A stretch of 59,625 bases of DNA from Acholeplasmataceae bacterium (GTDB lineage: Bacteria; Bacillota_I; Bacilli_A; ML615J-28; CAG-313). The stretch spans positions 1-59,625 of the forward strand of contig DUPC01000062.1 in the NCBI GenBank assembly GCA_012838545.1, read 5' to 3'. Shown one piece after another: positions 1 to 59,625 of the stretch (its first letter is position 1; every line of letters starts with the position of its first letter). The notes below the pieces were generated by a model. That model searched no databases, was not told the origin of the DNA, and worked only from the letters and a program-made list of their open reading frames with translations. Position numbers and translations under genes: made by a program.

Positions 1-72
1 GTTAACTTATTTGCTTTATTTTCGTGTTTCCCAAGAAGTCTTTTATTAAAACACTATGAAAAGGCCCTAAAA

Positions 73-83
73 AATGATATAAT
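73..83 (+). promoter_or_regulatory. Extended -10 promoter for the permease gene
   Basis: TATAAT at 78-83 is preceded by TGA, giving an extended -10 element about 75 bases before the permease start. No good -35 box is seen at the usual distance. The window begins only 72 bases upstream, so other elements could lie outside it. Confidence 0.4.
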
Positions 84-159
84 TTTATGGAATATTGCTT
101 GAACCTTTTCACAGATTTTAAAGCAAGAAACATAATATAACAGAAAAGAGGTTTTCATA

Positions 160-1455
160 ATGGGTTTTACCATGGCTTTAGCATTAGTAATTTTTGTGGC
201 AACTTACGGCCTGCTATTATCTTTTCCTAAATACCGGGCATATATTGCTTTAGCATCCGCAGCCATATTTATTATTGTCGGAATTTTGCCGGTAAAGGAT
301 ATCCTCGGTTCCCTTGACTTTAATGTCTTGATGATGATTGCCGGGACAATGGGAATTGTCGGATTATTCATCGAATCGAAAATGCCTGCCCTTTTAGCCG
401 ATATCATAATCGAGAAAGTGCCAAATGTTAAATGGTGTATTGTGGCGCTGGCGATTTTTTCAGGGATAATTTCCGCTTTCGTTGATAATGTGGCAACCGT
501 TTTGATGGTTGCTCCTGTGGCAATCGATGTTGCCAAAAAGTTAAAAATATCCCCGGTACCAATCATTTTGTCGATAGCCGTTGCGTCGAACTTGCAAGGC
601 GCCGCTACCCTGGTCGGTGACACTACATCGATTCTCTTGGGGGGCGAGCTTAATATGACATTCTTTGATTTCTTCTGGTACGAAGGGCGACCAGGTTTAT
701 TCTTTGTTGTGCAAGCCGGTGCAATTGCCGCCTCAATTGTCCTATTAATCCTTTTTAGAAATGAACGTCAAAGAATTGCCAAAGGTCCAAGAACCGAAGT
801 TAATCATTTATTCCCAACCTACCTTCTTGTCGGAATGATTGGTTTATTGATTGTTGCATCATTTTTAAGTTTTAATAATGCTTTTGTTGATAATCACAAA
901 AACGGCCTTATTTGCATGGCGCTTTTAATCCTAGGTCTCCTTTGGAAACTCTTAAAAACCAAGAATTTTAAAGCCGTTACCGAAGTCGTTAAATCGATTG
1001 ATTATTTTACGATTCTTTTGCTTGCGGGATTATTTATTGTCATCGCCAGTATCAGTAAAGCCGGCGTTATCGATGCCATCGCCGATATTATCAGTAAAAT
1101 TGGCAGTGGCAATGTCTTTGTAATTTATACAGTCATTGTTTGGGTATCAGTATTATTGTCCGCCTTTATCGATAATATTCCGTATGTTTTAACGATGCTT
1201 CCGGTCATCGGAACCCTTTCCAGCAACCTTGATCCGTCATCCGCCACTGTTTTATACTTCGGTCTATTGGTTGGTTCCACCCTTGGCGGCAACTTAACGC
1301 CAATTGGAGCTTCCGCTAATATCACCGGTATCGGTATTTTACGCAAAGAAGGCTACGAAGTATCATTCAAACAATTTACCAAAATCGGCGTACCATTTAC
1401 GCTTGCGGCGGTTATTTCGGGGTACATCTTAGTTTGGATATTTTGGGGAATGTAA
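160..1455 (+). CDS. SLC13/ArsB/NhaD-type ion permease
   Basis: Integral membrane transporter of the ion transporter superfamily (ArsB, NhaD, CitM, SLC13), 431 residues and almost wholly hydrophobic, with about 10-12 membrane segments. Two related motifs, SAFVDNVATVL near residue 105 and SAFIDNIPYVL near residue 333, mark the internal duplication typical of this superfamily. Each half also has a Gly/Thr-rich segment (GAATLVGD and GGNLTPIGASAN) of the kind that binds ions or carboxylates. The start has an AAAGAGG ribosome site. The next gene, a methionine sulfoxide reductase, begins one base after the stop, so the two are co-transcribed. The substrate (arsenite, Na+/H+ or a dicarboxylate) cannot be decided from sequence; no ars genes are nearby. 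Confidence 0.85.
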   Translation: MGFTMALALVIFVATYGLLLSFPKYRAYIALASAAIFIIVGILPVKDILGSLDFNVLMMIAGTMGIVGLFIESKMPALLADIIIEKVPNVKWCIVALAIFSGIISAFVDNVATVLMVAPVAIDVAKKLKISPVPIILSIAVASNLQGAATLVGDTTSILLGGELNMTFFDFFWYEGRPGLFFVVQAGAIAASIVLLILFRNERQRIAKGPRTEVNHLFPTYLLVGMIGLLIVASFLSFNNAFVDNHKNGLICMALLILGLLWKLLKTKNFKAVTEVVKSIDYFTILLLAGLFIVIASISKAGVIDAIADIISKIGSGNVFVIYTVIVWVSVLLSAFIDNIPYVLTMLPVIGTLSSNLDPSSATVLYFGLLVGSTLGGNLTPIGASANITGIGILRKEGYEVSFKQFTKIGVPFTLAAVISGYILVWIFWGM

Positions 1456-1456
1456 A

Positions 1457-1927
1457 ATGAAAAAGCAACAAACTTATCAAGAACTTTTAAAACTGATGGC
1501 TGCGGTTTTAAGTGATACCGAATATGAAATTTCGCTCATGGCCAATTTTGTGGCTTTAATCCACCAAATGCTTGAAGATATTTCATGGACCGGGATATAC
1601 TTAAACCATGAAGGAAAACTTGTGCTTGGCCCTTTTCAGGGTAAAGTTGCTTGTACGGTAATACCGTTTAACAGGGGAGTTTGTGGGGCTTGCGCAAGTC
1701 TTAGAAAAACCATTGTTGTTCCAAATGTTCACCAGTTTCCGGGACACATTGCTTGCGATGGTGCTTCCAATAGCGAAATTGTTGTTCCAATAATTATTGA
1801 CAATGAACTATTTGGCGTTCTTGATCTTGATTCTTACTCGGTAAACCGCTTCGACGAAACAGATCAAAATTATCTTGAAGGTTTAGTTGATATTTTGATT
1901 CAAACTTTAAAAAGAAATAAAGGATAA
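1457..1927 (+). CDS. msrC: Free methionine-(R)-sulfoxide reductase (fRMsr), GAF-domain enzyme
   Basis: A 156-residue cytosolic single-GAF protein that reduces free methionine-R-sulfoxide with thioredoxin as reductant. Three cysteines have the family's catalytic spacing: C66, C76 and C100 (10 and 24 apart, as for C84/C94/C118 of the E. coli enzyme), with an extra C79. The blocks GKVACTVIPFNRGVCG and VFGVLDLDS-like LFGVLDLDS are family hallmarks. It starts one base after the permease stop (1455) and ends just before a bidirectional terminator zone, so it is the second gene of a two-gene unit. It probably repairs oxidised methionine. The assignment is firm. Confidence 0.93.
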   Translation: MKKQQTYQELLKLMAAVLSDTEYEISLMANFVALIHQMLEDISWTGIYLNHEGKLVLGPFQGKVACTVIPFNRGVCGACASLRKTIVVPNVHQFPGHIACDGASNSEIVVPIIIDNELFGVLDLDSYSVNRFDETDQNYLEGLVDILIQTLKRNKG

Positions 1928-1958
1928 AACCAAAGAATGATTTGTTTTTATCCCTTTG

Positions 1959-1987
1959 GGTAGCAAAAAAATGCTACCTTTTTTTTT
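1959..1987 (+). terminator. Rho-independent terminator after msrC
   Basis: Stem GGTAGCA/TGCTACC with an A-rich loop, followed by nine T on the plus strand. It closes the permease-msrC unit. Confidence 0.85.
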
Positions 1988-2023
1988 AAAAAAAAGGCTT
2001 GCTCAATAAACTTGATACAAGCC
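1985..2023 (-). terminator. Rho-independent terminator after ywaF-like gene
   Basis: Read on the minus strand, GGCTTG...CAAGCC (2023-1996) is followed by a run of T (complement of the A run at 1988-1995). It ends the leftward ywaF-like gene and sits tail to tail with the msrC terminator. Confidence 0.75.
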
Positions 2024-2032
2024 ATAATGTGT

Positions 2033-2764
2033 TTATTCATATGCGCGTTTTGCTTCAAACAATTTTGCTTCGGGGAGTTTAAAGAAAAGCAAATACCAGA
2101 AATTGAAAAGAATAAAGATGGCAACACCAAATCCCCATACCCAAAGATTGCCGAGCCAAGAAAACATGCCTTCAACTTCGGTTGGAAGTTGAGCCAGAAA
2201 CATATAGTTGGTTCCAAGGGCTTTGTTTATGTAATAAAGGATAAAAGCGATGCCGATTAAAATTCCTGCTGATATCAACAAATGCTTATATTTCATTTTA
2301 AACCCTTTTACGAAAACAAAGTAAACTTGTGCGATTAAAAAGAAAGCGTGATTGAAGAAGTAGTGGAAGAAGCGAAAATGAGGAAATTCATAATTCATAT
2401 TTGCCACAATTAAGGACAATACCGCTCCGGTAACCGCCCAAGGGAAAACAACCCTAAATAGTTTTTCATTATTGGTTAAAAGGGTAATCGAAGTAAGATA
2501 CATGGAAATAACACATAAGCCAAATGGCAACAAATCCAAACTGGCTTCCCCTCGGACTAAAGTCCAAAGGATGAAGACAAATTCCATGAATAACATGGTT
2601 ATCGCTATGCCATAACGAAAGAAAATATCAAATAATGAATGCTTTTTTAGTTTTTCTCTAAAAGTAATTATTAGGACAATAATGCTGATAACAAACAGAA
2701 CTACTAATAAATGAGATAAAGAAAACATTTCAAAGGTGCGTAGTTTTTCGTCAAATATAAACAT
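2033..2764 (-). CDS. ywaF: YwaF/TIGR02206-family integral membrane protein
   Basis: A 243-residue protein with about seven hydrophobic segments. It resembles the B. subtilis YwaF family of conserved integral membrane proteins: LPFGLCVISMYL after the third segment and the aromatic FRFFHYFFNHAFF block in the middle are family signatures. No function is established for the family. AGGAG precedes the ATG on the minus strand, and an extended -10 (TGATATAAT, plus-strand 2795-2803) lies about 35 bases upstream. The gene faces msrC tail to tail and lies downstream of the small membrane protein at 2844-3050, with its own promoter between them. Confidence 0.8.
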   Translation of the reverse strand: MFIFDEKLRTFEMFSLSHLLVVLFVISIIVLIITFREKLKKHSLFDIFFRYGIAITMLFMEFVFILWTLVRGEASLDLLPFGLCVISMYLTSITLLTNNEKLFRVVFPWAVTGAVLSLIVANMNYEFPHFRFFHYFFNHAFFLIAQVYFVFVKGFKMKYKHLLISAGILIGIAFILYYINKALGTNYMFLAQLPTEVEGMFSWLGNLWVWGFGVAIFILFNFWYLLFFKLPEAKLFEAKRAYE

Positions 2765-2843
2765 AATATCTCCTGCCTTGTCGAATTATGCCTAATTATA
2801 TCATATTTGACGGAAAAACGCATTAAAAATATCTTTGAAAGCT

Positions 2844-3050
2844 TTATTTTGCTAAAAAAACTATATTGTGTTTAAAGATAATGGTCAAAATATCTATGAT
2901 CCACACAATACCGAAAAAGCCTAAGGTTAGCATGTAAAATACCCCTATGACAACTTTTCCCCTGAGGATTCTGATGACACCACCCCAAATGGGGCCAAAT
3001 AGAACAGTTAAGATGAGATGTCCTTTCCATGACAAATTTAATTCATCCAT
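2844..3050 (-). CDS. Small TM2-like membrane protein
   Basis: A 68-residue protein with two hydrophobic hairpin segments, GHLILTVLFGPIWGGVIRIL and GVFYMLTLGFFGIVWIIDIL. A short turn holding RGK and the GFFGIVWIIDI stretch resembles TM2-domain proteins, where an aromatic/Gly hairpin is followed by WxxD. GGAGG stands seven to eight bases before the ATG. Its role is unknown. It is transcribed divergently from the coat-protein-like gene at 3193 and in the same direction as ywaF. The length, ribosome site and coherent hydrophobic pattern support a real gene. Confidence 0.7.
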   Translation of the reverse strand: MDELNLSWKGHLILTVLFGPIWGGVIRILRGKVVIGVFYMLTLGFFGIVWIIDILTIIFKHNIVFLAK

Positions 3051-3192
3051 TCAATTAACCTCCAAAGCTTAATTGTTTGATATTATTATTTAGGTTTGGT
3101 TTTGATAATATGTATTTTTATGAAGGCTTTTGTAAATAGTTTTTTTGTATAATTTGGTTAATTTTACTCATAATATCGGTGGAGGCGAAATT

Positions 3193-3690
3193 ATGGTTGT
3201 TAAATTAACGCAAAAAGAGCAAATGTTGTTACAAGATTTAAAAAGTCATGAGGAATGGTGCATCAAAAAATACACCGAAGCACAAAACCGGGCAAGCGAC
3301 CCTGCTCTAAAACAGACCTTTGGCGAACTGCTTAGCCATGAAAGACAACACCTGGAAACCGTGAACCAAATTCTTGCAGGAAACGTTCCTTCGATGAATC
3401 AAAGCAGTCAAAACGCTCAAACCGGACAAAACAGTAACACCTTGTGGGGGGGACCTGCCAAAGGACAAAACCCAACATCTGCCACAAAAGCCGTTCAATC
3501 AGATATCGATTTATGTCAAGATTTACTTAATAACGAAAAATATGTATCAAGTGTTTACGATACCGTGATTTTTGAATGTGAACAAAAGGAAATTAGAGAC
3601 GCTCTGAATCATATTCAAAAAGAAGAACAACAACATGGGGAAAAATTGTTTAAATACATGAAACAACACGGTGGCTATAACGTTCAATAA
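3193..3690 (+). CDS. CotF-like spore coat protein (ferritin-like helical)
   Basis: A 165-residue protein with two helical, ferritin-like halves (about 1-60 and 95-160) joined by a Gln/Asn/Ser/Gly-rich linker. The second half matches the coat protein F pattern: acidic start, LLNNEKY, a central ECEQKEIRDAL, then EEQQHGEKLFKYM and a terminal GGY. CotF-family proteins are structural proteins of the spore coat. The ATG at 3193 is chosen because GGTGGAGG lies just before it; an upstream TTG in frame has no ribosome site. The sporulation cluster at 38-45 kb is consistent with this role. TATAAT occurs at 3148-3153 but without a convincing -35; a sporulation sigma factor could drive it instead. Confidence 0.75.
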   Translation: MVVKLTQKEQMLLQDLKSHEEWCIKKYTEAQNRASDPALKQTFGELLSHERQHLETVNQILAGNVPSMNQSSQNAQTGQNSNTLWGGPAKGQNPTSATKAVQSDIDLCQDLLNNEKYVSSVYDTVIFECEQKEIRDALNHIQKEEQQHGEKLFKYMKQHGGYNVQ

Positions 3691-3712
3691 TTCAAAACAG
3701 AAGTTGATTTTG

Positions 3713-3740
3713 GAGGCATAATTTTGTGCCTCTTTTCTTA
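3713..3740 (+). terminator. Terminator after coat-like gene
   Basis: GAGGCA/TGCCTC stem (3713-3718 with 3727-3732), eight-base loop, then TTTTCTT. Confidence 0.8.
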
Positions 3741-3753
3741 TTATTAAATTGAT

Positions 3754-3781
3754 TGACACAATTTTTAAATAAAGGTATGAT
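3754..3781 (+). promoter_or_regulatory. Promoter of ZIP transporter gene
   Basis: TTGACA (3754-3759), 16-base spacer, TATGAT (3776-3781), about 20 bases before the start codon at 3803: a near-consensus housekeeping promoter with a very short leader. Confidence 0.75.
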
Positions 3782-3802
3782 ATTTTTAACAAGAGGTGAA
3801 AT

Positions 3803-4603
3803 ATGACAAGTATCAATCCTTATTTACTTACAACATTTGGCCTTCTATTCATTTTTTTAACTACCACATTGGGAGCTGCTTGTGTCTTTTTTGTCAAAAA
3901 GGACCTTAGCGTTAACTTTAAAAGAATCTTTCTGGGGTTTGCGGCAGGAGTAATGACCGCTGCTTCAATTTGGTCGCTTTTATTACCCGCAATGGAACAA
4001 GCCGAAGAAATGGGCAATATCCCGTGGATTCCCGCGACCATCGGTTTTATTTTAGGTGGTTTATTCCTCTTATTAATTGACCGTATCATCCCGCATATTC
4101 ATATGAACAGTAAAGACCCTGAAGGTCCGCCAACTTCCTTTAAACGGCAAACCTTATTATATTTAGCTGTTGCAATACACAATATCCCCGAAGGTTTGGC
4201 TGTTGGTCTGGCTTTTGGTTTAGCCCTCAAAAACCCGGGAGACCCCGGTTTAATGGCGGTAGCGGTGGGGCTTGCGCTGGGAATTGGATTACAAAACTTT
4301 CCGGAAGGTGCCGCAATCTCTTTACCGATGAAAGAAGAAGGATCCACCAAACGCCGCGCTTTTATGTATGGAATGGCAAGCGGAGCGGTTGAACCGCTCT
4401 TCGGTTTAATTGGGGTAGTTTTAGCTGCTGTATTGACACCGATCATGCCTTGGGCATTAGCGTTTGCGGCGGGGGCAATGATTTTCGTGGTAGTAGAAGA
4501 ATTAATCCCGGAAGCCCGTTTGGGCGAACATTCCCATATGGGTACCTTCGGGTTTATGGCCGGTTTTATCATTATGATGATTCTTGATGTCGCTTTTGGA
4601 TAA
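3803..4603 (+). CDS. zupT: ZIP-family divalent metal transporter
   Basis: A 266-residue ZIP permease for uptake or movement of Zn2+ or related divalent metals, with about eight membrane segments. Metal-site signatures are intact: HNIPEGLAVG beginning at residue 126 and QNFPEGAAIS around residue 165, with EEL in the later helix (VVVEELIPEA). A His-containing loop (HIHM) lies between helices 3 and 4. AAGAGGTG precedes the ATG. It is a single-gene unit with its own promoter and terminator. It belongs to the ZupT/GufA-like branch; metal specificity is not readable, and no Zur or Mnt operator was recognised. Confidence 0.9.
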   Translation: MTSINPYLLTTFGLLFIFLTTTLGAACVFFVKKDLSVNFKRIFLGFAAGVMTAASIWSLLLPAMEQAEEMGNIPWIPATIGFILGGLFLLLIDRIIPHIHMNSKDPEGPPTSFKRQTLLYLAVAIHNIPEGLAVGLAFGLALKNPGDPGLMAVAVGLALGIGLQNFPEGAAISLPMKEEGSTKRRAFMYGMASGAVEPLFGLIGVVLAAVLTPIMPWALAFAAGAMIFVVVEELIPEARLGEHSHMGTFGFMAGFIIMMILDVAFG

Positions 4604-4615
4604 TATTGAAATTAT

Positions 4616-4648
4616 GGGTCTAGTAAATTTTACTCGATCCTTTTTTTT
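4616..4648 (+). terminator. Terminator after ZIP gene
   Basis: GGGTC-AGTAAA / TTTACT-GATCC stem (4616-4640) with one internal mismatch, followed by eight T. Confidence 0.8.
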
Positions 4649-4700
4649 ATATTTTTATATTTTTACATTTAATAAACTTAATAGTTTTGTGGAAAAAAAA

Positions 4701-4718
4701 CACCAAATGGTGTAAAAT
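4701..4718 (+). promoter_or_regulatory. Possible operator/-10 region of the pnt operon
   Basis: The dyad CACCA-AA-TGGTG (4701-4712) abuts TAAAAT (4713-4718), which would serve as a -10 about 40 bases before pntAA. A -35 at correct spacing is not clear. The dyad's position suggests a repressor or activator site, but this rests on symmetry alone. Confidence 0.3.
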
Positions 4719-4759
4719 ATATGTACAAATATATTTTAATCAATCAGATGGAGGATTAT

Positions 4760-5923
4760 ATGATTATTGGAATTCCAAAGGAAATCATGGAACGTGAAAA
4801 TCGTGTTGCAGCTACGCCAACAACCGTAAAGAAGTATGTTCAAAATGGCCATCAAGTTATGGTTGAAGCCGGTGCGGGCTCTGCTTCATATTTTTCCGAT
4901 GAAGAGTATCAAGCAGCCGGTGCCAGAATCGTTTCTGATGTCGAAGAAATTTTTCAAACAGCCGATTTGATTTTGAAAGTAAAAGAACCGCTTTTCAATC
5001 ATCAAAAAGGCAAACACGAAGTTGACATGATGAAGAAAGGACAATATTTGATAACTTTCTTGCATCCCGCATCTCCAGTTAACCACCGAATGATTAATAA
5101 GCTTGCGGAAAAAGGCGTTATCGGTTTAACTCTTGATGGCATTCCACGGATTTCCCGGGCACAAAGCATGGATGCTTTGACCTCTATGAGCACATGCGCG
5201 GGTTACAAAGGCATGATTATGGCTGTTAACGAACTAGCCAAATTTGTTCCGCAAATCTTTAGCGCTGTCGGTATGATTCGCCCAGCCAATGTTTTGGTTA
5301 TCGGAACAGGAGTGGCAGGACTTCAAGCCATCGCCACCGCAAAACGTCTAGGCGCGGTCGTTCATTCGCTTGACATTCGCGGCGAAGCTAATGAGCAAGC
5401 TCAAAGCCTAGGTACCAAAGTCATCGATTTAAAATTTCCTAAAGACGTTGTGGAAGGCAAAGGCGGTTATGCGAAAGATTTATCAACCGAATGGCTTTTA
5501 AAGGAACAAGAAGTCTTAAAAGAAGTTATCGGTAAAATGGATGTTATTTTCCTTAGCGCATTAGTTCCCGGTCATGTGGCACCGATATTGATTACCGAAG
5601 AAATGCTGGAAATGATGAACCCGGGTTCGGTCATTGTCGATATTTCGATTGACCAAGGCGGAAACTGCGCAAGCACCCTCCCAGGGGAAACCGCTACCGT
5701 CAAAGGCATTAAGATTATCGGCATTAAAAATATTCCGGGATATTTGCCAAGCAGCTCCACGCAAATGTTTGCGGAAAACGTCTATAATCTAGTGCACTAT
5801 TTGGTAAAAGATAACCGAGTCGTCCTTGATACGGATGATGAAATAACCTCCTCCATTCTTGTAACGGATGGTACACGCATTGTTCATGAAGGAACCATTG
5901 ATGCGATGAAGCGGTTCCACTAA
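4760..5923 (+). CDS. pntAA: NAD(P) transhydrogenase subunit alpha part 1
   Basis: A 387-residue soluble NAD(H)-binding subunit of the proton-translocating transhydrogenase, which moves hydride between NADH and NADP+ coupled to proton flow. It opens with the family start MIIGIPKEIMERENRVA, shared with alanine dehydrogenases, and has GTGVAGLQAIATAKRLGA as the dinucleotide-binding loop near residue 180. The ATG at 4760 follows TGGAGG; an earlier in-frame ATG at 4721 would add residues not found in the family. It is the first gene of pntAA-pntAB-pntB with 10-base and 1-base junctions. This split three-subunit form is the usual one in many bacteria. Confidence 0.95.
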   Translation: MIIGIPKEIMERENRVAATPTTVKKYVQNGHQVMVEAGAGSASYFSDEEYQAAGARIVSDVEEIFQTADLILKVKEPLFNHQKGKHEVDMMKKGQYLITFLHPASPVNHRMINKLAEKGVIGLTLDGIPRISRAQSMDALTSMSTCAGYKGMIMAVNELAKFVPQIFSAVGMIRPANVLVIGTGVAGLQAIATAKRLGAVVHSLDIRGEANEQAQSLGTKVIDLKFPKDVVEGKGGYAKDLSTEWLLKEQEVLKEVIGKMDVIFLSALVPGHVAPILITEEMLEMMNPGSVIVDISIDQGGNCASTLPGETATVKGIKIIGIKNIPGYLPSSSTQMFAENVYNLVHYLVKDNRVVLDTDDEITSSILVTDGTRIVHEGTIDAMKRFH

Positions 5924-5933
5924 GGAGTAGATT

Positions 5934-6233
5934 ATGCCACAGTGGATTTATTTATTGCTTTTATTTATCGCCTTTAGTATTATTGGCTATTTGATTATCA
6001 AACAAGTGCCAAGTTTGCTTCACACTCCCTTAATGTCGGGAATGAATGCTTTAAGCGGTATTACCTTGCTTGGTGCCTTGTTAATTACAGATCTATTAGC
6101 AAGGAACGGCCAAATTTTCTTAAGCTATGTGTTTGGCGGGTTATCGGTGATTTTAGCCATGATTAATGTCGTGGGGGGGTTTTTCGTAACCGAACGGATG
6201 CTTAAGAAATTCAAGAAAGGAGATAATAAATAA
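5934..6233 (+). CDS. pntAB: NAD(P) transhydrogenase subunit alpha part 2 (membrane)
   Basis: A 99-residue membrane subunit with three to four hydrophobic helices, equivalent to the C-terminal membrane part of fused PntA. The conserved LHTPLMSGMNALSGI block follows the first helix and is typical of this subunit. It forms part of the proton channel with PntB. AAGGAG overlaps the pntAA stop codon, and its own stop overlaps the pntB start (TAATG), which suggests translational coupling. Confidence 0.93.
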   Translation: MPQWIYLLLLFIAFSIIGYLIIKQVPSLLHTPLMSGMNALSGITLLGALLITDLLARNGQIFLSYVFGGLSVILAMINVVGGFFVTERMLKKFKKGDNK

Positions 6234-7627
6234 TGAGCGAATTATCTTATTATCTCTTTGGCGGAATTATAGCCGTCTTAGTGTTATGGGGTATTTCTTT
6301 AATGCGCAAAGTTCCGTCCGCGCGCCTTGGCAATTTGATTAATGCAATAGCTACGGTATTGGCAGTTGTCTTAGTATTGGTTTACCATGATATCATCAAA
6401 AGCGGTTTTCATGGTTTAATCATCATTTTTGGCGGTATGGCAATCGGATCATTTATTGGATTGCTTTTAGCCTACCGGGTTAAAATGATTCAAATGCCGG
6501 AAATGGTAGCTTTGCTTAACGGTGTAGGCGGTGCCGCTTCAGCTTTAATCGGCGCCATTACGATTTTTAATCTGACTACGGATTATCCCTTATTCGAAAA
6601 AACCACCGCGGTTTTAGCGTTGGCGGTCGGAATCATTACCTTTGTCGGAAGCATGATTGCGGCGGGGAAACTTGCCAAAATCCTTGACGGAAAATCGGTT
6701 ATTTTAAAACAACATTCGCTTATTACAATTTTGTTGCTGGGATTATTGGTGACATCAATTATTCTAAACATTTTGTTTCCGTCAATTGTAACAATCTTGT
6801 TAGTTACGGTTTTCAGTAACTTCTTCAGCATCGTTTTTGTCATCCGAGTGGGGGGAGCCGATATGCCGGTTACAATCTCGCTGCTAAACTCCTTAAGCGG
6901 AGTGGCTGGAGCGCTAGCGGGATTGGCACTTGCCAATATACCGTTAATCGCAATTGGTTCCATTGTCGGTTCCAGCGGTTTGGTTTTAACGCAAATTATG
7001 AGTAAGGCGATGAATCGCCCCCTAAAAGATATTCTTATCGGTATTCCCCTGAACCAGGATACTCCAACCAGGATCCAAGAAAAACTCCAAGAAGAAGGCA
7101 GTCCGGAAGATGTAACCGATGAATTTTTGGAAAAACTCCTCAAAAATTCCAAAAGGGTAATCATTGTTCCCGGTTACGGTATGGCTTTGGCTCAAGCCCA
7201 ACACTTGGTGGAACGCTTGGCTCGGATGTTGGAAGACCGAGGAGCAGAGGTTATTTTTGCCATTCATCCGGTTGCCGGAAGAATGCCTGGTCATATGAAT
7301 ATCTTGCTTGCGGAAGCAGGCGTCGATTACGATAAGTTGTATGAAATGGACGATGTCAACCCATTGTTTGAAACATGCGAATGCGCCATCATCGTCGGTG
7401 CAAACGATGTCGTCAATCCTGCCGCAAGAGAAGCGGTAGGTACGCCAATCTACGGCATGCCAATCCTAAATGTCGATTATGCCAAACATGTCATTATCTG
7501 CAATTATGATAAAAAACCAGGTTATTCGGGGATTGATAACCCAATGTATCATAAAACCAAAGGAATATCCATGTTGCTTGGGGACGCTAAAGATTCCTTA
7601 AATCGTTTAATCAACTTAATCAAATAA
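6233..7627 (+). CDS. pntB: NAD(P) transhydrogenase subunit beta
   Basis: A 464-residue subunit: about eight or nine membrane helices (1-270) form most of the proton path, and a soluble NADP(H)-binding domain follows (about 290-464). In that domain VIIVPGYGMALAQAQ, HPVAGRMPGHMNILLAEA and GANDVVNPAA are the standard NADP-binding blocks. The ATG overlaps the pntAB stop. With PntAA and PntAB it completes a functional enzyme that can supply NADPH or respond to redox imbalance. No degeneration is seen. Confidence 0.95.
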   Translation: MSELSYYLFGGIIAVLVLWGISLMRKVPSARLGNLINAIATVLAVVLVLVYHDIIKSGFHGLIIIFGGMAIGSFIGLLLAYRVKMIQMPEMVALLNGVGGAASALIGAITIFNLTTDYPLFEKTTAVLALAVGIITFVGSMIAAGKLAKILDGKSVILKQHSLITILLLGLLVTSIILNILFPSIVTILLVTVFSNFFSIVFVIRVGGADMPVTISLLNSLSGVAGALAGLALANIPLIAIGSIVGSSGLVLTQIMSKAMNRPLKDILIGIPLNQDTPTRIQEKLQEEGSPEDVTDEFLEKLLKNSKRVIIVPGYGMALAQAQHLVERLARMLEDRGAEVIFAIHPVAGRMPGHMNILLAEAGVDYDKLYEMDDVNPLFETCECAIIVGANDVVNPAAREAVGTPIYGMPILNVDYAKHVIICNYDKKPGYSGIDNPMYHKTKGISMLLGDAKDSLNRLINLIK

Positions 7628-7727
7628 ATTTTCTTAATCTATTATGGGGGAATATGGTTTTTGTAAGACCTTTTTTCCCTTTTTTTACTGATGACCTTGC
7701 TTTTTGCTTTTTTAAAGGGTAAAAAAG

Positions 7728-7736
7728 TGATATAAT
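7728..7736 (+). promoter_or_regulatory. Extended -10 promoter of fprA
   Basis: TGA-TATAAT, with TATAAT at 7731-7736, 20 bases before the fprA start. T-rich -35 region without a clear hexamer. Confidence 0.5.
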
Positions 7737-7756
7737 ATCATATAAAAGGAGGAATT

Positions 7757-8953
7757 ATGTCAGTACTAAAACTAACAAATCGAATTTATTCTGTCGGCGT
7801 GATTAATCCCAACTTACGCATCTTTGATGTTATCATGGTTACGGAATACGGAACGACCTATAATGCCTATGTGGTAAAGGGAGATTCCAAAACCGCTTTG
7901 ATTGATGCGGTGCATGAAACTTTTTGGGATGATCATTTAGCCAATTTATACGAAGTGGTTGATTTAGCAACCGTCGATTATCTTTTCTGTAATCACACCG
8001 AACCCGACCATTCAGGCAGCATAAAGAAAATATTGGAAATTAACCCAAATATTCAAATTGTGGCCAGTGCCGCAGGCATCAAAAACATCAAATCGATTAT
8101 CAACCAAGAATTCAATGGGATTGTTGCCAAAGACAACATGGTATTCGACTTAGGCGGGGTGACCCTCAAAACGATTATTGCGCCAATGCTTCATTGGCCG
8201 GATTCCATCTTCACCTGGTGTGAAGAAGAAAAAGTCCTTTTCTCATGCGACTTTTTGTCCGCCCATTATTGCGAACCACGGATGTTTGATGATTTGGTCA
8301 CATATCCAAAGAAATATTACCAAGCCGTTAAAGAATACTTTGACGCAATCTTTTCGCCTTTTAAGTCTTTTGTGCTTGATGGGTTAAACAAAATTAAAGA
8401 TTTGGATATGCAACTGGTTGCCACCAGCCATGGTCCAATCCTAAGAAGCAATATTCAAAACATCATGTTAAAGTACGAAAAATGGAGTATGCAAAAAAGC
8501 TATGAAGGAAAAAAAGCATTAATCCTTTATGTTACTTCCTATGGTTATACCAGACAGATTGCCGATTACATACAAGACCATTTAGAAAACAATTATCATC
8601 TTGATGTTGAAAGTTACAATGTAATTGAACACGATATGAGAATGTTTGGCGAAAAAATCGAAGAAGCGGATATTCTATTAATCGGTTCACCGACAATTAA
8701 CCGTGATGCTTTAAAACCGATTTGGGATGTCACGGGTTTAATTAGCCCATTTACCAATAAAGGTAAACCTGCTTTAGTCTTTGGTTCGTATGGCTGGAGT
8801 GGCGAAGGCGTCCCTATGATTGTGGAACGTTTAAAAGGTTTACGCTTAAATGTTGTTGGCGAAGGCGTGAAAGTTGTTTTTAGACCTAATCAAAAAGAAT
8901 TCGCCGAAATTAAACAAGCTGTCGACGAATTGATGAAAGAAGTTAGTAAATAA
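7757..8953 (+). CDS. fprA: A-type flavoprotein / flavodiiron protein
   Basis: A 398-residue cytosolic flavodiiron protein that reduces O2 to water and/or NO to N2O, protecting anaerobes. The N-terminal metallo-beta-lactamase-like domain (about 1-250) has the di-iron signature HTEPDHSG (H80, E82, D84, H85) and later ligands including H in PMLHWPDS, D in FSCDFLSAHY and H in TSHGPILR. The C-terminal flavodoxin domain (about 253-398) has the FMN loop LYVTSYGYTRQIA and the GSPTINRD and FGSYGWSGEG motifs. GGAGG precedes the ATG. No rubredoxin or extra domain is fused. It is a single-gene unit with its own promoter. Confidence 0.94.
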   Translation: MSVLKLTNRIYSVGVINPNLRIFDVIMVTEYGTTYNAYVVKGDSKTALIDAVHETFWDDHLANLYEVVDLATVDYLFCNHTEPDHSGSIKKILEINPNIQIVASAAGIKNIKSIINQEFNGIVAKDNMVFDLGGVTLKTIIAPMLHWPDSIFTWCEEEKVLFSCDFLSAHYCEPRMFDDLVTYPKKYYQAVKEYFDAIFSPFKSFVLDGLNKIKDLDMQLVATSHGPILRSNIQNIMLKYEKWSMQKSYEGKKALILYVTSYGYTRQIADYIQDHLENNYHLDVESYNVIEHDMRMFGEKIEEADILLIGSPTINRDALKPIWDVTGLISPFTNKGKPALVFGSYGWSGEGVPMIVERLKGLRLNVVGEGVKVVFRPNQKEFAEIKQAVDELMKEVSK

Positions 8954-8962
8954 AATATGATC

Positions 8963-9028
8963 AGCCAAAACAATAATAATTGAAGCATTCTTATTATTGT
9001 TAATATTATTATTGATTGTTTTTGGGCT
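8963..9028 (+). other. Two competing hairpins in the leader of the GGDEF/HD-GYP gene
   Basis: CAATAATAA (8971-8979) can pair with TTATTATTG (8991-8999) or, as part of a longer stem starting at AGCC (8963-8966), with ATTATTATTG and GGCT (9005-9028). The two folds exclude each other. No T run follows, so it is not a plain terminator of fprA. It may be a terminator remnant or a leader switch. Confidence 0.35.
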
Positions 9029-9050
9029 TGACTAACAGTGTGAGGGTAAA

Positions 9051-11651
9051 ATGAATACTAATACCTACAAAATTGTTGTCGATAAATCGCCCCGAGGTTA
9101 TGCGTGTATTGAGTTGGTATTCAATGGACAAGGTGAAGCCATTGATTATATCATTATCGATATCAACCCTTCATTTGCTCGACTAACCAAAAAGGAAAAA
9201 TCGGCTTTAATCAATCATTCATTATCAGAGGTTTTTCTTACAAACAATAGTTCCCACTGGATGGGGAAAATTATTGAACTTATGAAGCAAGGCGGAACAA
9301 CCGAAGAAATTAAAATCAGCGATGCAGCGGGCAGCCAATATTTTGGCGTTGTGGTTTCGCCGGTTGACGAAACGCATTATATCGTTTTGTTAAGCGATCT
9401 TACCGACACAATGCAAAAAGTCAAAGAAAGCGAAAACAAATACAAATTGATTGTTGATTGCATGAGCGATTTTGTCTGGGTCCTTAGTTTGGACCACCAG
9501 ATTCAATTTATTAGCCCTTCGATTGAACGTATTTTAGGATACACCGTTGAAGAAATTTCCCACTTTAATTTATCTGACTTTACTACCCCGGAATCCAATG
9601 AAGTGGGTTTAAACATCCTTGAAGAGATTAAAACTCAAGCGCTTCTGGGCACAAACGGTAATATTGTACGGACCTTTGAACTCGAACACATCCGGAAAGA
9701 CGGCGAAACTGTAATCTTAGAACATACCGTGCAATTTTCGTTTGACTATATGGGAATGGCGGTTGCTTTTATCGGCATCGCTCGCAACATTACCGATAAA
9801 AAGCGGGCTTTAAATATGTTAACCTTAAGGGAAGAACTGTTAAGTTCAATTTTGGACACTACCACGGAAGGCATTTTTGGGGTAGATGAAAAGGGCTATT
9901 GCACCTTTACGAATGCCAGCTGCCTCACCCAATTGGGGTTAACGGAAGCCGATATGTTGGGTAAACACATCAGCAATTTCTTCAGTTTTTCCGAAGAAGG
10001 GGTCGAATATAAGTTTGACGAAAGCGTCATCGAAAAAGTTTTAAAATATGGCCGAAGTTACCGAAATACCGAAACAGTTTTCTTCCGTTCGGACGGTAGT
10101 TCCATCATAGTGGAAATTTTTGTCAACCCGATTTTACATGACGATGCGATTGCAGGGGCGGTTATAACGTTTTACGATATTTCCGACCGGAAAAAAGTCG
10201 AACAAGAATTGTACGAAAGCAATCGCAGTAAATCGGTATTGCTTGCCAATTTGCCGGGAATGGCTTACCGCTGTATCTTCGACCAAAATTGGACAATGAC
10301 GTTCGTTTCCGAGGGATGTTTCGACTTAACCGGTTATCGCCAGGAAAGTTTGCTTTATAATCGCGACATATCCTTTAATATGATTATCTCACCGTCTTAT
10401 CGCAGTTACTTGTGGAAGAAATGGCAAGAAGTAGTGCGCAACTTTACCATTTTTCGCGAAGAATTCACCATCATCACCGCCAGCGGCGAAGAAAAATGGG
10501 TGCTTGAACAAGGGCAACCGGTATACGATTCCAACGGCGAAGTAACCGCTTTGGAAGGTTTGATTATCGATATTACCGAACAAAAGAAACGCCAAGCGGA
10601 AATCGAATACTTAAGCTATCGGGATGGACTAACCGGCATTCATAACCGAATGTATTTTGAACAATGCAAGAAAACCTACGATGAAGACGCTTATTTGCCG
10701 CTAACCATCATGTTGGTCGATATCAACGGTTTAAAAATCGTTAACGATGCGATTGGACATTCGGCGGGAGATGCGTTAATTGTTCGCACCACAAATCTTC
10801 TCAAACGTTTCTGTCGCAAAGGCGATGTATTGGCGCGTATCGGCGGGGACGAATTTGCCTTTATTTTGCCTTTAACCGCTGAAACCGAAGCTTATGAAAT
10901 GTTAAAGGCGATTGAAAGAGAATGTGCTCAAGACAACAATCAAATCCATAATGACCTCGAATATATCAATATTTCCTTAGGTTATGCCACTAAATATCGG
11001 TCGGATCAAGATTTGCTTGAGATTGAACGGGTAGCCGAAGACTACATGTATCGCAGAAAACTTTTAGAACGCGCCAGTTCCCAAAGTTCGATTCTTTCCT
11101 TGATCAGTTCGACGATGTTCGAAAAGAGTCAAGAAACCGAAGCGCACGCGGAACGGCTCAAGAAGTTGTCACGCTTATTGGGGGAAAAGATGGAGTTAAG
11201 CGAAAACGAACTAAACTCTTTGGAACTCTTAGCTGCCCTTCATGATATCGGCAAAGTAACCATCGATGAAAAGATTCTCAATAAACCGGGAAAACTTACC
11301 CCAGAAGAATGGGTAGAAATCAAAAAGCATCCGAATGCGGGGTACCGGATTGCGATGGCTTCACCGAAATTGATGCCGATAGCGGACTTAATCCTCTGTC
11401 ACCATGAACGATGGGACGGCACGGGATATCCTCAAGGCTTAAAAGGCGAAGAAATTCCCCTCCTTTCCCGGATGATTTCGGTTATCGATGCTTACGATGT
11501 CATGACGGAATACCGTTCCTATCGTCAACCGATTTCCAAAATGGCTGCTTTGGAAGAAATCCAACGCTGTTCGGGCACCCAATTTGACCCGGAAATTGCC
11601 CAAACCTTTATTGAACTTATGGTAGAAAATCCTGAATTATTAAAAGACTAA
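9051..11651 (+). CDS. PAS-GGDEF-HD-GYP cyclic-di-GMP signalling protein
   Basis: An 866-residue soluble sensor. An N-terminal PAS-like segment (about 10-120) is followed by three clearer PAS domains (about 125-250, 262-382, 388-505), each with the family's YRxxE or DITDxK ending. A GGDEF domain (about 530-680) has an intact active site R596-IGGDEF-602, so it should make cyclic di-GMP. An HD-GYP domain (about 695-860) has H731-D732 and HHERWDGTGYP (784 on), so it should hydrolyse it. No membrane helix is present, so the ligand or redox input is intracellular. Carrying both synthesis and breakdown modules, it may switch its net activity with the PAS state. GAGGG precedes the ATG. It ends before an A/T-only hairpin at 11651-11674. 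Confidence 0.93.
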   Translation: MNTNTYKIVVDKSPRGYACIELVFNGQGEAIDYIIIDINPSFARLTKKEKSALINHSLSEVFLTNNSSHWMGKIIELMKQGGTTEEIKISDAAGSQYFGVVVSPVDETHYIVLLSDLTDTMQKVKESENKYKLIVDCMSDFVWVLSLDHQIQFISPSIERILGYTVEEISHFNLSDFTTPESNEVGLNILEEIKTQALLGTNGNIVRTFELEHIRKDGETVILEHTVQFSFDYMGMAVAFIGIARNITDKKRALNMLTLREELLSSILDTTTEGIFGVDEKGYCTFTNASCLTQLGLTEADMLGKHISNFFSFSEEGVEYKFDESVIEKVLKYGRSYRNTETVFFRSDGSSIIVEIFVNPILHDDAIAGAVITFYDISDRKKVEQELYESNRSKSVLLANLPGMAYRCIFDQNWTMTFVSEGCFDLTGYRQESLLYNRDISFNMIISPSYRSYLWKKWQEVVRNFTIFREEFTIITASGEEKWVLEQGQPVYDSNGEVTALEGLIIDITEQKKRQAEIEYLSYRDGLTGIHNRMYFEQCKKTYDEDAYLPLTIMLVDINGLKIVNDAIGHSAGDALIVRTTNLLKRFCRKGDVLARIGGDEFAFILPLTAETEAYEMLKAIERECAQDNNQIHNDLEYINISLGYATKYRSDQDLLEIERVAEDYMYRRKLLERASSQSSILSLISSTMFEKSQETEAHAERLKKLSRLLGEKMELSENELNSLELLAALHDIGKVTIDEKILNKPGKLTPEEWVEIKKHPNAGYRIAMASPKLMPIADLILCHHERWDGTGYPQGLKGEEIPLLSRMISVIDAYDVMTEYRSYRQPISKMAALEEIQRCSGTQFDPEIAQTFIELMVENPELLKD

Positions 11652-11741
11652 AAAAAATTCGACAAAATTTTTTTCAAATTATTGGTATAAAAAATCTTGT
11701 TGATACATACATGAAATTAGTAGAAATTTGGAGTGACAGGT

Positions 11742-12323
11742 ATGAAATTAAAACGTTATAAAATTCAAACCGAAGCGATTATTTTTATTCTTATGGGTGT
11801 CTTGATGCTTGTCATCCCGAAGGATTTTTTTAAGTCCATCATTAGTATCTTTGTTGGTGTATCGCTAATCTTTATCAATTTGCCCGGAGCTATTTACGGC
11901 TCGAAAATCGATAACGAAGGTTTTGATTTGACGGTCGCCAAATCGTTTTTTCTCATCTTTTTGGGAATTGGAGTTCTGATTTGGGGCGTCGATATCCTTT
12001 CGACCATTTGGGGTATCATAATCCTTATACCACTTTTAATTGATACTTTAACTTCATCTCATAAGTGGGCATCTTTTCGAAACAACATCGGTCAGTTTTT
12101 CTTTGCTTTGTTTTTGATAATTTTGGGACTCGATTCGTTTATCTCGATTTTGATTGGCGTAGCGGGGATAATATTAATCCTTTATGGTATTGTGGTAATT
12201 GTCTTAAACTACAAACTAAATCCGCTTAATTTTAAATTTTCCAAAAAAGATCAAAACAGTAAAGACACCAAAAAGAAAAATATTGTCGATGTCAATTACG
12301 AGGTCCACGACAAAGATGAATAA
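11742..12323 (+). CDS. DUF308/HdeD-like small membrane protein
   Basis: A 193-residue membrane protein with about six hydrophobic helices and repeated short segments of the VGVSLIFINLPGAIY and GVAGIILILYGIVVIVL kind, as in DUF308/HdeD proteins. It has a Lys/Asp-rich cytoplasmic tail. The ATG at 11742 is preferred because TTTGGAG lies eight bases upstream; an earlier in-frame GTG overlaps that site. The 3' end overlaps the next gene, a radical SAM protein, by eight bases, so the pair is probably translated together. The role is unknown. Confidence 0.65.
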   Translation: MKLKRYKIQTEAIIFILMGVLMLVIPKDFFKSIISIFVGVSLIFINLPGAIYGSKIDNEGFDLTVAKSFFLIFLGIGVLIWGVDILSTIWGIIILIPLLIDTLTSSHKWASFRNNIGQFFFALFLIILGLDSFISILIGVAGIILILYGIVVIVLNYKLNPLNFKFSKKDQNSKDTKKKNIVDVNYEVHDKDE

Positions 12324-13170
12324 ACAATTTAAAATGATTTATGTCGAGATTACCAATCGGTGTAATCTCGATTGTCCTTTTTGTACGCCTTTTTCGCTTC
12401 CCCCGAAGGAGGTGACTTTGGAAGAGTTTAACACAATCGTTCAAAAGGTGAAACCTTTCACCAATCACTTGTATTTGCACCTTAAAGGAGAACCCCTTTG
12501 TCACAGTAAGTTTCCGGGGATTTTGGAAATAGCCCAAAAAGAAGGTGTAAAAATAAACATCACCACTAACGGCACTTTGCTGGCGAAGTATAAAAGCGTT
12601 TTGTTTAACAGTCCTGCCTTACACCGTTTAAATGTTTCCCTTCAAAGTCTGATTGCCCAGACTCCAACACAAAAGGCAAGCTATTTACCGAATCTAAGTT
12701 CATTTTTGAAGGAACACACCAAATTTCCCAAGTTTATCCTGTCACTTCGGCTTTGGAATGACTTGGCCAAACCTCAAGTCCAAAAGCTTAACAATGAAGT
12801 AATAGCCTTCCTAAACAAAGAATTAGGCTTAAACCTAAATCCGGAACAACTTCCCAAAACTTTGGGAGAAAAACTTTATTTATCAAAAGAACCGGAATTT
12901 AAGTGGCCTTCCCTTACTAACGCTATAAACCCGCTTCAATCATCTTGTTTGGGTGGAAAAACCCAACTGGGTATTTTGGCAGACGGAAGCGTGGTCCTTT
13001 GTTGCTTGGATTGTAGCGGAAACACCACATTAGGCAATATCTTTTCAACCAATTTAGCCAGTATATTGAAAGAACCGGCATATACTTTAGCTCTCCAAGG
13101 CTTTCGCGACCGTAAAGCTTATTTTGAATTGTGCCAAAAATGCGAATATCGCAACCGCTTTCTTGAATAA
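12316..13170 (+). CDS. Radical SAM protein with SPASM-like C-terminus
   Basis: A 284-residue radical SAM enzyme. C16-NLDC-PFC23 is the CX3CX2C motif that holds the SAM-binding 4Fe-4S cluster, followed by GEP (LHLKGEPL) and an NITTNG strand. The C-terminal segment (about 210-284) has a Cys-rich SPASM-like pattern, from SSCLGG through VVLCCLDCSG to ELCQKCEYR, which would bind auxiliary clusters. The family includes peptide-modifying and cofactor-maturing enzymes, but no small precursor peptide was found next to it, so the substrate is unknown. The ATG is inside the 3' end of the DUF308-like gene. A terminator overlaps its stop codon. Confidence 0.85.
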   Translation: MNKQFKMIYVEITNRCNLDCPFCTPFSLPPKEVTLEEFNTIVQKVKPFTNHLYLHLKGEPLCHSKFPGILEIAQKEGVKINITTNGTLLAKYKSVLFNSPALHRLNVSLQSLIAQTPTQKASYLPNLSSFLKEHTKFPKFILSLRLWNDLAKPQVQKLNNEVIAFLNKELGLNLNPEQLPKTLGEKLYLSKEPEFKWPSLTNAINPLQSSCLGGKTQLGILADGSVVLCCLDCSGNTTLGNIFSTNLASILKEPAYTLALQGFRDRKAYFELCQKCEYRNRFLE

Positions 13171-13187
13171 AGAAAGCTTTTTATTTT
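13157..13187 (+). terminator. Terminator overlapping the end of the radical SAM gene
   Basis: GCTTTCTT (13157-13164) pairs perfectly with AAGAAAGC (13170-13177), followed by TTTTTATTTT. The stem includes the last codons and stop of the coding sequence. Confidence 0.8.
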
Positions 13188-13240
13188 GGCAGGCGAACAA
13201 AAAAAGAATTATTAAACATAAAGGATAAATGCGCAAAATG

Positions 13241-13249
13241 TGGTAAAAT
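13241..13249 (+). promoter_or_regulatory. Extended -10 promoter of the LytTR operon
   Basis: TGG-TAAAAT (TAAAAT 13244-13249), 34 bases before the LytTR start and downstream of the previous terminator. No clear -35 is visible, as expected for a promoter that needs an activator. Confidence 0.4.
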
Positions 13250-13283
13250 ATTGACAGAAAGAACTAAAGAAAAGGGTGATACC

Positions 13284-13721
13284 ATGAAGTTGAAAATCGA
13301 AGAAGACGAACAATTAGTAGAACCCGAAATAACCATTCGTTGTCCCAAAATTGATGAATCGATTGTCAAACTTTCGGAAGTGATCAATAATCACTTCATC
13401 CGCATCCTTGGCAAAAAAGAAGGTATGACGACGATTCTTAATTTAGATGAGATTTATTATTTTGAAGTTGTGGAAAACCGCCTCTTTGCTTATACAGAGA
13501 AAGAAGTATACGAGGTAAACTATAAACTCCAACAATTAGCCACGATCTTACTTCCAACCGCTTTTATTCAAACATCACGAACGATGCTTTTGAACATTGC
13601 CAAAATTAAGCGGATTCGTTCTTTGGTTAACGGACGAATCATGGCTATTTTGGACAATGGGGAAAAAACGGTTATTACCCGCGTGTATGCCAATGATTTT
13701 AAACAGAAATTGAAAGGATAG
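13284..13721 (+). CDS. LytTR-domain DNA-binding regulator (no receiver)
   Basis: A 145-residue transcription factor. Residues about 1-35 form a short acidic N-terminal region and about 45-145 a LytTR DNA-binding domain, with the marks LDEIYYFEVVENRLFAYT, FIQTSRTMLLNIAKIKRI and TVITRVYANDFK. There is no response-regulator receiver domain. This stand-alone form is commonly paired with a DUF3021 membrane protein, as it is here seven bases downstream. In known LytTR pairs of this general type the membrane partner restrains the regulator, and the pair controls its own operon. The ATG at 13284 follows AAAGGGTG; an upstream TTG has no site. It heads the five-gene operon ending with pullulanase. Confidence 0.88.
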   Translation: MKLKIEEDEQLVEPEITIRCPKIDESIVKLSEVINNHFIRILGKKEGMTTILNLDEIYYFEVVENRLFAYTEKEVYEVNYKLQQLATILLPTAFIQTSRTMLLNIAKIKRIRSLVNGRIMAILDNGEKTVITRVYANDFKQKLKG

Positions 13722-13728
13722 GATCAAG

Positions 13729-14178
13729 ATGAAAAGCAATCGGTTTAAACATTTTATTCATTTTGTAGCTACATCATCGGTGATTTTTTCGATTCTTTTT
13801 GCCATGACCCTCGGTGTATACATCATTATCCAATCACTGGTCTTTAAGCAAAAGATCATGCAATTTTCCGATTTGATTCTTTCCACCGGTGTTCTTTTTT
13901 GTGTAAGCGTTGGCCTTAATTTCTTTTATCGGATTAACCGGATAACCTTATTCTTTCAAGTGCTATGCACGTATTTGGTTTTAATTGTTTTTATGTATTT
14001 CATGGGCTTTTTGCTTGGATGGTTTTCCTTTAACAATTTGGATTTCCTTTTAACGTGTCTTTTAATCCATGCGTTGGGAGGACTGCTTGTTACCTTGGGA
14101 ATAGTCATTAAACGCAATTTCGAATTTAACAATCTCAATCGGCGTCTTTCCGAATTTAAAGGACGTGGTAAAAGATGA
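13729..14178 (+). CDS. DUF3021 membrane protein
   Basis: A 149-residue protein with four hydrophobic helices (about 12-40, 50-65, 73-100, 105-125) and a short basic cytoplasmic tail. Size, four-helix layout and place directly after a LytTR regulator match the DUF3021 family. It probably acts as membrane partner or inhibitor of the LytTR protein. GGATCAAG precedes the ATG. The stop overlaps the next start (ATGA). Confidence 0.8.
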   Translation: MKSNRFKHFIHFVATSSVIFSILFAMTLGVYIIIQSLVFKQKIMQFSDLILSTGVLFCVSVGLNFFYRINRITLFFQVLCTYLVLIVFMYFMGFLLGWFSFNNLDFLLTCLLIHALGGLLVTLGIVIKRNFEFNNLNRRLSEFKGRGKR

Positions 14179-14750
14179 AGAAATTAATCGCTTGTTTATT
14201 CATCTTGGGTTTGTTGTTTACTCCAATTAAGGTGAAAGCCGAAAGTTGGAACATGTTGTATGATTTTGAGGTTGCGGTTGGTCCCGACTTGTGGAAAACC
14301 CGCACCAGACTATCGTTTCGCTGGTACACTTTGGAAGAGATGTCGATGTTGAAAGTTGAGGTTTTGCTTTCGGATGGAACCAAAGAAATCCCCTTCCATT
14401 GGGAAAGGGGCGGGGGCAAAGACAATTCCAATTGCATTTGGGAATATTCCCTTGAACCGGATGAAAACGGTCAATTTCACTATTTGTTGGAATTTGATGT
14501 CGTGAGCGGAAGTTACGGAACGGTAAACTTAAAATGGTCGTACATGGTGGGAGAAAACCGCTTTGACCAACCGATTTTCGTCACTACCGGAAATGTCGAT
14601 ATGGAAGAAGATGATTACTCGATGTTTGCGGCGATGGTGATAGGTATTGTTACTTTAATCGGAGTATCCATTGCCACGGCACTATTATTCCGGTTCTCGC
14701 AACAAGAAATTATTGTTACCGATGAGGAGGATGAAAATGAAATATCGTAA
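14175..14750 (+). CDS. Exported single-pass membrane protein of unknown function
   Basis: A 191-residue protein not recognised as a known family. It has a clear signal peptide (MKK, hydrophobic core, cleavage likely after VKA at residue 22), an outer domain of about 125 residues rich in beta-strand-like aromatic and charged stretches, one membrane helix (about 150-172) and an acidic cytoplasmic tail. It overlaps the DUF3021 gene by four bases and the aldo/keto reductase gene by 14. Its place suggests an outer sensor domain or third partner of the LytTR-DUF3021 pair; that is inference. Confidence 0.7.
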   Translation: MKKLIACLFILGLLFTPIKVKAESWNMLYDFEVAVGPDLWKTRTRLSFRWYTLEEMSMLKVEVLLSDGTKEIPFHWERGGGKDNSNCIWEYSLEPDENGQFHYLLEFDVVSGSYGTVNLKWSYMVGENRFDQPIFVTTGNVDMEEDDYSMFAAMVIGIVTLIGVSIATALLFRFSQQEIIVTDEEDENEIS

Positions 14751-15861
14751 AATGGGCAAAACCGGTATCGAAATTTCTGCTTTGGGTTTTGGATGCATGC
14801 GTTTGCCGGAATATGAAAAAGAGGGCAAGTGGTTTATCGATAATGATTTGGCGGTTCCGATGCTTCGGAAAGCATATGAATATGGGGTCAATTATTTTGA
14901 TACCGCCTTTTACTATTGCCATTCCAATTCCGAAAGCACTTTAGGTCAAGCGGTAAAGCCTTTCAGAGATAAAGTTTATCTATCGACCAAAATCCCTTTG
15001 GAAGAAGTTCAATCCAAGGAAGACTTTTGGCGCTTGTTAAAAGTAAGTTTAACAAGGCTTGATACCGATTATATTGATTTTTATCATTTTTGGGCCTTAA
15101 ACAAAAAACGTTTTGACGAAGTTGTTTTGAAACATGGTCTTATTGAAGAAGCCATGGAAGCCAAACGCCAAGGCTTGATTCGTCACCTATCATTTTCCTT
15201 CCATGACAATCCTGAGGTTATCAAATACATTATCGATACTGGCAAAGTTTTTTCCTCAATGCTTGTTCAATACAATTTACTGGACCGGAAAAACGAAGCG
15301 ATGATTAAATATGCTCACGACCAAGGTTTGGGCGTCGTAATCATGGGACCAGTAGGCGGAGGCCGTTTGGCATCACCCGAAAATGTTTTAGGGGAAAAGC
15401 TAAACTTAGGTTCGATTGCCACTTATGAACTGGCCTTTAAGTTTGTTCTAAGCAATCCATATGTCACTTGCGCTTTATCGGGCATGGAAAACATGGACGT
15501 CTTGGAAAAGAACGTCAATGTTATCAATTATTTCAGTTCTTTAACTGACATAGAACAAACCAACCTCCAACAAGCTTTAACTGAATTGCAGAAGTTTAGC
15601 GAACTGTATTGCACAGGATGCAAATATTGCAATGAATGTCCTCAAAACATCAAAATTGACCAAGTCTTTGGATGGTATACTTACTATAATGTTTACGGTT
15701 TGCAAGAATTTGCTAAGAAAGCATATGGACGTTACCTGCAAAACCAAAATGCGGGACAAATCGATACTTGTTTGGAATGTGGGTTATGCGAATCCAAGTG
15801 CCCACAAAAATTACCTATTATTGAAGATATAAAGAAAGTAGATCGGATTTTACGAACATGA
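14737..15861 (+). CDS. Aldo/keto reductase with C-terminal 4Fe-4S domain
   Basis: A 374-residue NAD(P)H-dependent oxidoreductase. The TIM-barrel part (about 1-280) carries the aldo/keto reductase tetrad D55, Y60, K85 and H117. The C-terminal part has two cysteine clusters, CTGCKYCNECP and CLECGLCESKCP, like those of bacterial ferredoxin-linked members. These iron-sulfur members occur mostly in anaerobes; the natural substrate is not known. The ATG at 14737 sits six bases after GAGGAGG and inside the previous coding sequence. Its stop overlaps the pullulanase start (ATGA). Confidence 0.9.
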   Translation: MKYRKMGKTGIEISALGFGCMRLPEYEKEGKWFIDNDLAVPMLRKAYEYGVNYFDTAFYYCHSNSESTLGQAVKPFRDKVYLSTKIPLEEVQSKEDFWRLLKVSLTRLDTDYIDFYHFWALNKKRFDEVVLKHGLIEEAMEAKRQGLIRHLSFSFHDNPEVIKYIIDTGKVFSSMLVQYNLLDRKNEAMIKYAHDQGLGVVIMGPVGGGRLASPENVLGEKLNLGSIATYELAFKFVLSNPYVTCALSGMENMDVLEKNVNVINYFSSLTDIEQTNLQQALTELQKFSELYCTGCKYCNECPQNIKIDQVFGWYTYYNVYGLQEFAKKAYGRYLQNQNAGQIDTCLECGLCESKCPQKLPIIEDIKKVDRILRT

Positions 15862-17939
15862 AACCTATTTGGGGTGCCTATCTCGAGGACTATTCAACAA
15901 TCAAACTAATCATCCCTGCCAGTCATAATTTCAAAAAAGATGCCATTTATTTAAGAGGCGCCGGGAAAAAATATCGCCTGATTCCTTTTAAGGAAGAAAC
16001 ATACGGTGAAGAACTTCACCTTTATACCCATTTTCAAGGGGTTATTTACTTGCATATCGATTATCAAGTGTTTTTAAGCCCAACGTTTTTTTATCCTTTA
16101 TCACTGGGAAAAATAACCCGTACACCGCGCTTTGAGTTTGAAACCGCTTATAACGGACCACTTGGCTGCGAATACCATAAAGAATATACCGTCTTTCGCA
16201 TTTGGGCGCCGGTTGCCAAAGAAGCGGTCTTGGTTTTGGTTCATGGTGAAACAACCCAACAACACATGAAATATGTGGGAAAAGGCGTTTGGGAATTTAA
16301 AGTAACGGGCGACCTTGATAAATGGGGTTATTACTTTTTAATTCGCGTCAATCAAGAATTGGAACCTGTTTTAGACCCTTATGGCATAAGCGCCAGTCCC
16401 AACTTTACCATGAATTATGTCATCGATTGGGAGAAAACTTATGCTTTTCAAAATAAAAGGCCGCCCTTTAGCGGCAGTTACGTCGATGCGATTATTTATG
16501 AATTGCATTTAAGAGATTTTTCGATTAACCGGTTTTTGAATAATCCCGGTGAACGAAGAAGTTATTACTTCGATATGATTACAACAAGCAGCCGTTATCC
16601 CGACTCAGGCCTTAAACACTTAAAGCGTTTGGGAATTACCCATGTACAATTACTGCCGATATTTGGCTTTGGCGGGGTGAATGAAACTAATCAAGAAACC
16701 GGTTATAACTGGGGTTACAATCCGGTTAGTTACAATACACCGTCGAACTGGTATGCATATGATTTAAACAACCCCTATGGGGCAATCAACGAATTAAAGC
16801 AAATGATTGATGGTCTTCATTTTAATGGTATAAAAGTAAATATGGATGTTGTTTATAATCATGTCTTTGATTCGGAAAACTTTTCTTATGCCAAGTTCGT
16901 TCCAGGTTATTTCTATCGCTATGATGCCAAAGGCTTTAAAACGAACGCAAGTGGCTGCGGAAACGATTTGGCAACCGAACGTTACATGGTGCGTCGCTTC
17001 GTCATCGATTCATTGATGTTTTGGACAACCCACTATTTAATCGACGGGTTCCGTCTCGATTTAATGGGTTTAATGGACACAACCACCATTTTAGAAATGG
17101 ATAAAAAACTAACCCAAATATATCCCGAAATAATGCTTTACGGTGAAGGTTGGGATATGCCGACAACTTTAGAACCTCATAAAGCAGCTAATTACCATAA
17201 TTATTGGCAACTTAAGAATATTGCTTTTTTTAACGATTTGTTCCGTGACGGTTTAAAAGGCTCACCGCTAAAAATCACCAAAGGATATGCTTTGGGCGAA
17301 AAAATCGAAAAAGAATTATTTATTCACTTGATTAAAGGTTCTTGTCAAGACGAGTTTCGCTTTTTAGCACCTAATCAATCTCTAAACTTTGTGGAATGTC
17401 ATGACAATTATACGTTCTATGATCAAATGAAGATTCTATGCAAGAACTTTTCCCCAAAAGAACAAATTGATTATGTCAGATTATCGCTGGGCCTTGTGGT
17501 CTTTAGTCAGGGAATACCGTTTATTCATGCGGGGGAAGAGTTTTTACGCACCAAACAGGGTGTGGAAAACTCTTACAAATCAAGCGATGAAATCAACGCC
17601 CTTGATTGGTCGCGCCAAAAGGAATACGATGAACTGACGGAAAGCTTAAGCGATATGATAGCATTACGCAAAGAGTATTCGCTTTTTAGAATGTCGGAAC
17701 GGGAAAGAGTAGAAAAACGCATCAAGTTCGATAAAAGGGGAGCGAATCAATGCTTATCTTTTCGCCTGATCGACGAAACCGAAGAACTTCAAGTCATCAT
17801 TTCCAATACTTATGAACCCGAAGTGTTTTATTTTGCCCCTTTGGTTACGATGATTTTTGATGGTAAACGAAAAGTACAAAAAGAGGTTAGCCAATTGGAA
17901 ATTAATAAACCGGGAATATTCATTTTGAAACGGCGATAA
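15858..17939 (+). CDS. pulA: Type I pullulanase
   Basis: A 693-residue GH13 debranching enzyme that cuts alpha-1,6 links in pullulan, glycogen or amylopectin. The N-terminal region (about 1-200) includes a CBM48-like segment (EYTVFRIWAPVAKEAVLVL), followed by the barrel with the family signature YNWGYNP. Catalytic residues are intact: nucleophile D401 in FRLDLMG, acid/base E430 in YGEGWDMP and D516 in ECHDNYTF. No signal peptide is present, so it acts inside the cell, probably on glycogen or imported branched dextrins. It overlaps the aldo/keto reductase gene by four bases and is last in the LytTR operon. No glycogen synthesis gene is in the window. Confidence 0.95.
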   Translation: MKPIWGAYLEDYSTIKLIIPASHNFKKDAIYLRGAGKKYRLIPFKEETYGEELHLYTHFQGVIYLHIDYQVFLSPTFFYPLSLGKITRTPRFEFETAYNGPLGCEYHKEYTVFRIWAPVAKEAVLVLVHGETTQQHMKYVGKGVWEFKVTGDLDKWGYYFLIRVNQELEPVLDPYGISASPNFTMNYVIDWEKTYAFQNKRPPFSGSYVDAIIYELHLRDFSINRFLNNPGERRSYYFDMITTSSRYPDSGLKHLKRLGITHVQLLPIFGFGGVNETNQETGYNWGYNPVSYNTPSNWYAYDLNNPYGAINELKQMIDGLHFNGIKVNMDVVYNHVFDSENFSYAKFVPGYFYRYDAKGFKTNASGCGNDLATERYMVRRFVIDSLMFWTTHYLIDGFRLDLMGLMDTTTILEMDKKLTQIYPEIMLYGEGWDMPTTLEPHKAANYHNYWQLKNIAFFNDLFRDGLKGSPLKITKGYALGEKIEKELFIHLIKGSCQDEFRFLAPNQSLNFVECHDNYTFYDQMKILCKNFSPKEQIDYVRLSLGLVVFSQGIPFIHAGEEFLRTKQGVENSYKSSDEINALDWSRQKEYDELTESLSDMIALRKEYSLFRMSERERVEKRIKFDKRGANQCLSFRLIDETEELQVIISNTYEPEVFYFAPLVTMIFDGKRKVQKEVSQLEINKPGIFILKRR

Positions 17940-17941
17940 AA

Positions 17942-17975
17942 AAAGGCCTTAATCGGTTTGACGGTTAAGGCCTTT
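17942..17975. terminator. Bidirectional terminator between pulA and ABC genes
   Basis: AAAGGCCTTAA (17942-17952) pairs perfectly with TTAAGGCCTTT (17965-17975). A T run follows on the minus strand and a T/C-rich stretch on the plus strand, serving convergent genes. Confidence 0.88.
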
Positions 17976-17984
17976 GTCTTTCTT

Positions 17985-20426
17985 TTACAAGGAATCGCGT
18001 TCACTGATGACATCGATGATTTTTTGCGACATGATTTTATATAGGGGAACGAAAAGGGCTAGGGTTGTTGTTATGATTAAAAAGACGATTAAGTAAAGCG
18101 GCGAACGGGTTGTCGGCATAAACATCGATAAGTGAACTTGGTTTAGTTCATCCATAATGCTGGAATTAAAGTATTTGATGGCATAAGCCCCCATAAACAA
18201 AGCAGCGATGTAAGATGCGATATTAATTACAAAAGTTTGAAAAATATAAATGAACGATACTCTAAAACCGCTTAAACCAATTGACCGGAAGATTCCGATT
18301 TCCTTCTTAGAATCGACAATATCCAAGGTGGTAATGGTCCATAAAATCCCAATACTGAATACCGCAAACACAAACAAGCCTGCTTTGGTAATCAAATCGA
18401 CAAAGGGGTCGATGGTGTAAGCATCGATATCGTTGCGATACGGCCAAACATTGAGAACATAGCCGTTATTATAAGCTGTATTAAATAATTGATAAGCTTG
18501 ATTTGGATCGGTTGGAAGTTCCGCTAGAATGTTTTCGCTGTCTTGAACCAAGTAACGGAATAGTTCGCTGTAAGACGCTTTGTCAAGTTGGATATAAGGA
18601 CTATCGGATAAACCGGAAATCGAAAATTCTTTGACAAAGGGTTCCTTGCCCATTCCTTCTTGATTGATGGAGAGGGTAAGGGAATGAGGGCTTATTTGGT
18701 TCTTCCAAATCAAATACGTTTGGTTAAAGTCTGTTTTGTTAATCGTTACTCCAAACAAGATTTCCGCCAGCGAATAAGGCAGTAACAAGGAATTCGGTGC
18801 AGTCGGATAACCTCCGATATAGCCATAGTAGCGCGCATGCAAAATGTTTTGGTTGACATTGGAGAAAGAGAAGTTCTTTGGCGCATAGGTATCGTCGGTA
18901 CCAGTTACCGAAAGACTGCCGGTCGATAAGTATCTGCTGGAATCCAAAGTGGAACTAAGGGTCATCTTTTCGATTTCGAAGTCGTCTTCCCAAAGAATAA
19001 CCGCATTCATCATCATAAACTCGTTTTGAAAAGCGTAGTTTGTTTTATCAAGCGAGTTATAGGCACTGTCTTGGAAAAAGTGAAGCCAGCTGCGATGATC
19101 GGTTTTCACGATACCCACAATTCGGTAATTGTCTTGGAAAGACAGATTGATAAGCCGTCCGATATAATCGTATGGCGTGTCAAATCTCGGCAAACGGTCA
19201 TAATAGACAAAATGGTCGATTAAATAATCGGTCACTAAGATTTCTTTCGGTTTTTCCGGAAGTCTTCCCGCTACCAAGTTATATTGATTGTGTTCATCGT
19301 ATTGCACGATTGTATGAATGTAACCGGGATAATAGGTACGGGCGATTTTATAGTTGTCAAGGGAAATATCGATGTTAACCGCTTGATACTTATGGATATT
19401 TAACCCCGGATTCAAGTCTTTCAAGGTTTCATACGATTTTTGGGGAAGCGGATGCCCTTGGTATTGCTTATAGTAGTCGCCTTTGATAAATTCCTCCGGT
19501 AAATTGGCTTTGGCTTGAATGTCGGTATATTGATAACCGTTTTCGACTGCCGTATAAATATTTTGTCTTAACTTATCGCCTTTTAGTTCAATCGTAAACG
19601 AAAGGAAAGCTAAACTTAAAGCCGAGATAATCGTCATGATCAAAAAGCGCATTTTTTTCTTGTAAATGTTTTTTAAAGAAAGTTTTACGCTCGTTCCTAG
19701 CGGAACATGCGCTCTTTTCAAATGCAGCGGTTCGATGCTTTCCCCCTTAAATTCCGCTTGGCTGTCGGCGACGATGGCACCGTCTTCCATTTGGATAATT
19801 CGGTCGCCGTAAAGGAAAGCCGATTCTTCGTCATGGGTAACAATGATGATTAAGCGGTCCTCCGCTAACTTCTTAAAGAGTTTGAAGATTGTTTCGCTGG
19901 TTTCCGAATCAAGATTACCTGTCGGTTCGTCCGCTATAATCATCTTGGGATTTTTAATTAAAGCTCTGGCAATCGCAATCCTTTGGCGTTGTCCCCCTGA
20001 CAACTCGTGAACTTTGCGTTTTTCCAAATTATCGAGTTCAACTTCCGTCAAAATCTGTTTGACACGTTTTTTGATTTCCCGCCGGGGTGCTTTTTGCATT
20101 TCGAGCGGTAAGCTGATGTTTTGATATAGATTCAAATCTTTTAAAATATTGTATTCTTGGAAAACAAAACCTAAATAACTGTTTAAGTAATCATTCAATT
20201 CTTTTTTGGAAAAAGAATTGATGGTTCGATTTTCAATCCAAATATGTCCTTGGTCGGCTTTGTCCAAACCACCTAAGAGATTAAGTAAAGTGCTTTTGCC
20301 ACATCCCGACGGACCAATGATAAAGACTAAACCACGATTGGGGAAAGTCACATTGAAATTTTTTATCGCATGAATTCTTTCCGAACCGGAGCGATAAAAC
20401 TTATTGACATTTTCGAGTCGAATCAT
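17985..20426 (-). CDS. MacB-like ABC transporter, fused ATPase-permease (second)
   Basis: An 813-residue protein. The N-terminal ABC ATPase (about 1-225) has Walker A GPSGCGKST, signature LSGGQRQRIA and Walker B MIIADEP, with the close HxLxH loop IIVTHDE. One membrane helix follows (about 255-275), then a large extracytoplasmic domain (about 280-690) and a C-terminal FtsX-like domain with three helices. This is the layout of the MacB/FtsX superfamily, which transmits force across the membrane or exports peptides and lipoproteins. GGAGG precedes the ATG. It begins 12 bases after a paralogue of the same design; the two probably form a heterodimer with the WG-repeat lipoprotein. The cargo is unknown. 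Confidence 0.87.
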   Translation of the reverse strand: MIRLENVNKFYRSGSERIHAIKNFNVTFPNRGLVFIIGPSGCGKSTLLNLLGGLDKADQGHIWIENRTINSFSKKELNDYLNSYLGFVFQEYNILKDLNLYQNISLPLEMQKAPRREIKKRVKQILTEVELDNLEKRKVHELSGGQRQRIAIARALIKNPKMIIADEPTGNLDSETSETIFKLFKKLAEDRLIIIVTHDEESAFLYGDRIIQMEDGAIVADSQAEFKGESIEPLHLKRAHVPLGTSVKLSLKNIYKKKMRFLIMTIISALSLAFLSFTIELKGDKLRQNIYTAVENGYQYTDIQAKANLPEEFIKGDYYKQYQGHPLPQKSYETLKDLNPGLNIHKYQAVNIDISLDNYKIARTYYPGYIHTIVQYDEHNQYNLVAGRLPEKPKEILVTDYLIDHFVYYDRLPRFDTPYDYIGRLINLSFQDNYRIVGIVKTDHRSWLHFFQDSAYNSLDKTNYAFQNEFMMMNAVILWEDDFEIEKMTLSSTLDSSRYLSTGSLSVTGTDDTYAPKNFSFSNVNQNILHARYYGYIGGYPTAPNSLLLPYSLAEILFGVTINKTDFNQTYLIWKNQISPHSLTLSINQEGMGKEPFVKEFSISGLSDSPYIQLDKASYSELFRYLVQDSENILAELPTDPNQAYQLFNTAYNNGYVLNVWPYRNDIDAYTIDPFVDLITKAGLFVFAVFSIGILWTITTLDIVDSKKEIGIFRSIGLSGFRVSFIYIFQTFVINIASYIAALFMGAYAIKYFNSSIMDELNQVHLSMFMPTTRSPLYLIVFLIITTTLALFVPLYKIMSQKIIDVISERDSL

Positions 20427-20438
20427 CGTGGGGTCCTC

Positions 20439-22895
20439 CTAGTTTGTTTTGATAACATCGATTGGATGTTTTTTGCTTAAGGATATGAGCGGGAAGATGG
20501 TGGCAAACGTTGGGACGCAAGTGGCAATGCCTAGGATAGTCAAAATACCCAAGAAGGTCATTTTGATTATCTTCAAATCGACTAAAGCGATTTGAGTAAA
20601 ACGATAATCGAGGACAAAGAGGAAAATCCAGGTAGTAATTACCGACAAGATAAATGAAGCTAAACCCATGATTATGACTTGGAAAAAGTAAATCAAAGCA
20701 ATCTTAAAGCCGCTAAAGCCTAAGGACATATAGATGCCGATATCGCGGGTGCTGTTTTTGATGTTGATAATGATAAAGTTAAAAATGAATAAGACGCTGA
20801 ATAAGCCAAAAACGAAGAAGAGGCCGACAAAAAACCAAATATTGTCTTTGATAAAATTATCGACCAAAATGACCTTTTGGAAGGCTTGGTTGTCCAGGAT
20901 AATGTCGTTATCAAGCATCATGCGATAGAGTTTACTGTTAATTTGGGCGTCTTCATTGATAATCATTGTGATAAAGCCACCATCGGTATAGCATAATCTG
21001 AGATAATTCTTAAAGCCGTCGGTATCGCTTAATAATGGCATGTAGATAGCGGGTTCTTCATATTCAATTACTTTAGTTACGACAAACGACATTGCCACCG
21101 GAATGCGACCGTTGCCATTGACATAGAAGGGAGTCTGAACGTCAATGTCTTGGAATTGGTCTGGGTCTTCCAAAGATTGTTGCGCTCGGTATTTAAAGTT
21201 GGTATAATTGTACAACTCCTGCAAATCCCCGGTTAAACCCAATACCTTTTTCAAGAAACCGGTAGTTACGGCCATTTGTTGAGGTTGGCCTTCCGGAGGT
21301 TTCGTCGGGTTGTTACCAATGGAATCGGTTCCCTGCGGTGCTTGGTCAATCGTGGTGATTAAAATGGAATCATATACACCGACCCGATCGTTTACGCTAT
21401 AGATGATTTGATCGGTAATCATTTTAATGTTATCGGTGGAAACGATACGATTATAGTTTTCTTGAGTGACAAAAATCGAATTATAGTAAATCAAACTGTC
21501 AGTAAAAGCGACCATTTTACGGGTGTCGCCTTGGTTTTCGATTTTCTTTAACTCTGCGTATTTATCGTAATCGGTCCTTAAGATTCCTTGGATTTCCAGA
21601 GGATATTCGAAATAATCATAAGTGAGGCTTTGCCCCAGCAAGTCGTTTAATTCAACCAAATTAGGATTTTTAAAATAATTTTGATACAATAAGTTTTCCG
21701 CTAAATAGTCGGTTATAATAATGGCATACGGTTTGGCATAATTTCCCAGACCGCCAGAAATGAAAGTGGTGCTATGCCCTTCATAAAGATGAATTCTTTG
21801 AATGACCGGGACATAAAAAGGATTTAGCTTCTCGGGGTCAGTGTTTTGATCAATCGGAATATAGAAATCCATGCCCTTGATGACGTTCATCTTGGATTTG
21901 GGATCGTGAAACATTTCGTAATACTGCGGATATTCAAAACTAAAGAACGCCGAATCGACAATATTATTGTTATTGTAATATTTCTTTTGAAGCGCCACAT
22001 ATTCGTTGCCATAGGTTTTTTGGTATACCGCATACTCACCCGTCGTATCGGCGAGCGATAGGTTAACCACCACCCCCGCAAACGTCAGCGATAAGGCAAA
22101 CAGCAGAATCATGAAAATAAAGCGATATTTAAACAGCATAACTGCTTTTAATGCTAAATTGAAACTGGTCTTAATGGGGGTTGTAATCGGTTTTAAGGAT
22201 AGAGGAGTTTCGCCTGTTTCGATATCTCCGGTATCGCTGATTACCCGACCGTCTTTAATTTCCAACACCCTATCTGCATACTTATTGGCTAGTTTTTTGT
22301 TATGTGTTACAATAAGGATTAAATGGTCGCGGGATAAGTCTTTTAACAAATCCATGACGATTTTACTGTTGTTACTGTCAAGGTTGCCGGTTGGTTCGTC
22401 CGCAATAATAATCCTTGGGTTTTTAATCAAGGCCCGGGCAATCGCCACTCTTTGGCGTTCGCCACCGGAAATTTGGTTCATCATGCGTTTTTCCAAACCT
22501 GTTAAACCAACCCGATCTATGATGGCTTGGACTTCTTTGTGGTATTCTTTGGGATTTTTGTGTTGCAAATCCAAACTGATGGCAATATTGTCGTAGACAT
22601 TCAGCCCTTTTAAGACATTAAATTCCTGAAAGACAAATCCGACATAGGAATTTCGGTAGGTGTGAAAGTCTTTGGAAGAAAAATCTTTGGTCGATACGTC
22701 ATCGATAATCAAGTCGCCGGAATCATATTGGTCGATACCGCCAATAATATTTAAAAGAGTGGATTTTCCGGAGCCGCTTTTACCGACAATAAAATGCATG
22801 CCTCGTTGTCCAAACGTCAGGTTTATGTCTTTTAAGGCATGGAATTTTTCCGATGTGGAATGATAGAATTTATTGATATTAATCAGTCTTATCAT
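20439..22895 (-). CDS. MacB-like ABC transporter, fused ATPase-permease (first)
   Basis: An 818-residue paralogue of the gene downstream: ABC ATPase (about 1-225; Walker A GKSGSGKST, signature ISGGERQRVA, Walker B IIIADEP), one helix, a large outer domain and three C-terminal FtsX-type helices. The outer domain has diverged much more than the ATPase. The ATG at 22895 is chosen because AGGTGA lies just upstream and overlaps the stop codon of the lipoprotein gene; an earlier GTG is part of that ribosome site. Both ATPases look catalytically complete, which fits a heterodimer with two active sites. Its genomic partner suggests a cell-surface or bacteriocin-type function, unproven. Confidence 0.86.
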   Translation of the reverse strand: MIRLININKFYHSTSEKFHALKDINLTFGQRGMHFIVGKSGSGKSTLLNIIGGIDQYDSGDLIIDDVSTKDFSSKDFHTYRNSYVGFVFQEFNVLKGLNVYDNIAISLDLQHKNPKEYHKEVQAIIDRVGLTGLEKRMMNQISGGERQRVAIARALIKNPRIIIADEPTGNLDSNNSKIVMDLLKDLSRDHLILIVTHNKKLANKYADRVLEIKDGRVISDTGDIETGETPLSLKPITTPIKTSFNLALKAVMLFKYRFIFMILLFALSLTFAGVVVNLSLADTTGEYAVYQKTYGNEYVALQKKYYNNNNIVDSAFFSFEYPQYYEMFHDPKSKMNVIKGMDFYIPIDQNTDPEKLNPFYVPVIQRIHLYEGHSTTFISGGLGNYAKPYAIIITDYLAENLLYQNYFKNPNLVELNDLLGQSLTYDYFEYPLEIQGILRTDYDKYAELKKIENQGDTRKMVAFTDSLIYYNSIFVTQENYNRIVSTDNIKMITDQIIYSVNDRVGVYDSILITTIDQAPQGTDSIGNNPTKPPEGQPQQMAVTTGFLKKVLGLTGDLQELYNYTNFKYRAQQSLEDPDQFQDIDVQTPFYVNGNGRIPVAMSFVVTKVIEYEEPAIYMPLLSDTDGFKNYLRLCYTDGGFITMIINEDAQINSKLYRMMLDNDIILDNQAFQKVILVDNFIKDNIWFFVGLFFVFGLFSVLFIFNFIIINIKNSTRDIGIYMSLGFSGFKIALIYFFQVIIMGLASFILSVITTWIFLFVLDYRFTQIALVDLKIIKMTFLGILTILGIATCVPTFATIFPLISLSKKHPIDVIKTN

Positions 22896-22904
22896 GACGG
22901 TCAC

Positions 22905-24128
22905 CTAGTAGAAGATTTCGCGGTACAACGGTTCTAAAATGTAGGTTCCGTTTGTATCGACTAAACCATATAATTGATTGGCAAGGTGTACTTTTGCCAA
23001 AGCTTTATTTTGGTAATAAGGGGTAATCTTGAAATTAAAAATGTTGATCGGATTGTCTGCTATGACGGTCCCGTCTTGTTTTGTTAGTTCCAATTCATAA
23101 AAGAAAGGTTTATTATCGTCATCGAAAAACAATTTGCCCACATAGTTGGCATTTACGAACCGATGGCCATTTAGGACAACGGAACCGTCAAAGAGGTCCC
23201 CTACGGAAAGGAAGTATCCTCCGGTACCGAGGATGAAGGATTTCCAAGTTTTTTGATAAGGGAATGTACCGTCGGTTGTTAAGATATTGTATTCTTTGTA
23301 GAGGAACTCCCCTTCGGGATAAGCTGCGTAATTACCGATTAAAGCGAATCCCTCGTTAAAATTGCGGGCATAATCAAACATTAGGGTTTTGTTGGTTTCA
23401 TCTTTTAAGGTATTGCCGCTTTGATCGATAAAGAAGTAGCGTAGGGAACTTTCGTCAAGTCGACCCGAAGCAACTTCACCATAGGCAACTCTAGCCCATC
23501 CGTCATAAAAGTAATCCGCAAAATGATATTTTTGGTTGCCAACATAAAGGCCAAAGATGTCAATCAATTGATATTCCATGACGCCTTCATTGATATTACC
23601 CACAATCGCATAACCGTTTTTGAACGGGGAAGCGTAATCAAAACTTTTGTTCCATAAAGTGAAATCTTCTTTCATAAAAGTCCATTTGCCAGTGGATAAT
23701 ATTTCTACCGTCAAAAAGCCTTCTTGGAAGTAGTGGTGGGCTTTTAAATGATTGGGAAAGGTATAGAGGATTTCGCCTTTAGGATTGATAATGAATTGTT
23801 TACCGTCTTTTGTGACAATTGCTTTATGCTCTTTCATGAGTCCTGCTTGGTCATATTGGGGTTTTAACAAAACTTCGCCGGTATTTTTGATATAACCGTA
23901 TTTCATGGTTTGTTTAATCCGTTTACCGACAATCAGCGTTTCGCCGAATTCTGGAATGATTTCATCGTATTCGGAAAGCGCCAAAGTTTCGCCTTGGGGA
24001 TTTAGTAAAGCGGGACCATCATCGGTGTAAACAACACAAAATGCCTCGGTAAGATAATTCTTTTGGCAACCATAAATTAAGAATACTAGAAGAAATATAG
24101 TCAATAGGAAACACAATTTTTTACTCAT
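22905..24128 (-). CDS. WG-repeat surface lipoprotein
   Basis: A 407-residue lipoprotein. The signal peptide ends in the lipobox LIYGC with Cys21 as the lipidation site. The rest carries several WG-type beta repeats, for example KYGYIKNTGEVLLKPQYD and a final LYGLVDTNGTYILEPLY. WG repeats form outer beta structures, probably for binding. It starts a three-gene minus-strand operon with two MacB-like ABC proteins: its stop codon overlaps the ribosome site of the first. It could be the outside partner of that transporter. A strong promoter lies 23 bases upstream. Confidence 0.82.
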   Translation of the reverse strand: MSKKLCFLLTIFLLVFLIYGCQKNYLTEAFCVVYTDDGPALLNPQGETLALSEYDEIIPEFGETLIVGKRIKQTMKYGYIKNTGEVLLKPQYDQAGLMKEHKAIVTKDGKQFIINPKGEILYTFPNHLKAHHYFQEGFLTVEILSTGKWTFMKEDFTLWNKSFDYASPFKNGYAIVGNINEGVMEYQLIDIFGLYVGNQKYHFADYFYDGWARVAYGEVASGRLDESSLRYFFIDQSGNTLKDETNKTLMFDYARNFNEGFALIGNYAAYPEGEFLYKEYNILTTDGTFPYQKTWKSFILGTGGYFLSVGDLFDGSVVLNGHRFVNANYVGKLFFDDDNKPFFYELELTKQDGTVIADNPINIFNFKITPYYQNKALAKVHLANQLYGLVDTNGTYILEPLYREIFY

Positions 24129-24150
24129 AATCTACCTCAACGTTATATAT

Positions 24151-24179
24151 ATTATACCAAAAACGCATGATTCTGGCAA
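24151..24179 (-). promoter_or_regulatory. Promoter of the WG-lipoprotein/ABC operon
   Basis: On the minus strand: TTGCCA, 17-base spacer, TATAAT, with an extended TGG. TSS expected about 15 bases before the start codon. Confidence 0.8.
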
Positions 24180-24250
24180 CCAAAGGCAAAAATAATTTAT
24201 CCGCTTGGTTTTTGGCAGTTTTTATTTATTAACAGAAAGGAAGTAGGACG

Positions 24251-24982
24251 ATGGAGAAAATCACCGGCGTAATCTTAGCGGGGGGAAAAGGGACAAGGAT
24301 GAACGGTTCCCGTCCTAAAGTTTTAATGGAAATCGAAGGCAAACCGATGATAAGACGGATTGTTGAATGTTTTGAAAGCCCTTTTGTCAAAAAAACTATT
24401 GTGGTGGTGGGTAAACTTGAAAAGGAAATCGCTCAAGTTTTACCTTCAGATATCATCTATGCCAAACAGAGTGAACCAAAAGGTACGCTTGATGCTTTTC
24501 GAAGTGCCTTTCCTTACTTATCCGCTGACGACATTGCTTTGGTTGTTCCTTCCGATATTCCCTTTTTAACAAAAGAAAGGCTGGAAGATATTATCAAGTT
24601 CTACCAAGAAAACCCCCAAAAAGCGGTGGTTGTTGGCATGAAAGTTGCCAATCCCCAAGGCTACGGACGCTTGACTATAAGAAATAATCGCTTAATAATA
24701 ATTGAAGAAAAAGAAACCAGCGACGAAGAAAAAGCGATAAAATCAATCAATACCGGGATATATCTGTTCCCGATAAAACTGGTTAAGGATTTAGTACATC
24801 AGGTAACAAACAACAACCGCACAGGGGAATTTTATTTAACCGATTTGGTGTACATGCTTTCCGAAAAAGACCAAATAGTCCCTCTCTATTATCCGGAAGA
24901 CTATACCTTAAAAGGGGTAAACGATTGGGAAACTTGGAAATTGTTAAAGGAAGAAAAAGCCAACCGGGAAAAAGGGAATTGA
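24251..24982 (+). CDS. GlmU-like nucleotidyltransferase without acetyltransferase domain
   Basis: A 243-residue NTP-transferase. LAGGKGTRM with the following PKVL forms the nucleotide/Mg site. VPSDIPF, GYGRLTIRNNRLIIIEEKE, NTGIY and GEFYLTDLV follow in the order seen in the uridyltransferase half of GlmU, which makes UDP-GlcNAc. The left-handed beta-helix acetyltransferase domain of bifunctional GlmU (about 450 residues) is absent. AAAGGAAG precedes the ATG. It stands divergent from the WG-lipoprotein operon and just upstream of darA. It could be a true GlmU-type UDP-sugar enzyme or a related nucleotidyltransferase with another sugar. Confidence 0.78.
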   Translation: MEKITGVILAGGKGTRMNGSRPKVLMEIEGKPMIRRIVECFESPFVKKTIVVVGKLEKEIAQVLPSDIIYAKQSEPKGTLDAFRSAFPYLSADDIALVVPSDIPFLTKERLEDIIKFYQENPQKAVVVGMKVANPQGYGRLTIRNNRLIIIEEKETSDEEKAIKSINTGIYLFPIKLVKDLVHQVTNNNRTGEFYLTDLVYMLSEKDQIVPLYYPEDYTLKGVNDWETWKLLKEEKANREKGN

Positions 24983-24987
24983 TACGC

Positions 24988-25016
24988 TTTACAAAAAGCT
25001 AATTGTGTGATAAAAT
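24988..25016 (+). promoter_or_regulatory. Promoter of darA
   Basis: TTTACA, 17-base spacer, TAAAAT with extended TGA. It lies directly after the GlmU-like gene's stop, so darA has its own transcript. Confidence 0.78.
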
Positions 25017-25056
25017 TATTTTAGCACTGATGAATAACCAGGCAAAAGGGGGAAAA

Positions 25057-25380
25057 ATGAAGCTTATAATAATCATTGTTGCCAATGAAGACGCAACAAA
25101 AGTAACCAATGCGCTATTGAAAGAAAAATTCTTTGTTACCAAACTTGCCACAACCGGTGGGTTATTAATGAGCGGCAATACGACTTTGTTGGTGGGTACC
25201 AACGAAGAAAATGTCGATCATGTGATTGACATTGTCGGGGGTTACAGTAAAACCCGGAAAAAAGTTGTGCCAAGCACAATTCCGAATGAATTTGGAATGT
25301 TTTCCTCTTATCCGCTAGAGGTTCAAGTAGGTGGAGCAACCATCTTTGTCATTGACATTGAGAAATTTATCAAATTATAA
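25057..25380 (+). CDS. darA: PII-like cyclic di-AMP receptor DarA
   Basis: A 107-residue PII-like signal protein that binds cyclic di-AMP, forming trimers in the cytosol. The sequence follows B. subtilis DarA (109 residues) along its length: MKLIIIIV, then VTKLATTGGLLMSGNTTLL, which forms the nucleotide pocket, then YPLEVQVGGATIFVID at the C-terminus. It uses ATG 25057 after AAAGGGGG; the longer reading frame upstream does not match the family. It is a single-gene unit. The presence of DarA implies c-di-AMP signalling elsewhere in the genome, usually linked to K+ and wall homeostasis. Confidence 0.93.
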   Translation: MKLIIIIVANEDATKVTNALLKEKFFVTKLATTGGLLMSGNTTLLVGTNEENVDHVIDIVGGYSKTRKKVVPSTIPNEFGMFSSYPLEVQVGGATIFVIDIEKFIKL

Positions 25381-25422
25381 TGCCTAGTTATGAAAATTAT
25401 TGTTCGCCTTTGATTAAGGCAT

Positions 25423-25449
25423 AAAAGCCTAATTAAAGGCTTTTCTTTT
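25423..25449 (+). terminator. Terminator after darA
   Basis: AAAAGCCT (25423-25430) pairs with AGGCTTTT (25437-25444), six-base loop, then T-rich tail. Confidence 0.8.
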
Positions 25450-25499
25450 GGCGGTGAAAAAAACTTATGCAATGAAAAGAAAAAAAATCGCAAATATAG

Positions 25500-25555
25500 T
25501 ATAATATTGAATGATAACGCTTGCTTGCAATCAGTATTTTGTGTAAGCATATAAT
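25500..25555 (+). promoter_or_regulatory. Promoter region of the EF-G-like gene
   Basis: Two TATAAT hexamers occur, at 25500-25505 and 25550-25555. The nearer one has TTGCAA 19 bases upstream, a suboptimal spacing. The rest of 25381-25576 holds only the darA terminator and A/T-rich sequence. Confidence 0.35.
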
Positions 25556-25576
25556 ATAGTTTTATATGGAGGTTTT

Positions 25577-27637
25577 ATGAAAGAATATTTAGCAAAAGAA
25601 ATCAGAAATGTCGTCATCTTGGGACATATGGGTTCGGGAAAGACGAGTCTAGCGGAATCGTTTCTTTACGTCAGCAAAGCCATAACGAAAAAAGGCGAAG
25701 TGGAACGTAAAAATACCGTATCTGATTGGCTTCCCGAAGAACAATACCGTTTGACTACATTGTCAACATCACTAATTCCCCTTGAATGGAAAAACTATAA
25801 ACTCAATGTCCTTGACACACCGGGATCGGAAGAATTTGTCGGGGAACATGAAAATGTTTTGCATGTGGTAAATTCTGCCGTTATTTTGCTTGACGCCACC
25901 AAAGGTGTGGAAGTCGGTACAGAACGTGTTTGGAACGAAGCAAGCAAACGCAATTTGCCTACCATCCTTTTTGTCAATAAAATGGATAAAGAAAATGTTA
26001 AAGTCGACCGCATATTAGAAAGTATTAAAAACACTTTTGGTCAAAAAGCGATTCCGCTCTGTTGGCCGCTTGGCGGGGAAAACAACTTCCAAGGTTTCTT
26101 TAACATAATCAATAAAAAAGAATACCGTATCAGCGGCGATACCACGGTTGAAGGCGATTTATCTGGCGAAGCTTTAGATAAATACGATGAATTATATGAA
26201 AAAGTGGTAGAAGCGGTAGCCGAAACCAGCGAAGAACTATTGGAAAAATTCTTCGGTGGCGAAGAATTAACTCAAGAAGAATTAAATGAAGGCTTAAGAA
26301 CAGGGGTTCTAAGCGGGGATATTATTCCTATCGTTTTCGGTTCGGCGGTTAAAAATGTCGGTGTTCATGAATTGTTAAACATGATGAACACCTTCTTACC
26401 AAGTCCGCTTGACGGCGCGCCAAAAACCGGAATTAATCCCAAAACCGGCGATAAGGTTACTCGCCTTCCTGACGAAAATGCGCCATTCTCCGGTTATGTC
26501 TTCAAAACGATTATTGACCCATTCTTAGGAACGATGAATCTTTTCTATGTGGCCAGCGGAAACACCAAAGGTTTATCCGATGCTTATTGGGCCAATAAAG
26601 ACCAAGTGATTAAAATCGGTCAATTTGTTACCTTAATGGGTAAAACTCAAATTTCGGTTGATGTATTGCATGCAGGAGACATCGGTGTTGCTTTAAAAAT
26701 GGATTTAGAAACCGGCAGCACTTTCTGCGACCGTAAAGACCAAGTGTTGTTTGATGAAGTGGCGATTCCGACTCCGATTATTTATGTTGCGATTGGCGCC
26801 AAAACAAAACAAGACGAAGACAAAATTTCCAATGCTTTGCAACGTTTAAACATTGAGGATCCATCGTTTGAAATCAAACGTAATCCTGAAACCAGTCAAT
26901 TATTGATTGGCGGTCAAGGTATGACCCATATCGGTTATATTCTCGATAAGATGAAGAACATGTATAGAGTCGATGTCGATATCATGGAACCGAAAATTGT
27001 TTATCGTGAAACCATCCGTAAAGTCGGTTCTGCTCAAGGACGTCATAAGAAACAATCAGGCGGTGCCGGACAATTTGGTGATGTTTGGATTCGTTTTGAA
27101 CCAATCCCTGAAGGTTTTGAATTTGCATCCGAAGTTGTCGGCGGTGCAGTTCCTAAGAACTTCTTCCCAGCCGTAGAAAAAGGTTTAATCGAAACTTTGG
27201 AACACGGACCGCTTGCCGGATTCCCGGTTATCGGTGTTAGAGCCGTTCTTTATGACGGATCTTACCACCCAGTTGACTCCAATGAAATTTCGTTTAAGCT
27301 TGCAGCATCCTTGGCTTTTAAGGAAGCATGCAAAACGATACGTCCAACTATTCTTGAACCAATCATGGAAGTAGAAGTTACTGTAAAAGATGATTATGTA
27401 GGCGATATTATGGGCGATATGAACAAACGCCGCGGCCAAGTACTTGGTATTGAACCAAGACCGGGAGGAAGACAAGTTGTCTTTGCCCAAGTTCCAGAAG
27501 CTGAAATCATCAAGTACGCAACCGACCTAAAAGCAATGACGCAAGGCAGCGGACACTTTACCAGAAAATTTGTCCGTTATGAAGAAGTCCCTGAACAACT
27601 AATCGCCAAGATTGTGGAAGAATACAAGAAACAATAA
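25577..27637 (+). CDS. Elongation factor G-like translational GTPase (EF-G2 type)
   Basis: A 686-residue GTPase with the EF-G domain order: G domain (1 to about 275), domain II, then III, IV and V. G1 is GHMGSGKTS (16-24), G4 is NKMD (near 134). G3 reads DTPGSEEF (80-87), with Ser84 where canonical EF-G and EF-Tu have the His needed for fast GTP hydrolysis. Domain IV has RKVGSAQGRHKKQSGGAGQF and domain V ends with ATDLKAMTQGSGHFT. These marks place it in the EF-G-like group found beside the main EF-G in many Firmicutes, rather than the housekeeping fusA. It is a single gene with TGGAGG at the start. Likely acts on ribosomes under special conditions. Confidence 0.88.
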   Translation: MKEYLAKEIRNVVILGHMGSGKTSLAESFLYVSKAITKKGEVERKNTVSDWLPEEQYRLTTLSTSLIPLEWKNYKLNVLDTPGSEEFVGEHENVLHVVNSAVILLDATKGVEVGTERVWNEASKRNLPTILFVNKMDKENVKVDRILESIKNTFGQKAIPLCWPLGGENNFQGFFNIINKKEYRISGDTTVEGDLSGEALDKYDELYEKVVEAVAETSEELLEKFFGGEELTQEELNEGLRTGVLSGDIIPIVFGSAVKNVGVHELLNMMNTFLPSPLDGAPKTGINPKTGDKVTRLPDENAPFSGYVFKTIIDPFLGTMNLFYVASGNTKGLSDAYWANKDQVIKIGQFVTLMGKTQISVDVLHAGDIGVALKMDLETGSTFCDRKDQVLFDEVAIPTPIIYVAIGAKTKQDEDKISNALQRLNIEDPSFEIKRNPETSQLLIGGQGMTHIGYILDKMKNMYRVDVDIMEPKIVYRETIRKVGSAQGRHKKQSGGAGQFGDVWIRFEPIPEGFEFASEVVGGAVPKNFFPAVEKGLIETLEHGPLAGFPVIGVRAVLYDGSYHPVDSNEISFKLAASLAFKEACKTIRPTILEPIMEVEVTVKDDYVGDIMGDMNKRRGQVLGIEPRPGGRQVVFAQVPEAEIIKYATDLKAMTQGSGHFTRKFVRYEEVPEQLIAKIVEEYKKQ

Positions 27638-27663
27638 AGCAAAATTTTTGAATAAATAAATTT

Positions 27664-27695
27664 AAAGGATTGATTTCCAGTCAATCCTTTTCATT
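27664..27695 (+). terminator. Terminator after EF-G-like gene
   Basis: AAAGGATTGA (27664-27673) pairs with TCAATCCTTT (27681-27690), then TTCATTTT. Confidence 0.8.
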
Positions 27696-27734
27696 TTAAG
27701 CTGATTAATCCCCGGGTAACTTTTCTTTCGGGAA

Positions 27735-27794
27735 TAAAAAACACCCCTTTTGGTCGGATTTTGTTCCTAGTTCCAAGGGTCCAACATTGGGGTG
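27735..27794 (-). terminator. Terminator after the Nudix gene
   Basis: On the minus strand CACCCC (27794-27789) pairs with GGGGTG (27747-27742), with inner TTGG/CCAA pairing across a long loop, followed by six T. Confidence 0.6.
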
Positions 27795-27800
27795 ATGGTT

Positions 27801-28334
27801 TTATCTGATATTAAATTGATAGAAATAGCGAAGAATGGCAATAGATGTTTTGGCATCCACCGGATCCAAATCGTAGATGAAGTCTATTGCTTCGCTAACC
27901 GGCAAGAGTTTGACTTTTAAGAATTCATCGCCATCCATTTCAAGGGGATTGTAGAATAATTCGGTTGCTAGGAAGAGGTGAATTACTTCATTGGAAAAAC
28001 CGGGGCTGGGGTAATATTTCCCCAAAAAGCGGAAGTTTTTCGCATCATAGCCCGTTTCTTCCCTTAATTCGCGCCTGGCGCATTGTTTGGGATTTTCACC
28101 TTCTTCCAAAATTCCCGCAGGAATTTCCAAAAGCGGTTTTTCGATGGCGGGGCGGTATTGTTCAATCAATAAGATTTCATTGTTATCATTGATGGCAAGT
28201 ACGCCTACCCCGCCTTGATGTTCGACAACCTCCCTCATGGCTATTTCCTGATTAGGCAAATAGATGTACTTTTTCTTTAGGGTCAGGATACGCCCCTTAT
28301 ATAGGGTGATACTGTAATAGGTTTTTTCTTTCAT
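27801..28334 (-). CDS. nudF: ADP-ribose pyrophosphatase-type Nudix hydrolase
   Basis: A 177-residue Nudix enzyme that probably splits ADP-ribose to AMP and ribose-5-phosphate. The Nudix box is complete from G74 to Y96 (GX5EX7REUXEEXGU), and the YRPAIEKPLLEIPAG lead-in plus YPSPGFSNEVIHLFLA after the box are typical of the NudF/ADP-ribose branch. It lies 12 bases downstream of the class I amidotransferase gene on the minus strand, so the two form an operon. Confidence 0.9.
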   Translation of the reverse strand: MKEKTYYSITLYKGRILTLKKKYIYLPNQEIAMREVVEHQGGVGVLAINDNNEILLIEQYRPAIEKPLLEIPAGILEEGENPKQCARRELREETGYDAKNFRFLGKYYPSPGFSNEVIHLFLATELFYNPLEMDGDEFLKVKLLPVSEAIDFIYDLDPVDAKTSIAILRYFYQFNIR

Positions 28335-28346
28335 AGCTTTTTAACC

Positions 28347-29018
28347 TCACTCCAACAACTGCTTAAAATAATCAAAAATAACTTTACTGCTTAAGGATTC
28401 GGGCATACGTTCGGGGTGCCATTGAAAAGCGATGATTGGTAAATGCTCGTGTTCAATTCCTTCGATAATGTTATCGTGGCGGAAAATAACTTTAAAATTT
28501 GGGGCGAGGTCTTTTATGGCTTGATGGTGAAAGGTATTGATTGTGAATTCGCTTGGAAGCTGACTGGTTAGTTTGGTTAAAGCTTCTCGCTTTACGGGAT
28601 GCTTTTTGTCTTGATGGGGGTGGGATAGTTTAGCGGTTTCAATGTCCTGATAAAGGCTGCCTCCCATAAAGACATTAATGGATTGCAAACCTCTGCAAAT
28701 CCCTAAAACCGGTTTTTGGGCCTTTATCGCATAATTAATAACCAATTCATCAATTTTGTCTAAACGTTCGTCAATTCCTTTCGATAAACCCGCATTTTCT
28801 TCCTTATAATGCTTGGGGTCTAAGTCATTCCCGCCGATTACCAAAAAACCATCGCAAAAGATTAAAATTTTGGTTAGTTCGACATCATTAAAAGGAAGAA
28901 TAAGAGGAACCATCTTCCGTTCGGTTAAGGCTTTTAGGTATAAAGTGTTAACTTGAAGAATTTCTTTGTTATCGTCTTTTTGTAATCGTGGGGTAACCCC
29001 GATAATTTTCTGATCCAT
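28347..29018 (-). CDS. Gamma-glutamyl-gamma-aminobutyrate hydrolase-like (peptidase C26)
   Basis: A 223-residue class I glutamine-amidotransferase-like hydrolase. The nucleophile is C108 in GICRGLQ, with H201 and E203 in FQWHPE completing the triad, and GGNDLDP forms the oxyanion region. This resembles PuuD-type enzymes that remove gamma-glutamyl groups from GABA or related amines, but no putrescine pathway genes are here, so the substrate stays open. The ATG at 29018 is chosen because GGTGA stands eight bases upstream; a GTG at 29030 overlaps that site. It heads a two-gene operon with the Nudix gene. Confidence 0.87.
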   Translation of the reverse strand: MDQKIIGVTPRLQKDDNKEILQVNTLYLKALTERKMVPLILPFNDVELTKILIFCDGFLVIGGNDLDPKHYKEENAGLSKGIDERLDKIDELVINYAIKAQKPVLGICRGLQSINVFMGGSLYQDIETAKLSHPHQDKKHPVKREALTKLTSQLPSEFTINTFHHQAIKDLAPNFKVIFRHDNIIEGIEHEHLPIIAFQWHPERMPESLSSKVIFDYFKQLLE

Positions 29019-29176
29019 TGTGCAAGTCACCGTTTCTTTCTTTTTAAATCTTTACTCTTTTAGGTAATTTTACCATATATTTATGCGAAAGAAAGGTAAA
29101 ATGCGAAAAAATCCCCGCTATTTTCGCCATCATTGTACAAGATTTGCTTATTGTCATATTATATAATGGTGATAAA

Positions 29177-29968
29177 GTGATAGTTTTCAAGTACCATGGT
29201 TGTGGTAATAGTTTTTTGATTATCAACAAAGAAAAGGATATTGATTATCCCTGGCTTTCCAAGCGCCTTTGCAATGTAATTGACGGGATAGGTAGCGATG
29301 GACTGATTGTGGCGGGAATTAACCCTCTTTCGATGCGAATCTTCAATAAGGATGGAAGCGAGGCCTCCATGTGTGGAAATGGTATTAGATGCTTTGTCCA
29401 TTATCTGTTAGACCAGGGTTTAATCGAAGAGGATTTTTTAAAAATTTATACTTTGGCGGGAGAAATTGAGGTAAAGGTAATTTCCCCAAATCCTTTCATT
29501 TGCGATGTCAATTTGGGTAAACCCAAATTTAGAATAGAAAACGAACCAACAACTGTTTCAACAGAGGATAAACCATTTGATTTGTATTCTATTTGGTTAG
29601 GAACCGAACATGGAGTAGTGTTTGTGGATAGTTTTGCCTTATTGGAAGAAAAAAACCTAGGAAGCATAATAGCCCAAGCAACCCCTTTCGAAACAGGTAC
29701 CAATGTAAATTTTCTGCTTTTTTTAAATTCCGAAAATGCCCTCGTGAAAACCTATGAACGGGGTGTAGGCTGGACACCAAGCTGCGGAACCGGTGCGGGA
29801 GCTTGCTTTGCTATCGCCCAAAAATTCGCTAAATGTCAACAATTTCTGCGCATCCTTTATCCTTACGGAATTTTGACGTATTATGTCGATAGTTCCGATT
29901 CGATTCATTTGGTTGGACCATCGCAAAAAGTGGCAAAAATATTCCTGGAAAAAAGGATAGAAAAATAA
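29177..29968 (+). CDS. dapF: Diaminopimelate epimerase
   Basis: A 263-residue enzyme that converts LL- to meso-diaminopimelate for peptidoglycan and lysine. The two catalytic cysteines are in MCGNGIRC (C66) and PSCGTGAGACF (C203). The GTG at 29177 makes the protein start MIVFKYHGCGNSF, which lines up with the family N-terminus; the upstream TTG at 29144 would add unmatched residues. A TATAAT at 29162-29167 lies only ten bases before this GTG, so the transcript may be nearly leaderless unless another promoter is used. lysA, the next step, is at 56 kb, not linked. Confidence 0.92.
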   Translation: MIVFKYHGCGNSFLIINKEKDIDYPWLSKRLCNVIDGIGSDGLIVAGINPLSMRIFNKDGSEASMCGNGIRCFVHYLLDQGLIEEDFLKIYTLAGEIEVKVISPNPFICDVNLGKPKFRIENEPTTVSTEDKPFDLYSIWLGTEHGVVFVDSFALLEEKNLGSIIAQATPFETGTNVNFLLFLNSENALVKTYERGVGWTPSCGTGAGACFAIAQKFAKCQQFLRILYPYGILTYYVDSSDSIHLVGPSQKVAKIFLEKRIEK

Positions 29969-30022
29969 AGAAAAAACCATTAAAAAGGGTCGCAATATTC
30001 CCTTATTGTAAAAAAACGGACA

Positions 30023-30054
30023 GGTAAGTTTAACAAAAATTTACCCCTTTTTTT
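30023..30054 (+). terminator. Terminator after dapF
   Basis: GGTAAGTTT (30023-30031) pairs with AAATTTACC (30037-30045), one G-U pair, followed by CC and seven T. Confidence 0.8.
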
Positions 30055-30079
30055 ATGCAAAAGTTCTTTTGAAAATCAT

Positions 30080-30108
30080 TTGCATAAAGTTCGAATAAAT
30101 GTTATAAT
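30080..30108 (+). promoter_or_regulatory. Promoter of the P-type ATPase gene
   Basis: TTGCAT (30080-30085), 17-base spacer, TATAAT (30103-30108). Confidence 0.8.
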
Positions 30109-30162
30109 GAATAGAGTAATCTAAAAAGGATTTCTTTTTTTCTTGAGAAAGTGTGGGTGACT

Positions 30163-32904
30163 ATGAAGAAAAAACGCAGAAGAGACGAACTTAAACCAGA
30201 AATTGAACGTTATCATCCTAATTATTTAGTCGGATTAACGCCAGAACAAGTAGAAGAACGCCAGAAGCAGGGTAAAGTAAATGTTAGCCCCAAAGGAAGT
30301 TCCAAGACGGTTCTCAGCATCATTCTCAAAAATCTTTTTACCTTTTTTAATGCGATGTATGCTGCAATCTTTATTTTATTGTTGATTGCGGAAGCGACCG
30401 TTATGAATTTTACTTTTATTGGTTTGGTCGTTGTCAATACTTCGATTGGAATTTTGCAAGAAATTCGTTCCAAACGCAAGATAGACCAATTGTCGCTTTT
30501 ATCGGCACCAACCGCTACCGTTGTTCGCAATGAAGGAAAACAGGAGATTCGCATTGAAGAAGTAGTCCTTGACGATATTGTTTATTTATCAACTGGTAAG
30601 CAAATCATTACCGATGCCATTTTAGTCCATGGCGAAGTGGAAGTCAACGAATCGCAATTGACTGGTGAAGCCATCCCGATTCGGAAAATACAAGGCGATA
30701 CCCTTTACTCCGGAAGTTATGTTGTTTCGGGTAATTGTTATGCGAAAGTAGAACGGGTTGGGGAAGACAACAAAATCGAACAATATGCGAGCCAAGCCCG
30801 CAAGCACGTCAAACCCCGTTCGGAAATTCTTCGCTCTTTGGGGTATTTATTAAGGTTTGTCAGTATTATCATTATTCCTTGTGCTTTAATTCTGTTTGCC
30901 AAAGCGGAAGGAATCAACCTAAGAGATATCGGATCAATAATCCCCAGCCTAAGGGTTAGCACAACTTATAAAACCAGCATTGTTACCACCTCGGCAGCTT
31001 TAATCGGAATGATTCCGGCCGGACTCTTTTTGTTAACTACGGTCGCTTTGGCTGTTGGGGTTATGCGACTCGCTCGCCAACAAACTTTGGTTCAGGAACT
31101 TTATTGCATCGAAACATTGGCGCGGGTTGATGTCTTATGTTTGGATAAAACAGGAACAATTACCGATGGTACGATGACCGTAACCAGATACATCGAATAC
31201 AATCGACGCAGTGAATATAATGTGGAAGATATCATCAGTTCGATGAATACCGCCCTTCAGGAAACCAATTCGACATCCAAAGCTTTGGAAACCTATTTCG
31301 GTTTTGGCAAGAAGATGACGCCGGTAGAAATCTTTCCGTTTTCTTCCGATACCAAATTCAGTGCGGTAACCTTTGAAAAAGAAGGAACCTTTATTTTAGG
31401 GGCTCCGGAATTTGTTTTGAAAAACAACTACGATCGGGTAGCCGACGATGTTAATGAATTTGCCAATCAAGGTTTACGGGTGTTGGCACTTGCCCACAGT
31501 CAATTGCCGCTTAAAAACGGTATAATCCAAAGAGTGCCGCGAATTGTCGCTTTGATTCTCATCGAAGACCAAATCCGCCGCGAAGCCTATGACACGATTA
31601 AATACTTCAAAGATAACGGCGTGCAAGTGAAAGTCATTTCCGGGGATAATCCGGTTACCGTTTCGGAAGTAGCCAAGCGCGTGGGAATCGAGAATGCGGA
31701 AGACTATATTAGTTTGGATGGGTTAACCGATGAAGAAATTGCCCAAGTGGCAAACGGCTATACGGTTTTTGGCCGGGTTAAACCGGAACAAAAGAAAATT
31801 ATTGTCCAAGCTTTAAAAGCCAATAAACATACGGTTGCGATGACCGGCGACGGCGTAAACGATATTTTGGCTTTAAAAGAAGCGGATTGCAGTATCGCCA
31901 TGGCTTCGGGTAGCGATGCGGTGCGCAATGTTGCACAATTAGTGCTCTTAGATTCCAATTTCTCATCGATGCCCCAAGTCGTAAGCGAAGGTCGGCGGGT
32001 AATCAACAATATTCAACGCACGGCGATGCTTTATTTGGTTAAAACGCTCTTTACGTTCTTTATGGCCATTCTTACCATCAGCAATTTCTTTAAGTTCTTT
32101 TCGCCGAGCGGAAACGGGGGATATCCTTTAGAAAGCAGTCAAATGTTGATGATTGAATTTTTCGTGATTGGCATTCCGACTTTCTTTTTGGCTCTCCAAC
32201 CGAATAAAAATATTGTGCGGGGTAGGTTCTTGTTTAATGTCATCAGAAGCGCTCTGCCAAGTTCTTTGACCATTGCCATTGAAGTAGCACTGGCTTATGT
32301 ATTTGCCAAAATGTTCGGTTTTTCCGATATGCAGGTTGTCACCATTGTGGTTATAACCGCCACCGCCACCTACCTCATGATTCTCTTTGTCGCCTGCAAA
32401 CCGTTTACGGTCAAGAAAGTGATGCTCTTTTCCTTCATGGCCGTCAGCTGTTTGACGATTATCGTATGTTCTTCCATGGATATCAAGATTGGTAATTTCG
32501 GTTTCCAAGAACAATTTAAATTGGTTCCTTTATACGAAACGGTGTATCGACCGCTCGAGAACCCCCATATCGTGGAAGAGGATAACGGGGATTTGCTTTG
32601 GTATGTCGGCGATATCAATACCGGTATTGCTTCGATAAATGAAAACCCGTTTGATGAAAATGACCGGGAAATCCCGGATTATTATCTTAATGAAGATGCT
32701 TATTGGGTTATTGAGGGTCAACAGACAACCATCAAAGCCAAAGTGGAACACAAGGTCTCCGCAAACGGTCTCCTTTTATCCATTTGCTTAACCTTATCTT
32801 CATCGATCATTATTTATATAGCGAACTATTTGGTTGATTGGTTCATGAAGCGTCCGCTTGATAAAATCAAAGAGTTAAGCCAACAAGCCAACCATTTACG
32901 TTAA
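30163..32904 (+). CDS. P-type cation-transporting ATPase (CtpE-like)
   Basis: A 913-residue ion pump. The phosphorylated Asp is D328 in LCLDKTGT, and TGDGVNDILALKEAD is the hinge motif. The actuator loop reads LTGEA (T167 to A170), whereas most P-type ATPases have TGES. Membrane pattern is two pairs of helices before and six after the cytoplasmic domains. The overall family is nearest the HAD-IC P2-like pumps such as CtpE; the ion (Ca2+, K+ or Mg2+) is not settled by motif. Between the last two helices lies an unusual outer loop of about 97 residues (about 771-868), rich in acidic and aromatic residues. ATG 30163 is taken as start; GTG 30151 is possible. Single-gene unit with own promoter and terminator. 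Confidence 0.88.
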   Translation: MKKKRRRDELKPEIERYHPNYLVGLTPEQVEERQKQGKVNVSPKGSSKTVLSIILKNLFTFFNAMYAAIFILLLIAEATVMNFTFIGLVVVNTSIGILQEIRSKRKIDQLSLLSAPTATVVRNEGKQEIRIEEVVLDDIVYLSTGKQIITDAILVHGEVEVNESQLTGEAIPIRKIQGDTLYSGSYVVSGNCYAKVERVGEDNKIEQYASQARKHVKPRSEILRSLGYLLRFVSIIIIPCALILFAKAEGINLRDIGSIIPSLRVSTTYKTSIVTTSAALIGMIPAGLFLLTTVALAVGVMRLARQQTLVQELYCIETLARVDVLCLDKTGTITDGTMTVTRYIEYNRRSEYNVEDIISSMNTALQETNSTSKALETYFGFGKKMTPVEIFPFSSDTKFSAVTFEKEGTFILGAPEFVLKNNYDRVADDVNEFANQGLRVLALAHSQLPLKNGIIQRVPRIVALILIEDQIRREAYDTIKYFKDNGVQVKVISGDNPVTVSEVAKRVGIENAEDYISLDGLTDEEIAQVANGYTVFGRVKPEQKKIIVQALKANKHTVAMTGDGVNDILALKEADCSIAMASGSDAVRNVAQLVLLDSNFSSMPQVVSEGRRVINNIQRTAMLYLVKTLFTFFMAILTISNFFKFFSPSGNGGYPLESSQMLMIEFFVIGIPTFFLALQPNKNIVRGRFLFNVIRSALPSSLTIAIEVALAYVFAKMFGFSDMQVVTIVVITATATYLMILFVACKPFTVKKVMLFSFMAVSCLTIIVCSSMDIKIGNFGFQEQFKLVPLYETVYRPLENPHIVEEDNGDLLWYVGDINTGIASINENPFDENDREIPDYYLNEDAYWVIEGQQTTIKAKVEHKVSANGLLLSICLTLSSSIIIYIANYLVDWFMKRPLDKIKELSQQANHLR

Positions 32905-32920
32905 CAAAAATCAAAAAAAA

Positions 32921-32962
32921 ACACGTTAAGAGCTCAAAGACTTTTAGCGTGTTATTTTTTTT
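32921..32962 (+). terminator. Terminator after the P-type ATPase gene
   Basis: ACACGTTAAGAG (32921-32932) pairs with CTTTTAGCGTGT (32941-32952) in a 12-base-pair stem with two G-U pairs, then TTATTTTTTTT. Confidence 0.88.
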
Positions 32963-33024
32963 GTTAATGTACCTTTTAAATACACAATTTTCATTTTAGT
33001 TAATAGAATAAAGTAAGACTGATT

Positions 33025-33786
33025 GTGAAAAAAGGATTGATTTACTTGGAGACCGTGTTGGCTTTAAAAAATGTATGCAAAAGTTTTTATACCGAATTAG
33101 GAGAATTGAGGGTACTTAACAACATTTCCTTTGAAGTCAAAAAAGGCGAAATCGTTGCTTTGATTGGCCCAAGCGGCAGTGGTAAAACCACGCTTTTGAA
33201 CATTTTAGCCAAAATTATTAAACCCACTTCGGGTGAAGTTTATTTGGATGGGGAAATCGGCTATATGTTTCAACGCGATCATTTATTGGAGTGGCGAACC
33301 ATTTGGAAAAACTTGCTGATCGGACTGGAGATTACGGGACAAAACGATGAATTGCATCAGGAACAGATTAAAGAAATGCTGCATAAGTACGGCTTAGACG
33401 GTTTTACCCGTAATTTCCCCCATGAGTTATCGGGGGGAATGCGTCAAAGGATTGCCTTGATTCGTACTTTATCAATCGAACCGAGTATTCTCCTGTTGGA
33501 TGAACCATTCTCTTCTTTGGACTATCAAACGCGTTTAATGGTTAGCGATGATGTTTACCACATGATTAAAACCGAAAAACTCACCGCTATTTTAGTCACC
33601 CATGATATTTCAGAAGCCATTTCGATGGCCGATCGAATTGTCGTTTTAAGCGAACGGCCGGCGGAAATCATCAACATTCATGACATAAAATTAACTATCA
33701 ATGGCTTGAAAACTCCGTTAAAAGCGCGTACTGCCGATGAGTTTCGTCAATATTTCGATCAAATATGGAAGGAGCTCCACAAATGA
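33025..33786 (+). CDS. ABC importer ATPase, SsuB/TauB/ThiZ type
   Basis: A 253-residue ATPase of a nitrate/sulfonate/thiamine-precursor type importer. Walker A GPSGSGKTT, signature LSGGMRQRIALIRTL, Walker B LLLDEPFSSLD and the switch His in LVTHDISEA are intact; a Q-loop GYMFQRDHLLEWRT with the LLEWRT wording is typical of SsuB-like members. The start is uncertain: GTG 33025 gives the longest form, TTG 33046 follows AAAGGA, and GTG 33055 or TTG 33058 follow GGAG. Its stop overlaps the permease start (ATGA). No TPP or other riboswitch was seen in the leader. Confidence 0.88.
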   Translation: MKKGLIYLETVLALKNVCKSFYTELGELRVLNNISFEVKKGEIVALIGPSGSGKTTLLNILAKIIKPTSGEVYLDGEIGYMFQRDHLLEWRTIWKNLLIGLEITGQNDELHQEQIKEMLHKYGLDGFTRNFPHELSGGMRQRIALIRTLSIEPSILLLDEPFSSLDYQTRLMVSDDVYHMIKTEKLTAILVTHDISEAISMADRIVVLSERPAEIINIHDIKLTINGLKTPLKARTADEFRQYFDQIWKELHK

Positions 33787-34577
33787 TTGAACCAAAGGAA
33801 AATCCCTACTTAATCAATTTGCGCAAAGAAAAGCGCAAAATCCTCGCCATTCAATTAGTGTTGCTTGTTTCCCTCCTTTTAGCATGGGAATTAAGCGCCA
33901 AGTACGGCCTTATCAATTCCTTTTTGTTCAGTCGACCATCACGGATTTACCAAATCTTTGTGCAATATCTGTTGCACGGCAAATTAATGACCCATATCGG
34001 GGTTTCGGTTTTGGAGACCGTTTTAGGTTTAGTGCTCGGAACCGCTCTGGGATTAATAATTGCGATTATCCTGTGGTGGAATGCTACAATCGCTAAGATA
34101 TTGGACCCTTTTTTGGTTGTCTTAAATGCTTTGCCCAAAACCGCTTTAGCACCCATTTTAATTATATGGGCAGGTACCGGAATCAAAGGCATTACCGTCG
34201 TTGCCATGTCAATCTCGCTTGTACTAACTATCCTTTCGGCTTATAACTATTTTCAACAAATAGAAGAAGACAAAATTAAAATGTTGAAAAGTTTCAAAGC
34301 CACCAAATGGCAAATCCTTACCAAGTTGATCTTGCCGAGCAATTTTCCCAATCTTATCACTATTATCAAAATCAATATCGGTATGAGTTGGGTAGGGGTT
34401 ATCGTCGGAGAATTCATCGTTTCGCGTTATGGCATCGGTTATTTAATCGTCTACGGTTCCCAAGTCTTTTTAATGGATTTGGTGATGATGGGGGTCATTG
34501 TTTTAGCGTTTATAGCTTTTTTCATGTATGCCGGGGTTGCGGCAGTGGAGAACAAATTTAAATCAAAAAGGGGATAA
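33783..34577 (+). CDS. ABC importer permease, SsuC/TauC/ThiX type
   Basis: A 264-residue permease with about six helices. The EAA-like cytoplasmic loop is present (KMLKSFKATKWQILTKLILP), and NALPKTALAPILIIWAGTG is characteristic of the SsuC/TauC branch. It overlaps the ATPase gene by four bases and is followed one base later by the substrate-binding lipoprotein gene, giving a complete three-part importer. Confidence 0.9.
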   Translation: MIEPKENPYLINLRKEKRKILAIQLVLLVSLLLAWELSAKYGLINSFLFSRPSRIYQIFVQYLLHGKLMTHIGVSVLETVLGLVLGTALGLIIAIILWWNATIAKILDPFLVVLNALPKTALAPILIIWAGTGIKGITVVAMSISLVLTILSAYNYFQQIEEDKIKMLKSFKATKWQILTKLILPSNFPNLITIIKINIGMSWVGVIVGEFIVSRYGIGYLIVYGSQVFLMDLVMMGVIVLAFIAFFMYAGVAAVENKFKSKRG

Positions 34578-34578
34578 G

Positions 34579-35586
34579 ATGAAAAAATACTTATTATTAT
34601 TAATTCTACTCCTATCGATGATAGGAATTACCGGTTGTAAAGATGATGATTTAATAAAAATTCACTTGGCAGAAGTTGCCCATTCCGTTTTCTACGCTCC
34701 TCAATATGTTGCCCTAAACAAAGGTTTCTTTGAAGAAGAAGGGTTAAAGGTGGAAATCACCAATGTCAATGGGGCAGACAAAGTAATGGCAGCTCTATTG
34801 TCTGGTGATGTCCAAATTGGTTTATGCGGGCCGGAAGCTTCTATTTACGTGTATAACAATGGTCAAGAAGATTATATGGTAAACTTCATCCAACTGACTC
34901 AACGGGATGGATCGTTTATTGTTGGGCGGGAACAAATCGAAAACTTCGATGTTACGATGCTTAAAAACAAAAGCATTTTAGGCGGTCGTAAAGGCGGTGT
35001 TCCGGAAATGACCTTGGAATACGTTATCAAACAAGCGGGTTTAACGCTTGCCCATAATAGTTTTGAAAATGACGTCAATGTCCGAATCGATGTGCAATTT
35101 GGGGCCATGGCAGGAGCTTTTATCAGCGGGGAAGGGGATTTTACAACCCTTTTCGAACCTACAGCCACGCAAATCGAACGTCAAGGCCATGGTTATGTCT
35201 TAGCCGCAGTGGGAGCTTTATCGGGCGAAATCCCTTTTACGGCTTATAGTTGCAATAAATCGTACTTGGAAAAAAACCATGAAATATTGGAAAAATTTAC
35301 TCGGGCGATTTATAAGGGACAAAAATATGTCCAAGAAAATTCCAATCGCGATGTGGCAATTGCCATGCAACCAAGTTTTGTGGATGCATCGCTTGATGAT
35401 TTGATTATGGTTGTTGCCAGATACCGATCCATTGACGCCTGGTGTCACACACCATCCTTCAAAGAAGAAGGGTTGAACCGCTTAATGGATATCATGGAAC
35501 TTGCGGGGGAATTAACCGTAAGGGCACCCTTTGAAAAAATCGTCGATAATTCGCTAGCAGAAAGGATTATCGATGAATTGAATTAA
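34579..35586 (+). CDS. ABC importer substrate-binding lipoprotein (NMT1/SsuA-like)
   Basis: A 335-residue surface lipoprotein with lipobox IGITGC (Cys20). The mature part is of the NMT1/THI5 and SsuA class: EVAHSVFYAPQYVALNKGFF, LLSGDVQIGLCGPEA, then GGRKGGVPEMTLEYVI and FTAYSCNKSY. These proteins bind sulfonates, nitrate or pyrimidine precursors such as HMP. No sulfonate monooxygenase or thi gene is nearby, so the ligand is unknown. The AAAAGGGG site precedes the ATG at 34579. An inverted repeat 58 bases after the stop may end the transcript. Confidence 0.88.
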   Translation: MKKYLLLLILLLSMIGITGCKDDDLIKIHLAEVAHSVFYAPQYVALNKGFFEEEGLKVEITNVNGADKVMAALLSGDVQIGLCGPEASIYVYNNGQEDYMVNFIQLTQRDGSFIVGREQIENFDVTMLKNKSILGGRKGGVPEMTLEYVIKQAGLTLAHNSFENDVNVRIDVQFGAMAGAFISGEGDFTTLFEPTATQIERQGHGYVLAAVGALSGEIPFTAYSCNKSYLEKNHEILEKFTRAIYKGQKYVQENSNRDVAIAMQPSFVDASLDDLIMVVARYRSIDAWCHTPSFKEEGLNRLMDIMELAGELTVRAPFEKIVDNSLAERIIDELN

Positions 35587-35644
35587 AAACTAAACAACTA
35601 ATAATTCAATTTGCACAAAAAAGAAAAAAACACATAATATAAAA

Positions 35645-35691
35645 TGTCAATTAAAAAGGCACTTGAAACTTTCAAGATTTTTTAATTGACA
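35645..35691. repeat. Long inverted repeat downstream of the ABC importer
   Basis: TGTCAATTAAAAA (35645-35657) is a perfect inverted copy of TTTTTAATTGACA (35679-35691). Inside, CTTGAAA (35662-35668) and TTTCAAG (35670-35676) pair around one base. The right arm contains the -35 box of the next promoter. It may end the ABC transcript or act as a regulator site for the small-RNA promoter. Confidence 0.6.
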
Positions 35692-35714
35692 GTATTATGC
35701 GCATATGCTATAAT
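35686..35714 (+). promoter_or_regulatory. Consensus promoter of a candidate small RNA
   Basis: TTGACA (35686-35691), 17-base spacer ending in TGC, TATAAT (35709-35714): both hexamers match consensus, one of the two strongest promoters in the window. Confidence 0.85.
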
Positions 35715-35720
35715 TATTTA

Positions 35721-35804
35721 CGAGAGGAGTCAAAAAAAGAGTTTATCCTTTTTTTGGAGTTTAGTTTTAGGAGAAGGAAACCGAAAGGTTTCCTATTTTT
35801 TTTA
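35721..35804 (+). ncRNA. Candidate small non-coding RNA of about 80-85 nt
   Basis: The span runs from the predicted start (seven bases after the consensus -10) to a strong terminator. No plausible coding sequence fits: the only open frame runs through the terminator stem. The RNA would carry two AGGAG/GGAGT-like segments and T-rich stretches before the terminator. It does not match tmRNA, SRP RNA, 6S RNA or known riboswitches by eye. Promoter and terminator are seen; the RNA itself is inferred. Confidence 0.6.
35775..35804 (+). terminator. Terminator of the candidate small RNA
   Basis: AGGAAACC-GAAA-GGTTTCCT (35775-35794) with a stable GAAA tetraloop, followed by ATTTTTTTTT. Confidence 0.9.
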
Positions 35805-35835
35805 ATAATTAAGGAAATACTTTTTGAGAGAAAAA

Positions 35836-36624
35836 TTAAATTTCCGAATTTGGTATTAACCAACTATTTTCAGGTTTAGATATTAATCTCGCTAATGAAT
35901 ATGCCCAATCTAGGGTGAATATTGTATTTGCTCTATATCGGCTTTTTACTTTTTCTACCGCAAGTGCCATTGTGTAAATTTTATTATCAACTGGTAAGTT
36001 TAAAGGCAAAAGAAACATTATTTTATTATTGTAATATTGTGGAACAGCAATCCTGTGATTTCGTTCGATTAACTTTTTTGTAGATTCAACAACTCCTTTT
36101 AACATTACTTGGACGGCAGGTTTTCCTAGATTAGCAATATCTGTATGGAATCTTTCCCAGTTTTCTTCAATAATATGTTGATAATTTATTACTATTTCTA
36201 AATTAGGGTCAAAAATCAGGTCCTCAAAGTTATCATAATGTTTTACCACACAAGGTGTTTTTTCAAACTTATCTAAAAACTCCCTGTTAGATTCAATAAA
36301 AAAATCAATAAAAAACCATTCTTGTCTTCCAACCATTTCGTTTCTTTTAAACATCATGATAATTGACTCATAATTTTTTGTTAATAATCCCGTGTTAAAA
36401 CAACAATAATCATTTTTTTCATCGAATAAAATGTTGTTAGTATTAAAAGCCCTCTCAAACGTTTTATCAATATAGAATTTCAAAACCCCAAGTGGGTATT
36501 CCGAATCAATAGTCCAATTCTCTTTTTCCGCCATTTCCTCTAATTCAGAAAGTTTATTAAAATAAAAATCATTATTACCAGTAAAAGCAAAATCTCTCAA
36601 AATCATTAAACCATTTTCCGCCAT
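35836..36624 (-). CDS. DUF3825-domain protein
   Basis: A 262-residue soluble protein. The C-terminal third has the DUF3825 marks: RIAVPQYYNNKIMFLLPL, then ALAVEK and TIFTLDWAYSLARLI with a final KPENSWL. The N-terminal half is rich in Phe, Asn, Asp and Glu and includes NTGLLTKNYE. DUF3825 has no firmly known function. The gene is more A/T-rich than its neighbours, is transcribed against them, and sits between a small-RNA unit and an A/T-rich gap (36625-36903), which suggests acquisition by transfer. GAGGAG precedes the ATG; a TATAAT lies about 30 bases upstream on the minus strand. Confidence 0.8.
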   Translation of the reverse strand: MAENGLMILRDFAFTGNNDFYFNKLSELEEMAEKENWTIDSEYPLGVLKFYIDKTFERAFNTNNILFDEKNDYCCFNTGLLTKNYESIIMMFKRNEMVGRQEWFFIDFFIESNREFLDKFEKTPCVVKHYDNFEDLIFDPNLEIVINYQHIIEENWERFHTDIANLGKPAVQVMLKGVVESTKKLIERNHRIAVPQYYNNKIMFLLPLNLPVDNKIYTMALAVEKVKSRYRANTIFTLDWAYSLARLISKPENSWLIPNSEI

Positions 36625-36867
36625 ATTACTCCTCTTTCTTCTTTATTCTACAAACATTATACAATATTATTAATAAAAATTGAGGAAAAAAGTAATAATT
36701 GGTTCAAAAACCTTATATTCTCGTTTTTTTTAAAAAAGTTTATTTTTAGCAGACTTTTGAGAAAAAATTTTTTTTATTTTGGCATCAATAAAAATAACTT
36801 TTTCCATTTAACTGGTAAACATCAAAATATTGTATATAGTGTTTCTAAAGACTTTTCGGGCGAATTA

Positions 36868-36876
36868 TGATAAAAT
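36868..36876 (+). promoter_or_regulatory. Extended -10 promoter of the lipid-kinase-like gene
   Basis: TGA-TAAAAT (TAAAAT 36871-36876), 27 bases before the start. No strong -35. The rest of 36625-36867 is A/T-rich and shows no gene. Confidence 0.4.
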
Positions 36877-36903
36877 AATAATCGCGTATGGAGAAGTAAA
36901 GAC

Positions 36904-37806
36904 ATGAAATATTATTTTGTAATTAATCCAATTGCTGGAAAAGCTAATCAAACCGAATCTTTATCACAAGAAATTAAACTGGCGTTTCAAAATTACCCTG
37001 CTCAATATGAAATCTATGTATCGCAATTCCCCGGGGATGCCCAAAGGTATGTCAGGGAAAAAGTAAAAACCGAACTAGGCGAAAAGACTTTTTTTGCTTG
37101 TGGGGGCGATGGAACGACTTTTGAGGTGGCCAACGGTTTAATCGGGGCTCCTAATGTACATTTAGGTGTCATTGCCATCGGTTCATGCAACGATTTACTG
37201 AAAAACTTTCCCGAATTCGATTTTCGTTCCGTCGAAAGAGCGATTTCCGGAAGTCATAAGTTGCTAGATGTTTTGAAAGTAAACGATTGTTATTCCGTGA
37301 ATGTCGTCAATATCGGTTTTGACGCGCGGACGAATGCGGACTGTTGTAAGTACAAAAAGCGAATCAAAAGCATTAAGACCGCTTATAACTTGGCTATTGT
37401 AAAAAATCTAGTAACCAAATTGTCTAGGAAGATGATAGTAACCGGCGATGAAAAACCTTTCTTTGCAGACAAACTGCTGCTTGCCACTTTTGCCAACGGT
37501 TCGTTCTATGGCGGTGGTTATAAATGCGCTCCCAAGGCAATTGTTGATGACGGTTTAATGGAAATGACCGTTGTTCGGTCAATTTCCCGAATTAAATTCC
37601 TAACCTTCATTAAATCCTATAAGGATGGAAGTTATTTGGATAATCCTAAATTATCGGCTATCATCGAGTATCGACGGGCCCACAAGGCTGTCATCGAAGC
37701 AGAAAAACCGTTTGAAGTTTGCATAGACGGCGAAAACTATCTTTGGAAACGAGTCGAAATTGAAATTAAAAACAAACAATTATCGTTTGTCATGCCGCGA
37801 ATTTAA
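36904..37806 (+). CDS. Diacylglycerol kinase-family lipid kinase
   Basis: A 300-residue cytosolic or membrane-associated kinase of the DagK/YegS/BmrU family that phosphorylates diacylglycerol or related lipids. It opens with FVINPIAGKA, has the ATP loop CGGDGTTFEVANGL near residue 65 (family consensus GGDGT), and later VNIGFDA and FANGSFYGGGYKCAPKA, which is the second conserved block, followed by DDGLME. GGAG precedes the ATG. It is a single-gene unit with terminator. Whether it is the housekeeping DgkB or another lipid kinase is not decided. Confidence 0.87.
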   Translation: MKYYFVINPIAGKANQTESLSQEIKLAFQNYPAQYEIYVSQFPGDAQRYVREKVKTELGEKTFFACGGDGTTFEVANGLIGAPNVHLGVIAIGSCNDLLKNFPEFDFRSVERAISGSHKLLDVLKVNDCYSVNVVNIGFDARTNADCCKYKKRIKSIKTAYNLAIVKNLVTKLSRKMIVTGDEKPFFADKLLLATFANGSFYGGGYKCAPKAIVDDGLMEMTVVRSISRIKFLTFIKSYKDGSYLDNPKLSAIIEYRRAHKAVIEAEKPFEVCIDGENYLWKRVEIEIKNKQLSFVMPRI

Positions 37807-37837
37807 CTCAGGGGGGTTATGCCCTTTGAGTTTTTTT
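37805..37837 (+). terminator. Terminator after the lipid-kinase-like gene
   Basis: AACTCA (37805-37810) pairs with TGAGTT (37827-37832), with an inner GGG/CCC stem, followed by T. Confidence 0.82.
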
Positions 37838-37891
37838 GTTTAAAAAATTAATGGTATGAGTTTATTACTTGCTTATTATTTAGTTTTCGAT

Positions 37892-37920
37892 TTGCCAAAA
37901 AAACAAAATTGCACTATAAT
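37892..37920 (+). promoter_or_regulatory. Promoter of ung
   Basis: TTGCCA (37892-37897), 17-base spacer, TATAAT (37915-37920). Confidence 0.82.
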
Positions 37921-37945
37921 ATTATAAACAGTGGAGGTAGTAGTC

Positions 37946-38596
37946 ATGGGGAAATCCTGGGAAGATTTAATTGCGATTGAAGCTAGGAAGCCTTATTGGT
38001 CAAAATTAGCAGAATTTATTCAAGAAGAGGAAAAACACTTTTTAATTTTTCCGCCCAGAAGTTACCGACTTATGGCATTGGAACTAACCCCTTTAGACAA
38101 AGTAAAGGTAGTAATTCTTGGTCAGGACCCTTATCCCGGCTATGGCCAAGCAAATGGGCTGGCGTTTTCGGTAAATAGGGGAATTGCCATACCGAAGAGC
38201 TTGCAAAACATTTATAAAGAATTAATTCAAGATGTTAAAATACCTGTTCCGCGTCACGGCGATTTAAGTTGTTGGGCTCGCCAAGGGGTATTGTTGCTTA
38301 ATACCGTATTGACGGTGAGAGAAGGCGCTCCCTTAAGTCATGCAGATAAGGGATGGGAATCCTTTACCGACGAAATCATCAAAACCATTAATGAACAAGA
38401 CCGCGGAATCGTCTTTTTGCTTTGGGGCAATAAGGCGATTGCGAAAAAGCATTTATTGACCAATCCGAAGCATTTGGTGTTAACCGCACCGCACCCTTCG
38501 CCGCTTTCTGCCAGTCGCGGTTTCCTTGGTTGCCGGCATTTTTCCTTAGCCAACGCCTTTCTAAAAGATCAGGGGGTAGATTGGCGAATTATCTAG
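37946..38596 (+). CDS. ung: Uracil-DNA glycosylase, family 1
   Basis: A 216-residue DNA repair enzyme that removes uracil from DNA. The water-activating motif GQDPYPG contains D61, and HPSPLSASRGF has the catalytic H183 with the DNA-intercalating loop. GLAFSV and GVLLLNTVLTVREG are further family blocks. ATG 37946 is used because GGAGG stands eight bases upstream; an upstream GTG overlaps that site. Length fits the family. It is followed 55 bases later by the D,D-carboxypeptidase gene. Confidence 0.95.
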   Translation: MGKSWEDLIAIEARKPYWSKLAEFIQEEEKHFLIFPPRSYRLMALELTPLDKVKVVILGQDPYPGYGQANGLAFSVNRGIAIPKSLQNIYKELIQDVKIPVPRHGDLSCWARQGVLLLNTVLTVREGAPLSHADKGWESFTDEIIKTINEQDRGIVFLLWGNKAIAKKHLLTNPKHLVLTAPHPSPLSASRGFLGCRHFSLANAFLKDQGVDWRII

Positions 38597-38651
38597 AACC
38601 CCTCTTTGCATATTGATTGCCGCTTTTGAATAAAATGAAGTGGTGATTAAT

Positions 38652-39848
38652 ATGCGTTTTTTTATTAACAAATTAAGATGGTCCCTTGCAGTGTGTTTAA
38701 TAATAATTATGTTGTTAGGGGGAGGAAGTGTACGGTCAAAAGGGGAAAGTTTTGGCGACAAAAAAGTTCAAATCGACCTTACCCCGCACTCGAAAAGCGC
38801 GATTTTGATTGAAGCCGAAACCGGCAATGTCCTGTATTCCAAGGAACCCGATTTAAAGCTTGCACCGGCCAGTATGACGAAAATTATGACGTTAAAACTC
38901 ATTTTTGATGCTTTGAACCAAAAGAGGATTAATTTGGACGATATTGTAACTACCTCGGAATATGCGGCGGGGATGGGAGGTTCGCAAATATACTTGGGAG
39001 TCGGCGAACAGATGTCGGTTCGCGATTTATTGAAAAGCGTAGGGATTGCTTCCGCTAATGATGCGGCGGTGGCATTAAGCGAAAAAATCAGTGGCAGCGA
39101 AGCCAATTTTGTGCAAATGATGAACAATGAAGCGAAAAAAATGGGACTCAAAAACACCTTGTTTCAAAACTCGACCGGACTTCCCGAATCCAACCATTAT
39201 TCCACTTCTCGGGATATGGCGATTCTTTCCCAAAAGTTAATCGAAGAGCACGGTCAAGAAGTTTTGGCGCTTACTTCCCAGTATGAAGATTATATCCGGG
39301 TGGGAACCGAAAAACAGTTTTGGTTGGTTAATACCAATAAACTGGTAAAACATGTTCCGGGGGTGGATGGAATCAAAACAGGGTGGACGGAGGATGCGGG
39401 ATATTGTCTTGCGGCGACGATGCAAAAAGACAGCATGCGCGTTATTTCGGTTGTCATGGCTGCGCCAAGCGTAACCGAACGGACTCAAGATACGATGGCG
39501 CTATTAAATTATGCGTTTGCCAATTTTGAAAAAGAAGTCGTATTGCCTAAGGGTACAGTCGTCGAAACAATCGATAACGTGTTGTTGGAACCGCACCGAA
39601 TAAATGTTATTACGGGAGCGGATTTGGTTCGCATCCGAAACAAGAATCAAGAAGCGGAACCGGTTTATTGGCGTTACAGCATCGACTATAAACTGGTTAA
39701 TGAATTAAAGAATCAAAATATCGGTTGGGCAAAGGCTTATTTGGGGGAAACAGTGGTTGATGAAGTGCCTTTGCATTTGGAAATCAAGAGTTCAAGAGCT
39801 TCCTTTTTTAGCATTTTCAAAGAAATACTAAAGAAAATATTTACCTAA
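38652..39848 (+). CDS. dacF: D-alanyl-D-alanine carboxypeptidase (PBP5-like, DacF)
   Basis: A 398-residue exported penicillin-binding protein that trims the terminal D-Ala of peptidoglycan stems. It has an N-terminal signal or anchor (hydrophobic 11-25), then SMTK (S74 nucleophile, K77), SAN (134-136) and KTG (242-244), followed by a PBP5-type C-terminal domain with a hydrophobic-basic end. The position directly before spoIIAA-spoIIAB-sigF is that of dacF in Bacillus, where forespore-made DacF sets spore cortex cross-linking. ATG 38652 follows GGTGAT. About 160 bases separate it from spoIIAA, so it may also read through from its own promoter. Confidence 0.92.
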   Translation: MRFFINKLRWSLAVCLIIIMLLGGGSVRSKGESFGDKKVQIDLTPHSKSAILIEAETGNVLYSKEPDLKLAPASMTKIMTLKLIFDALNQKRINLDDIVTTSEYAAGMGGSQIYLGVGEQMSVRDLLKSVGIASANDAAVALSEKISGSEANFVQMMNNEAKKMGLKNTLFQNSTGLPESNHYSTSRDMAILSQKLIEEHGQEVLALTSQYEDYIRVGTEKQFWLVNTNKLVKHVPGVDGIKTGWTEDAGYCLAATMQKDSMRVISVVMAAPSVTERTQDTMALLNYAFANFEKEVVLPKGTVVETIDNVLLEPHRINVITGADLVRIRNKNQEAEPVYWRYSIDYKLVNELKNQNIGWAKAYLGETVVDEVPLHLEIKSSRASFFSIFKEILKKIFT

Positions 39849-40010
39849 ATGCCAAAAAAAACGGGCGTAAGACAAAGAAAGACTTTCTTTTGTGGTCTTC
39901 AACAAGAAGGATAAAATTTATTTATTGATGTCCCTGTCTTGTTTTGACTACGATTGTCGAAGGTCTTTTTTTTCTTTTTTTCCTATGTTACAATGTTTTG
40001 GGTGATAAAG

Positions 40011-40361
40011 ATGGGATTACAAGTGCAAATGGCAATCAGAAGAAATACCCTTTATATTCGACTTAATGGGGAATTGGATCAAGCCAGTTCAAGCGGTTTG
40101 AAGGTGCGGGTTAGTGAAATTGTCAATAAATACTACATCCGCAACATCATCCTAAATTGTCAAAAACTAAACTTTATGGATAGTAGCGGAATCGGGTTTA
40201 TCATCGGCCGTTACAGTCAGGTGAAGGTTAGGAAAGGCAAGATTGTTTTATGTGAAATGAACGATATCGTGGAACGGATTTTTAATTTATCCGGTTTGAA
40301 AAAAATCTGCCAGGTTGCTTCTTGTGAAGAAGAAGCGGAAGGCTATTTGGAGGTAGCGTAA
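40011..40361 (+). CDS. spoIIAA: Anti-sigma-F factor antagonist SpoIIAA
   Basis: A 116-residue STAS protein that frees sigma F by binding SpoIIAB. The phosphorylatable serine sits in FMDSSGIGF as S58, the same number as in B. subtilis. The fold is otherwise standard, with LYIRLNGELDQ at the front. ATG 40011 follows GGGTGAT; upstream in-frame starts in a T-rich stretch are not supported. TGT-TACAAT at 39986-39994 could be an extended -10 for the operon; no clear sigma H element was recognised. The stop overlaps spoIIAB (TAATG). Confidence 0.95.
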   Translation: MGLQVQMAIRRNTLYIRLNGELDQASSSGLKVRVSEIVNKYYIRNIILNCQKLNFMDSSGIGFIIGRYSQVKVRKGKIVLCEMNDIVERIFNLSGLKKICQVASCEEEAEGYLEVA

Positions 40362-40786
40362 TGCACAATGAAATGAAAACCAGTTTTTTGGCAAAACCCG
40401 AAAATGTAATTTATGCGCGGACGATTGCAGTGGGATTTTTGCTCAACTTAAATTTGGAAATGGGGGTGCTTAATGAAATCAAAACCGTAATTTCCGAAGC
40501 GGTTACCAATGCGATAGTTCATGGTTATGGCAGCGATCCAAGTGAATGGGTTCATTTAAACATGAAATACGACGATGAAGCAATCGAGATGGAAGTCATA
40601 GACCATGGCATTGGGATTGAAGATGTGGAAAAGGCGAAAGAACCGTTATATTCAACCAAAGTCGATGAGGAACGGGCAGGTTTAGGTTTTACCATTATGG
40701 AAGTCTTCACCGATTGGTTGGATGTTTTTTCCACTCCGGGAATGGGAACAACGGTGAAAATGAAAAAAAAATACTATGTCAGGTAA
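40361..40786 (+). CDS. spoIIAB: Anti-sigma-F factor / serine kinase SpoIIAB
   Basis: A 141-residue GHKL-type ATPase that holds sigma F inactive in the predivisional cell and mother cell and phosphorylates SpoIIAA. The N box is EAVTNAIVHGY, the G1 box DHGIGIEDV and the G2 region GLGFTIMEVFTD. Overlap with spoIIAA by one base and with sigF by eleven indicates coupled translation, which keeps partner amounts matched. Confidence 0.95.
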   Translation: MHNEMKTSFLAKPENVIYARTIAVGFLLNLNLEMGVLNEIKTVISEAVTNAIVHGYGSDPSEWVHLNMKYDDEAIEMEVIDHGIGIEDVEKAKEPLYSTKVDEERAGLGFTIMEVFTDWLDVFSTPGMGTTVKMKKKYYVR

Positions 40787-41381
40787 GCAAACGGTTGATT
40801 TAGAGGAAGTAGTAAACGAACATCAGGGTCTAGTAAAATCAATCGTTAAACGCTTTTCGGTTAGTGCTTTTGACCAGGATGATTTAATGCAAGCAGGGTT
40901 TATGGGCTTAATCGATGCTTTCAAGCGCTTTAATCCGGAAAAAGGATATGCATTCAGCACTTATGCAACGCCCTTTATTTTAGGAGCGATCAAAAAAGAA
41001 TTAAAAAACCAAGAGATATTGCCGATAAGCCAACATTTTCGCAAAATTGTCAAAAAAGTGCAATCGTCCTCGCCCCTGCTCTCGATTGAAGAACTGACTA
41101 ATCACTGCCAGACATCTCGAGAAAACATTATATTAGCTTTAAATTATCAACCTCAAGTGGTTTCTTTGGATGAAGAATTGTTGGACCAAATACCCAGTAT
41201 TCATGATTGGACCATATCTCTTGCATCAGAACTATCTTACCTTTCTTCCATTGATAGAGAAATCTTTCAATTAAAATACTTTCACCATTGGACGCAAAAG
41301 AAAATCGCTCAAAAAATAGGAATTAATCAAAGCAGTGTCTGTCGAAGATTGCATAAAATGGTTTCCATGTTAATTAAGTAA
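40776..41381 (+). CDS. sigF: Forespore sigma factor sigma F (SigF)
   Basis: A 201-residue sigma-70 family factor that directs forespore genes after asymmetric division. Region 2 includes DDLMQAGFMGLIDAFKRF and GYAFSTYATPFILGAIKKE; region 4 has the helix-turn-helix WTQKKIAQKIGINQSSVCRR. At 201 residues it is clearly shorter than the B. subtilis protein (255), mainly through a trimmed region 3. It overlaps spoIIAB by eleven bases and is followed by a strong terminator that separates it from spoVA. Location after spoIIAB identifies it as sigma F and not sigma G or B. Confidence 0.93.
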   Translation: MSGKQTVDLEEVVNEHQGLVKSIVKRFSVSAFDQDDLMQAGFMGLIDAFKRFNPEKGYAFSTYATPFILGAIKKELKNQEILPISQHFRKIVKKVQSSSPLLSIEELTNHCQTSRENIILALNYQPQVVSLDEELLDQIPSIHDWTISLASELSYLSSIDREIFQLKYFHHWTQKKIAQKIGINQSSVCRRLHKMVSMLIK

Positions 41382-41396
41382 ATCTTTTTTAAAAAG

Positions 41397-41443
41397 AACG
41401 CATTATAGTTAGGTTTCCAAGAAACCGATAATGCGTTTTTTTT
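41397..41443 (+). terminator. Terminator between sigF and spoVAC
   Basis: AACGCATTAT (41397-41406) pairs with ATAATGCGTT (41428-41437), with an inner GGTTTC/GAAACC stem, then eight T. Confidence 0.9.
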
Positions 41444-41486
41444 GAATATTTTTGCCAAATTAACCAAAAATAACTATGGTGATAAG

Positions 41487-41924
41487 ATGGAAAAGCAAAT
41501 CTATGAAAAAGTCTTGAACAACACTAAAGTTAAACGCCCCGTATTAAAAAACAGTTTACAAGCCTTTTTAATTGGGGGAATTATTGCTTTACTCGGTCAA
41601 GCACTGCTCGATTTTTTTCAAAATGTTTTAGAATTGGAAGAAAAAATGGCCACCAGTATGATGTCGATAAGCTTAGTGTTTCTTTCCTCCCTGTTGACCG
41701 GAATCGGTATTTTTGACCGGATTGGGCAGTTTGCGGGGGCAGGATCGATTATTCCGATAACCGGGTTTTCCAATTCGATGACTTCGGCAGCTCTGGAAAG
41801 CAAAAGCGAAGGAATAGTTTTAGGCATAATGACCAATATGTTTAAATTGGCAGGCGCGGTAATTGTGGCGGGAATTGTCAGTGCCTTTTTTAGCGCTACG
41901 CTAATTTATTTATTCTCGAGGTGA
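41487..41924 (+). CDS. spoVAC: Stage V sporulation protein AC
   Basis: A 145-residue membrane protein, a mechanosensitive-channel-like part of the SpoVA complex that moves Ca-dipicolinate into the forespore and out at germination. The core KNSLQAFLIGGIIALLGQA, GAGSIIPITGFSNSMTSAALE and a final helix match the family. ATG 41487 follows GGTGAT, which fits the family N-terminus; the earlier frame start lies inside the terminator tail. It begins the reduced spoVA operon. Confidence 0.94.
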   Translation: MEKQIYEKVLNNTKVKRPVLKNSLQAFLIGGIIALLGQALLDFFQNVLELEEKMATSMMSISLVFLSSLLTGIGIFDRIGQFAGAGSIIPITGFSNSMTSAALESKSEGIVLGIMTNMFKLAGAVIVAGIVSAFFSATLIYLFSR

Positions 41925-41928
41925 TTAA

Positions 41929-42936
41929 ATGCGAAAAGTTGGAAAGCAAAGCATAATCTTTGACAAGGTTTATTTAAAAAGCGCTTCAACCATTGTAGGA
42001 CCGCTGGAAATGCAAGGACCGCTTGCTAAATACTATGATGCCAATTATGATAATTTGTATTGCGAAAAGCAAAACTGGGAACAAGCAGAAATGCAGCTGT
42101 TTTCCGACGTCTTGGATATCGCTTTAGTCAAAGCGAATCTAGCGGTTGACGAGATTGATATGATATTTGCGGGGGATTTGAATAATCAATTGTCGATTGC
42201 AAATTACTCTTTGCGCAATTATCCGATTCCCTATGTGGGAATCTATGGCGCCTGTTCCACCAGTAGTTTAAGTTTAATCAACGGTGCTTGTGTATTGGAT
42301 GGGGGATTGGGAAAATATATTCTTTGCGCTACCAGTTCCCATAATGCCACTAGCGAACGGCAGTTTCGTTACCCAACTGAATACGGAGGACAAAAACCCG
42401 ATTCGATAACCTTTACGGTTACCGGAGCGGGAGCAGGAATATTAACCCGAAATATTTGCGATGTCAGATTAACGAAAGCGACGATGGGAATCGTGGTCGA
42501 TTCCGGAACCACCGATTCTTTGGACATGGGGCGGTCAATGGCTCCTGCCGCTATTCATACCCTGAAAACTCACTTGGAAGACTTTCAAGAGGATATCAAC
42601 AGTTTTGATTTGATACTTACGGGTGATTTATCTACCTATGGGGCCAAAGCTTTTAAGGAACTTGCGAGAGAGTTTAAAATTGACCTAGGCAACAACTATC
42701 ATGATTGTGGCATGTTGGTTTATGATTTAGAAAACCAACCGGTGTTTGCGGGGGGGAGCGGTTGTGCCTGTGCGGCGGTGGTTATGTATGGCTATGTCGT
42801 AAAGCAAATGCTAGCCGGCCGGTTGAATAAAGTTTTGGTAATTGCCACTGGAGCACTGCTTAATCCGATTATGGTGGCGCAAAAAGAAACCATTCCGGGT
42901 ATTGCCCATGCAATCGTCTTAGAGAGGGTGAAATAA
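41929..42936 (+). CDS. spoVAD: Stage V sporulation protein AD
   Basis: A 335-residue thiolase-fold protein that binds dipicolinic acid on the inner-membrane side. The family blocks IYGACSTSSLSLINGA, FRYPTEYGGQKPDSITFTVTGAGA and FAGGSGCACAAVV are all present, including Cys residues equivalent to the ligand pocket. It begins four bases after spoVAC and its stop overlaps spoVAE (TAATG). Confidence 0.95.
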   Translation: MRKVGKQSIIFDKVYLKSASTIVGPLEMQGPLAKYYDANYDNLYCEKQNWEQAEMQLFSDVLDIALVKANLAVDEIDMIFAGDLNNQLSIANYSLRNYPIPYVGIYGACSTSSLSLINGACVLDGGLGKYILCATSSHNATSERQFRYPTEYGGQKPDSITFTVTGAGAGILTRNICDVRLTKATMGIVVDSGTTDSLDMGRSMAPAAIHTLKTHLEDFQEDINSFDLILTGDLSTYGAKAFKELAREFKIDLGNNYHDCGMLVYDLENQPVFAGGSGCACAAVVMYGYVVKQMLAGRLNKVLVIATGALLNPIMVAQKETIPGIAHAIVLERVK

Positions 42937-43295
42937 TGGATTTTGTCGACTATTTGATGGCATTTTTGGTTGGCGGGTTGATTTGCCTTATCGGTCAAAT
43001 TTTGCTTGATTATTTTCGTTTGTTGCCGGTTCATTTAGTGGTTTTATTTGTTATGATTGGGTCGCTTTTGGAAGCGTTTAAGGTTTATGATTGGTTAATA
43101 AAAGTTGGCCGAGCCGGTGCTTTAGTGCCAATTTCCAGTTTTGGGCATTCGTTGACGCATGCAGCATTGGTGGAAAGCGAAAAGGTAGGATATTTGGGAA
43201 TTCTGACCGGGGTTTTTGATTTAACCGCGGGCGGAATCGCCAGTGCGATTTTGTTTGCTTTCATCATAGCCTTGGTGTTTAAACCGAAAGGTTGA
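42936..43295 (+). CDS. spoVAE: Stage V sporulation protein AE (AEb type)
   Basis: A 119-residue membrane protein of the SpoVAEb type, homologous to SpoVAC (shared GxxxLPISSFGHSLTHAAL-type block, here ALVPISSFGHSLTHAALVE). It works with SpoVAC in the dipicolinate channel. The start overlaps spoVAD by one base. SpoVAEa, the soluble partner found in bacilli, is missing here. Confidence 0.93.
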   Translation: MDFVDYLMAFLVGGLICLIGQILLDYFRLLPVHLVVLFVMIGSLLEAFKVYDWLIKVGRAGALVPISSFGHSLTHAALVESEKVGYLGILTGVFDLTAGGIASAILFAFIIALVFKPKG

Positions 43296-43297
43296 TG

Positions 43298-44722
43298 ATG
43301 ATGGAAAGCATCAATCAAATAACTTCTAACCACCAAGATAATGTCAATCGCCTTGGCCAATCATTAGGATATGGCCAGGCTTTTGATATTGACACGCGCG
43401 ATATCGTAATTCATGAGCATCGCCTTACCTTTTTTTTCGCTTCTTTTTTGGTTGATTCCAACCTAATCGGTTCAATTATTGAGGGTTTGTTTTGGTTTAA
43501 GCAAAATCCTCTTTTGCCCGACGTGGAGTTTAAACACCAAGTCATAAATTTTTTAGCCGCCCATAATGTTTCACTGGAAAAGAATCTTTCGAATTGCGGC
43601 AGTGCGGTGCTGAACGGGCTTTTAGTAATCTTGGTTGAGAATAGTACAGAAGCGCTTGTGTTGGATACCAGAAAGTATCCCGGACGAAATATCGGCGAAC
43701 CCGATAGCGAACGTGTAGTGCGGGGTTCTCGCGACGGAATGACGGAAACTTTGGCCATCAATTTGGCATTAATCCGCAGAAGGATAAAAACAGGAGATTT
43801 ATGTACCATCATTTACCAAATCGGTTCAATCAGTAAAACCGATGTGGTATTGGTTTATCTAAAAAGCAGGGTAAACCCTAAGACGGTTCAACTAGTCCAA
43901 AAACGCCTAGAAGAAGTGCAAGTTCCGGAACTTACGATGAGCGATAAAGCTTTAGAGGAATTGATAATTGAACATCCGTATTCTCCTTTTCCTTTAGTGC
44001 GTTATACGGAACGCCCCGATACGGTTGCAGCGCATCTTTATCAAGGGATGTTTGCTTTGCTTGTTGATACCTCACCTAGCGCCATCTTGGGGCCGGTCAG
44101 TATTTTCGACCACATGACGCATGCGGAAGAGCATCGACAGACTCCTCTTTCGGGAACCTATCTACGGATTTTGCGTTACATCGGCATTTTGCTATCTTTT
44201 TTACTGATGCCTTTGTGGTTTTCGATAATTGAATATAAAGCCATATTCCCAAGTTTTTTTCAACCGTTATTGGTTTATGAAAGTAATCGCTTAATAGTAT
44301 TTATTCAAATCATTTTGGCGGAAGTGGGAATCGAACTTTTGCGAATGGCTTCCATCCATACGCCCAACTCCTTAGCCACCTCGATGGGTCTTATCGCCGG
44401 TATTTTAATTGGAGAAATTGCCATTTCGGTCGGTTTGTTCACCGAGGTTATCGTCTTATTGGGGGCGATTTCTGCTATTGGTTCCTACATCACCCCAAGT
44501 TATGAATTAAGTTTGGCCAATAAAATCATTAAGTTATTGCTGCTTTTGTTTATTTTCTTTTTTGAACTCCCAGGCTTAATCGGGGGATTGGTCTTAATCT
44601 TTTTCTATTTAATGCGGTTAAAAAGTTTCGGGCGACCTTATTTATATCCATTAGTGCCGTTTAAAGGCAAAGATTTGGCAAAATATATTGTTCGGGCACC
44701 ATATAACCGTAATAAGGAATAA
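43298..44722 (+). CDS. spoVAF: Stage V sporulation protein AF (GerA-family)
   Basis: A 474-residue GerAA-like protein with a soluble N-terminal half and four to five membrane helices (about 285-455). NCGSAVLNGL... and KYPGRNIGEPDSERVVRGSR-type blocks, with EIAISVGLF later, are those of SpoVAF. In Bacillus, it helps germination by linking receptors to SpoVA. Three ATGs stand in a row (43295, 43298, 43301); 43298 has the best distance from AAAGG. It ends the spoVA cluster. Confidence 0.93.
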   Translation: MMESINQITSNHQDNVNRLGQSLGYGQAFDIDTRDIVIHEHRLTFFFASFLVDSNLIGSIIEGLFWFKQNPLLPDVEFKHQVINFLAAHNVSLEKNLSNCGSAVLNGLLVILVENSTEALVLDTRKYPGRNIGEPDSERVVRGSRDGMTETLAINLALIRRRIKTGDLCTIIYQIGSISKTDVVLVYLKSRVNPKTVQLVQKRLEEVQVPELTMSDKALEELIIEHPYSPFPLVRYTERPDTVAAHLYQGMFALLVDTSPSAILGPVSIFDHMTHAEEHRQTPLSGTYLRILRYIGILLSFLLMPLWFSIIEYKAIFPSFFQPLLVYESNRLIVFIQIILAEVGIELLRMASIHTPNSLATSMGLIAGILIGEIAISVGLFTEVIVLLGAISAIGSYITPSYELSLANKIIKLLLLLFIFFFELPGLIGGLVLIFFYLMRLKSFGRPYLYPLVPFKGKDLAKYIVRAPYNRNKE

Positions 44723-44738
44723 AAGTACAGCCTATTGA

Positions 44739-44767
44739 TTGCTAAAAGTGAGGTTTTTTGGTATAAT
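44739..44767 (+). promoter_or_regulatory. Promoter of the RNase J gene
   Basis: TTGCTA (44739-44744), 17-base spacer ending TGG, TATAAT (44762-44767). Confidence 0.82.
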
Positions 44768-44800
44768 CATTAAAGATAACACAAGAAAGAAAGGATCTTT

Positions 44801-46498
44801 ATGAGTAATATTAAAATATCAGCTTTAGGAGGATTAGGCGAAAACGGCAAGAACATGTTTTTGGTCGATGTTGACAATCACCTATTTATTTTGGATGCCG
44901 GATTAAAATACCCCGAAGTCGACTTATATGGAATAGATGCGGTGATACCGGATATCACGTTTTTATTGGAAAACCGACATCGCATTGAAGGGATTTTTAT
45001 CACCCATGGACATGAAGACCATATCGGGGCTTTACCTTATATTCTCGAAAACATCAATATCCGAATTTACGGAACTCATTTTACTATTTGTTTAATCGAA
45101 AATCTTTTAACCGAACATGGTTTGAATATTGAAAACTACAAATTGTACCGAATCAATGAAAATAAAACGCTCAAATTTGGCGATGTCATTATTTCATTTT
45201 TTAACACGACCCACAGCATTCCCGAATCGGTAGGTATAGCCATTACCACGGAAGACGGCACCATCGCTTACTGTCCCGATTTCAGTTATAATACCACCGT
45301 TGGTGCTAAATACAAAACTTCATTTGATAAAATCACCGAAATCGGCAAAAAAGGTGTTCTGGCGGTTATGCCAGAAAGCCTGGGTGCAGGCGATCATGAC
45401 CGGGTTTCAAGCGACCGGATTTTTGAACACACCTTCAATAATCTCTTAACCAACGCGAAAGGGCGTATCATAGTCGGTGCTTTTTCCACCGATTTGAATC
45501 GGATTCAAAGGATTATCGATTTGTCGATAAATTACGGGAAGAAGATAGCGGTGATAGGCCGGAAAGCACAACACATCATCGACATTGCCATCAAAACGGA
45601 TTATTTGAAAATCCCGCAAGGCCATTTGGTCAACCTTAAATTTATTGAAGATAAAAACGGTTCTGAAGTATATGATGAATTGTCTCAAAATAAAGACTTA
45701 GTCGTCATTACTGCGGGAATTCGCCATGAACCGTATGTTTCGATATTAAGAATGTTAAACAAACAGGACCGTTTGGTACAACTAACCCAAAACGATTCAG
45801 TTGTAATTATTTCAAATCCAGTTCCGGGAACGGAAAAATTTGCTATGCAAGTTTTGGATACATTGTATCGCAACGATATAGATGTTACCTTATTCGATAA
45901 GAAGATTTTACGGAGTTCCCATGCGAATGCGGAAGATTTAAAGCTTTTCTATGCGATGACCAAACCAAAATACATTTTACCGATTATCGGTGAAGCAAGG
46001 CATTTATACGAACACGCCAAAATTGCGCAATCCGCTGGTTTCGATAAAGACCACATCTTTACCCTAAGTAATGGCGATGTCTTAGAATTCAATAACGGCG
46101 TTCCAAGCCTTTCGCAAACTAAGATACCGGTAGGCGATATTTTGGTGGATGGTTCTTTAACCGGTTTAATCGATGAAACGGTAATTAAGGAACGCGAAAA
46201 TCTGGCTGAAGAGGGCTCTATCATCATTACCGCTAACATCAACAGCGAAAAACGCAAAATTATCGGTAATCCGGTAGTCACATCAAAAGGGTTTGTTTCT
46301 AAGCAACCGATTGAGAACTGGTTGGAACTTGTAATGGAGATTTTCCAACGTACTTTTCAAAACCATGCTCGTCGCCCCCGCTTTGAATTGGAAGCTCTTA
46401 AAAAGGCTGTCCAAGAAGATGTCCGTCAACTTGCTTATCGCCAAATGAAAAAAAATCCGACGATAATCGTTTTGTTAATTGAAACCAAAGATAAATAA
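44801..46498 (+). CDS. Ribonuclease J, divergent
   Basis: A 565-residue beta-CASP metallo-beta-lactamase RNase for mRNA decay and rRNA maturation. Metal ligands remain: HGHEDHIGA, H in TTHSIPES and D in CPDFSYN. GVGIAITTEDGTI-type strands and IISNPVPGTE are also standard. However, the usual SDSTNA segment is replaced by MPESLGAGDHDRVSSD, and SGHA reads SSHA (LRSSHANAEDLKL). It may be RNase J2-like or a lineage-specific form. AAAGGA precedes the ATG. It stands between spoVAF and the unknown gene, with no clear terminator downstream. Confidence 0.9.
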   Translation: MSNIKISALGGLGENGKNMFLVDVDNHLFILDAGLKYPEVDLYGIDAVIPDITFLLENRHRIEGIFITHGHEDHIGALPYILENINIRIYGTHFTICLIENLLTEHGLNIENYKLYRINENKTLKFGDVIISFFNTTHSIPESVGIAITTEDGTIAYCPDFSYNTTVGAKYKTSFDKITEIGKKGVLAVMPESLGAGDHDRVSSDRIFEHTFNNLLTNAKGRIIVGAFSTDLNRIQRIIDLSINYGKKIAVIGRKAQHIIDIAIKTDYLKIPQGHLVNLKFIEDKNGSEVYDELSQNKDLVVITAGIRHEPYVSILRMLNKQDRLVQLTQNDSVVIISNPVPGTEKFAMQVLDTLYRNDIDVTLFDKKILRSSHANAEDLKLFYAMTKPKYILPIIGEARHLYEHAKIAQSAGFDKDHIFTLSNGDVLEFNNGVPSLSQTKIPVGDILVDGSLTGLIDETVIKERENLAEEGSIIITANINSEKRKIIGNPVVTSKGFVSKQPIENWLELVMEIFQRTFQNHARRPRFELEALKKAVQEDVRQLAYRQMKKNPTIIVLLIETKDK

Positions 46499-46552
46499 AT
46501 GTCGTAATTTTTAATTTAAAAGAAGTTAGAAAATAATAATATTTCCGGTTCT

Positions 46553-46575
46553 ACCCCCATATATTGTAGGGGGGT
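46553..46575 (+). promoter_or_regulatory. Hairpin masking the ribosome site of the next gene
   Basis: ACCCCC (46553-46558) can pair with GGGGGT (46570-46575), which is part of the ribosome site GGGGGGTGAG just before ATG 46582. A GC-only stem is striking in this A/T-rich context. It could limit translation or respond to temperature or a ligand. Confidence 0.5.
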
Positions 46576-46581
46576 GAGAAC

Positions 46582-47244
46582 ATGGGAAAAGACAAGCTTA
46601 CTTATCATCAATATGATACCATTGAACAACGGTTTTTAATGGAGGTAGCGGAGATTATCCACACCCGGCCGTTTTGGTGGTATCTTTTTATTAACAAAAT
46701 TCTCGGTTCACCCCTTATAACTTATTTTAAAGATACGACGATGATAATATCTTTGAACGATTTGTCGTATCACCATACGGAAATTGCTTTTGAAATAATC
46801 CGCAAACTCCTTAAGGTGCGCGCTGCTACCAAAGTCATCAAAAAAAAGGAATTTATTATTGTTCACCTTTATTCTCCAGTTATTGTCGCTTATTTAAATT
46901 CCCTCGATAGGTGGAAAATCATTCCTTTTTATCACATCATCAAAAAATACTATCCTACTTATAAGTGTTATTTTGATGTTAAATATCAAAACGAAACCGA
47001 AGAAGTACTAATCAATCTTTTATTGCGCAATAAAAACACCTATTGGGTAACTGTTGGCAAACCGAGTGAAATCAGTTATCCAGGTGTTAATAAATTGCAA
47101 ATAGTGCTTGGGGAGCACTGTCGCCTAAAGTGCGAAAAATATTATGATGTTTTTCAAATATCTTTAGATACGCAGGAAATGGTAGAAGTTTTAAATTCAT
47201 ATTTTCAATTACTTGCATCAAATGAAAAATTATGCTATAATTGA
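46582..47244 (+). CDS. Unknown protein between RNase J and rpmG
   Basis: A 220-residue soluble protein without a family I recognise. It is rich in Tyr, Ile and Lys, starts GKDKLTYHQYDT, and has a middle region of mixed helices and strands (EIAFEIIRKLLKV, KEFIIVHLYSPVIVAYLNSL) and an SEISYPGVNKLQIVLGEHC segment. No signal peptide or membrane helix is seen. The ribosome site GGGGGGTGAG is very strong but lies in a hairpin. The last codons contain the -10 box of the rpmG promoter. It follows RNase J by 83 bases and could be read through from it. Confidence 0.65.
   Translation: MGKDKLTYHQYDTIEQRFLMEVAEIIHTRPFWWYLFINKILGSPLITYFKDTTMIISLNDLSYHHTEIAFEIIRKLLKVRAATKVIKKKEFIIVHLYSPVIVAYLNSLDRWKIIPFYHIIKKYYPTYKCYFDVKYQNETEEVLINLLLRNKNTYWVTVGKPSEISYPGVNKLQIVLGEHCRLKCEKYYDVFQISLDTQEMVEVLNSYFQLLASNEKLCYN
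47213..47241 (+). promoter_or_regulatory. Promoter of rpmG inside the preceding gene
   Basis: TTGCAT (47213-47218), 17-base spacer ending TGC, TATAAT (47236-47241). The -10 overlaps the last codons of the preceding coding sequence, one base before its stop. Confidence 0.85.
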
Positions 47245-47268
47245 TAGGAATCTATAGGAGGAAATACT

Positions 47269-47427
47269 ATGCGTATCAATTTATTACTAAAATGCACTGA
47301 ATGCGGTGAAGAGAATTACCTCTCGGAAAAAAATAAACGTAATACTCCTGATCGTTTAGAACAAAAGAAGTATTGCCCAAGATGTAAAAAAGCAACACTT
47401 CATCGTGAAGAAAAAACCAAAAGATAA
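47269..47427 (+). CDS. rpmG: Ribosomal protein bL33 (zinc-binding form)
   Basis: A 52-residue ribosomal protein of the 50S subunit. Start [20 protein letters not shown] is typical, and two pairs, CTEC (9-12) and CPRC (37-40), mark the zinc-binding C+ form. AGGAGG stands before the ATG. It has its own strong promoter and a terminator, so it is a single-gene unit. Firmicutes often carry a second, zinc-free copy for zinc starvation; none is in this window. Confidence 0.95.
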
Positions 47428-47450
47428 CCGGGTTGATTCCTGGTTTTTTT
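47426..47450 (+). terminator. Terminator after rpmG
   Basis: AACCGGG (47426-47432) pairs with CCTGGTT (47439-47445), one G-U pair, then T run. Begins at the stop codon. Confidence 0.8.
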
Positions 47451-47520
47451 CTTTTTCCGATGCCCAATTTTCGGCTTTTTTTTTGCTTAAAATAGTGTTT
47501 AATTAACACAGGTGAAAACG

Positions 47521-49206
47521 ATGGCGAAAGAAAAGCATCCAAGCATAGAACAGGAACGAAAAAATTTAACGTTTTACTATGAAATAATTGGCTTATTTTC
47601 TTTGATAATCCCGATTCTTGCCCTTGCGCGTCTGGGAATAGTCGGTTTTTATATCATGCTTACTTTTCGCATTGTTTTTGGCGATTGGTATTTTTTGGTT
47701 TTGATCGCTTTGATTGCTTTTGGCATTAGAAGTTTACTGGTTCATAAACCATTGAATTTAAAAAATGTGCGTACCATCGGTATTTTGATGATTTTAATCG
47801 GTATTATGATTCTTTCGCATTTTACGATGCATAATTTTGTGAAAAATTACGGAACCAATTATTTATCGATGACGATGAGTTTATATTTAGACTACTTTAA
47901 AAATTACCAAGACGGTATGAAGGTTGGCGGAGGTATCATTGGAGCGTTGTTTTTTTATTTGTTTTTCACGATGTTTTCTTCTGTCGGAACGGTCATTATT
48001 GTTTTTGTCATCTTGTTTGTAGGAATAGCATTTACCTTGCATAAAACCGTATGGGAGTTTTCGCGGGATATTGCCGGGGGAGTAACCGGGCTCTTTAAAA
48101 GAACCAAGAAAATGGTTCATACAATCAAATATGATATTGATATGGGAAAACCCAAAAAAGATAAAAAAGTTCGAAGAAAAATACCGATTAATAATCTTGC
48201 TGCCTATCCTTCCGCTCCTTTCTCGGCGGTGGAGGAAAGGTTTGCGGAAGGGACAAAAAGAACCATTGCCAATGTCTTGAACAATATGAATGTCTTTTAC
48301 AATGACATTAGTTATAATATCGGTTATCACAGCACCAGCTTTTTAATCAATAGTTTTGCCAATGTAAGTATTGATGCCTTTCATATGAAACTAAGAAAAG
48401 TTTTGGCTAATGATTTTTTAATCAAACACAAAAAAAGCGTCAATGCTTTGCAGGTGGAAGTAAGTAACATTCACCCACAAACCGTTGATTTAAAAGATCA
48501 ATTGCTTAATTATAAGAAACTTCCTATCGACACTTACATTTGGGGAATCGCCGGAAAAAATGTGCCGGTATATTGTCAGTTTCCCGAACAAAGCAAAGTT
48601 TTCTTACTGGGAAACGTAGGAGCAATTAATTTTATTCATGCTTTTTTGATGGAACTATTTTTATTGGATCAAAACAATGACAACAACATCACCATAATTG
48701 ATTTGGGAAATGTCTTAAAGGAATGGCAAAAGTTTAGCGGTTATCATGAGGATGGTAGCATTTTGGAAGAGATGCAAAAAGATACCGATGAACGGTTAAA
48801 ACTGATGCATGAGAAAAGCGTCAATCATTTTGAAGAATATCGTCAACTTCCCCATTCAGAAGAATTGACAAGGGAAATAGTGGTAATTACCGGTTTGGAA
48901 AAAATAATTATCGACCAAATAAAAATGCCAACCTTGATGTATTTACTCCAGGTTGGCAAACAATGTGGATATGTCTTTTTTGCTTTATATGATAGTACCG
49001 AAGAGGTACCGAATCATTTCTTATCGCTTTTTGAAGATAAACTGATTTTTCACAACGAGAATCCTTTAGCTAATAAATTATTGGGTTTTCAGGGAGCAAA
49101 GCAATTGGATGCTACCGGTGAAGTGTTTTATCTTCGCTTGGATGAGGTGTTGCGCTTTAGTTTCTTGCAAACACCTTTAAGCAATATTGAGTTAATGGTC
49201 AAATAA
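47521..49206 (+). CDS. Degenerate FtsK/SpoIIIE-like membrane protein (motor-dead)
   Basis: A 561-residue protein with the layout of FtsK/SpoIIIE: N-terminal membrane part (hydrophobic segments between residues about 20 and 175), basic linker (about 190-225), then alpha and beta motor-like domains. The order of motor landmarks is kept, including DTDERLKLMHEKSVNHFEEY, matching the family's ERRYELF...NIEGYN block, and GKQCGYVFFALYD for the ARAAGIHLIIATQ strand. The Walker A position is GNVGAINF (364-371), with N370 and F371 in place of Lys and Ser. The Walker B Asp-Glu is T457-G458. The DNA-reading gamma domain is absent. ATP-driven DNA pumping is therefore not expected. In B. subtilis spoIIIE also follows an RNase J gene (rnjB), so this may be the descendant of that locus. 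AGGTGA supports ATG 47521. Confidence 0.8.
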   Translation: MAKEKHPSIEQERKNLTFYYEIIGLFSLIIPILALARLGIVGFYIMLTFRIVFGDWYFLVLIALIAFGIRSLLVHKPLNLKNVRTIGILMILIGIMILSHFTMHNFVKNYGTNYLSMTMSLYLDYFKNYQDGMKVGGGIIGALFFYLFFTMFSSVGTVIIVFVILFVGIAFTLHKTVWEFSRDIAGGVTGLFKRTKKMVHTIKYDIDMGKPKKDKKVRRKIPINNLAAYPSAPFSAVEERFAEGTKRTIANVLNNMNVFYNDISYNIGYHSTSFLINSFANVSIDAFHMKLRKVLANDFLIKHKKSVNALQVEVSNIHPQTVDLKDQLLNYKKLPIDTYIWGIAGKNVPVYCQFPEQSKVFLLGNVGAINFIHAFLMELFLLDQNNDNNITIIDLGNVLKEWQKFSGYHEDGSILEEMQKDTDERLKLMHEKSVNHFEEYRQLPHSEELTREIVVITGLEKIIIDQIKMPTLMYLLQVGKQCGYVFFALYDSTEEVPNHFLSLFEDKLIFHNENPLANKLLGFQGAKQLDATGEVFYLRLDEVLRFSFLQTPLSNIELMVK

Positions 49207-49208
49207 AA

Positions 49209-50468
49209 TTATTTATCTTTATTCTTAGGTGGTTTGCTTATTTTTGCTTTCCAAGCTTCGATTTGCTCATAACGGTCTTTTAAGCCTTGTTCAAACTTGG
49301 AACTGTTCTTTGGATGATAGTATTTAGTTCCTGCTAAAGAATCTGGCAAATATTGTTGATTGACCCAAGCATTGGGATAATCATGAGGATATAGGTAAGG
49401 GGTTTGGCGTGGATCAAACGAATATTGGTTTTTTAAATGAAGGGGGAGCGTTCCTCCTTTTCCTTTTTCAATGTCGGATAAAGCGGCATCAATAGCTAGC
49501 ATAGCGGAATTGGACTTAGGCGACAACGCCATTTCGATTACAATAACCGATAAAGGTAATCTTGCTTCGGGGTTTCCTAATTCCCGTGCCGCATCAACAG
49601 CGGCTTTAACCCGTGGTCCAATACCGGGATTGGCAAGACCGATATCTTCATAAGCAATCGCCAGAAGGCGTCTTGAGAGACTCTGCAAATCATCGGCCAC
49701 AATCAGCTTCGCCAAATAATGAAGGCTGGCATCCACGTCGCTTCCGCGAATGGCTTTTTGAAGTCCGCTTAAGGTATCGAAGTAATTATCATCGCTGGCA
49801 TCTATATTGATGACAGGTTTAAGCAAAACAATTTGGGCTTTTTCCAGGTTGATGTCTTCGTCCTGATAGATTGTAAGAAGGTTTTCAAAATTGTTGATTA
49901 AAGTGCGTATCTCTCCTCCTGACAATTGAATCATGTAAGCAATGACATCGTCGTCAATTATTCCTTTGTATTCGAGGTGTTTGAGGGCGCGCCGGATGAT
50001 TACCTCCAAATCGTCTTTGGTTAAATCATGTAGTTTATAGATATGAACCCGGGAACGGATCGCCGGATTAACCGCATGATACGGATTCACCGTTGTTAAG
50101 CCAATCATCGTCAAAGTGCCGTCTTCAACAAAGGGAAGCAAAAAGTCTTGAATATCTTTTTTCATGCGATGGATTTCATCGACGATGATTAGAGTCGCTT
50201 CATTAAACCTTGCTTCGTTGACAATTTGTTTAAGCTTGTCTTTGTTGTCAGTGGAAGCATTGAAGCGATACCACGGATAACCAGCCATTTTGCAGGTCGC
50301 TTCCGCAATCGTCGTTTTCCCACAACCGGGCGATCCGTAAAGGATGAAAGAAAACAAGTGTTTTTTCTCCAGCATTTTACGCAAAACACCGTTTTCGCCG
50401 ACTAAATGCTCTTGCCCCACAATATCATTATAATGCGCCGGACGCATAACATAAGCTAAAGGTTTCAT
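49209..50468 (-). CDS. rarA: Replication-associated recombination protein A (RarA/MgsA)
   Basis: A 419-residue AAA+ ATPase acting at stalled replication forks, close to clamp loaders. MRPAHYNDIVGQEHLVG opens the protein, Walker A is GSPGCGKTT, Walker B is VDEIHR, and sensor 1 and arginine-finger parts follow (LTTVNPYHAVNPAIRSR). The C-terminal MgsA tetramer domain contains RLLAIAYEDIGLANP and PLHLKNQY. ATG 50468 is chosen because AGGAGG stands upstream on the minus strand and the protein begins MKPLAYVMRP, in line with the family. It is convergent with the SpoIIIE-like gene, the two stops being two bases apart. Confidence 0.94.
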   Translation of the reverse strand: MKPLAYVMRPAHYNDIVGQEHLVGENGVLRKMLEKKHLFSFILYGSPGCGKTTIAEATCKMAGYPWYRFNASTDNKDKLKQIVNEARFNEATLIIVDEIHRMKKDIQDFLLPFVEDGTLTMIGLTTVNPYHAVNPAIRSRVHIYKLHDLTKDDLEVIIRRALKHLEYKGIIDDDVIAYMIQLSGGEIRTLINNFENLLTIYQDEDINLEKAQIVLLKPVINIDASDDNYFDTLSGLQKAIRGSDVDASLHYLAKLIVADDLQSLSRRLLAIAYEDIGLANPGIGPRVKAAVDAARELGNPEARLPLSVIVIEMALSPKSNSAMLAIDAALSDIEKGKGGTLPLHLKNQYSFDPRQTPYLYPHDYPNAWVNQQYLPDSLAGTKYYHPKNSSKFEQGLKDRYEQIEAWKAKISKPPKNKDK

Positions 50469-50493
50469 GGCGTACCTCCTATAAGGTAAAATA

Positions 50494-50522
50494 AGTATAA
50501 CATAATTGTTGCAAAAAAACAA
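50494..50522 (-). promoter_or_regulatory. Possible promoter of rarA
   Basis: Minus strand: TTGTTT, 17-base spacer, TATACT with extended TGT. The -35 overlaps the T run of the tRNA-Thr terminator. Confidence 0.5.
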
Positions 50523-50547
50523 AAAAGTTAGCAATAACCTTGCTAAC
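50514..50547 (-). terminator. Terminator after tRNA-Thr
   Basis: Minus strand: GTTAGCAA (50547-50540) pairs with TTGCTAAC (50534-50527), followed by T-rich tail. Confidence 0.85.
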
Positions 50548-50562
50548 TGGAAATTTCAATTA

Positions 50563-50636
50563 TGGTGCTCCCACCAAGAATCGAACTTGGATTTTAGCAT
50601 TACCATTGCTACGTTCTGCCTTTGAACTATGAGAGC
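50563..50636 (-). tRNA. tRNA-Thr (anticodon GGT)
   Basis: A 74-base cloverleaf with encoded CCA. Acceptor GCTCTCA/TGGGAGC (one G-U), D stem GTTC/GAAC, anticodon stem TAGCA/TGCTA with loop ATGGTAA (anticodon GGT for ACC/ACT), T stem CCAAG/CTTGG around TTCGATT. All arms close. It has its own -10 upstream and terminator downstream. Confidence 0.93.
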
Positions 50637-50653
50637 TTTTGGTTTGCTGAAAC

Positions 50654-50662
50654 ATTATAGCA
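50654..50662 (-). promoter_or_regulatory. Extended -10 promoter of tRNA-Thr
   Basis: Minus strand TGC-TATAAT, 18 bases before the tRNA. The -35 is weak. Confidence 0.45.
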
Positions 50663-50723
50663 AATTACAGCCAAAAATTCCAGCAAAACGTTAAAAAAAG
50701 ATTTGGAAATTATTAGGGACTTT

Positions 50724-52175
50724 TTAGTATAGATAAGCCAAATTTTCCGTTGCGGCGCGTTTTTCGAAGGCTTTTTTTACGGTTTTAAAACTAAGCGGAA
50801 CAAAGATGAAAAGCGCGATGAATTCCGATAATGGGTAACATATCCAAATGCTCGATAAGGAAGGAAAGATTAAACTTAAGACAAAAGCAAAAGGAATGAT
50901 AATTACCAATTGTCTTAACAACGACATCAACATCGATTTAAAACCTTGACCGAGGGCCTGGAACATAACCGATATCGTGATGTTAAGGGCGGCGGGCAGG
51001 AAACTGATGCTGATGATTCTTAGGGCAATCTTGGCCAAGTCATTATAAGGACCAGCCAATGGGATGATTATCAAGAGGACGAGAGGAAAAAATTGGAATA
51101 TCAAAAAACCAACCGTGATAATGGAAAGGGAAGAAATGGCGGTGAGTTTAAGGGCGCGCTGGAATCGTTCTTTGTTGTTGGCACCGTAATTGTATCCCAT
51201 AATCGGCATAGCTCCTTGTGATAAACCGAATACCGGCATAAAGACAAACGATTGAAGTTTAATGTAAACCCCCAAAATTCCTTCACCACCGTCGTCAATA
51301 CGATTGATAAAAGTGTTTAAAAGGAAAATCGTTAAGGAACCGATGGAGTTCATAACTATTACCGGTAAGCCTACTTTCAGAATTTCGCGAACATCTTGTT
51401 TTTTTATGGCGAAATTTTTAAACGAAAAATCAATTTCATGCCGTTTTAGAAAGAGAATCAATAAAACAAATACCATTGCGATTCCTTGGGCGATTACGGT
51501 GGCAATGGCTGCGCCTTTGACGCCCATGCCTAACCCCCAAGAAAAATTGAAGAAACCTTGGGAATTGCCCAAGCTGGTCCCTTTACCAAAAATGAAAATA
51601 GGATCAAGTATAATGTTGGTGATTGCGCCAATGAGTTGGGCAAGCATAGGAACAATCATGTTTCCCGTAGCTTGAAGGATTTTGGTGGCACATATTTCAA
51701 TGAAAATAAACCCGCTAAAAAGCATCGCAATCGACAAATAATCGATAATCATTTGTTCTACGATTGGATCCTTTTCCAAAAAATGGGAGAGGGTTTGAGG
51801 AACAAACCATCCTAAACCAAAAATCACCAAATAGGCCCCCAGAGCAAGAATCAAACCGGTTTTGGCAATATTGGATGCTTCCAGACGTTTTTTGGCTCCC
51901 AAACGGCGGGCGATGGCGGAGTTGGTTCCGACTCCAATGCCTAAGGCAATGGCCATCATTAACATCTGAATAGGGAAAGCAAGCGATAAAGCATTGATGG
52001 CATTATTGTCGGTTTCGCTAATCCTAGCCACATACATCGAGTCAACTATATTGTAAATGCTTTGAATTAACATCGAAAAGATTGCCGGTATCGACATAAC
52101 AAAAAGGAGTTTTCCAATCGGTTTTACTCCCATTTTATTTTCCGGCTTTTCTGCAATATTTAGTTCATTATTCAA
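50724..52175 (-). CDS. MATE-family multidrug/Na+ antiporter
   Basis: A 483-residue exporter with 12 membrane helices, in two related halves. QSIYNIVDSMYVAR in helix 1 and GIGVGTNSAIARRLGA are MATE marks, as are QATGNMIVPM and PMLAQLIGAITNIILDPIFIF in the middle. It is of the MepA/NorM-like group that pumps drugs or metabolites out with Na+ or H+. TTG 52175 is preferred as start, since GGAG lies eight bases upstream; a GTG at 52184 overlaps GGAG. The promoter is at 52238-52266. Substrates are unknown. Confidence 0.9.
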   Translation of the reverse strand: MNNELNIAEKPENKMGVKPIGKLLFVMSIPAIFSMLIQSIYNIVDSMYVARISETDNNAINALSLAFPIQMLMMAIALGIGVGTNSAIARRLGAKKRLEASNIAKTGLILALGAYLVIFGLGWFVPQTLSHFLEKDPIVEQMIIDYLSIAMLFSGFIFIEICATKILQATGNMIVPMLAQLIGAITNIILDPIFIFGKGTSLGNSQGFFNFSWGLGMGVKGAAIATVIAQGIAMVFVLLILFLKRHEIDFSFKNFAIKKQDVREILKVGLPVIVMNSIGSLTIFLLNTFINRIDDGGEGILGVYIKLQSFVFMPVFGLSQGAMPIMGYNYGANNKERFQRALKLTAISSLSIITVGFLIFQFFPLVLLIIIPLAGPYNDLAKIALRIISISFLPAALNITISVMFQALGQGFKSMLMSLLRQLVIIIPFAFVLSLIFPSLSSIWICYPLSEFIALFIFVPLSFKTVKKAFEKRAATENLAYLY

Positions 52176-52237
52176 GGGTATCACTCCAAACTAGGGTTTT
52201 TTCTTTTCTGTTATTTTATCTGTTGAGTCAGTAATAT

Positions 52238-52266
52238 ATTATACAGAAATTTAATCATTAAGGCAA
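52238..52266 (-). promoter_or_regulatory. Promoter of the MATE gene
   Basis: Minus strand: TTGCCT, 17-base spacer, TATAAT. Confidence 0.75.
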
Positions 52267-52314
52267 CAGAAATACACGCTTAAAACGATTTCATATGACA
52301 AAATAAAACTTTTT

Positions 52315-52345
52315 TTGTACAAAAGGCATTTTTTTGTGGTATAAT
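52315..52345 (+). promoter_or_regulatory. Promoter of the HtrA-like gene
   Basis: TATAAT (52340-52345) with extended TGG; TTGTAC lies 19 bases upstream. It leaves a leader of about 70 bases that contains an unused AAAGGAG site and a 7-base-pair AATTAAC/GTTAATT hairpin. Confidence 0.5.
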
Positions 52346-52422
52346 ATTTAAAATTAGTAATAAGGAAAGGAGTCGAAATTAACGGATTAATCAATTGGTT
52401 AATTCTTTAATCGAAAAAGATT

Positions 52423-53598
52423 ATGAAAAAACGTTGGCAATTTATATTATTAATCATAGTTTCTCTTTTCATGCTTTCGAGTTGCGAACTTCTCAATGAA
52501 CGGCAAATCAAAAATAATATCATTAATACCGTGGTCGAATACCAAACGATGTCCATCGAGGATTTTCAAAGCGCAATCGAGGTAGCGATAGATCGCGTGG
52601 AGGATGCGGTTATCGGGGTAACGCTTAAAAAAGGCTCTGACCGCGTATCGATTGGCAGTGGCGTAATCTATAAGCGCGAAGAAATTAAAATCATCAACGA
52701 AGTAGTTAATTATAAATACTATGTCATCACCAATCGTCACGTCATCAAGGGTGACAATCCAAGTGAAACCTATAATGTTTCGGTTTATTTGGGTGATGAA
52801 GACAAAGAATTACCTGCCACTGTAGTGGGAATGGATAATAAGGTGGATATCGCTTTGATTACTTTTGTGCATTCGCGTCTCATCAATCCGGTGGAGTTTG
52901 CCGGAGATGAAGAGATTAAGAAGGGAAGTTTTGCGATTGCTATCGGTAATCCAGACGGTTATGACTATTATGGTTCGGTAACCTTTGGGGTTGTCAGCAG
53001 TCCGCTTCGTTATATGAATGATGACACAGACGGCGATGATGTCAACGATTTTTCTGCCGAATATCTCCAACACGACGTTGCCATTAACCCCGGCAATAGC
53101 GGCGGAGGACTTTTCAATATTTATGGTCAATTAATCGGTATCAACACTTTAAAATTAGTTAACACCGATATTGACAATATGGGATTTGCGATACCTCATC
53201 GGGTAGTGAAAATTATCGTTACCGAGTATTTGGAAAAAGGCAAAACGATTGTCCGTCCGCGTTTAGGAGTCTTAGGCATTGAGGTGCGTTCTCTTACCGA
53301 AGCGGTAATTGAAAGCGAACAGCTCAAAGAAATACCGGATATCTATGGCGACGAACAACAATACGGTATTTATGTTTCCGGTATTACCGAAAACAGTTCT
53401 ATCGATGGTAGCGGTATTGAAATTCACGATATCATTCTCGAAGTCGATGACATCAAGATTACCCGTACCAACATCATAACCGCAAAACTCAATTCCCTTG
53501 TCGACTATCAAGTGGGTGATGAAGTAACCATCAAATATTACAACCGTTCCACCAATTCCATCAAAACAACCAAAGTAACGCTTAAATCGGTTGGTTAG
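52423..53598 (+). CDS. HtrA/DegP-like trypsin-fold protease lipoprotein with PDZ domain
   Basis: A 391-residue surface protease. Lipobox MLSSC gives lipidation at Cys21. The trypsin-like domain (about 50-285) has the triad H106 in TNRHVI, D142 in VDIALI and S226 in NPGNSGGG. A PDZ domain follows (about 290-391; YGIYVSGITENSS, GDEVTIKYYN). HtrA proteins normally have a membrane anchor; the lipid form is less common. The ATG is the only possible start: an in-frame stop lies five codons upstream. The nearest ribosome-like site is poor, while a good AAAGGAG lies 50 bases upstream. It probably degrades damaged outer proteins. Confidence 0.9.
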   Translation: MKKRWQFILLIIVSLFMLSSCELLNERQIKNNIINTVVEYQTMSIEDFQSAIEVAIDRVEDAVIGVTLKKGSDRVSIGSGVIYKREEIKIINEVVNYKYYVITNRHVIKGDNPSETYNVSVYLGDEDKELPATVVGMDNKVDIALITFVHSRLINPVEFAGDEEIKKGSFAIAIGNPDGYDYYGSVTFGVVSSPLRYMNDDTDGDDVNDFSAEYLQHDVAINPGNSGGGLFNIYGQLIGINTLKLVNTDIDNMGFAIPHRVVKIIVTEYLEKGKTIVRPRLGVLGIEVRSLTEAVIESEQLKEIPDIYGDEQQYGIYVSGITENSSIDGSGIEIHDIILEVDDIKITRTNIITAKLNSLVDYQVGDEVTIKYYNRSTNSIKTTKVTLKSVG

Positions 53599-53605
53599 TA
53601 AAAGC

Positions 53606-53643
53606 AACGGAAAGACCTGCTTCAAACGGGATTTTCCGTTTTT
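53606..53643 (+). terminator. Terminator after HtrA-like gene
   Basis: AACGGAAA (53606-53613) pairs with TTTCCGTT (53633-53640), then T run. Confidence 0.82.
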
Positions 53644-53646
53644 CAT

Positions 53647-53675
53647 TTGTCAAATTTCGTCAACCATGGTACAAT
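53647..53675 (+). promoter_or_regulatory. Promoter of the ABC-F gene
   Basis: TTGTCA (53647-53652), 17-base spacer ending TGG, TACAAT (53670-53675). Confidence 0.75.
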
Positions 53676-53718
53676 TATTATTAAGGAAAAATTCACAATT
53701 TTACTGGAGAAAAGAATT

Positions 53719-55275
53719 ATGTTATTAACCGTAGAACATTTACAGCTAACCTTTGACAAAAAACCTTTATATATTGATGCTTCTTTCCGAATCTTACCCA
53801 AAGAAAAAATCGGTTTAATTGGTGCCAACGGTGTCGGTAAAACCACTTTAATCGAAATTTTAGGAGGTAAAATGATTCCCGACAGGGGAAGAATTGAATT
53901 TGCACCCCAAATCAAAGTTGGTTATTTAGATCAAAAAGCTAAAGTTGATAAATCTTTAACGATTCAAAAGTACTTGGAAGGTGCCTTTGCCCCACTTTGG
54001 GAAATTCATGACCAATTAAACGCGACTCTTGCGCGGATTAATCAGACGAAAGATCGGCAAGAACAAATGCGTTTAGTAAAAACCTCTGCAAACCTCCGTG
54101 ACGAGTTGGAAGCCAAGGGCTTCTATACAATTCCTTCGGATATTGCCAAAGTAGCAAGCGGACTCGGGATTAACAATTATCGCATGACCACGCCGCTGGG
54201 GAAATTATCCGGCGGACAAAAAGTAAAAGTTATCCTGGCCAAACTGCTCCTGGAACAACCAGATTTGATTATTTTGGATGAACCCACCAATTTTTTGGAT
54301 GCGGTACACGTCGATTGGTTAGTCAAATTTTTAAAAGATTTTAAGGGCGCCTTTTTAATTGTTTCGCATCATCAAGGTTTTTTAAATGAAGTAGTCAACG
54401 TCATCATGGAAATCGAAAACGGTCAAATCATCCGTTATCGTGGCAATTATCAATCTTACCTCAGCCAAAAAGCCTTAAGAATTGACGAGTATGCCCAAAA
54501 ATATCAAACCCAACAAAAAGAAATCAAAAAGTTGGAAGAATATGTCAGTAAGAACAAAGCCCGCGCCTCGACCGCTTCCCTAGCCAAAAGCCGACAGAAG
54601 AAGCTGGATAAAATGGAACGCTTGGCACCGCCAAGTATCAAACAAACTCCGCTTCATTTGGATTTTCGTTATAAACCAATCTCCTCGCATCAATTATTGG
54701 TGGTTGAAAATTTGGAAATCGGCTATTATTATTCGTTGCTTCCGCCGATGTCTTTTATGCTTAAAAGCGGAGAAAAACTAGCCGTCACCGGCTTTAACGG
54801 AATTGGGAAGACAACGCTTTTGAAAACATTGATCAGGGAAATTCCCCTAATCAAAGGAAGATTCAAATTTGTCGAAGATGTAAGGATTGCATATTTTGCT
54901 CAAGAACACACTTGGGAAAACGATAAAATGAGCCCTATGGAAATAATATCCGAAAAGTGGCCGTTAATGGATCACAAAGCAATTCGGTCCAATTTGGCTC
55001 GCTGCGGTATATCGGGCAATCTCGCCCTCCAGCCGATTTCGACTTTAAGCGGAGGAGAACAAGCCAAGGTTAAATTGTGTATTATGATGTTGACCGAAGC
55101 AAATGTCCTAATTTTGGATGAACCGACCAACCACTTGGATTCCCTCAGCAAAGAAAGTTTAAAACAAGCTTTAAAGAAATACCCGGGCACCGTCATTTTG
55201 GTTTCCCACGAACGGGAATTTTTCAATGATGTGGCTACCCGTATTTTCAATATTGAAGATTTATTAATATCATAA
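53719..55275 (+). CDS. ABC-F family ATPase (YbiT/YkpA-like)
   Basis: A 518-residue soluble protein with two ABC ATPase domains and no membrane part, as for ABC-F factors that act on ribosomes. Walker A motifs are GANGVGKTT (first) and GFNGIGKTT (second); signatures LSGGQKVKV and LSGGEQAKVKL; Walker B motifs with DEPTN follow each. The linker between domains is charged and helical (KKLEEYVSKNKARAST). The EEY-KNKARAS linker is nearest YbiT/YkpA. ATG 53719 follows GGAGAA; the upstream frame runs into the promoter. It could be a translation factor or a resistance protein; no drug ligand is implied. Confidence 0.9.
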   Translation: MLLTVEHLQLTFDKKPLYIDASFRILPKEKIGLIGANGVGKTTLIEILGGKMIPDRGRIEFAPQIKVGYLDQKAKVDKSLTIQKYLEGAFAPLWEIHDQLNATLARINQTKDRQEQMRLVKTSANLRDELEAKGFYTIPSDIAKVASGLGINNYRMTTPLGKLSGGQKVKVILAKLLLEQPDLIILDEPTNFLDAVHVDWLVKFLKDFKGAFLIVSHHQGFLNEVVNVIMEIENGQIIRYRGNYQSYLSQKALRIDEYAQKYQTQQKEIKKLEEYVSKNKARASTASLAKSRQKKLDKMERLAPPSIKQTPLHLDFRYKPISSHQLLVVENLEIGYYYSLLPPMSFMLKSGEKLAVTGFNGIGKTTLLKTLIREIPLIKGRFKFVEDVRIAYFAQEHTWENDKMSPMEIISEKWPLMDHKAIRSNLARCGISGNLALQPISTLSGGEQAKVKLCIMMLTEANVLILDEPTNHLDSLSKESLKQALKKYPGTVILVSHEREFFNDVATRIFNIEDLLIS

Positions 55276-55296
55276 AGTAAAAGGTGTGTGATTTTG

Positions 55297-55812
55297 GTGA
55301 ATGGAATAATGAGACCATATCGGGGACCAAAACTGACGGCTTCCGTCAGAAATCGCCCTTTTTGGAACAAAAACAAGACGCTTCCCTTAGGCGGGTGTTT
55401 GAAGGTTACTTTTGATCATGGAATTGACGGTGATACTGCGAGTTTTGTGGTTGAGGGGGAAATGAAAACTGTCCGTTTTTTTGTAATCGATACCCCGGAG
55501 CTAAGCCCCAAACCTGCTCCCTTTGGCCTAAGCGCCAAACAATACACTACCCAAAAACTGCAGGATGCCAAAGAAATATATTTACAAAGCGATAAGTTGG
55601 ATTCTTTGTTTGATAGTACCGAAAGGCGCCGCTTGCTTGCTTGGATTTGGGTTGACGGTGAACTTTTAAATTATCAGTTGGTCCGGTTGGGACTTGCAAC
55701 GGTTAAATATGTCAATAACGATAAAATGGCTTACTTAAAAGCCTTAAAAGAAGCTGAAAAGCAAGCCAAAAAAGAAGGATTGGGCCTTCATTCCCAACAA
55801 GAAGTTGCATAA
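55297..55812 (+). CDS. Thermonuclease-like nuclease (SNase domain), no export signal
   Basis: A 171-residue staphylococcal-nuclease-fold protein. The Ca2+ and catalytic set is present: Asp in GIDGDTASF, then Arg, Asp and Glu in VRFFVIDTPEL and Arg in ERRRLLAWIW. The C-terminal YLKALKEAEKQAKKEGLGLH is typical. No signal peptide is seen; a short basic N-terminus leads into the fold, so it may be cytosolic. Start is uncertain: GTG 55297 or GTG 55288; the AAAGGTG site fits 55297 better. It lies 21 bases after the ABC-F gene and may be in its operon. Confidence 0.85.
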   Translation: MNGIMRPYRGPKLTASVRNRPFWNKNKTLPLGGCLKVTFDHGIDGDTASFVVEGEMKTVRFFVIDTPELSPKPAPFGLSAKQYTTQKLQDAKEIYLQSDKLDSLFDSTERRRLLAWIWVDGELLNYQLVRLGLATVKYVNNDKMAYLKALKEAEKQAKKEGLGLHSQQEVA

Positions 55813-55819
55813 TTTCCTT

Positions 55820-55864
55820 AAAAAAGAAAAAGACTATAAAAACAAAAAACTTGTCTTTATAGTC
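55820..55864 (-). terminator. Terminator of tRNA-Lys (minus strand)
   Basis: GACTATAAA (55832-55840) pairs with TTTATAGTC (55856-55864), with an inner ACAA/TTGT stem; on the minus strand a T-rich tail follows. It may also stop the nuclease transcript. Confidence 0.8.
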
Positions 55865-55880
55865 GGTTGTTTTCAAAAGA

Positions 55881-55956
55881 TGGTACACCTTTAGGGACTC
55901 GAACCCTAGACCCAATGATTAAGAGTCATTTGCTCTACCAGCTGAGCTAAAGGTGC
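55881..55956 (-). tRNA. tRNA-Lys (anticodon CTT)
   Basis: A 76-base cloverleaf with encoded CCA. D stem GCTC/GAGC, anticodon stem AATGA/TCATT with loop CTCTTAA (anticodon CTT for AAG), T stem TAGGG/CCCTA around TTCGAGT. The acceptor has GCACCTT facing AAGGTGT, giving a G1-U72 wobble at the first pair. It is divergent from lysA. Confidence 0.93.
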
Positions 55957-55968
55957 ATCGCGTTAGTT

Positions 55969-55997
55969 ATTATAACAAAAAACGTCGATTTTAGCAA
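55969..55997 (-). promoter_or_regulatory. Promoter of tRNA-Lys
   Basis: Minus strand: TTGCTA, 17-base spacer, TATAAT, 12 bases before the mature tRNA. Confidence 0.8.
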
Positions 55998-56073
55998 CCC
56001 TTTTGATAATGAAATATTTGGATTAACATGGTTGGGATAAAAATAATTTTGGAAAATTAAAGGAAGCAAAGCT

Positions 56074-57363
56074 ATGACGAAAAGCATGCAAATAAAAAAC
56101 AATCAACTTTATTTAGGGGATTTTTCCCTTGTTGCCTTGGCGGAAAAATATCAAACACCTTTAATGGTTTTTGACGCTGCGCATTTAAAACACCGGATGA
56201 ATGAATTTAAGGAATTTACCCAGAGTTCGCTATTTTCAACCCAACTGGTTTATGCCTCCAAAGCCTTTTTGGCTCCTTATCTGTGCGATTTGATGAAGAA
56301 AGCAGGCTGGTTTATGGATGCCACGAGTGGAGGGGACTTATTCATTATTGAACAAAGCGGTTTTCCGCTGGCTAATCTCGTATTTCACGGGAACAATAAG
56401 TCCTTAGAGGAACTTAATCTAGCTGTTTCCCGAGGGGTAGGTATCATTGTGGTTGACCACGTGGAAGAATTGAAAAAAATCGTGCAACTAGCCAAGCAAT
56501 ATCGGTGCGAAGTTAAAACCATGGTGCGTATCAATCCCGGAATTGAAGCCCATACTCATTATTATATCCAAACATCGCTTTTATCCAGTAAATTTGGGAT
56601 AAGCATTGAAGATTTTGCGGGTTTGGATGAATTGATGCAAATTTACTTGCATAACCCTCAGGTTCGCTTGTTGGGCTTTCATGCTCATATCGGATCACAA
56701 ATTATCGATGTCAAGCCTTTTTTGGCTTGTGCAAAACAAATGTTGGAATTTTCCAAAAACACAGAAAATCAATATCAATACCCTTTGCGTCATTTGAACT
56801 TGGGTGGTGGTTTTGGAATTCATTATACAGATGAAGTAATTGATTATGGGAAAAATTTAGGTTTGTTGTTGCATGAAATTGTTTCCGTGATGCATAAGCT
56901 ATCATATCAATTGGATACGCTTTATTTTGAACCCGGACGGGCAATTGTGGGAGAAGCGGGTATAACGCTTTACACCGTTGATTATGTCAAGACTACTTGG
57001 GGCGGCAAAAAATACCTCTTTATCGATGGGGGTATGACGGATAATATTCGCCCGGCTTTATATCAGGCAAAGTACCAAGTTGTAAATGCCAGTACGATGG
57101 TTGCGGAAAAAACGGTGATAGCCGATGTGGTGGGTAAATGTTGCGAATCAGGAGATATTATTGCCAAAGATGTGGAAATTCCTTACCCTAATTCCGGGGA
57201 CATTTTGGCGGTTCTTTCCACGGGGGCATATTGCTATCCGATGGCCATGAATTACAATAGTGCACTTAGGCCGGAAGTGATTGTGGTAGAACAAGACCAA
57301 GCAGAAGCGGTCTGTCTAAGGGAAACCTATCAGGATTTAAGGAAATTATTTCCCAAGAAGTGA
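56074..57363 (+). CDS. lysA: Diaminopimelate decarboxylase
   Basis: A 429-residue PLP enzyme that makes L-lysine from meso-diaminopimelate. K63 in YASKAF forms the PLP aldimine; HIGSQI, LGGGFGIHY, EPGR and CESGDI are the other active-site blocks. AAAGGAAG precedes the ATG. It is divergent from tRNA-Lys. No L-box lysine riboswitch is visible in the 117 bases between the two, and no clear promoter pair was picked out. The other lysine genes are not nearby. Confidence 0.95.
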   Translation: MTKSMQIKNNQLYLGDFSLVALAEKYQTPLMVFDAAHLKHRMNEFKEFTQSSLFSTQLVYASKAFLAPYLCDLMKKAGWFMDATSGGDLFIIEQSGFPLANLVFHGNNKSLEELNLAVSRGVGIIVVDHVEELKKIVQLAKQYRCEVKTMVRINPGIEAHTHYYIQTSLLSSKFGISIEDFAGLDELMQIYLHNPQVRLLGFHAHIGSQIIDVKPFLACAKQMLEFSKNTENQYQYPLRHLNLGGGFGIHYTDEVIDYGKNLGLLLHEIVSVMHKLSYQLDTLYFEPGRAIVGEAGITLYTVDYVKTTWGGKKYLFIDGGMTDNIRPALYQAKYQVVNASTMVAEKTVIADVVGKCCESGDIIAKDVEIPYPNSGDILAVLSTGAYCYPMAMNYNSALRPEVIVVEQDQAEAVCLRETYQDLRKLFPKK

Positions 57364-57375
57364 AAGCTTTCTTGC

Positions 57376-57404
57376 TTGACAAGTTTTGGTTGATGATGTA
57401 TAAT
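57376..57404 (+). promoter_or_regulatory. Consensus promoter of clpB
   Basis: TTGACA (57376-57381), 17-base spacer, TATAAT (57399-57404). The expected start lies inside the CIRCE element just downstream. Confidence 0.92.
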
Positions 57405-57407
57405 ATT

Positions 57408-57434
57408 TTAGCACTCTAAAGCGAAGAGTGCTAA
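57408..57434 (+). promoter_or_regulatory. CIRCE operator (HrcA binding site)
   Basis: TTAGCACTC (57408-57416), nine-base spacer, GAGTGCTAA (57426-57434): a perfect match to the CIRCE consensus, overlapping the predicted start of transcription. It shows clpB is repressed by HrcA and induced by heat. Confidence 0.96.
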
Positions 57435-57447
57435 AGGAGGTATTATT

Positions 57448-59568
57448 ATGGAAATGATCGACTACAGCAAGGATGAAAACGTCCTGGCTAAATTCGGTCG
57501 CGATGTCACGCAAGCTGTGCGCGAAGGCAAAGTCGATCCGGTAATTGGTCGGGAAAACGAAATAATACGCATCATCAAAATCCTTTCTCGCAAAACCAAG
57601 AACAATCCGCTTTTAATCGGTTTACCAGGTGTCGGTAAAACCGCCATTATTGAAGGTTTGGCCGCCCGAATCGTCAAAGAAGACGTTCCGACAACCCTAA
57701 AGAATACGCGGATTTTTGAACTTGACATGGGTGCCTTAGTTGCCGGCGCCAAATACCGAGGTGAATTTGAAGAAAGATTAAAGGCAGTATTGAAGAAAAT
57801 CACCGACAGTAATGGCGAAATCATTCTCTTTATCGATGAGATTCACTTAATAGTTGGTGCCGGGGCAGCGGAAGGTGCTTTGGATGCCGGAAATATGTTG
57901 AAACCGCTGCTGGCCAGGGGAGAGCTCCACTGTATTGGCGCGACAACCTTAAATGAATATCGCAAATACATTGAAAAAGACAGTGCGCTTGACCGTCGTT
58001 TCCAAAGAATCTTAATCGAAGAACCAACGGTGGAAGATTCCATCAGTATTCTTCGGGGTTTGAAAGAACGGTTTGAAGCACATCATGGGGTTCATATCAG
58101 CGATGGAGCGATTGTTGCAAGTGTTATGCTTTCGAACCGATATATTACCGACCGCTATTTGCCGGATAAAGCCATCGATTTAATCGATGAAGCTTGTGCT
58201 GCCATTCGCACCGAACTTGATTCGATGCCGATGGAACTCGATTTGCTCAAACGCCAAATCATGCAATTGGAAATCGAAAAAAATGCTCTTGCCAAAGAAA
58301 AGGATGTTTTAAGCAAAGACCGGTTGCATTTGATTGAACAAGAATTGGCGGAAAAATACGAACAAGAAAAGAAACTCAATGCCCAATGGATGGCAGAAAA
58401 GCAAGAACTCGAAGCAATAAAAGCCAAACAAAAGCAATTGGAGCGGATGCGTTTTGAATACGAACAAGCTTTAAATCGAGCAGATTACGCCGAAGCGGCG
58501 CGTTTGCAATACGGAACAATTCCGGCAGTGGAAAAAGAAATTGCTGAAGCTCAAGCCAATAAACGGGAAAACCGCTTGTTGTCGGAGGTGGTGACCGAAA
58601 ACGAGATTGCGGAAATCGTGGCGAAAGCAACCAACATACCGGTGGCCAAACTCGTGCAAGGGGATCGCGAAAAGCTTATGAATTTGGAAGACACGCTAAA
58701 AAAACGCGTTATCGGTCAAGATCATGCGATTGAACTCGTCAGTAATGCCATTATCCGGCAACGGGCAGGCATCAAGGATGATAAAAAGCCGATTGGATCG
58801 TTTTTATTTCTTGGTCCAACCGGAGTGGGTAAGACGGAAGTCAGTAAGAGCCTTGCGGAAGCTTTATTTGACAGCGAAAACCATATTGTGCGCATCGACA
58901 TGAGCGAATACATGGAAAGCCATTCGGTTTCTCGCTTGATTGGTGCGCCTCCGGGTTATATCGGTTATGACGATTCTGGTCAATTAACCGAAGCGGTAAG
59001 ACGTCGACCTTATTCGATTGTCTTATTCGACGAAATCGAAAAAGCCCATCGGGACATTTTTAATGTTTTATTGCAAGTGTTGGATGACGGTCGAATTACC
59101 GATTCGCAAGGACGGACAGTAAATTTCAAAAATACGATTATCATCATGACATCCAATATCGGCAGCGAATATTTGCTTAACAATGATCCCGACGCCAAAA
59201 CCAAGGTAATGGAATTGGTGCGGCGCCATTTCAAACCGGAATTCTTGAACCGAATCGATGAAATCGTAATGTTTAATCCGTTATCAAAGGAAGTGCAAAA
59301 GCAAATCACGCAAAAAATGCTCGCCGATTTAAGAGGTCGCATTGCCAAAAACGGTATCAACATTACTTTTGCGCCTTCAGTCGTGGAAGAAGTGCTTCGC
59401 CAAAGCTATAACACGACTTACGGAGCACGGCCGATTTTGCGTTTCATTCAAAGAGAAATCGAAACTATGCTTGCCAAAAAAATAATTGTGTCCGAAATCA
59501 TCCCTCACAAGCCTTATTTGTGCGAATTTGAGGGCGATTGGAAATTGACGCTGCTCAACCAAAAATAA
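57448..59568 (+). CDS. clpB: ClpB disaggregase lacking the N-terminal domain
   Basis: A 706-residue Hsp100 chaperone that dissolves protein aggregates with DnaK. Two AAA+ domains are intact: Walker [10 protein letters not shown] near residue 58 and GPTGVGKTE near 456, with Walker B FIDEIH and LFDEIEKAH. The coiled-coil middle domain (about 270-400) has [18 protein letters not shown] and [20 protein letters not shown]. The usual N-terminal Clp_N domain of about 150 residues is missing; the protein starts almost at the linker to the first AAA+ domain. Similar short forms are known in Mollicutes. AAAGGAGG precedes the ATG, right after CIRCE, so the start is firm. Confidence 0.95.
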
Positions 59569-59580
59569 CTTAACGCAATG

Positions 59581-59617
59581 AGGGAAAATGATATTTGTTT
59601 TCCCTTTTCTTTTTTTA
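59581..59617 (+). terminator. Terminator after clpB
   Basis: AGGGAAAA (59581-59588) pairs with TTTTCCCT (59598-59605), then T run. Confidence 0.85.
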
Positions 59618-59625
59618 TGCTATAA

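Follow-up and report, generated by a model that had tools for sequence, protein, structure and literature searches.

A candidate small RNA gene, possibly antisense to a convergent DUF3825 mRNA, in an Acholeplasmataceae bacterium

Background

The RatA RNA of Bacillus subtilis overlaps the 3' end of txpA by approximately 120 nt and acts as an antisense RNA via RNase III, and SR5 acts on bsrE by the same route through a 3' overlap of 114 nt (PMC3531473, PMC8464778). Intergenic small RNA (sRNA) genes are recognized by their promoter-terminator layout (PMC2573895).

We examined a unit of this layout in a window of 59,625 nucleotides, the whole stretch of DNA analyzed. Like RatA/txpA, SR4/bsrG, SR5/bsrE and SR6/yonT, the unit lies tail to tail beside a horizontally acquired gene, has its own strong promoter and terminator and is predicted to give a short non-coding RNA, and RNase III is encoded in the genome. 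In contrast to those pairs, its neighbor is a 262-aa DUF3825 gene and not a small hydrophobic toxin; moreover, transcript overlap is deduced here from the gene layout, and the pairing of the RNA with DUF3825 was not found to be conserved. As the putative target has 262 aa, and is not a hydrophobic toxin of under about 60 aa, a type I toxin-antitoxin system was rejected. To our knowledge, 3'-overlapping antitoxins act on small toxin genes and not on 262-aa proteins.

The unit also resembles SR1 and RoxS/RsaE, stand-alone trans-acting sRNAs of Firmicutes, in having a promoter and an intrinsic terminator, no long ORF and no requirement for Hfq. It differs from them in having no Rfam match, C-rich seed, known target or conservation. 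The RNA is short and carries several GGA motifs, which recalls the sequestering RNAs of the CsrB/RsmZ type. Neither Hfq nor CsrA was found in the 96%-complete genome (controls for the CsrA search were positive); an Hfq-dependent sRNA was therefore rejected, and a CsrA sponge is very unlikely.

Promoter and predicted RNA

The promoter was located on the plus strand at 35686..35714 by inspection of the sequence, a promoter scan and a genome-wide pattern count. Its sigma-70/sigma-A boxes, TTGACA at 35686-35691 and TATAAT at 35709-35714, are separated by 17 bases and match the consensus at 12/12 positions, as the sequence-only reading had reported, and TG is present at the extended -10 (TGC-TATAAT). 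No other 12/12 site occurs between 30 and 45 kb of the window. In the 1.71-Mb genome, exact-consensus promoters with spacers of 16-18 bases number 43, compared to approximately 2.6 expected from base composition and none in the reversed control; the spacer is 17 bases in 36 of them. We read all 43. The majority open genes for proteins, ribosomal proteins among them, or T-box leaders (of which Rfam confirmed four), a tRNA pair or an apparent rRNA leader, and the few orphans include the 35686 unit and one on contig C57. Given this great excess over the expectation, and the recognizable genes and leaders behind most of the sites, the 35686 promoter is probably genuine. An intergenic exact promoter with a terminator after it is very likely real, though chance matches do occur: TTGACA-N18-TATAAT at 25352-25381 (+), located where a coding sequence ends and just 5' of that gene's terminator, is likely one and calls for caution with others.

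The predicted non-coding RNA occupies 35720..35804 of the plus strand, with ends placed from the promoter and terminator. Transcription should start near 35720-35722 and end at about 35804, giving an RNA of 82-85 nt, or about 84 nt for the interval given. From its 5' end (GAGAGGAG) it comprises a hairpin of A7 and T7 arms (35730-35757), a GGAG-rich single-stranded stretch and an intrinsic terminator at 35775..35804 (+), identified by a terminator scan. The latter consists of an 8-bp stem with a GAAA loop (AGGAAACC-GAAA-GGTTTCCT) followed by the U tract ATTTTTTTT; in the minus-strand direction, its tail has few U residues. The RNA body folded only slightly better than shuffled sequences (z -1.66), indicating that its internal structure is not exceptional. 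Neither ATG nor GTG occurs in 35720-35804. The single TTG (35754-35756) lacks a properly spaced Shine-Dalgarno sequence, and a listed 60-aa ORF (35697-35879) begins inside the promoter, 5' of the expected RNA start. The earlier description of an RNA of about 80-85 nt with a GAAA-tetraloop terminator and no credible coding sequence therefore holds. The unit thus has the general features of an intergenic sRNA: a promoter and an intrinsic terminator of its own, spaced within the 40-500 bp used for such genes (PMC2573895), an intergenic location and no coding potential.

Inverted repeat upstream of the promoter

An inverted repeat at 35645..35691, characterized by repeat search, folding and terminator scan, abuts the promoter. 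It has perfect 13-bp arms (TGTCAATTAAAAA/TTTTTAATTGACA; 35645-35657 and 35679-35691), an inner CTTGAA/TTCAAG stem and a T-run. The -35 box forms the end of the right arm, so that both the repeat and its overlap with the promoter are as first reported. Only two perfect stems of at least 12 bp with a loop below 30 occur in the window, and this repeat is one of them. Folded as RNA, 35637-35700 reached -18.2 kcal/mol compared to -6.25 ± 2.3 kcal/mol for shuffled sequences (z -5.2, 0/200), forming a hairpin of 14 + 6 bp with an asymmetric internal loop and the T-run. The inner hairpin is weak, with two G-C pairs, and is followed directly by the T-run; the -35 box starts 2 bases past it.

Two roles had been proposed for this element, binding a regulator and ending upstream transcription. 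The second fits better, since the element combines an RNA hairpin with a T-run, relatives have terminators in the equivalent position and none precedes the repeat here. Most relatives carry a hairpin terminator immediately after the same substrate-binding-protein gene, and no other terminator was found by the scan between the importer and the repeat. The two halves fall short of a strict dyad in the DNA, and as RNA the element makes a credible hairpin, so an operator for a regulator is less likely. We conclude that the repeat is likely the terminator of the importer operon, abutting the promoter, and that it possibly ends the DUF3825 mRNA from the opposite side as well. At a conventional energy and tail cutoff, the plus strand yielded the sRNA terminator alone and the minus strand nothing; the repeat, if it terminates transcription, therefore does so weakly, in the manner of A-tract/U-tract terminators.

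Searches for homologs

The 251-base region was compared with 60 relatives by BLAST, yielding only short AT-rich chance matches. A covariance model of the RNA searched against 43 genomes of the order scored 117.8 bits on itself and 31.9 bits on the best other match, and the six best other matches aligned essentially only in the terminator hairpin. Nothing credible was found in Rfam at gathering or permissive thresholds (best, FopS, 28.4 bits compared to 56, mostly from the terminator), and no homologous DNA was found in phages, plasmids or viral contigs. As a positive control, the same DNA search recovered the genome's other orphan unit (C57:15437-15596) in the nearest relative, G005, so that the negative result for the 35686 unit carries weight at short range. 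In G005 this unit is absent or unrecognizable. The sequence-only reading had suggested a regulatory RNA, to be checked by covariance and Rfam searches and by alignment of the region. These were run, and conservation of promoter and stem, whose absence that reading had named as refuting, was not found in the relatives compared, all from outside the source's own genus. The compact non-coding unit with a strong promoter is well supported; its regulatory role is putative. sRNA genes need not be conserved in relatives. Judged from its sequence features, 35686-35804 is probably a lineage-specific candidate sRNA gene of an ordinary type, and nothing distinguishes it from known kinds.

Neighboring genes and a possible antisense mechanism

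Upstream lies an ABC importer operon (33025..35586, plus strand) encoding an ATPase, a permease and an NMT1/THI5-like substrate-binding protein. Downstream, the DUF3825 gene (about 35836..36624, minus strand) converges on the RNA unit, 3' end to 3' end. DUF3825 was sporadic in the class, with 8 of 395 genomes positive, and was absent from 14 other genomes of the family. It was common on plasmids of unrelated bacteria (Campylobacter, Geobacillus, Lactococcus, Enterobacter and Streptomyces), with 42 plasmids found, and its neighbors include transposases, an integrase and an abortive-infection gene. The sporadic occurrence, plasmids and such neighbors indicate that DUF3825 is mobile, and we regard it as a candidate mobile or defence gene. 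It was rejected as a known defence protein: there was no PADLOC or PDB match, and the domain was not named in the literature searched. Its single-sequence fold was too poor for use (pLDDT 36).

With this arrangement, the strong housekeeping promoter and intrinsic terminator would yield the non-coding RNA of about 84 nt, while the 35645-35691 hairpin, judging by its position and folding, would stop importer-operon transcription just 5' of the -35 box. From the other side, the DUF3825 mRNA, with no recognizable terminator until the repeat, would run through the whole unit. This is expected because no minus-strand terminator precedes the repeat (none was found by the scan between the DUF3825 stop and 35561) and the tail of the sRNA terminator is U-poor in that direction. 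The 3' untranslated part of the mRNA would then complement the RNA exactly over its whole length. Pairing of the RNA with this tail may lead to RNase III cleavage, RNA polymerase on the facing strand may add opposition, and the outcome would be that the horizontally acquired gene is kept at low expression.

Cis-antisense silencing through RNase III thus appears the most likely mechanism. The full reading, in which a real lineage-specific sRNA gene of about 84 nt follows a repeat that ends the importer operon and its RNA is cis-antisense to the convergent DUF3825 mRNA, is tentative; we consider it plausible, if short of probable. The unit and this model are favored by an exact promoter far above chance, a perfect-stem terminator, the lack of a start codon, the convergent layout, the mobility of DUF3825, the presence of RNase III where Hfq and CsrA were not found, and the precedent of the 3'-overlapping antisense RNAs of Bacilli. 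Against the antisense model, the RNA was conserved neither in the same genomic slot nor with the DUF3825 genes of relatives, several of these genes carrying terminators of their own, and the inner hairpin of the repeat, a possible end of the DUF3825 mRNA, is weak. It is distinctly improbable that a dedicated antisense RNA silences mobile DUF3825 from its 3' end as part of an RNA-controlled module around an uncharacterized, plasmid-borne and possibly defence-related protein.

If transcribed, the unit would add a lineage-specific sRNA to those known, from uncultured Bacilli and from a genome where neither Hfq nor CsrA was found. It would also offer a test case for whether antisense RNAs commonly restrain newly acquired mobile genes. 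This candidate alone alters no general view.

Alternative explanations

The RNA could instead act in trans and without Hfq, its hairpin loop (AGUUUAUC) or GGAG-rich stretch base-pairing with mRNAs encoded elsewhere. We hold this to be possible but rather unlikely. A stand-alone intergenic promoter-terminator unit is the classic sRNA layout (PMC2573895), and B. subtilis SR1 and RoxS control their targets without Hfq (PMC8464778). However, no putative seed was conserved in the relatives searched, and pairing with the genome's other orphan RNA (-25.5 kcal/mol) was close to the mean for shuffled sequences (-24.5 kcal/mol), 70 of 200 of which paired as well. A role as a sponge for that RNA was rejected on this basis.

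More doubtful is that the unit is the leftover promoter and leader of an earlier gene in the slot, replaced by DUF3825 and now transcribed to no function. Two genomes of the family keep the gene order importer, X, diacylglycerol kinase-like, uracil-DNA glycosylase and D-Ala-D-Ala carboxypeptidase. There, X is an uncharacterized 151-aa gene on the plus strand (L047 6062-6514, L048 1696-2148), whose promoter follows closely on the importer, and the sRNA unit is missing; this difference suggests that the slot is a replacement site. This gene and the Shine-Dalgarno-like GAGAGGAG with which the RNA opens, without a start codon, speak for a leftover leader. However, the 151-aa gene leaves no trace in the slot: its best matches in the window lie elsewhere (E at least 0.01), and the DNA alignment was not convincing. 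With no residual homology found, a remnant of this gene was rejected, and a 12/12 promoter with a perfect 8-bp terminator would be unexpected in a decaying leader.

Lastly, an accidental promoter match with no dedicated transcript, whose hairpins merely terminate neighboring transcripts, is very improbable: some 2.6 exact matches are expected per genome and the one at 25352 lies at a coding-sequence end, but this one is intergenic, with a 17-base spacer, an extended -10 and a same-strand terminator at sRNA distance, exact matches number 43 against that expectation, and the 35775 terminator faces away from every gene it could end, bar read-through from the far-upstream importer.

Other exact-consensus promoters

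The second orphan unit lies on the minus strand of contig C57 (C57:15437-15596; L122 1300-1560 / L155). The RNA predicted from its exact-consensus promoter is about 110 nt long, forms three hairpins and carries the conserved C-rich single-stranded motifs TATCCCCTACATAA, ATCCCTTCC and CCCCCCACAGG. Its homolog in G005 (C113:36175-36300; L156) is 77% identical over approximately 121 bases, and the last stem shows a compensatory change, GCCCTGTGG/CCACAGGGC compared to GTCCTGTGG/CCACAGGAC. No Rfam family matched. On these sequence grounds, it is a better-supported sRNA candidate than the 35686 unit.

Within the window, a further exact-consensus promoter at 57376-57404 (+) has a CIRCE-like repeat (TTAGCACTC...GAGTGCTAA) behind it, and both lie 5' of a gene for a 706-aa Clp-like ATPase. 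Motifs of similar sequence (GTGCTAA or TGCTAAC) occur in the L116, L120 and L124 promoters, pointing to a probable HrcA heat-shock regulon.
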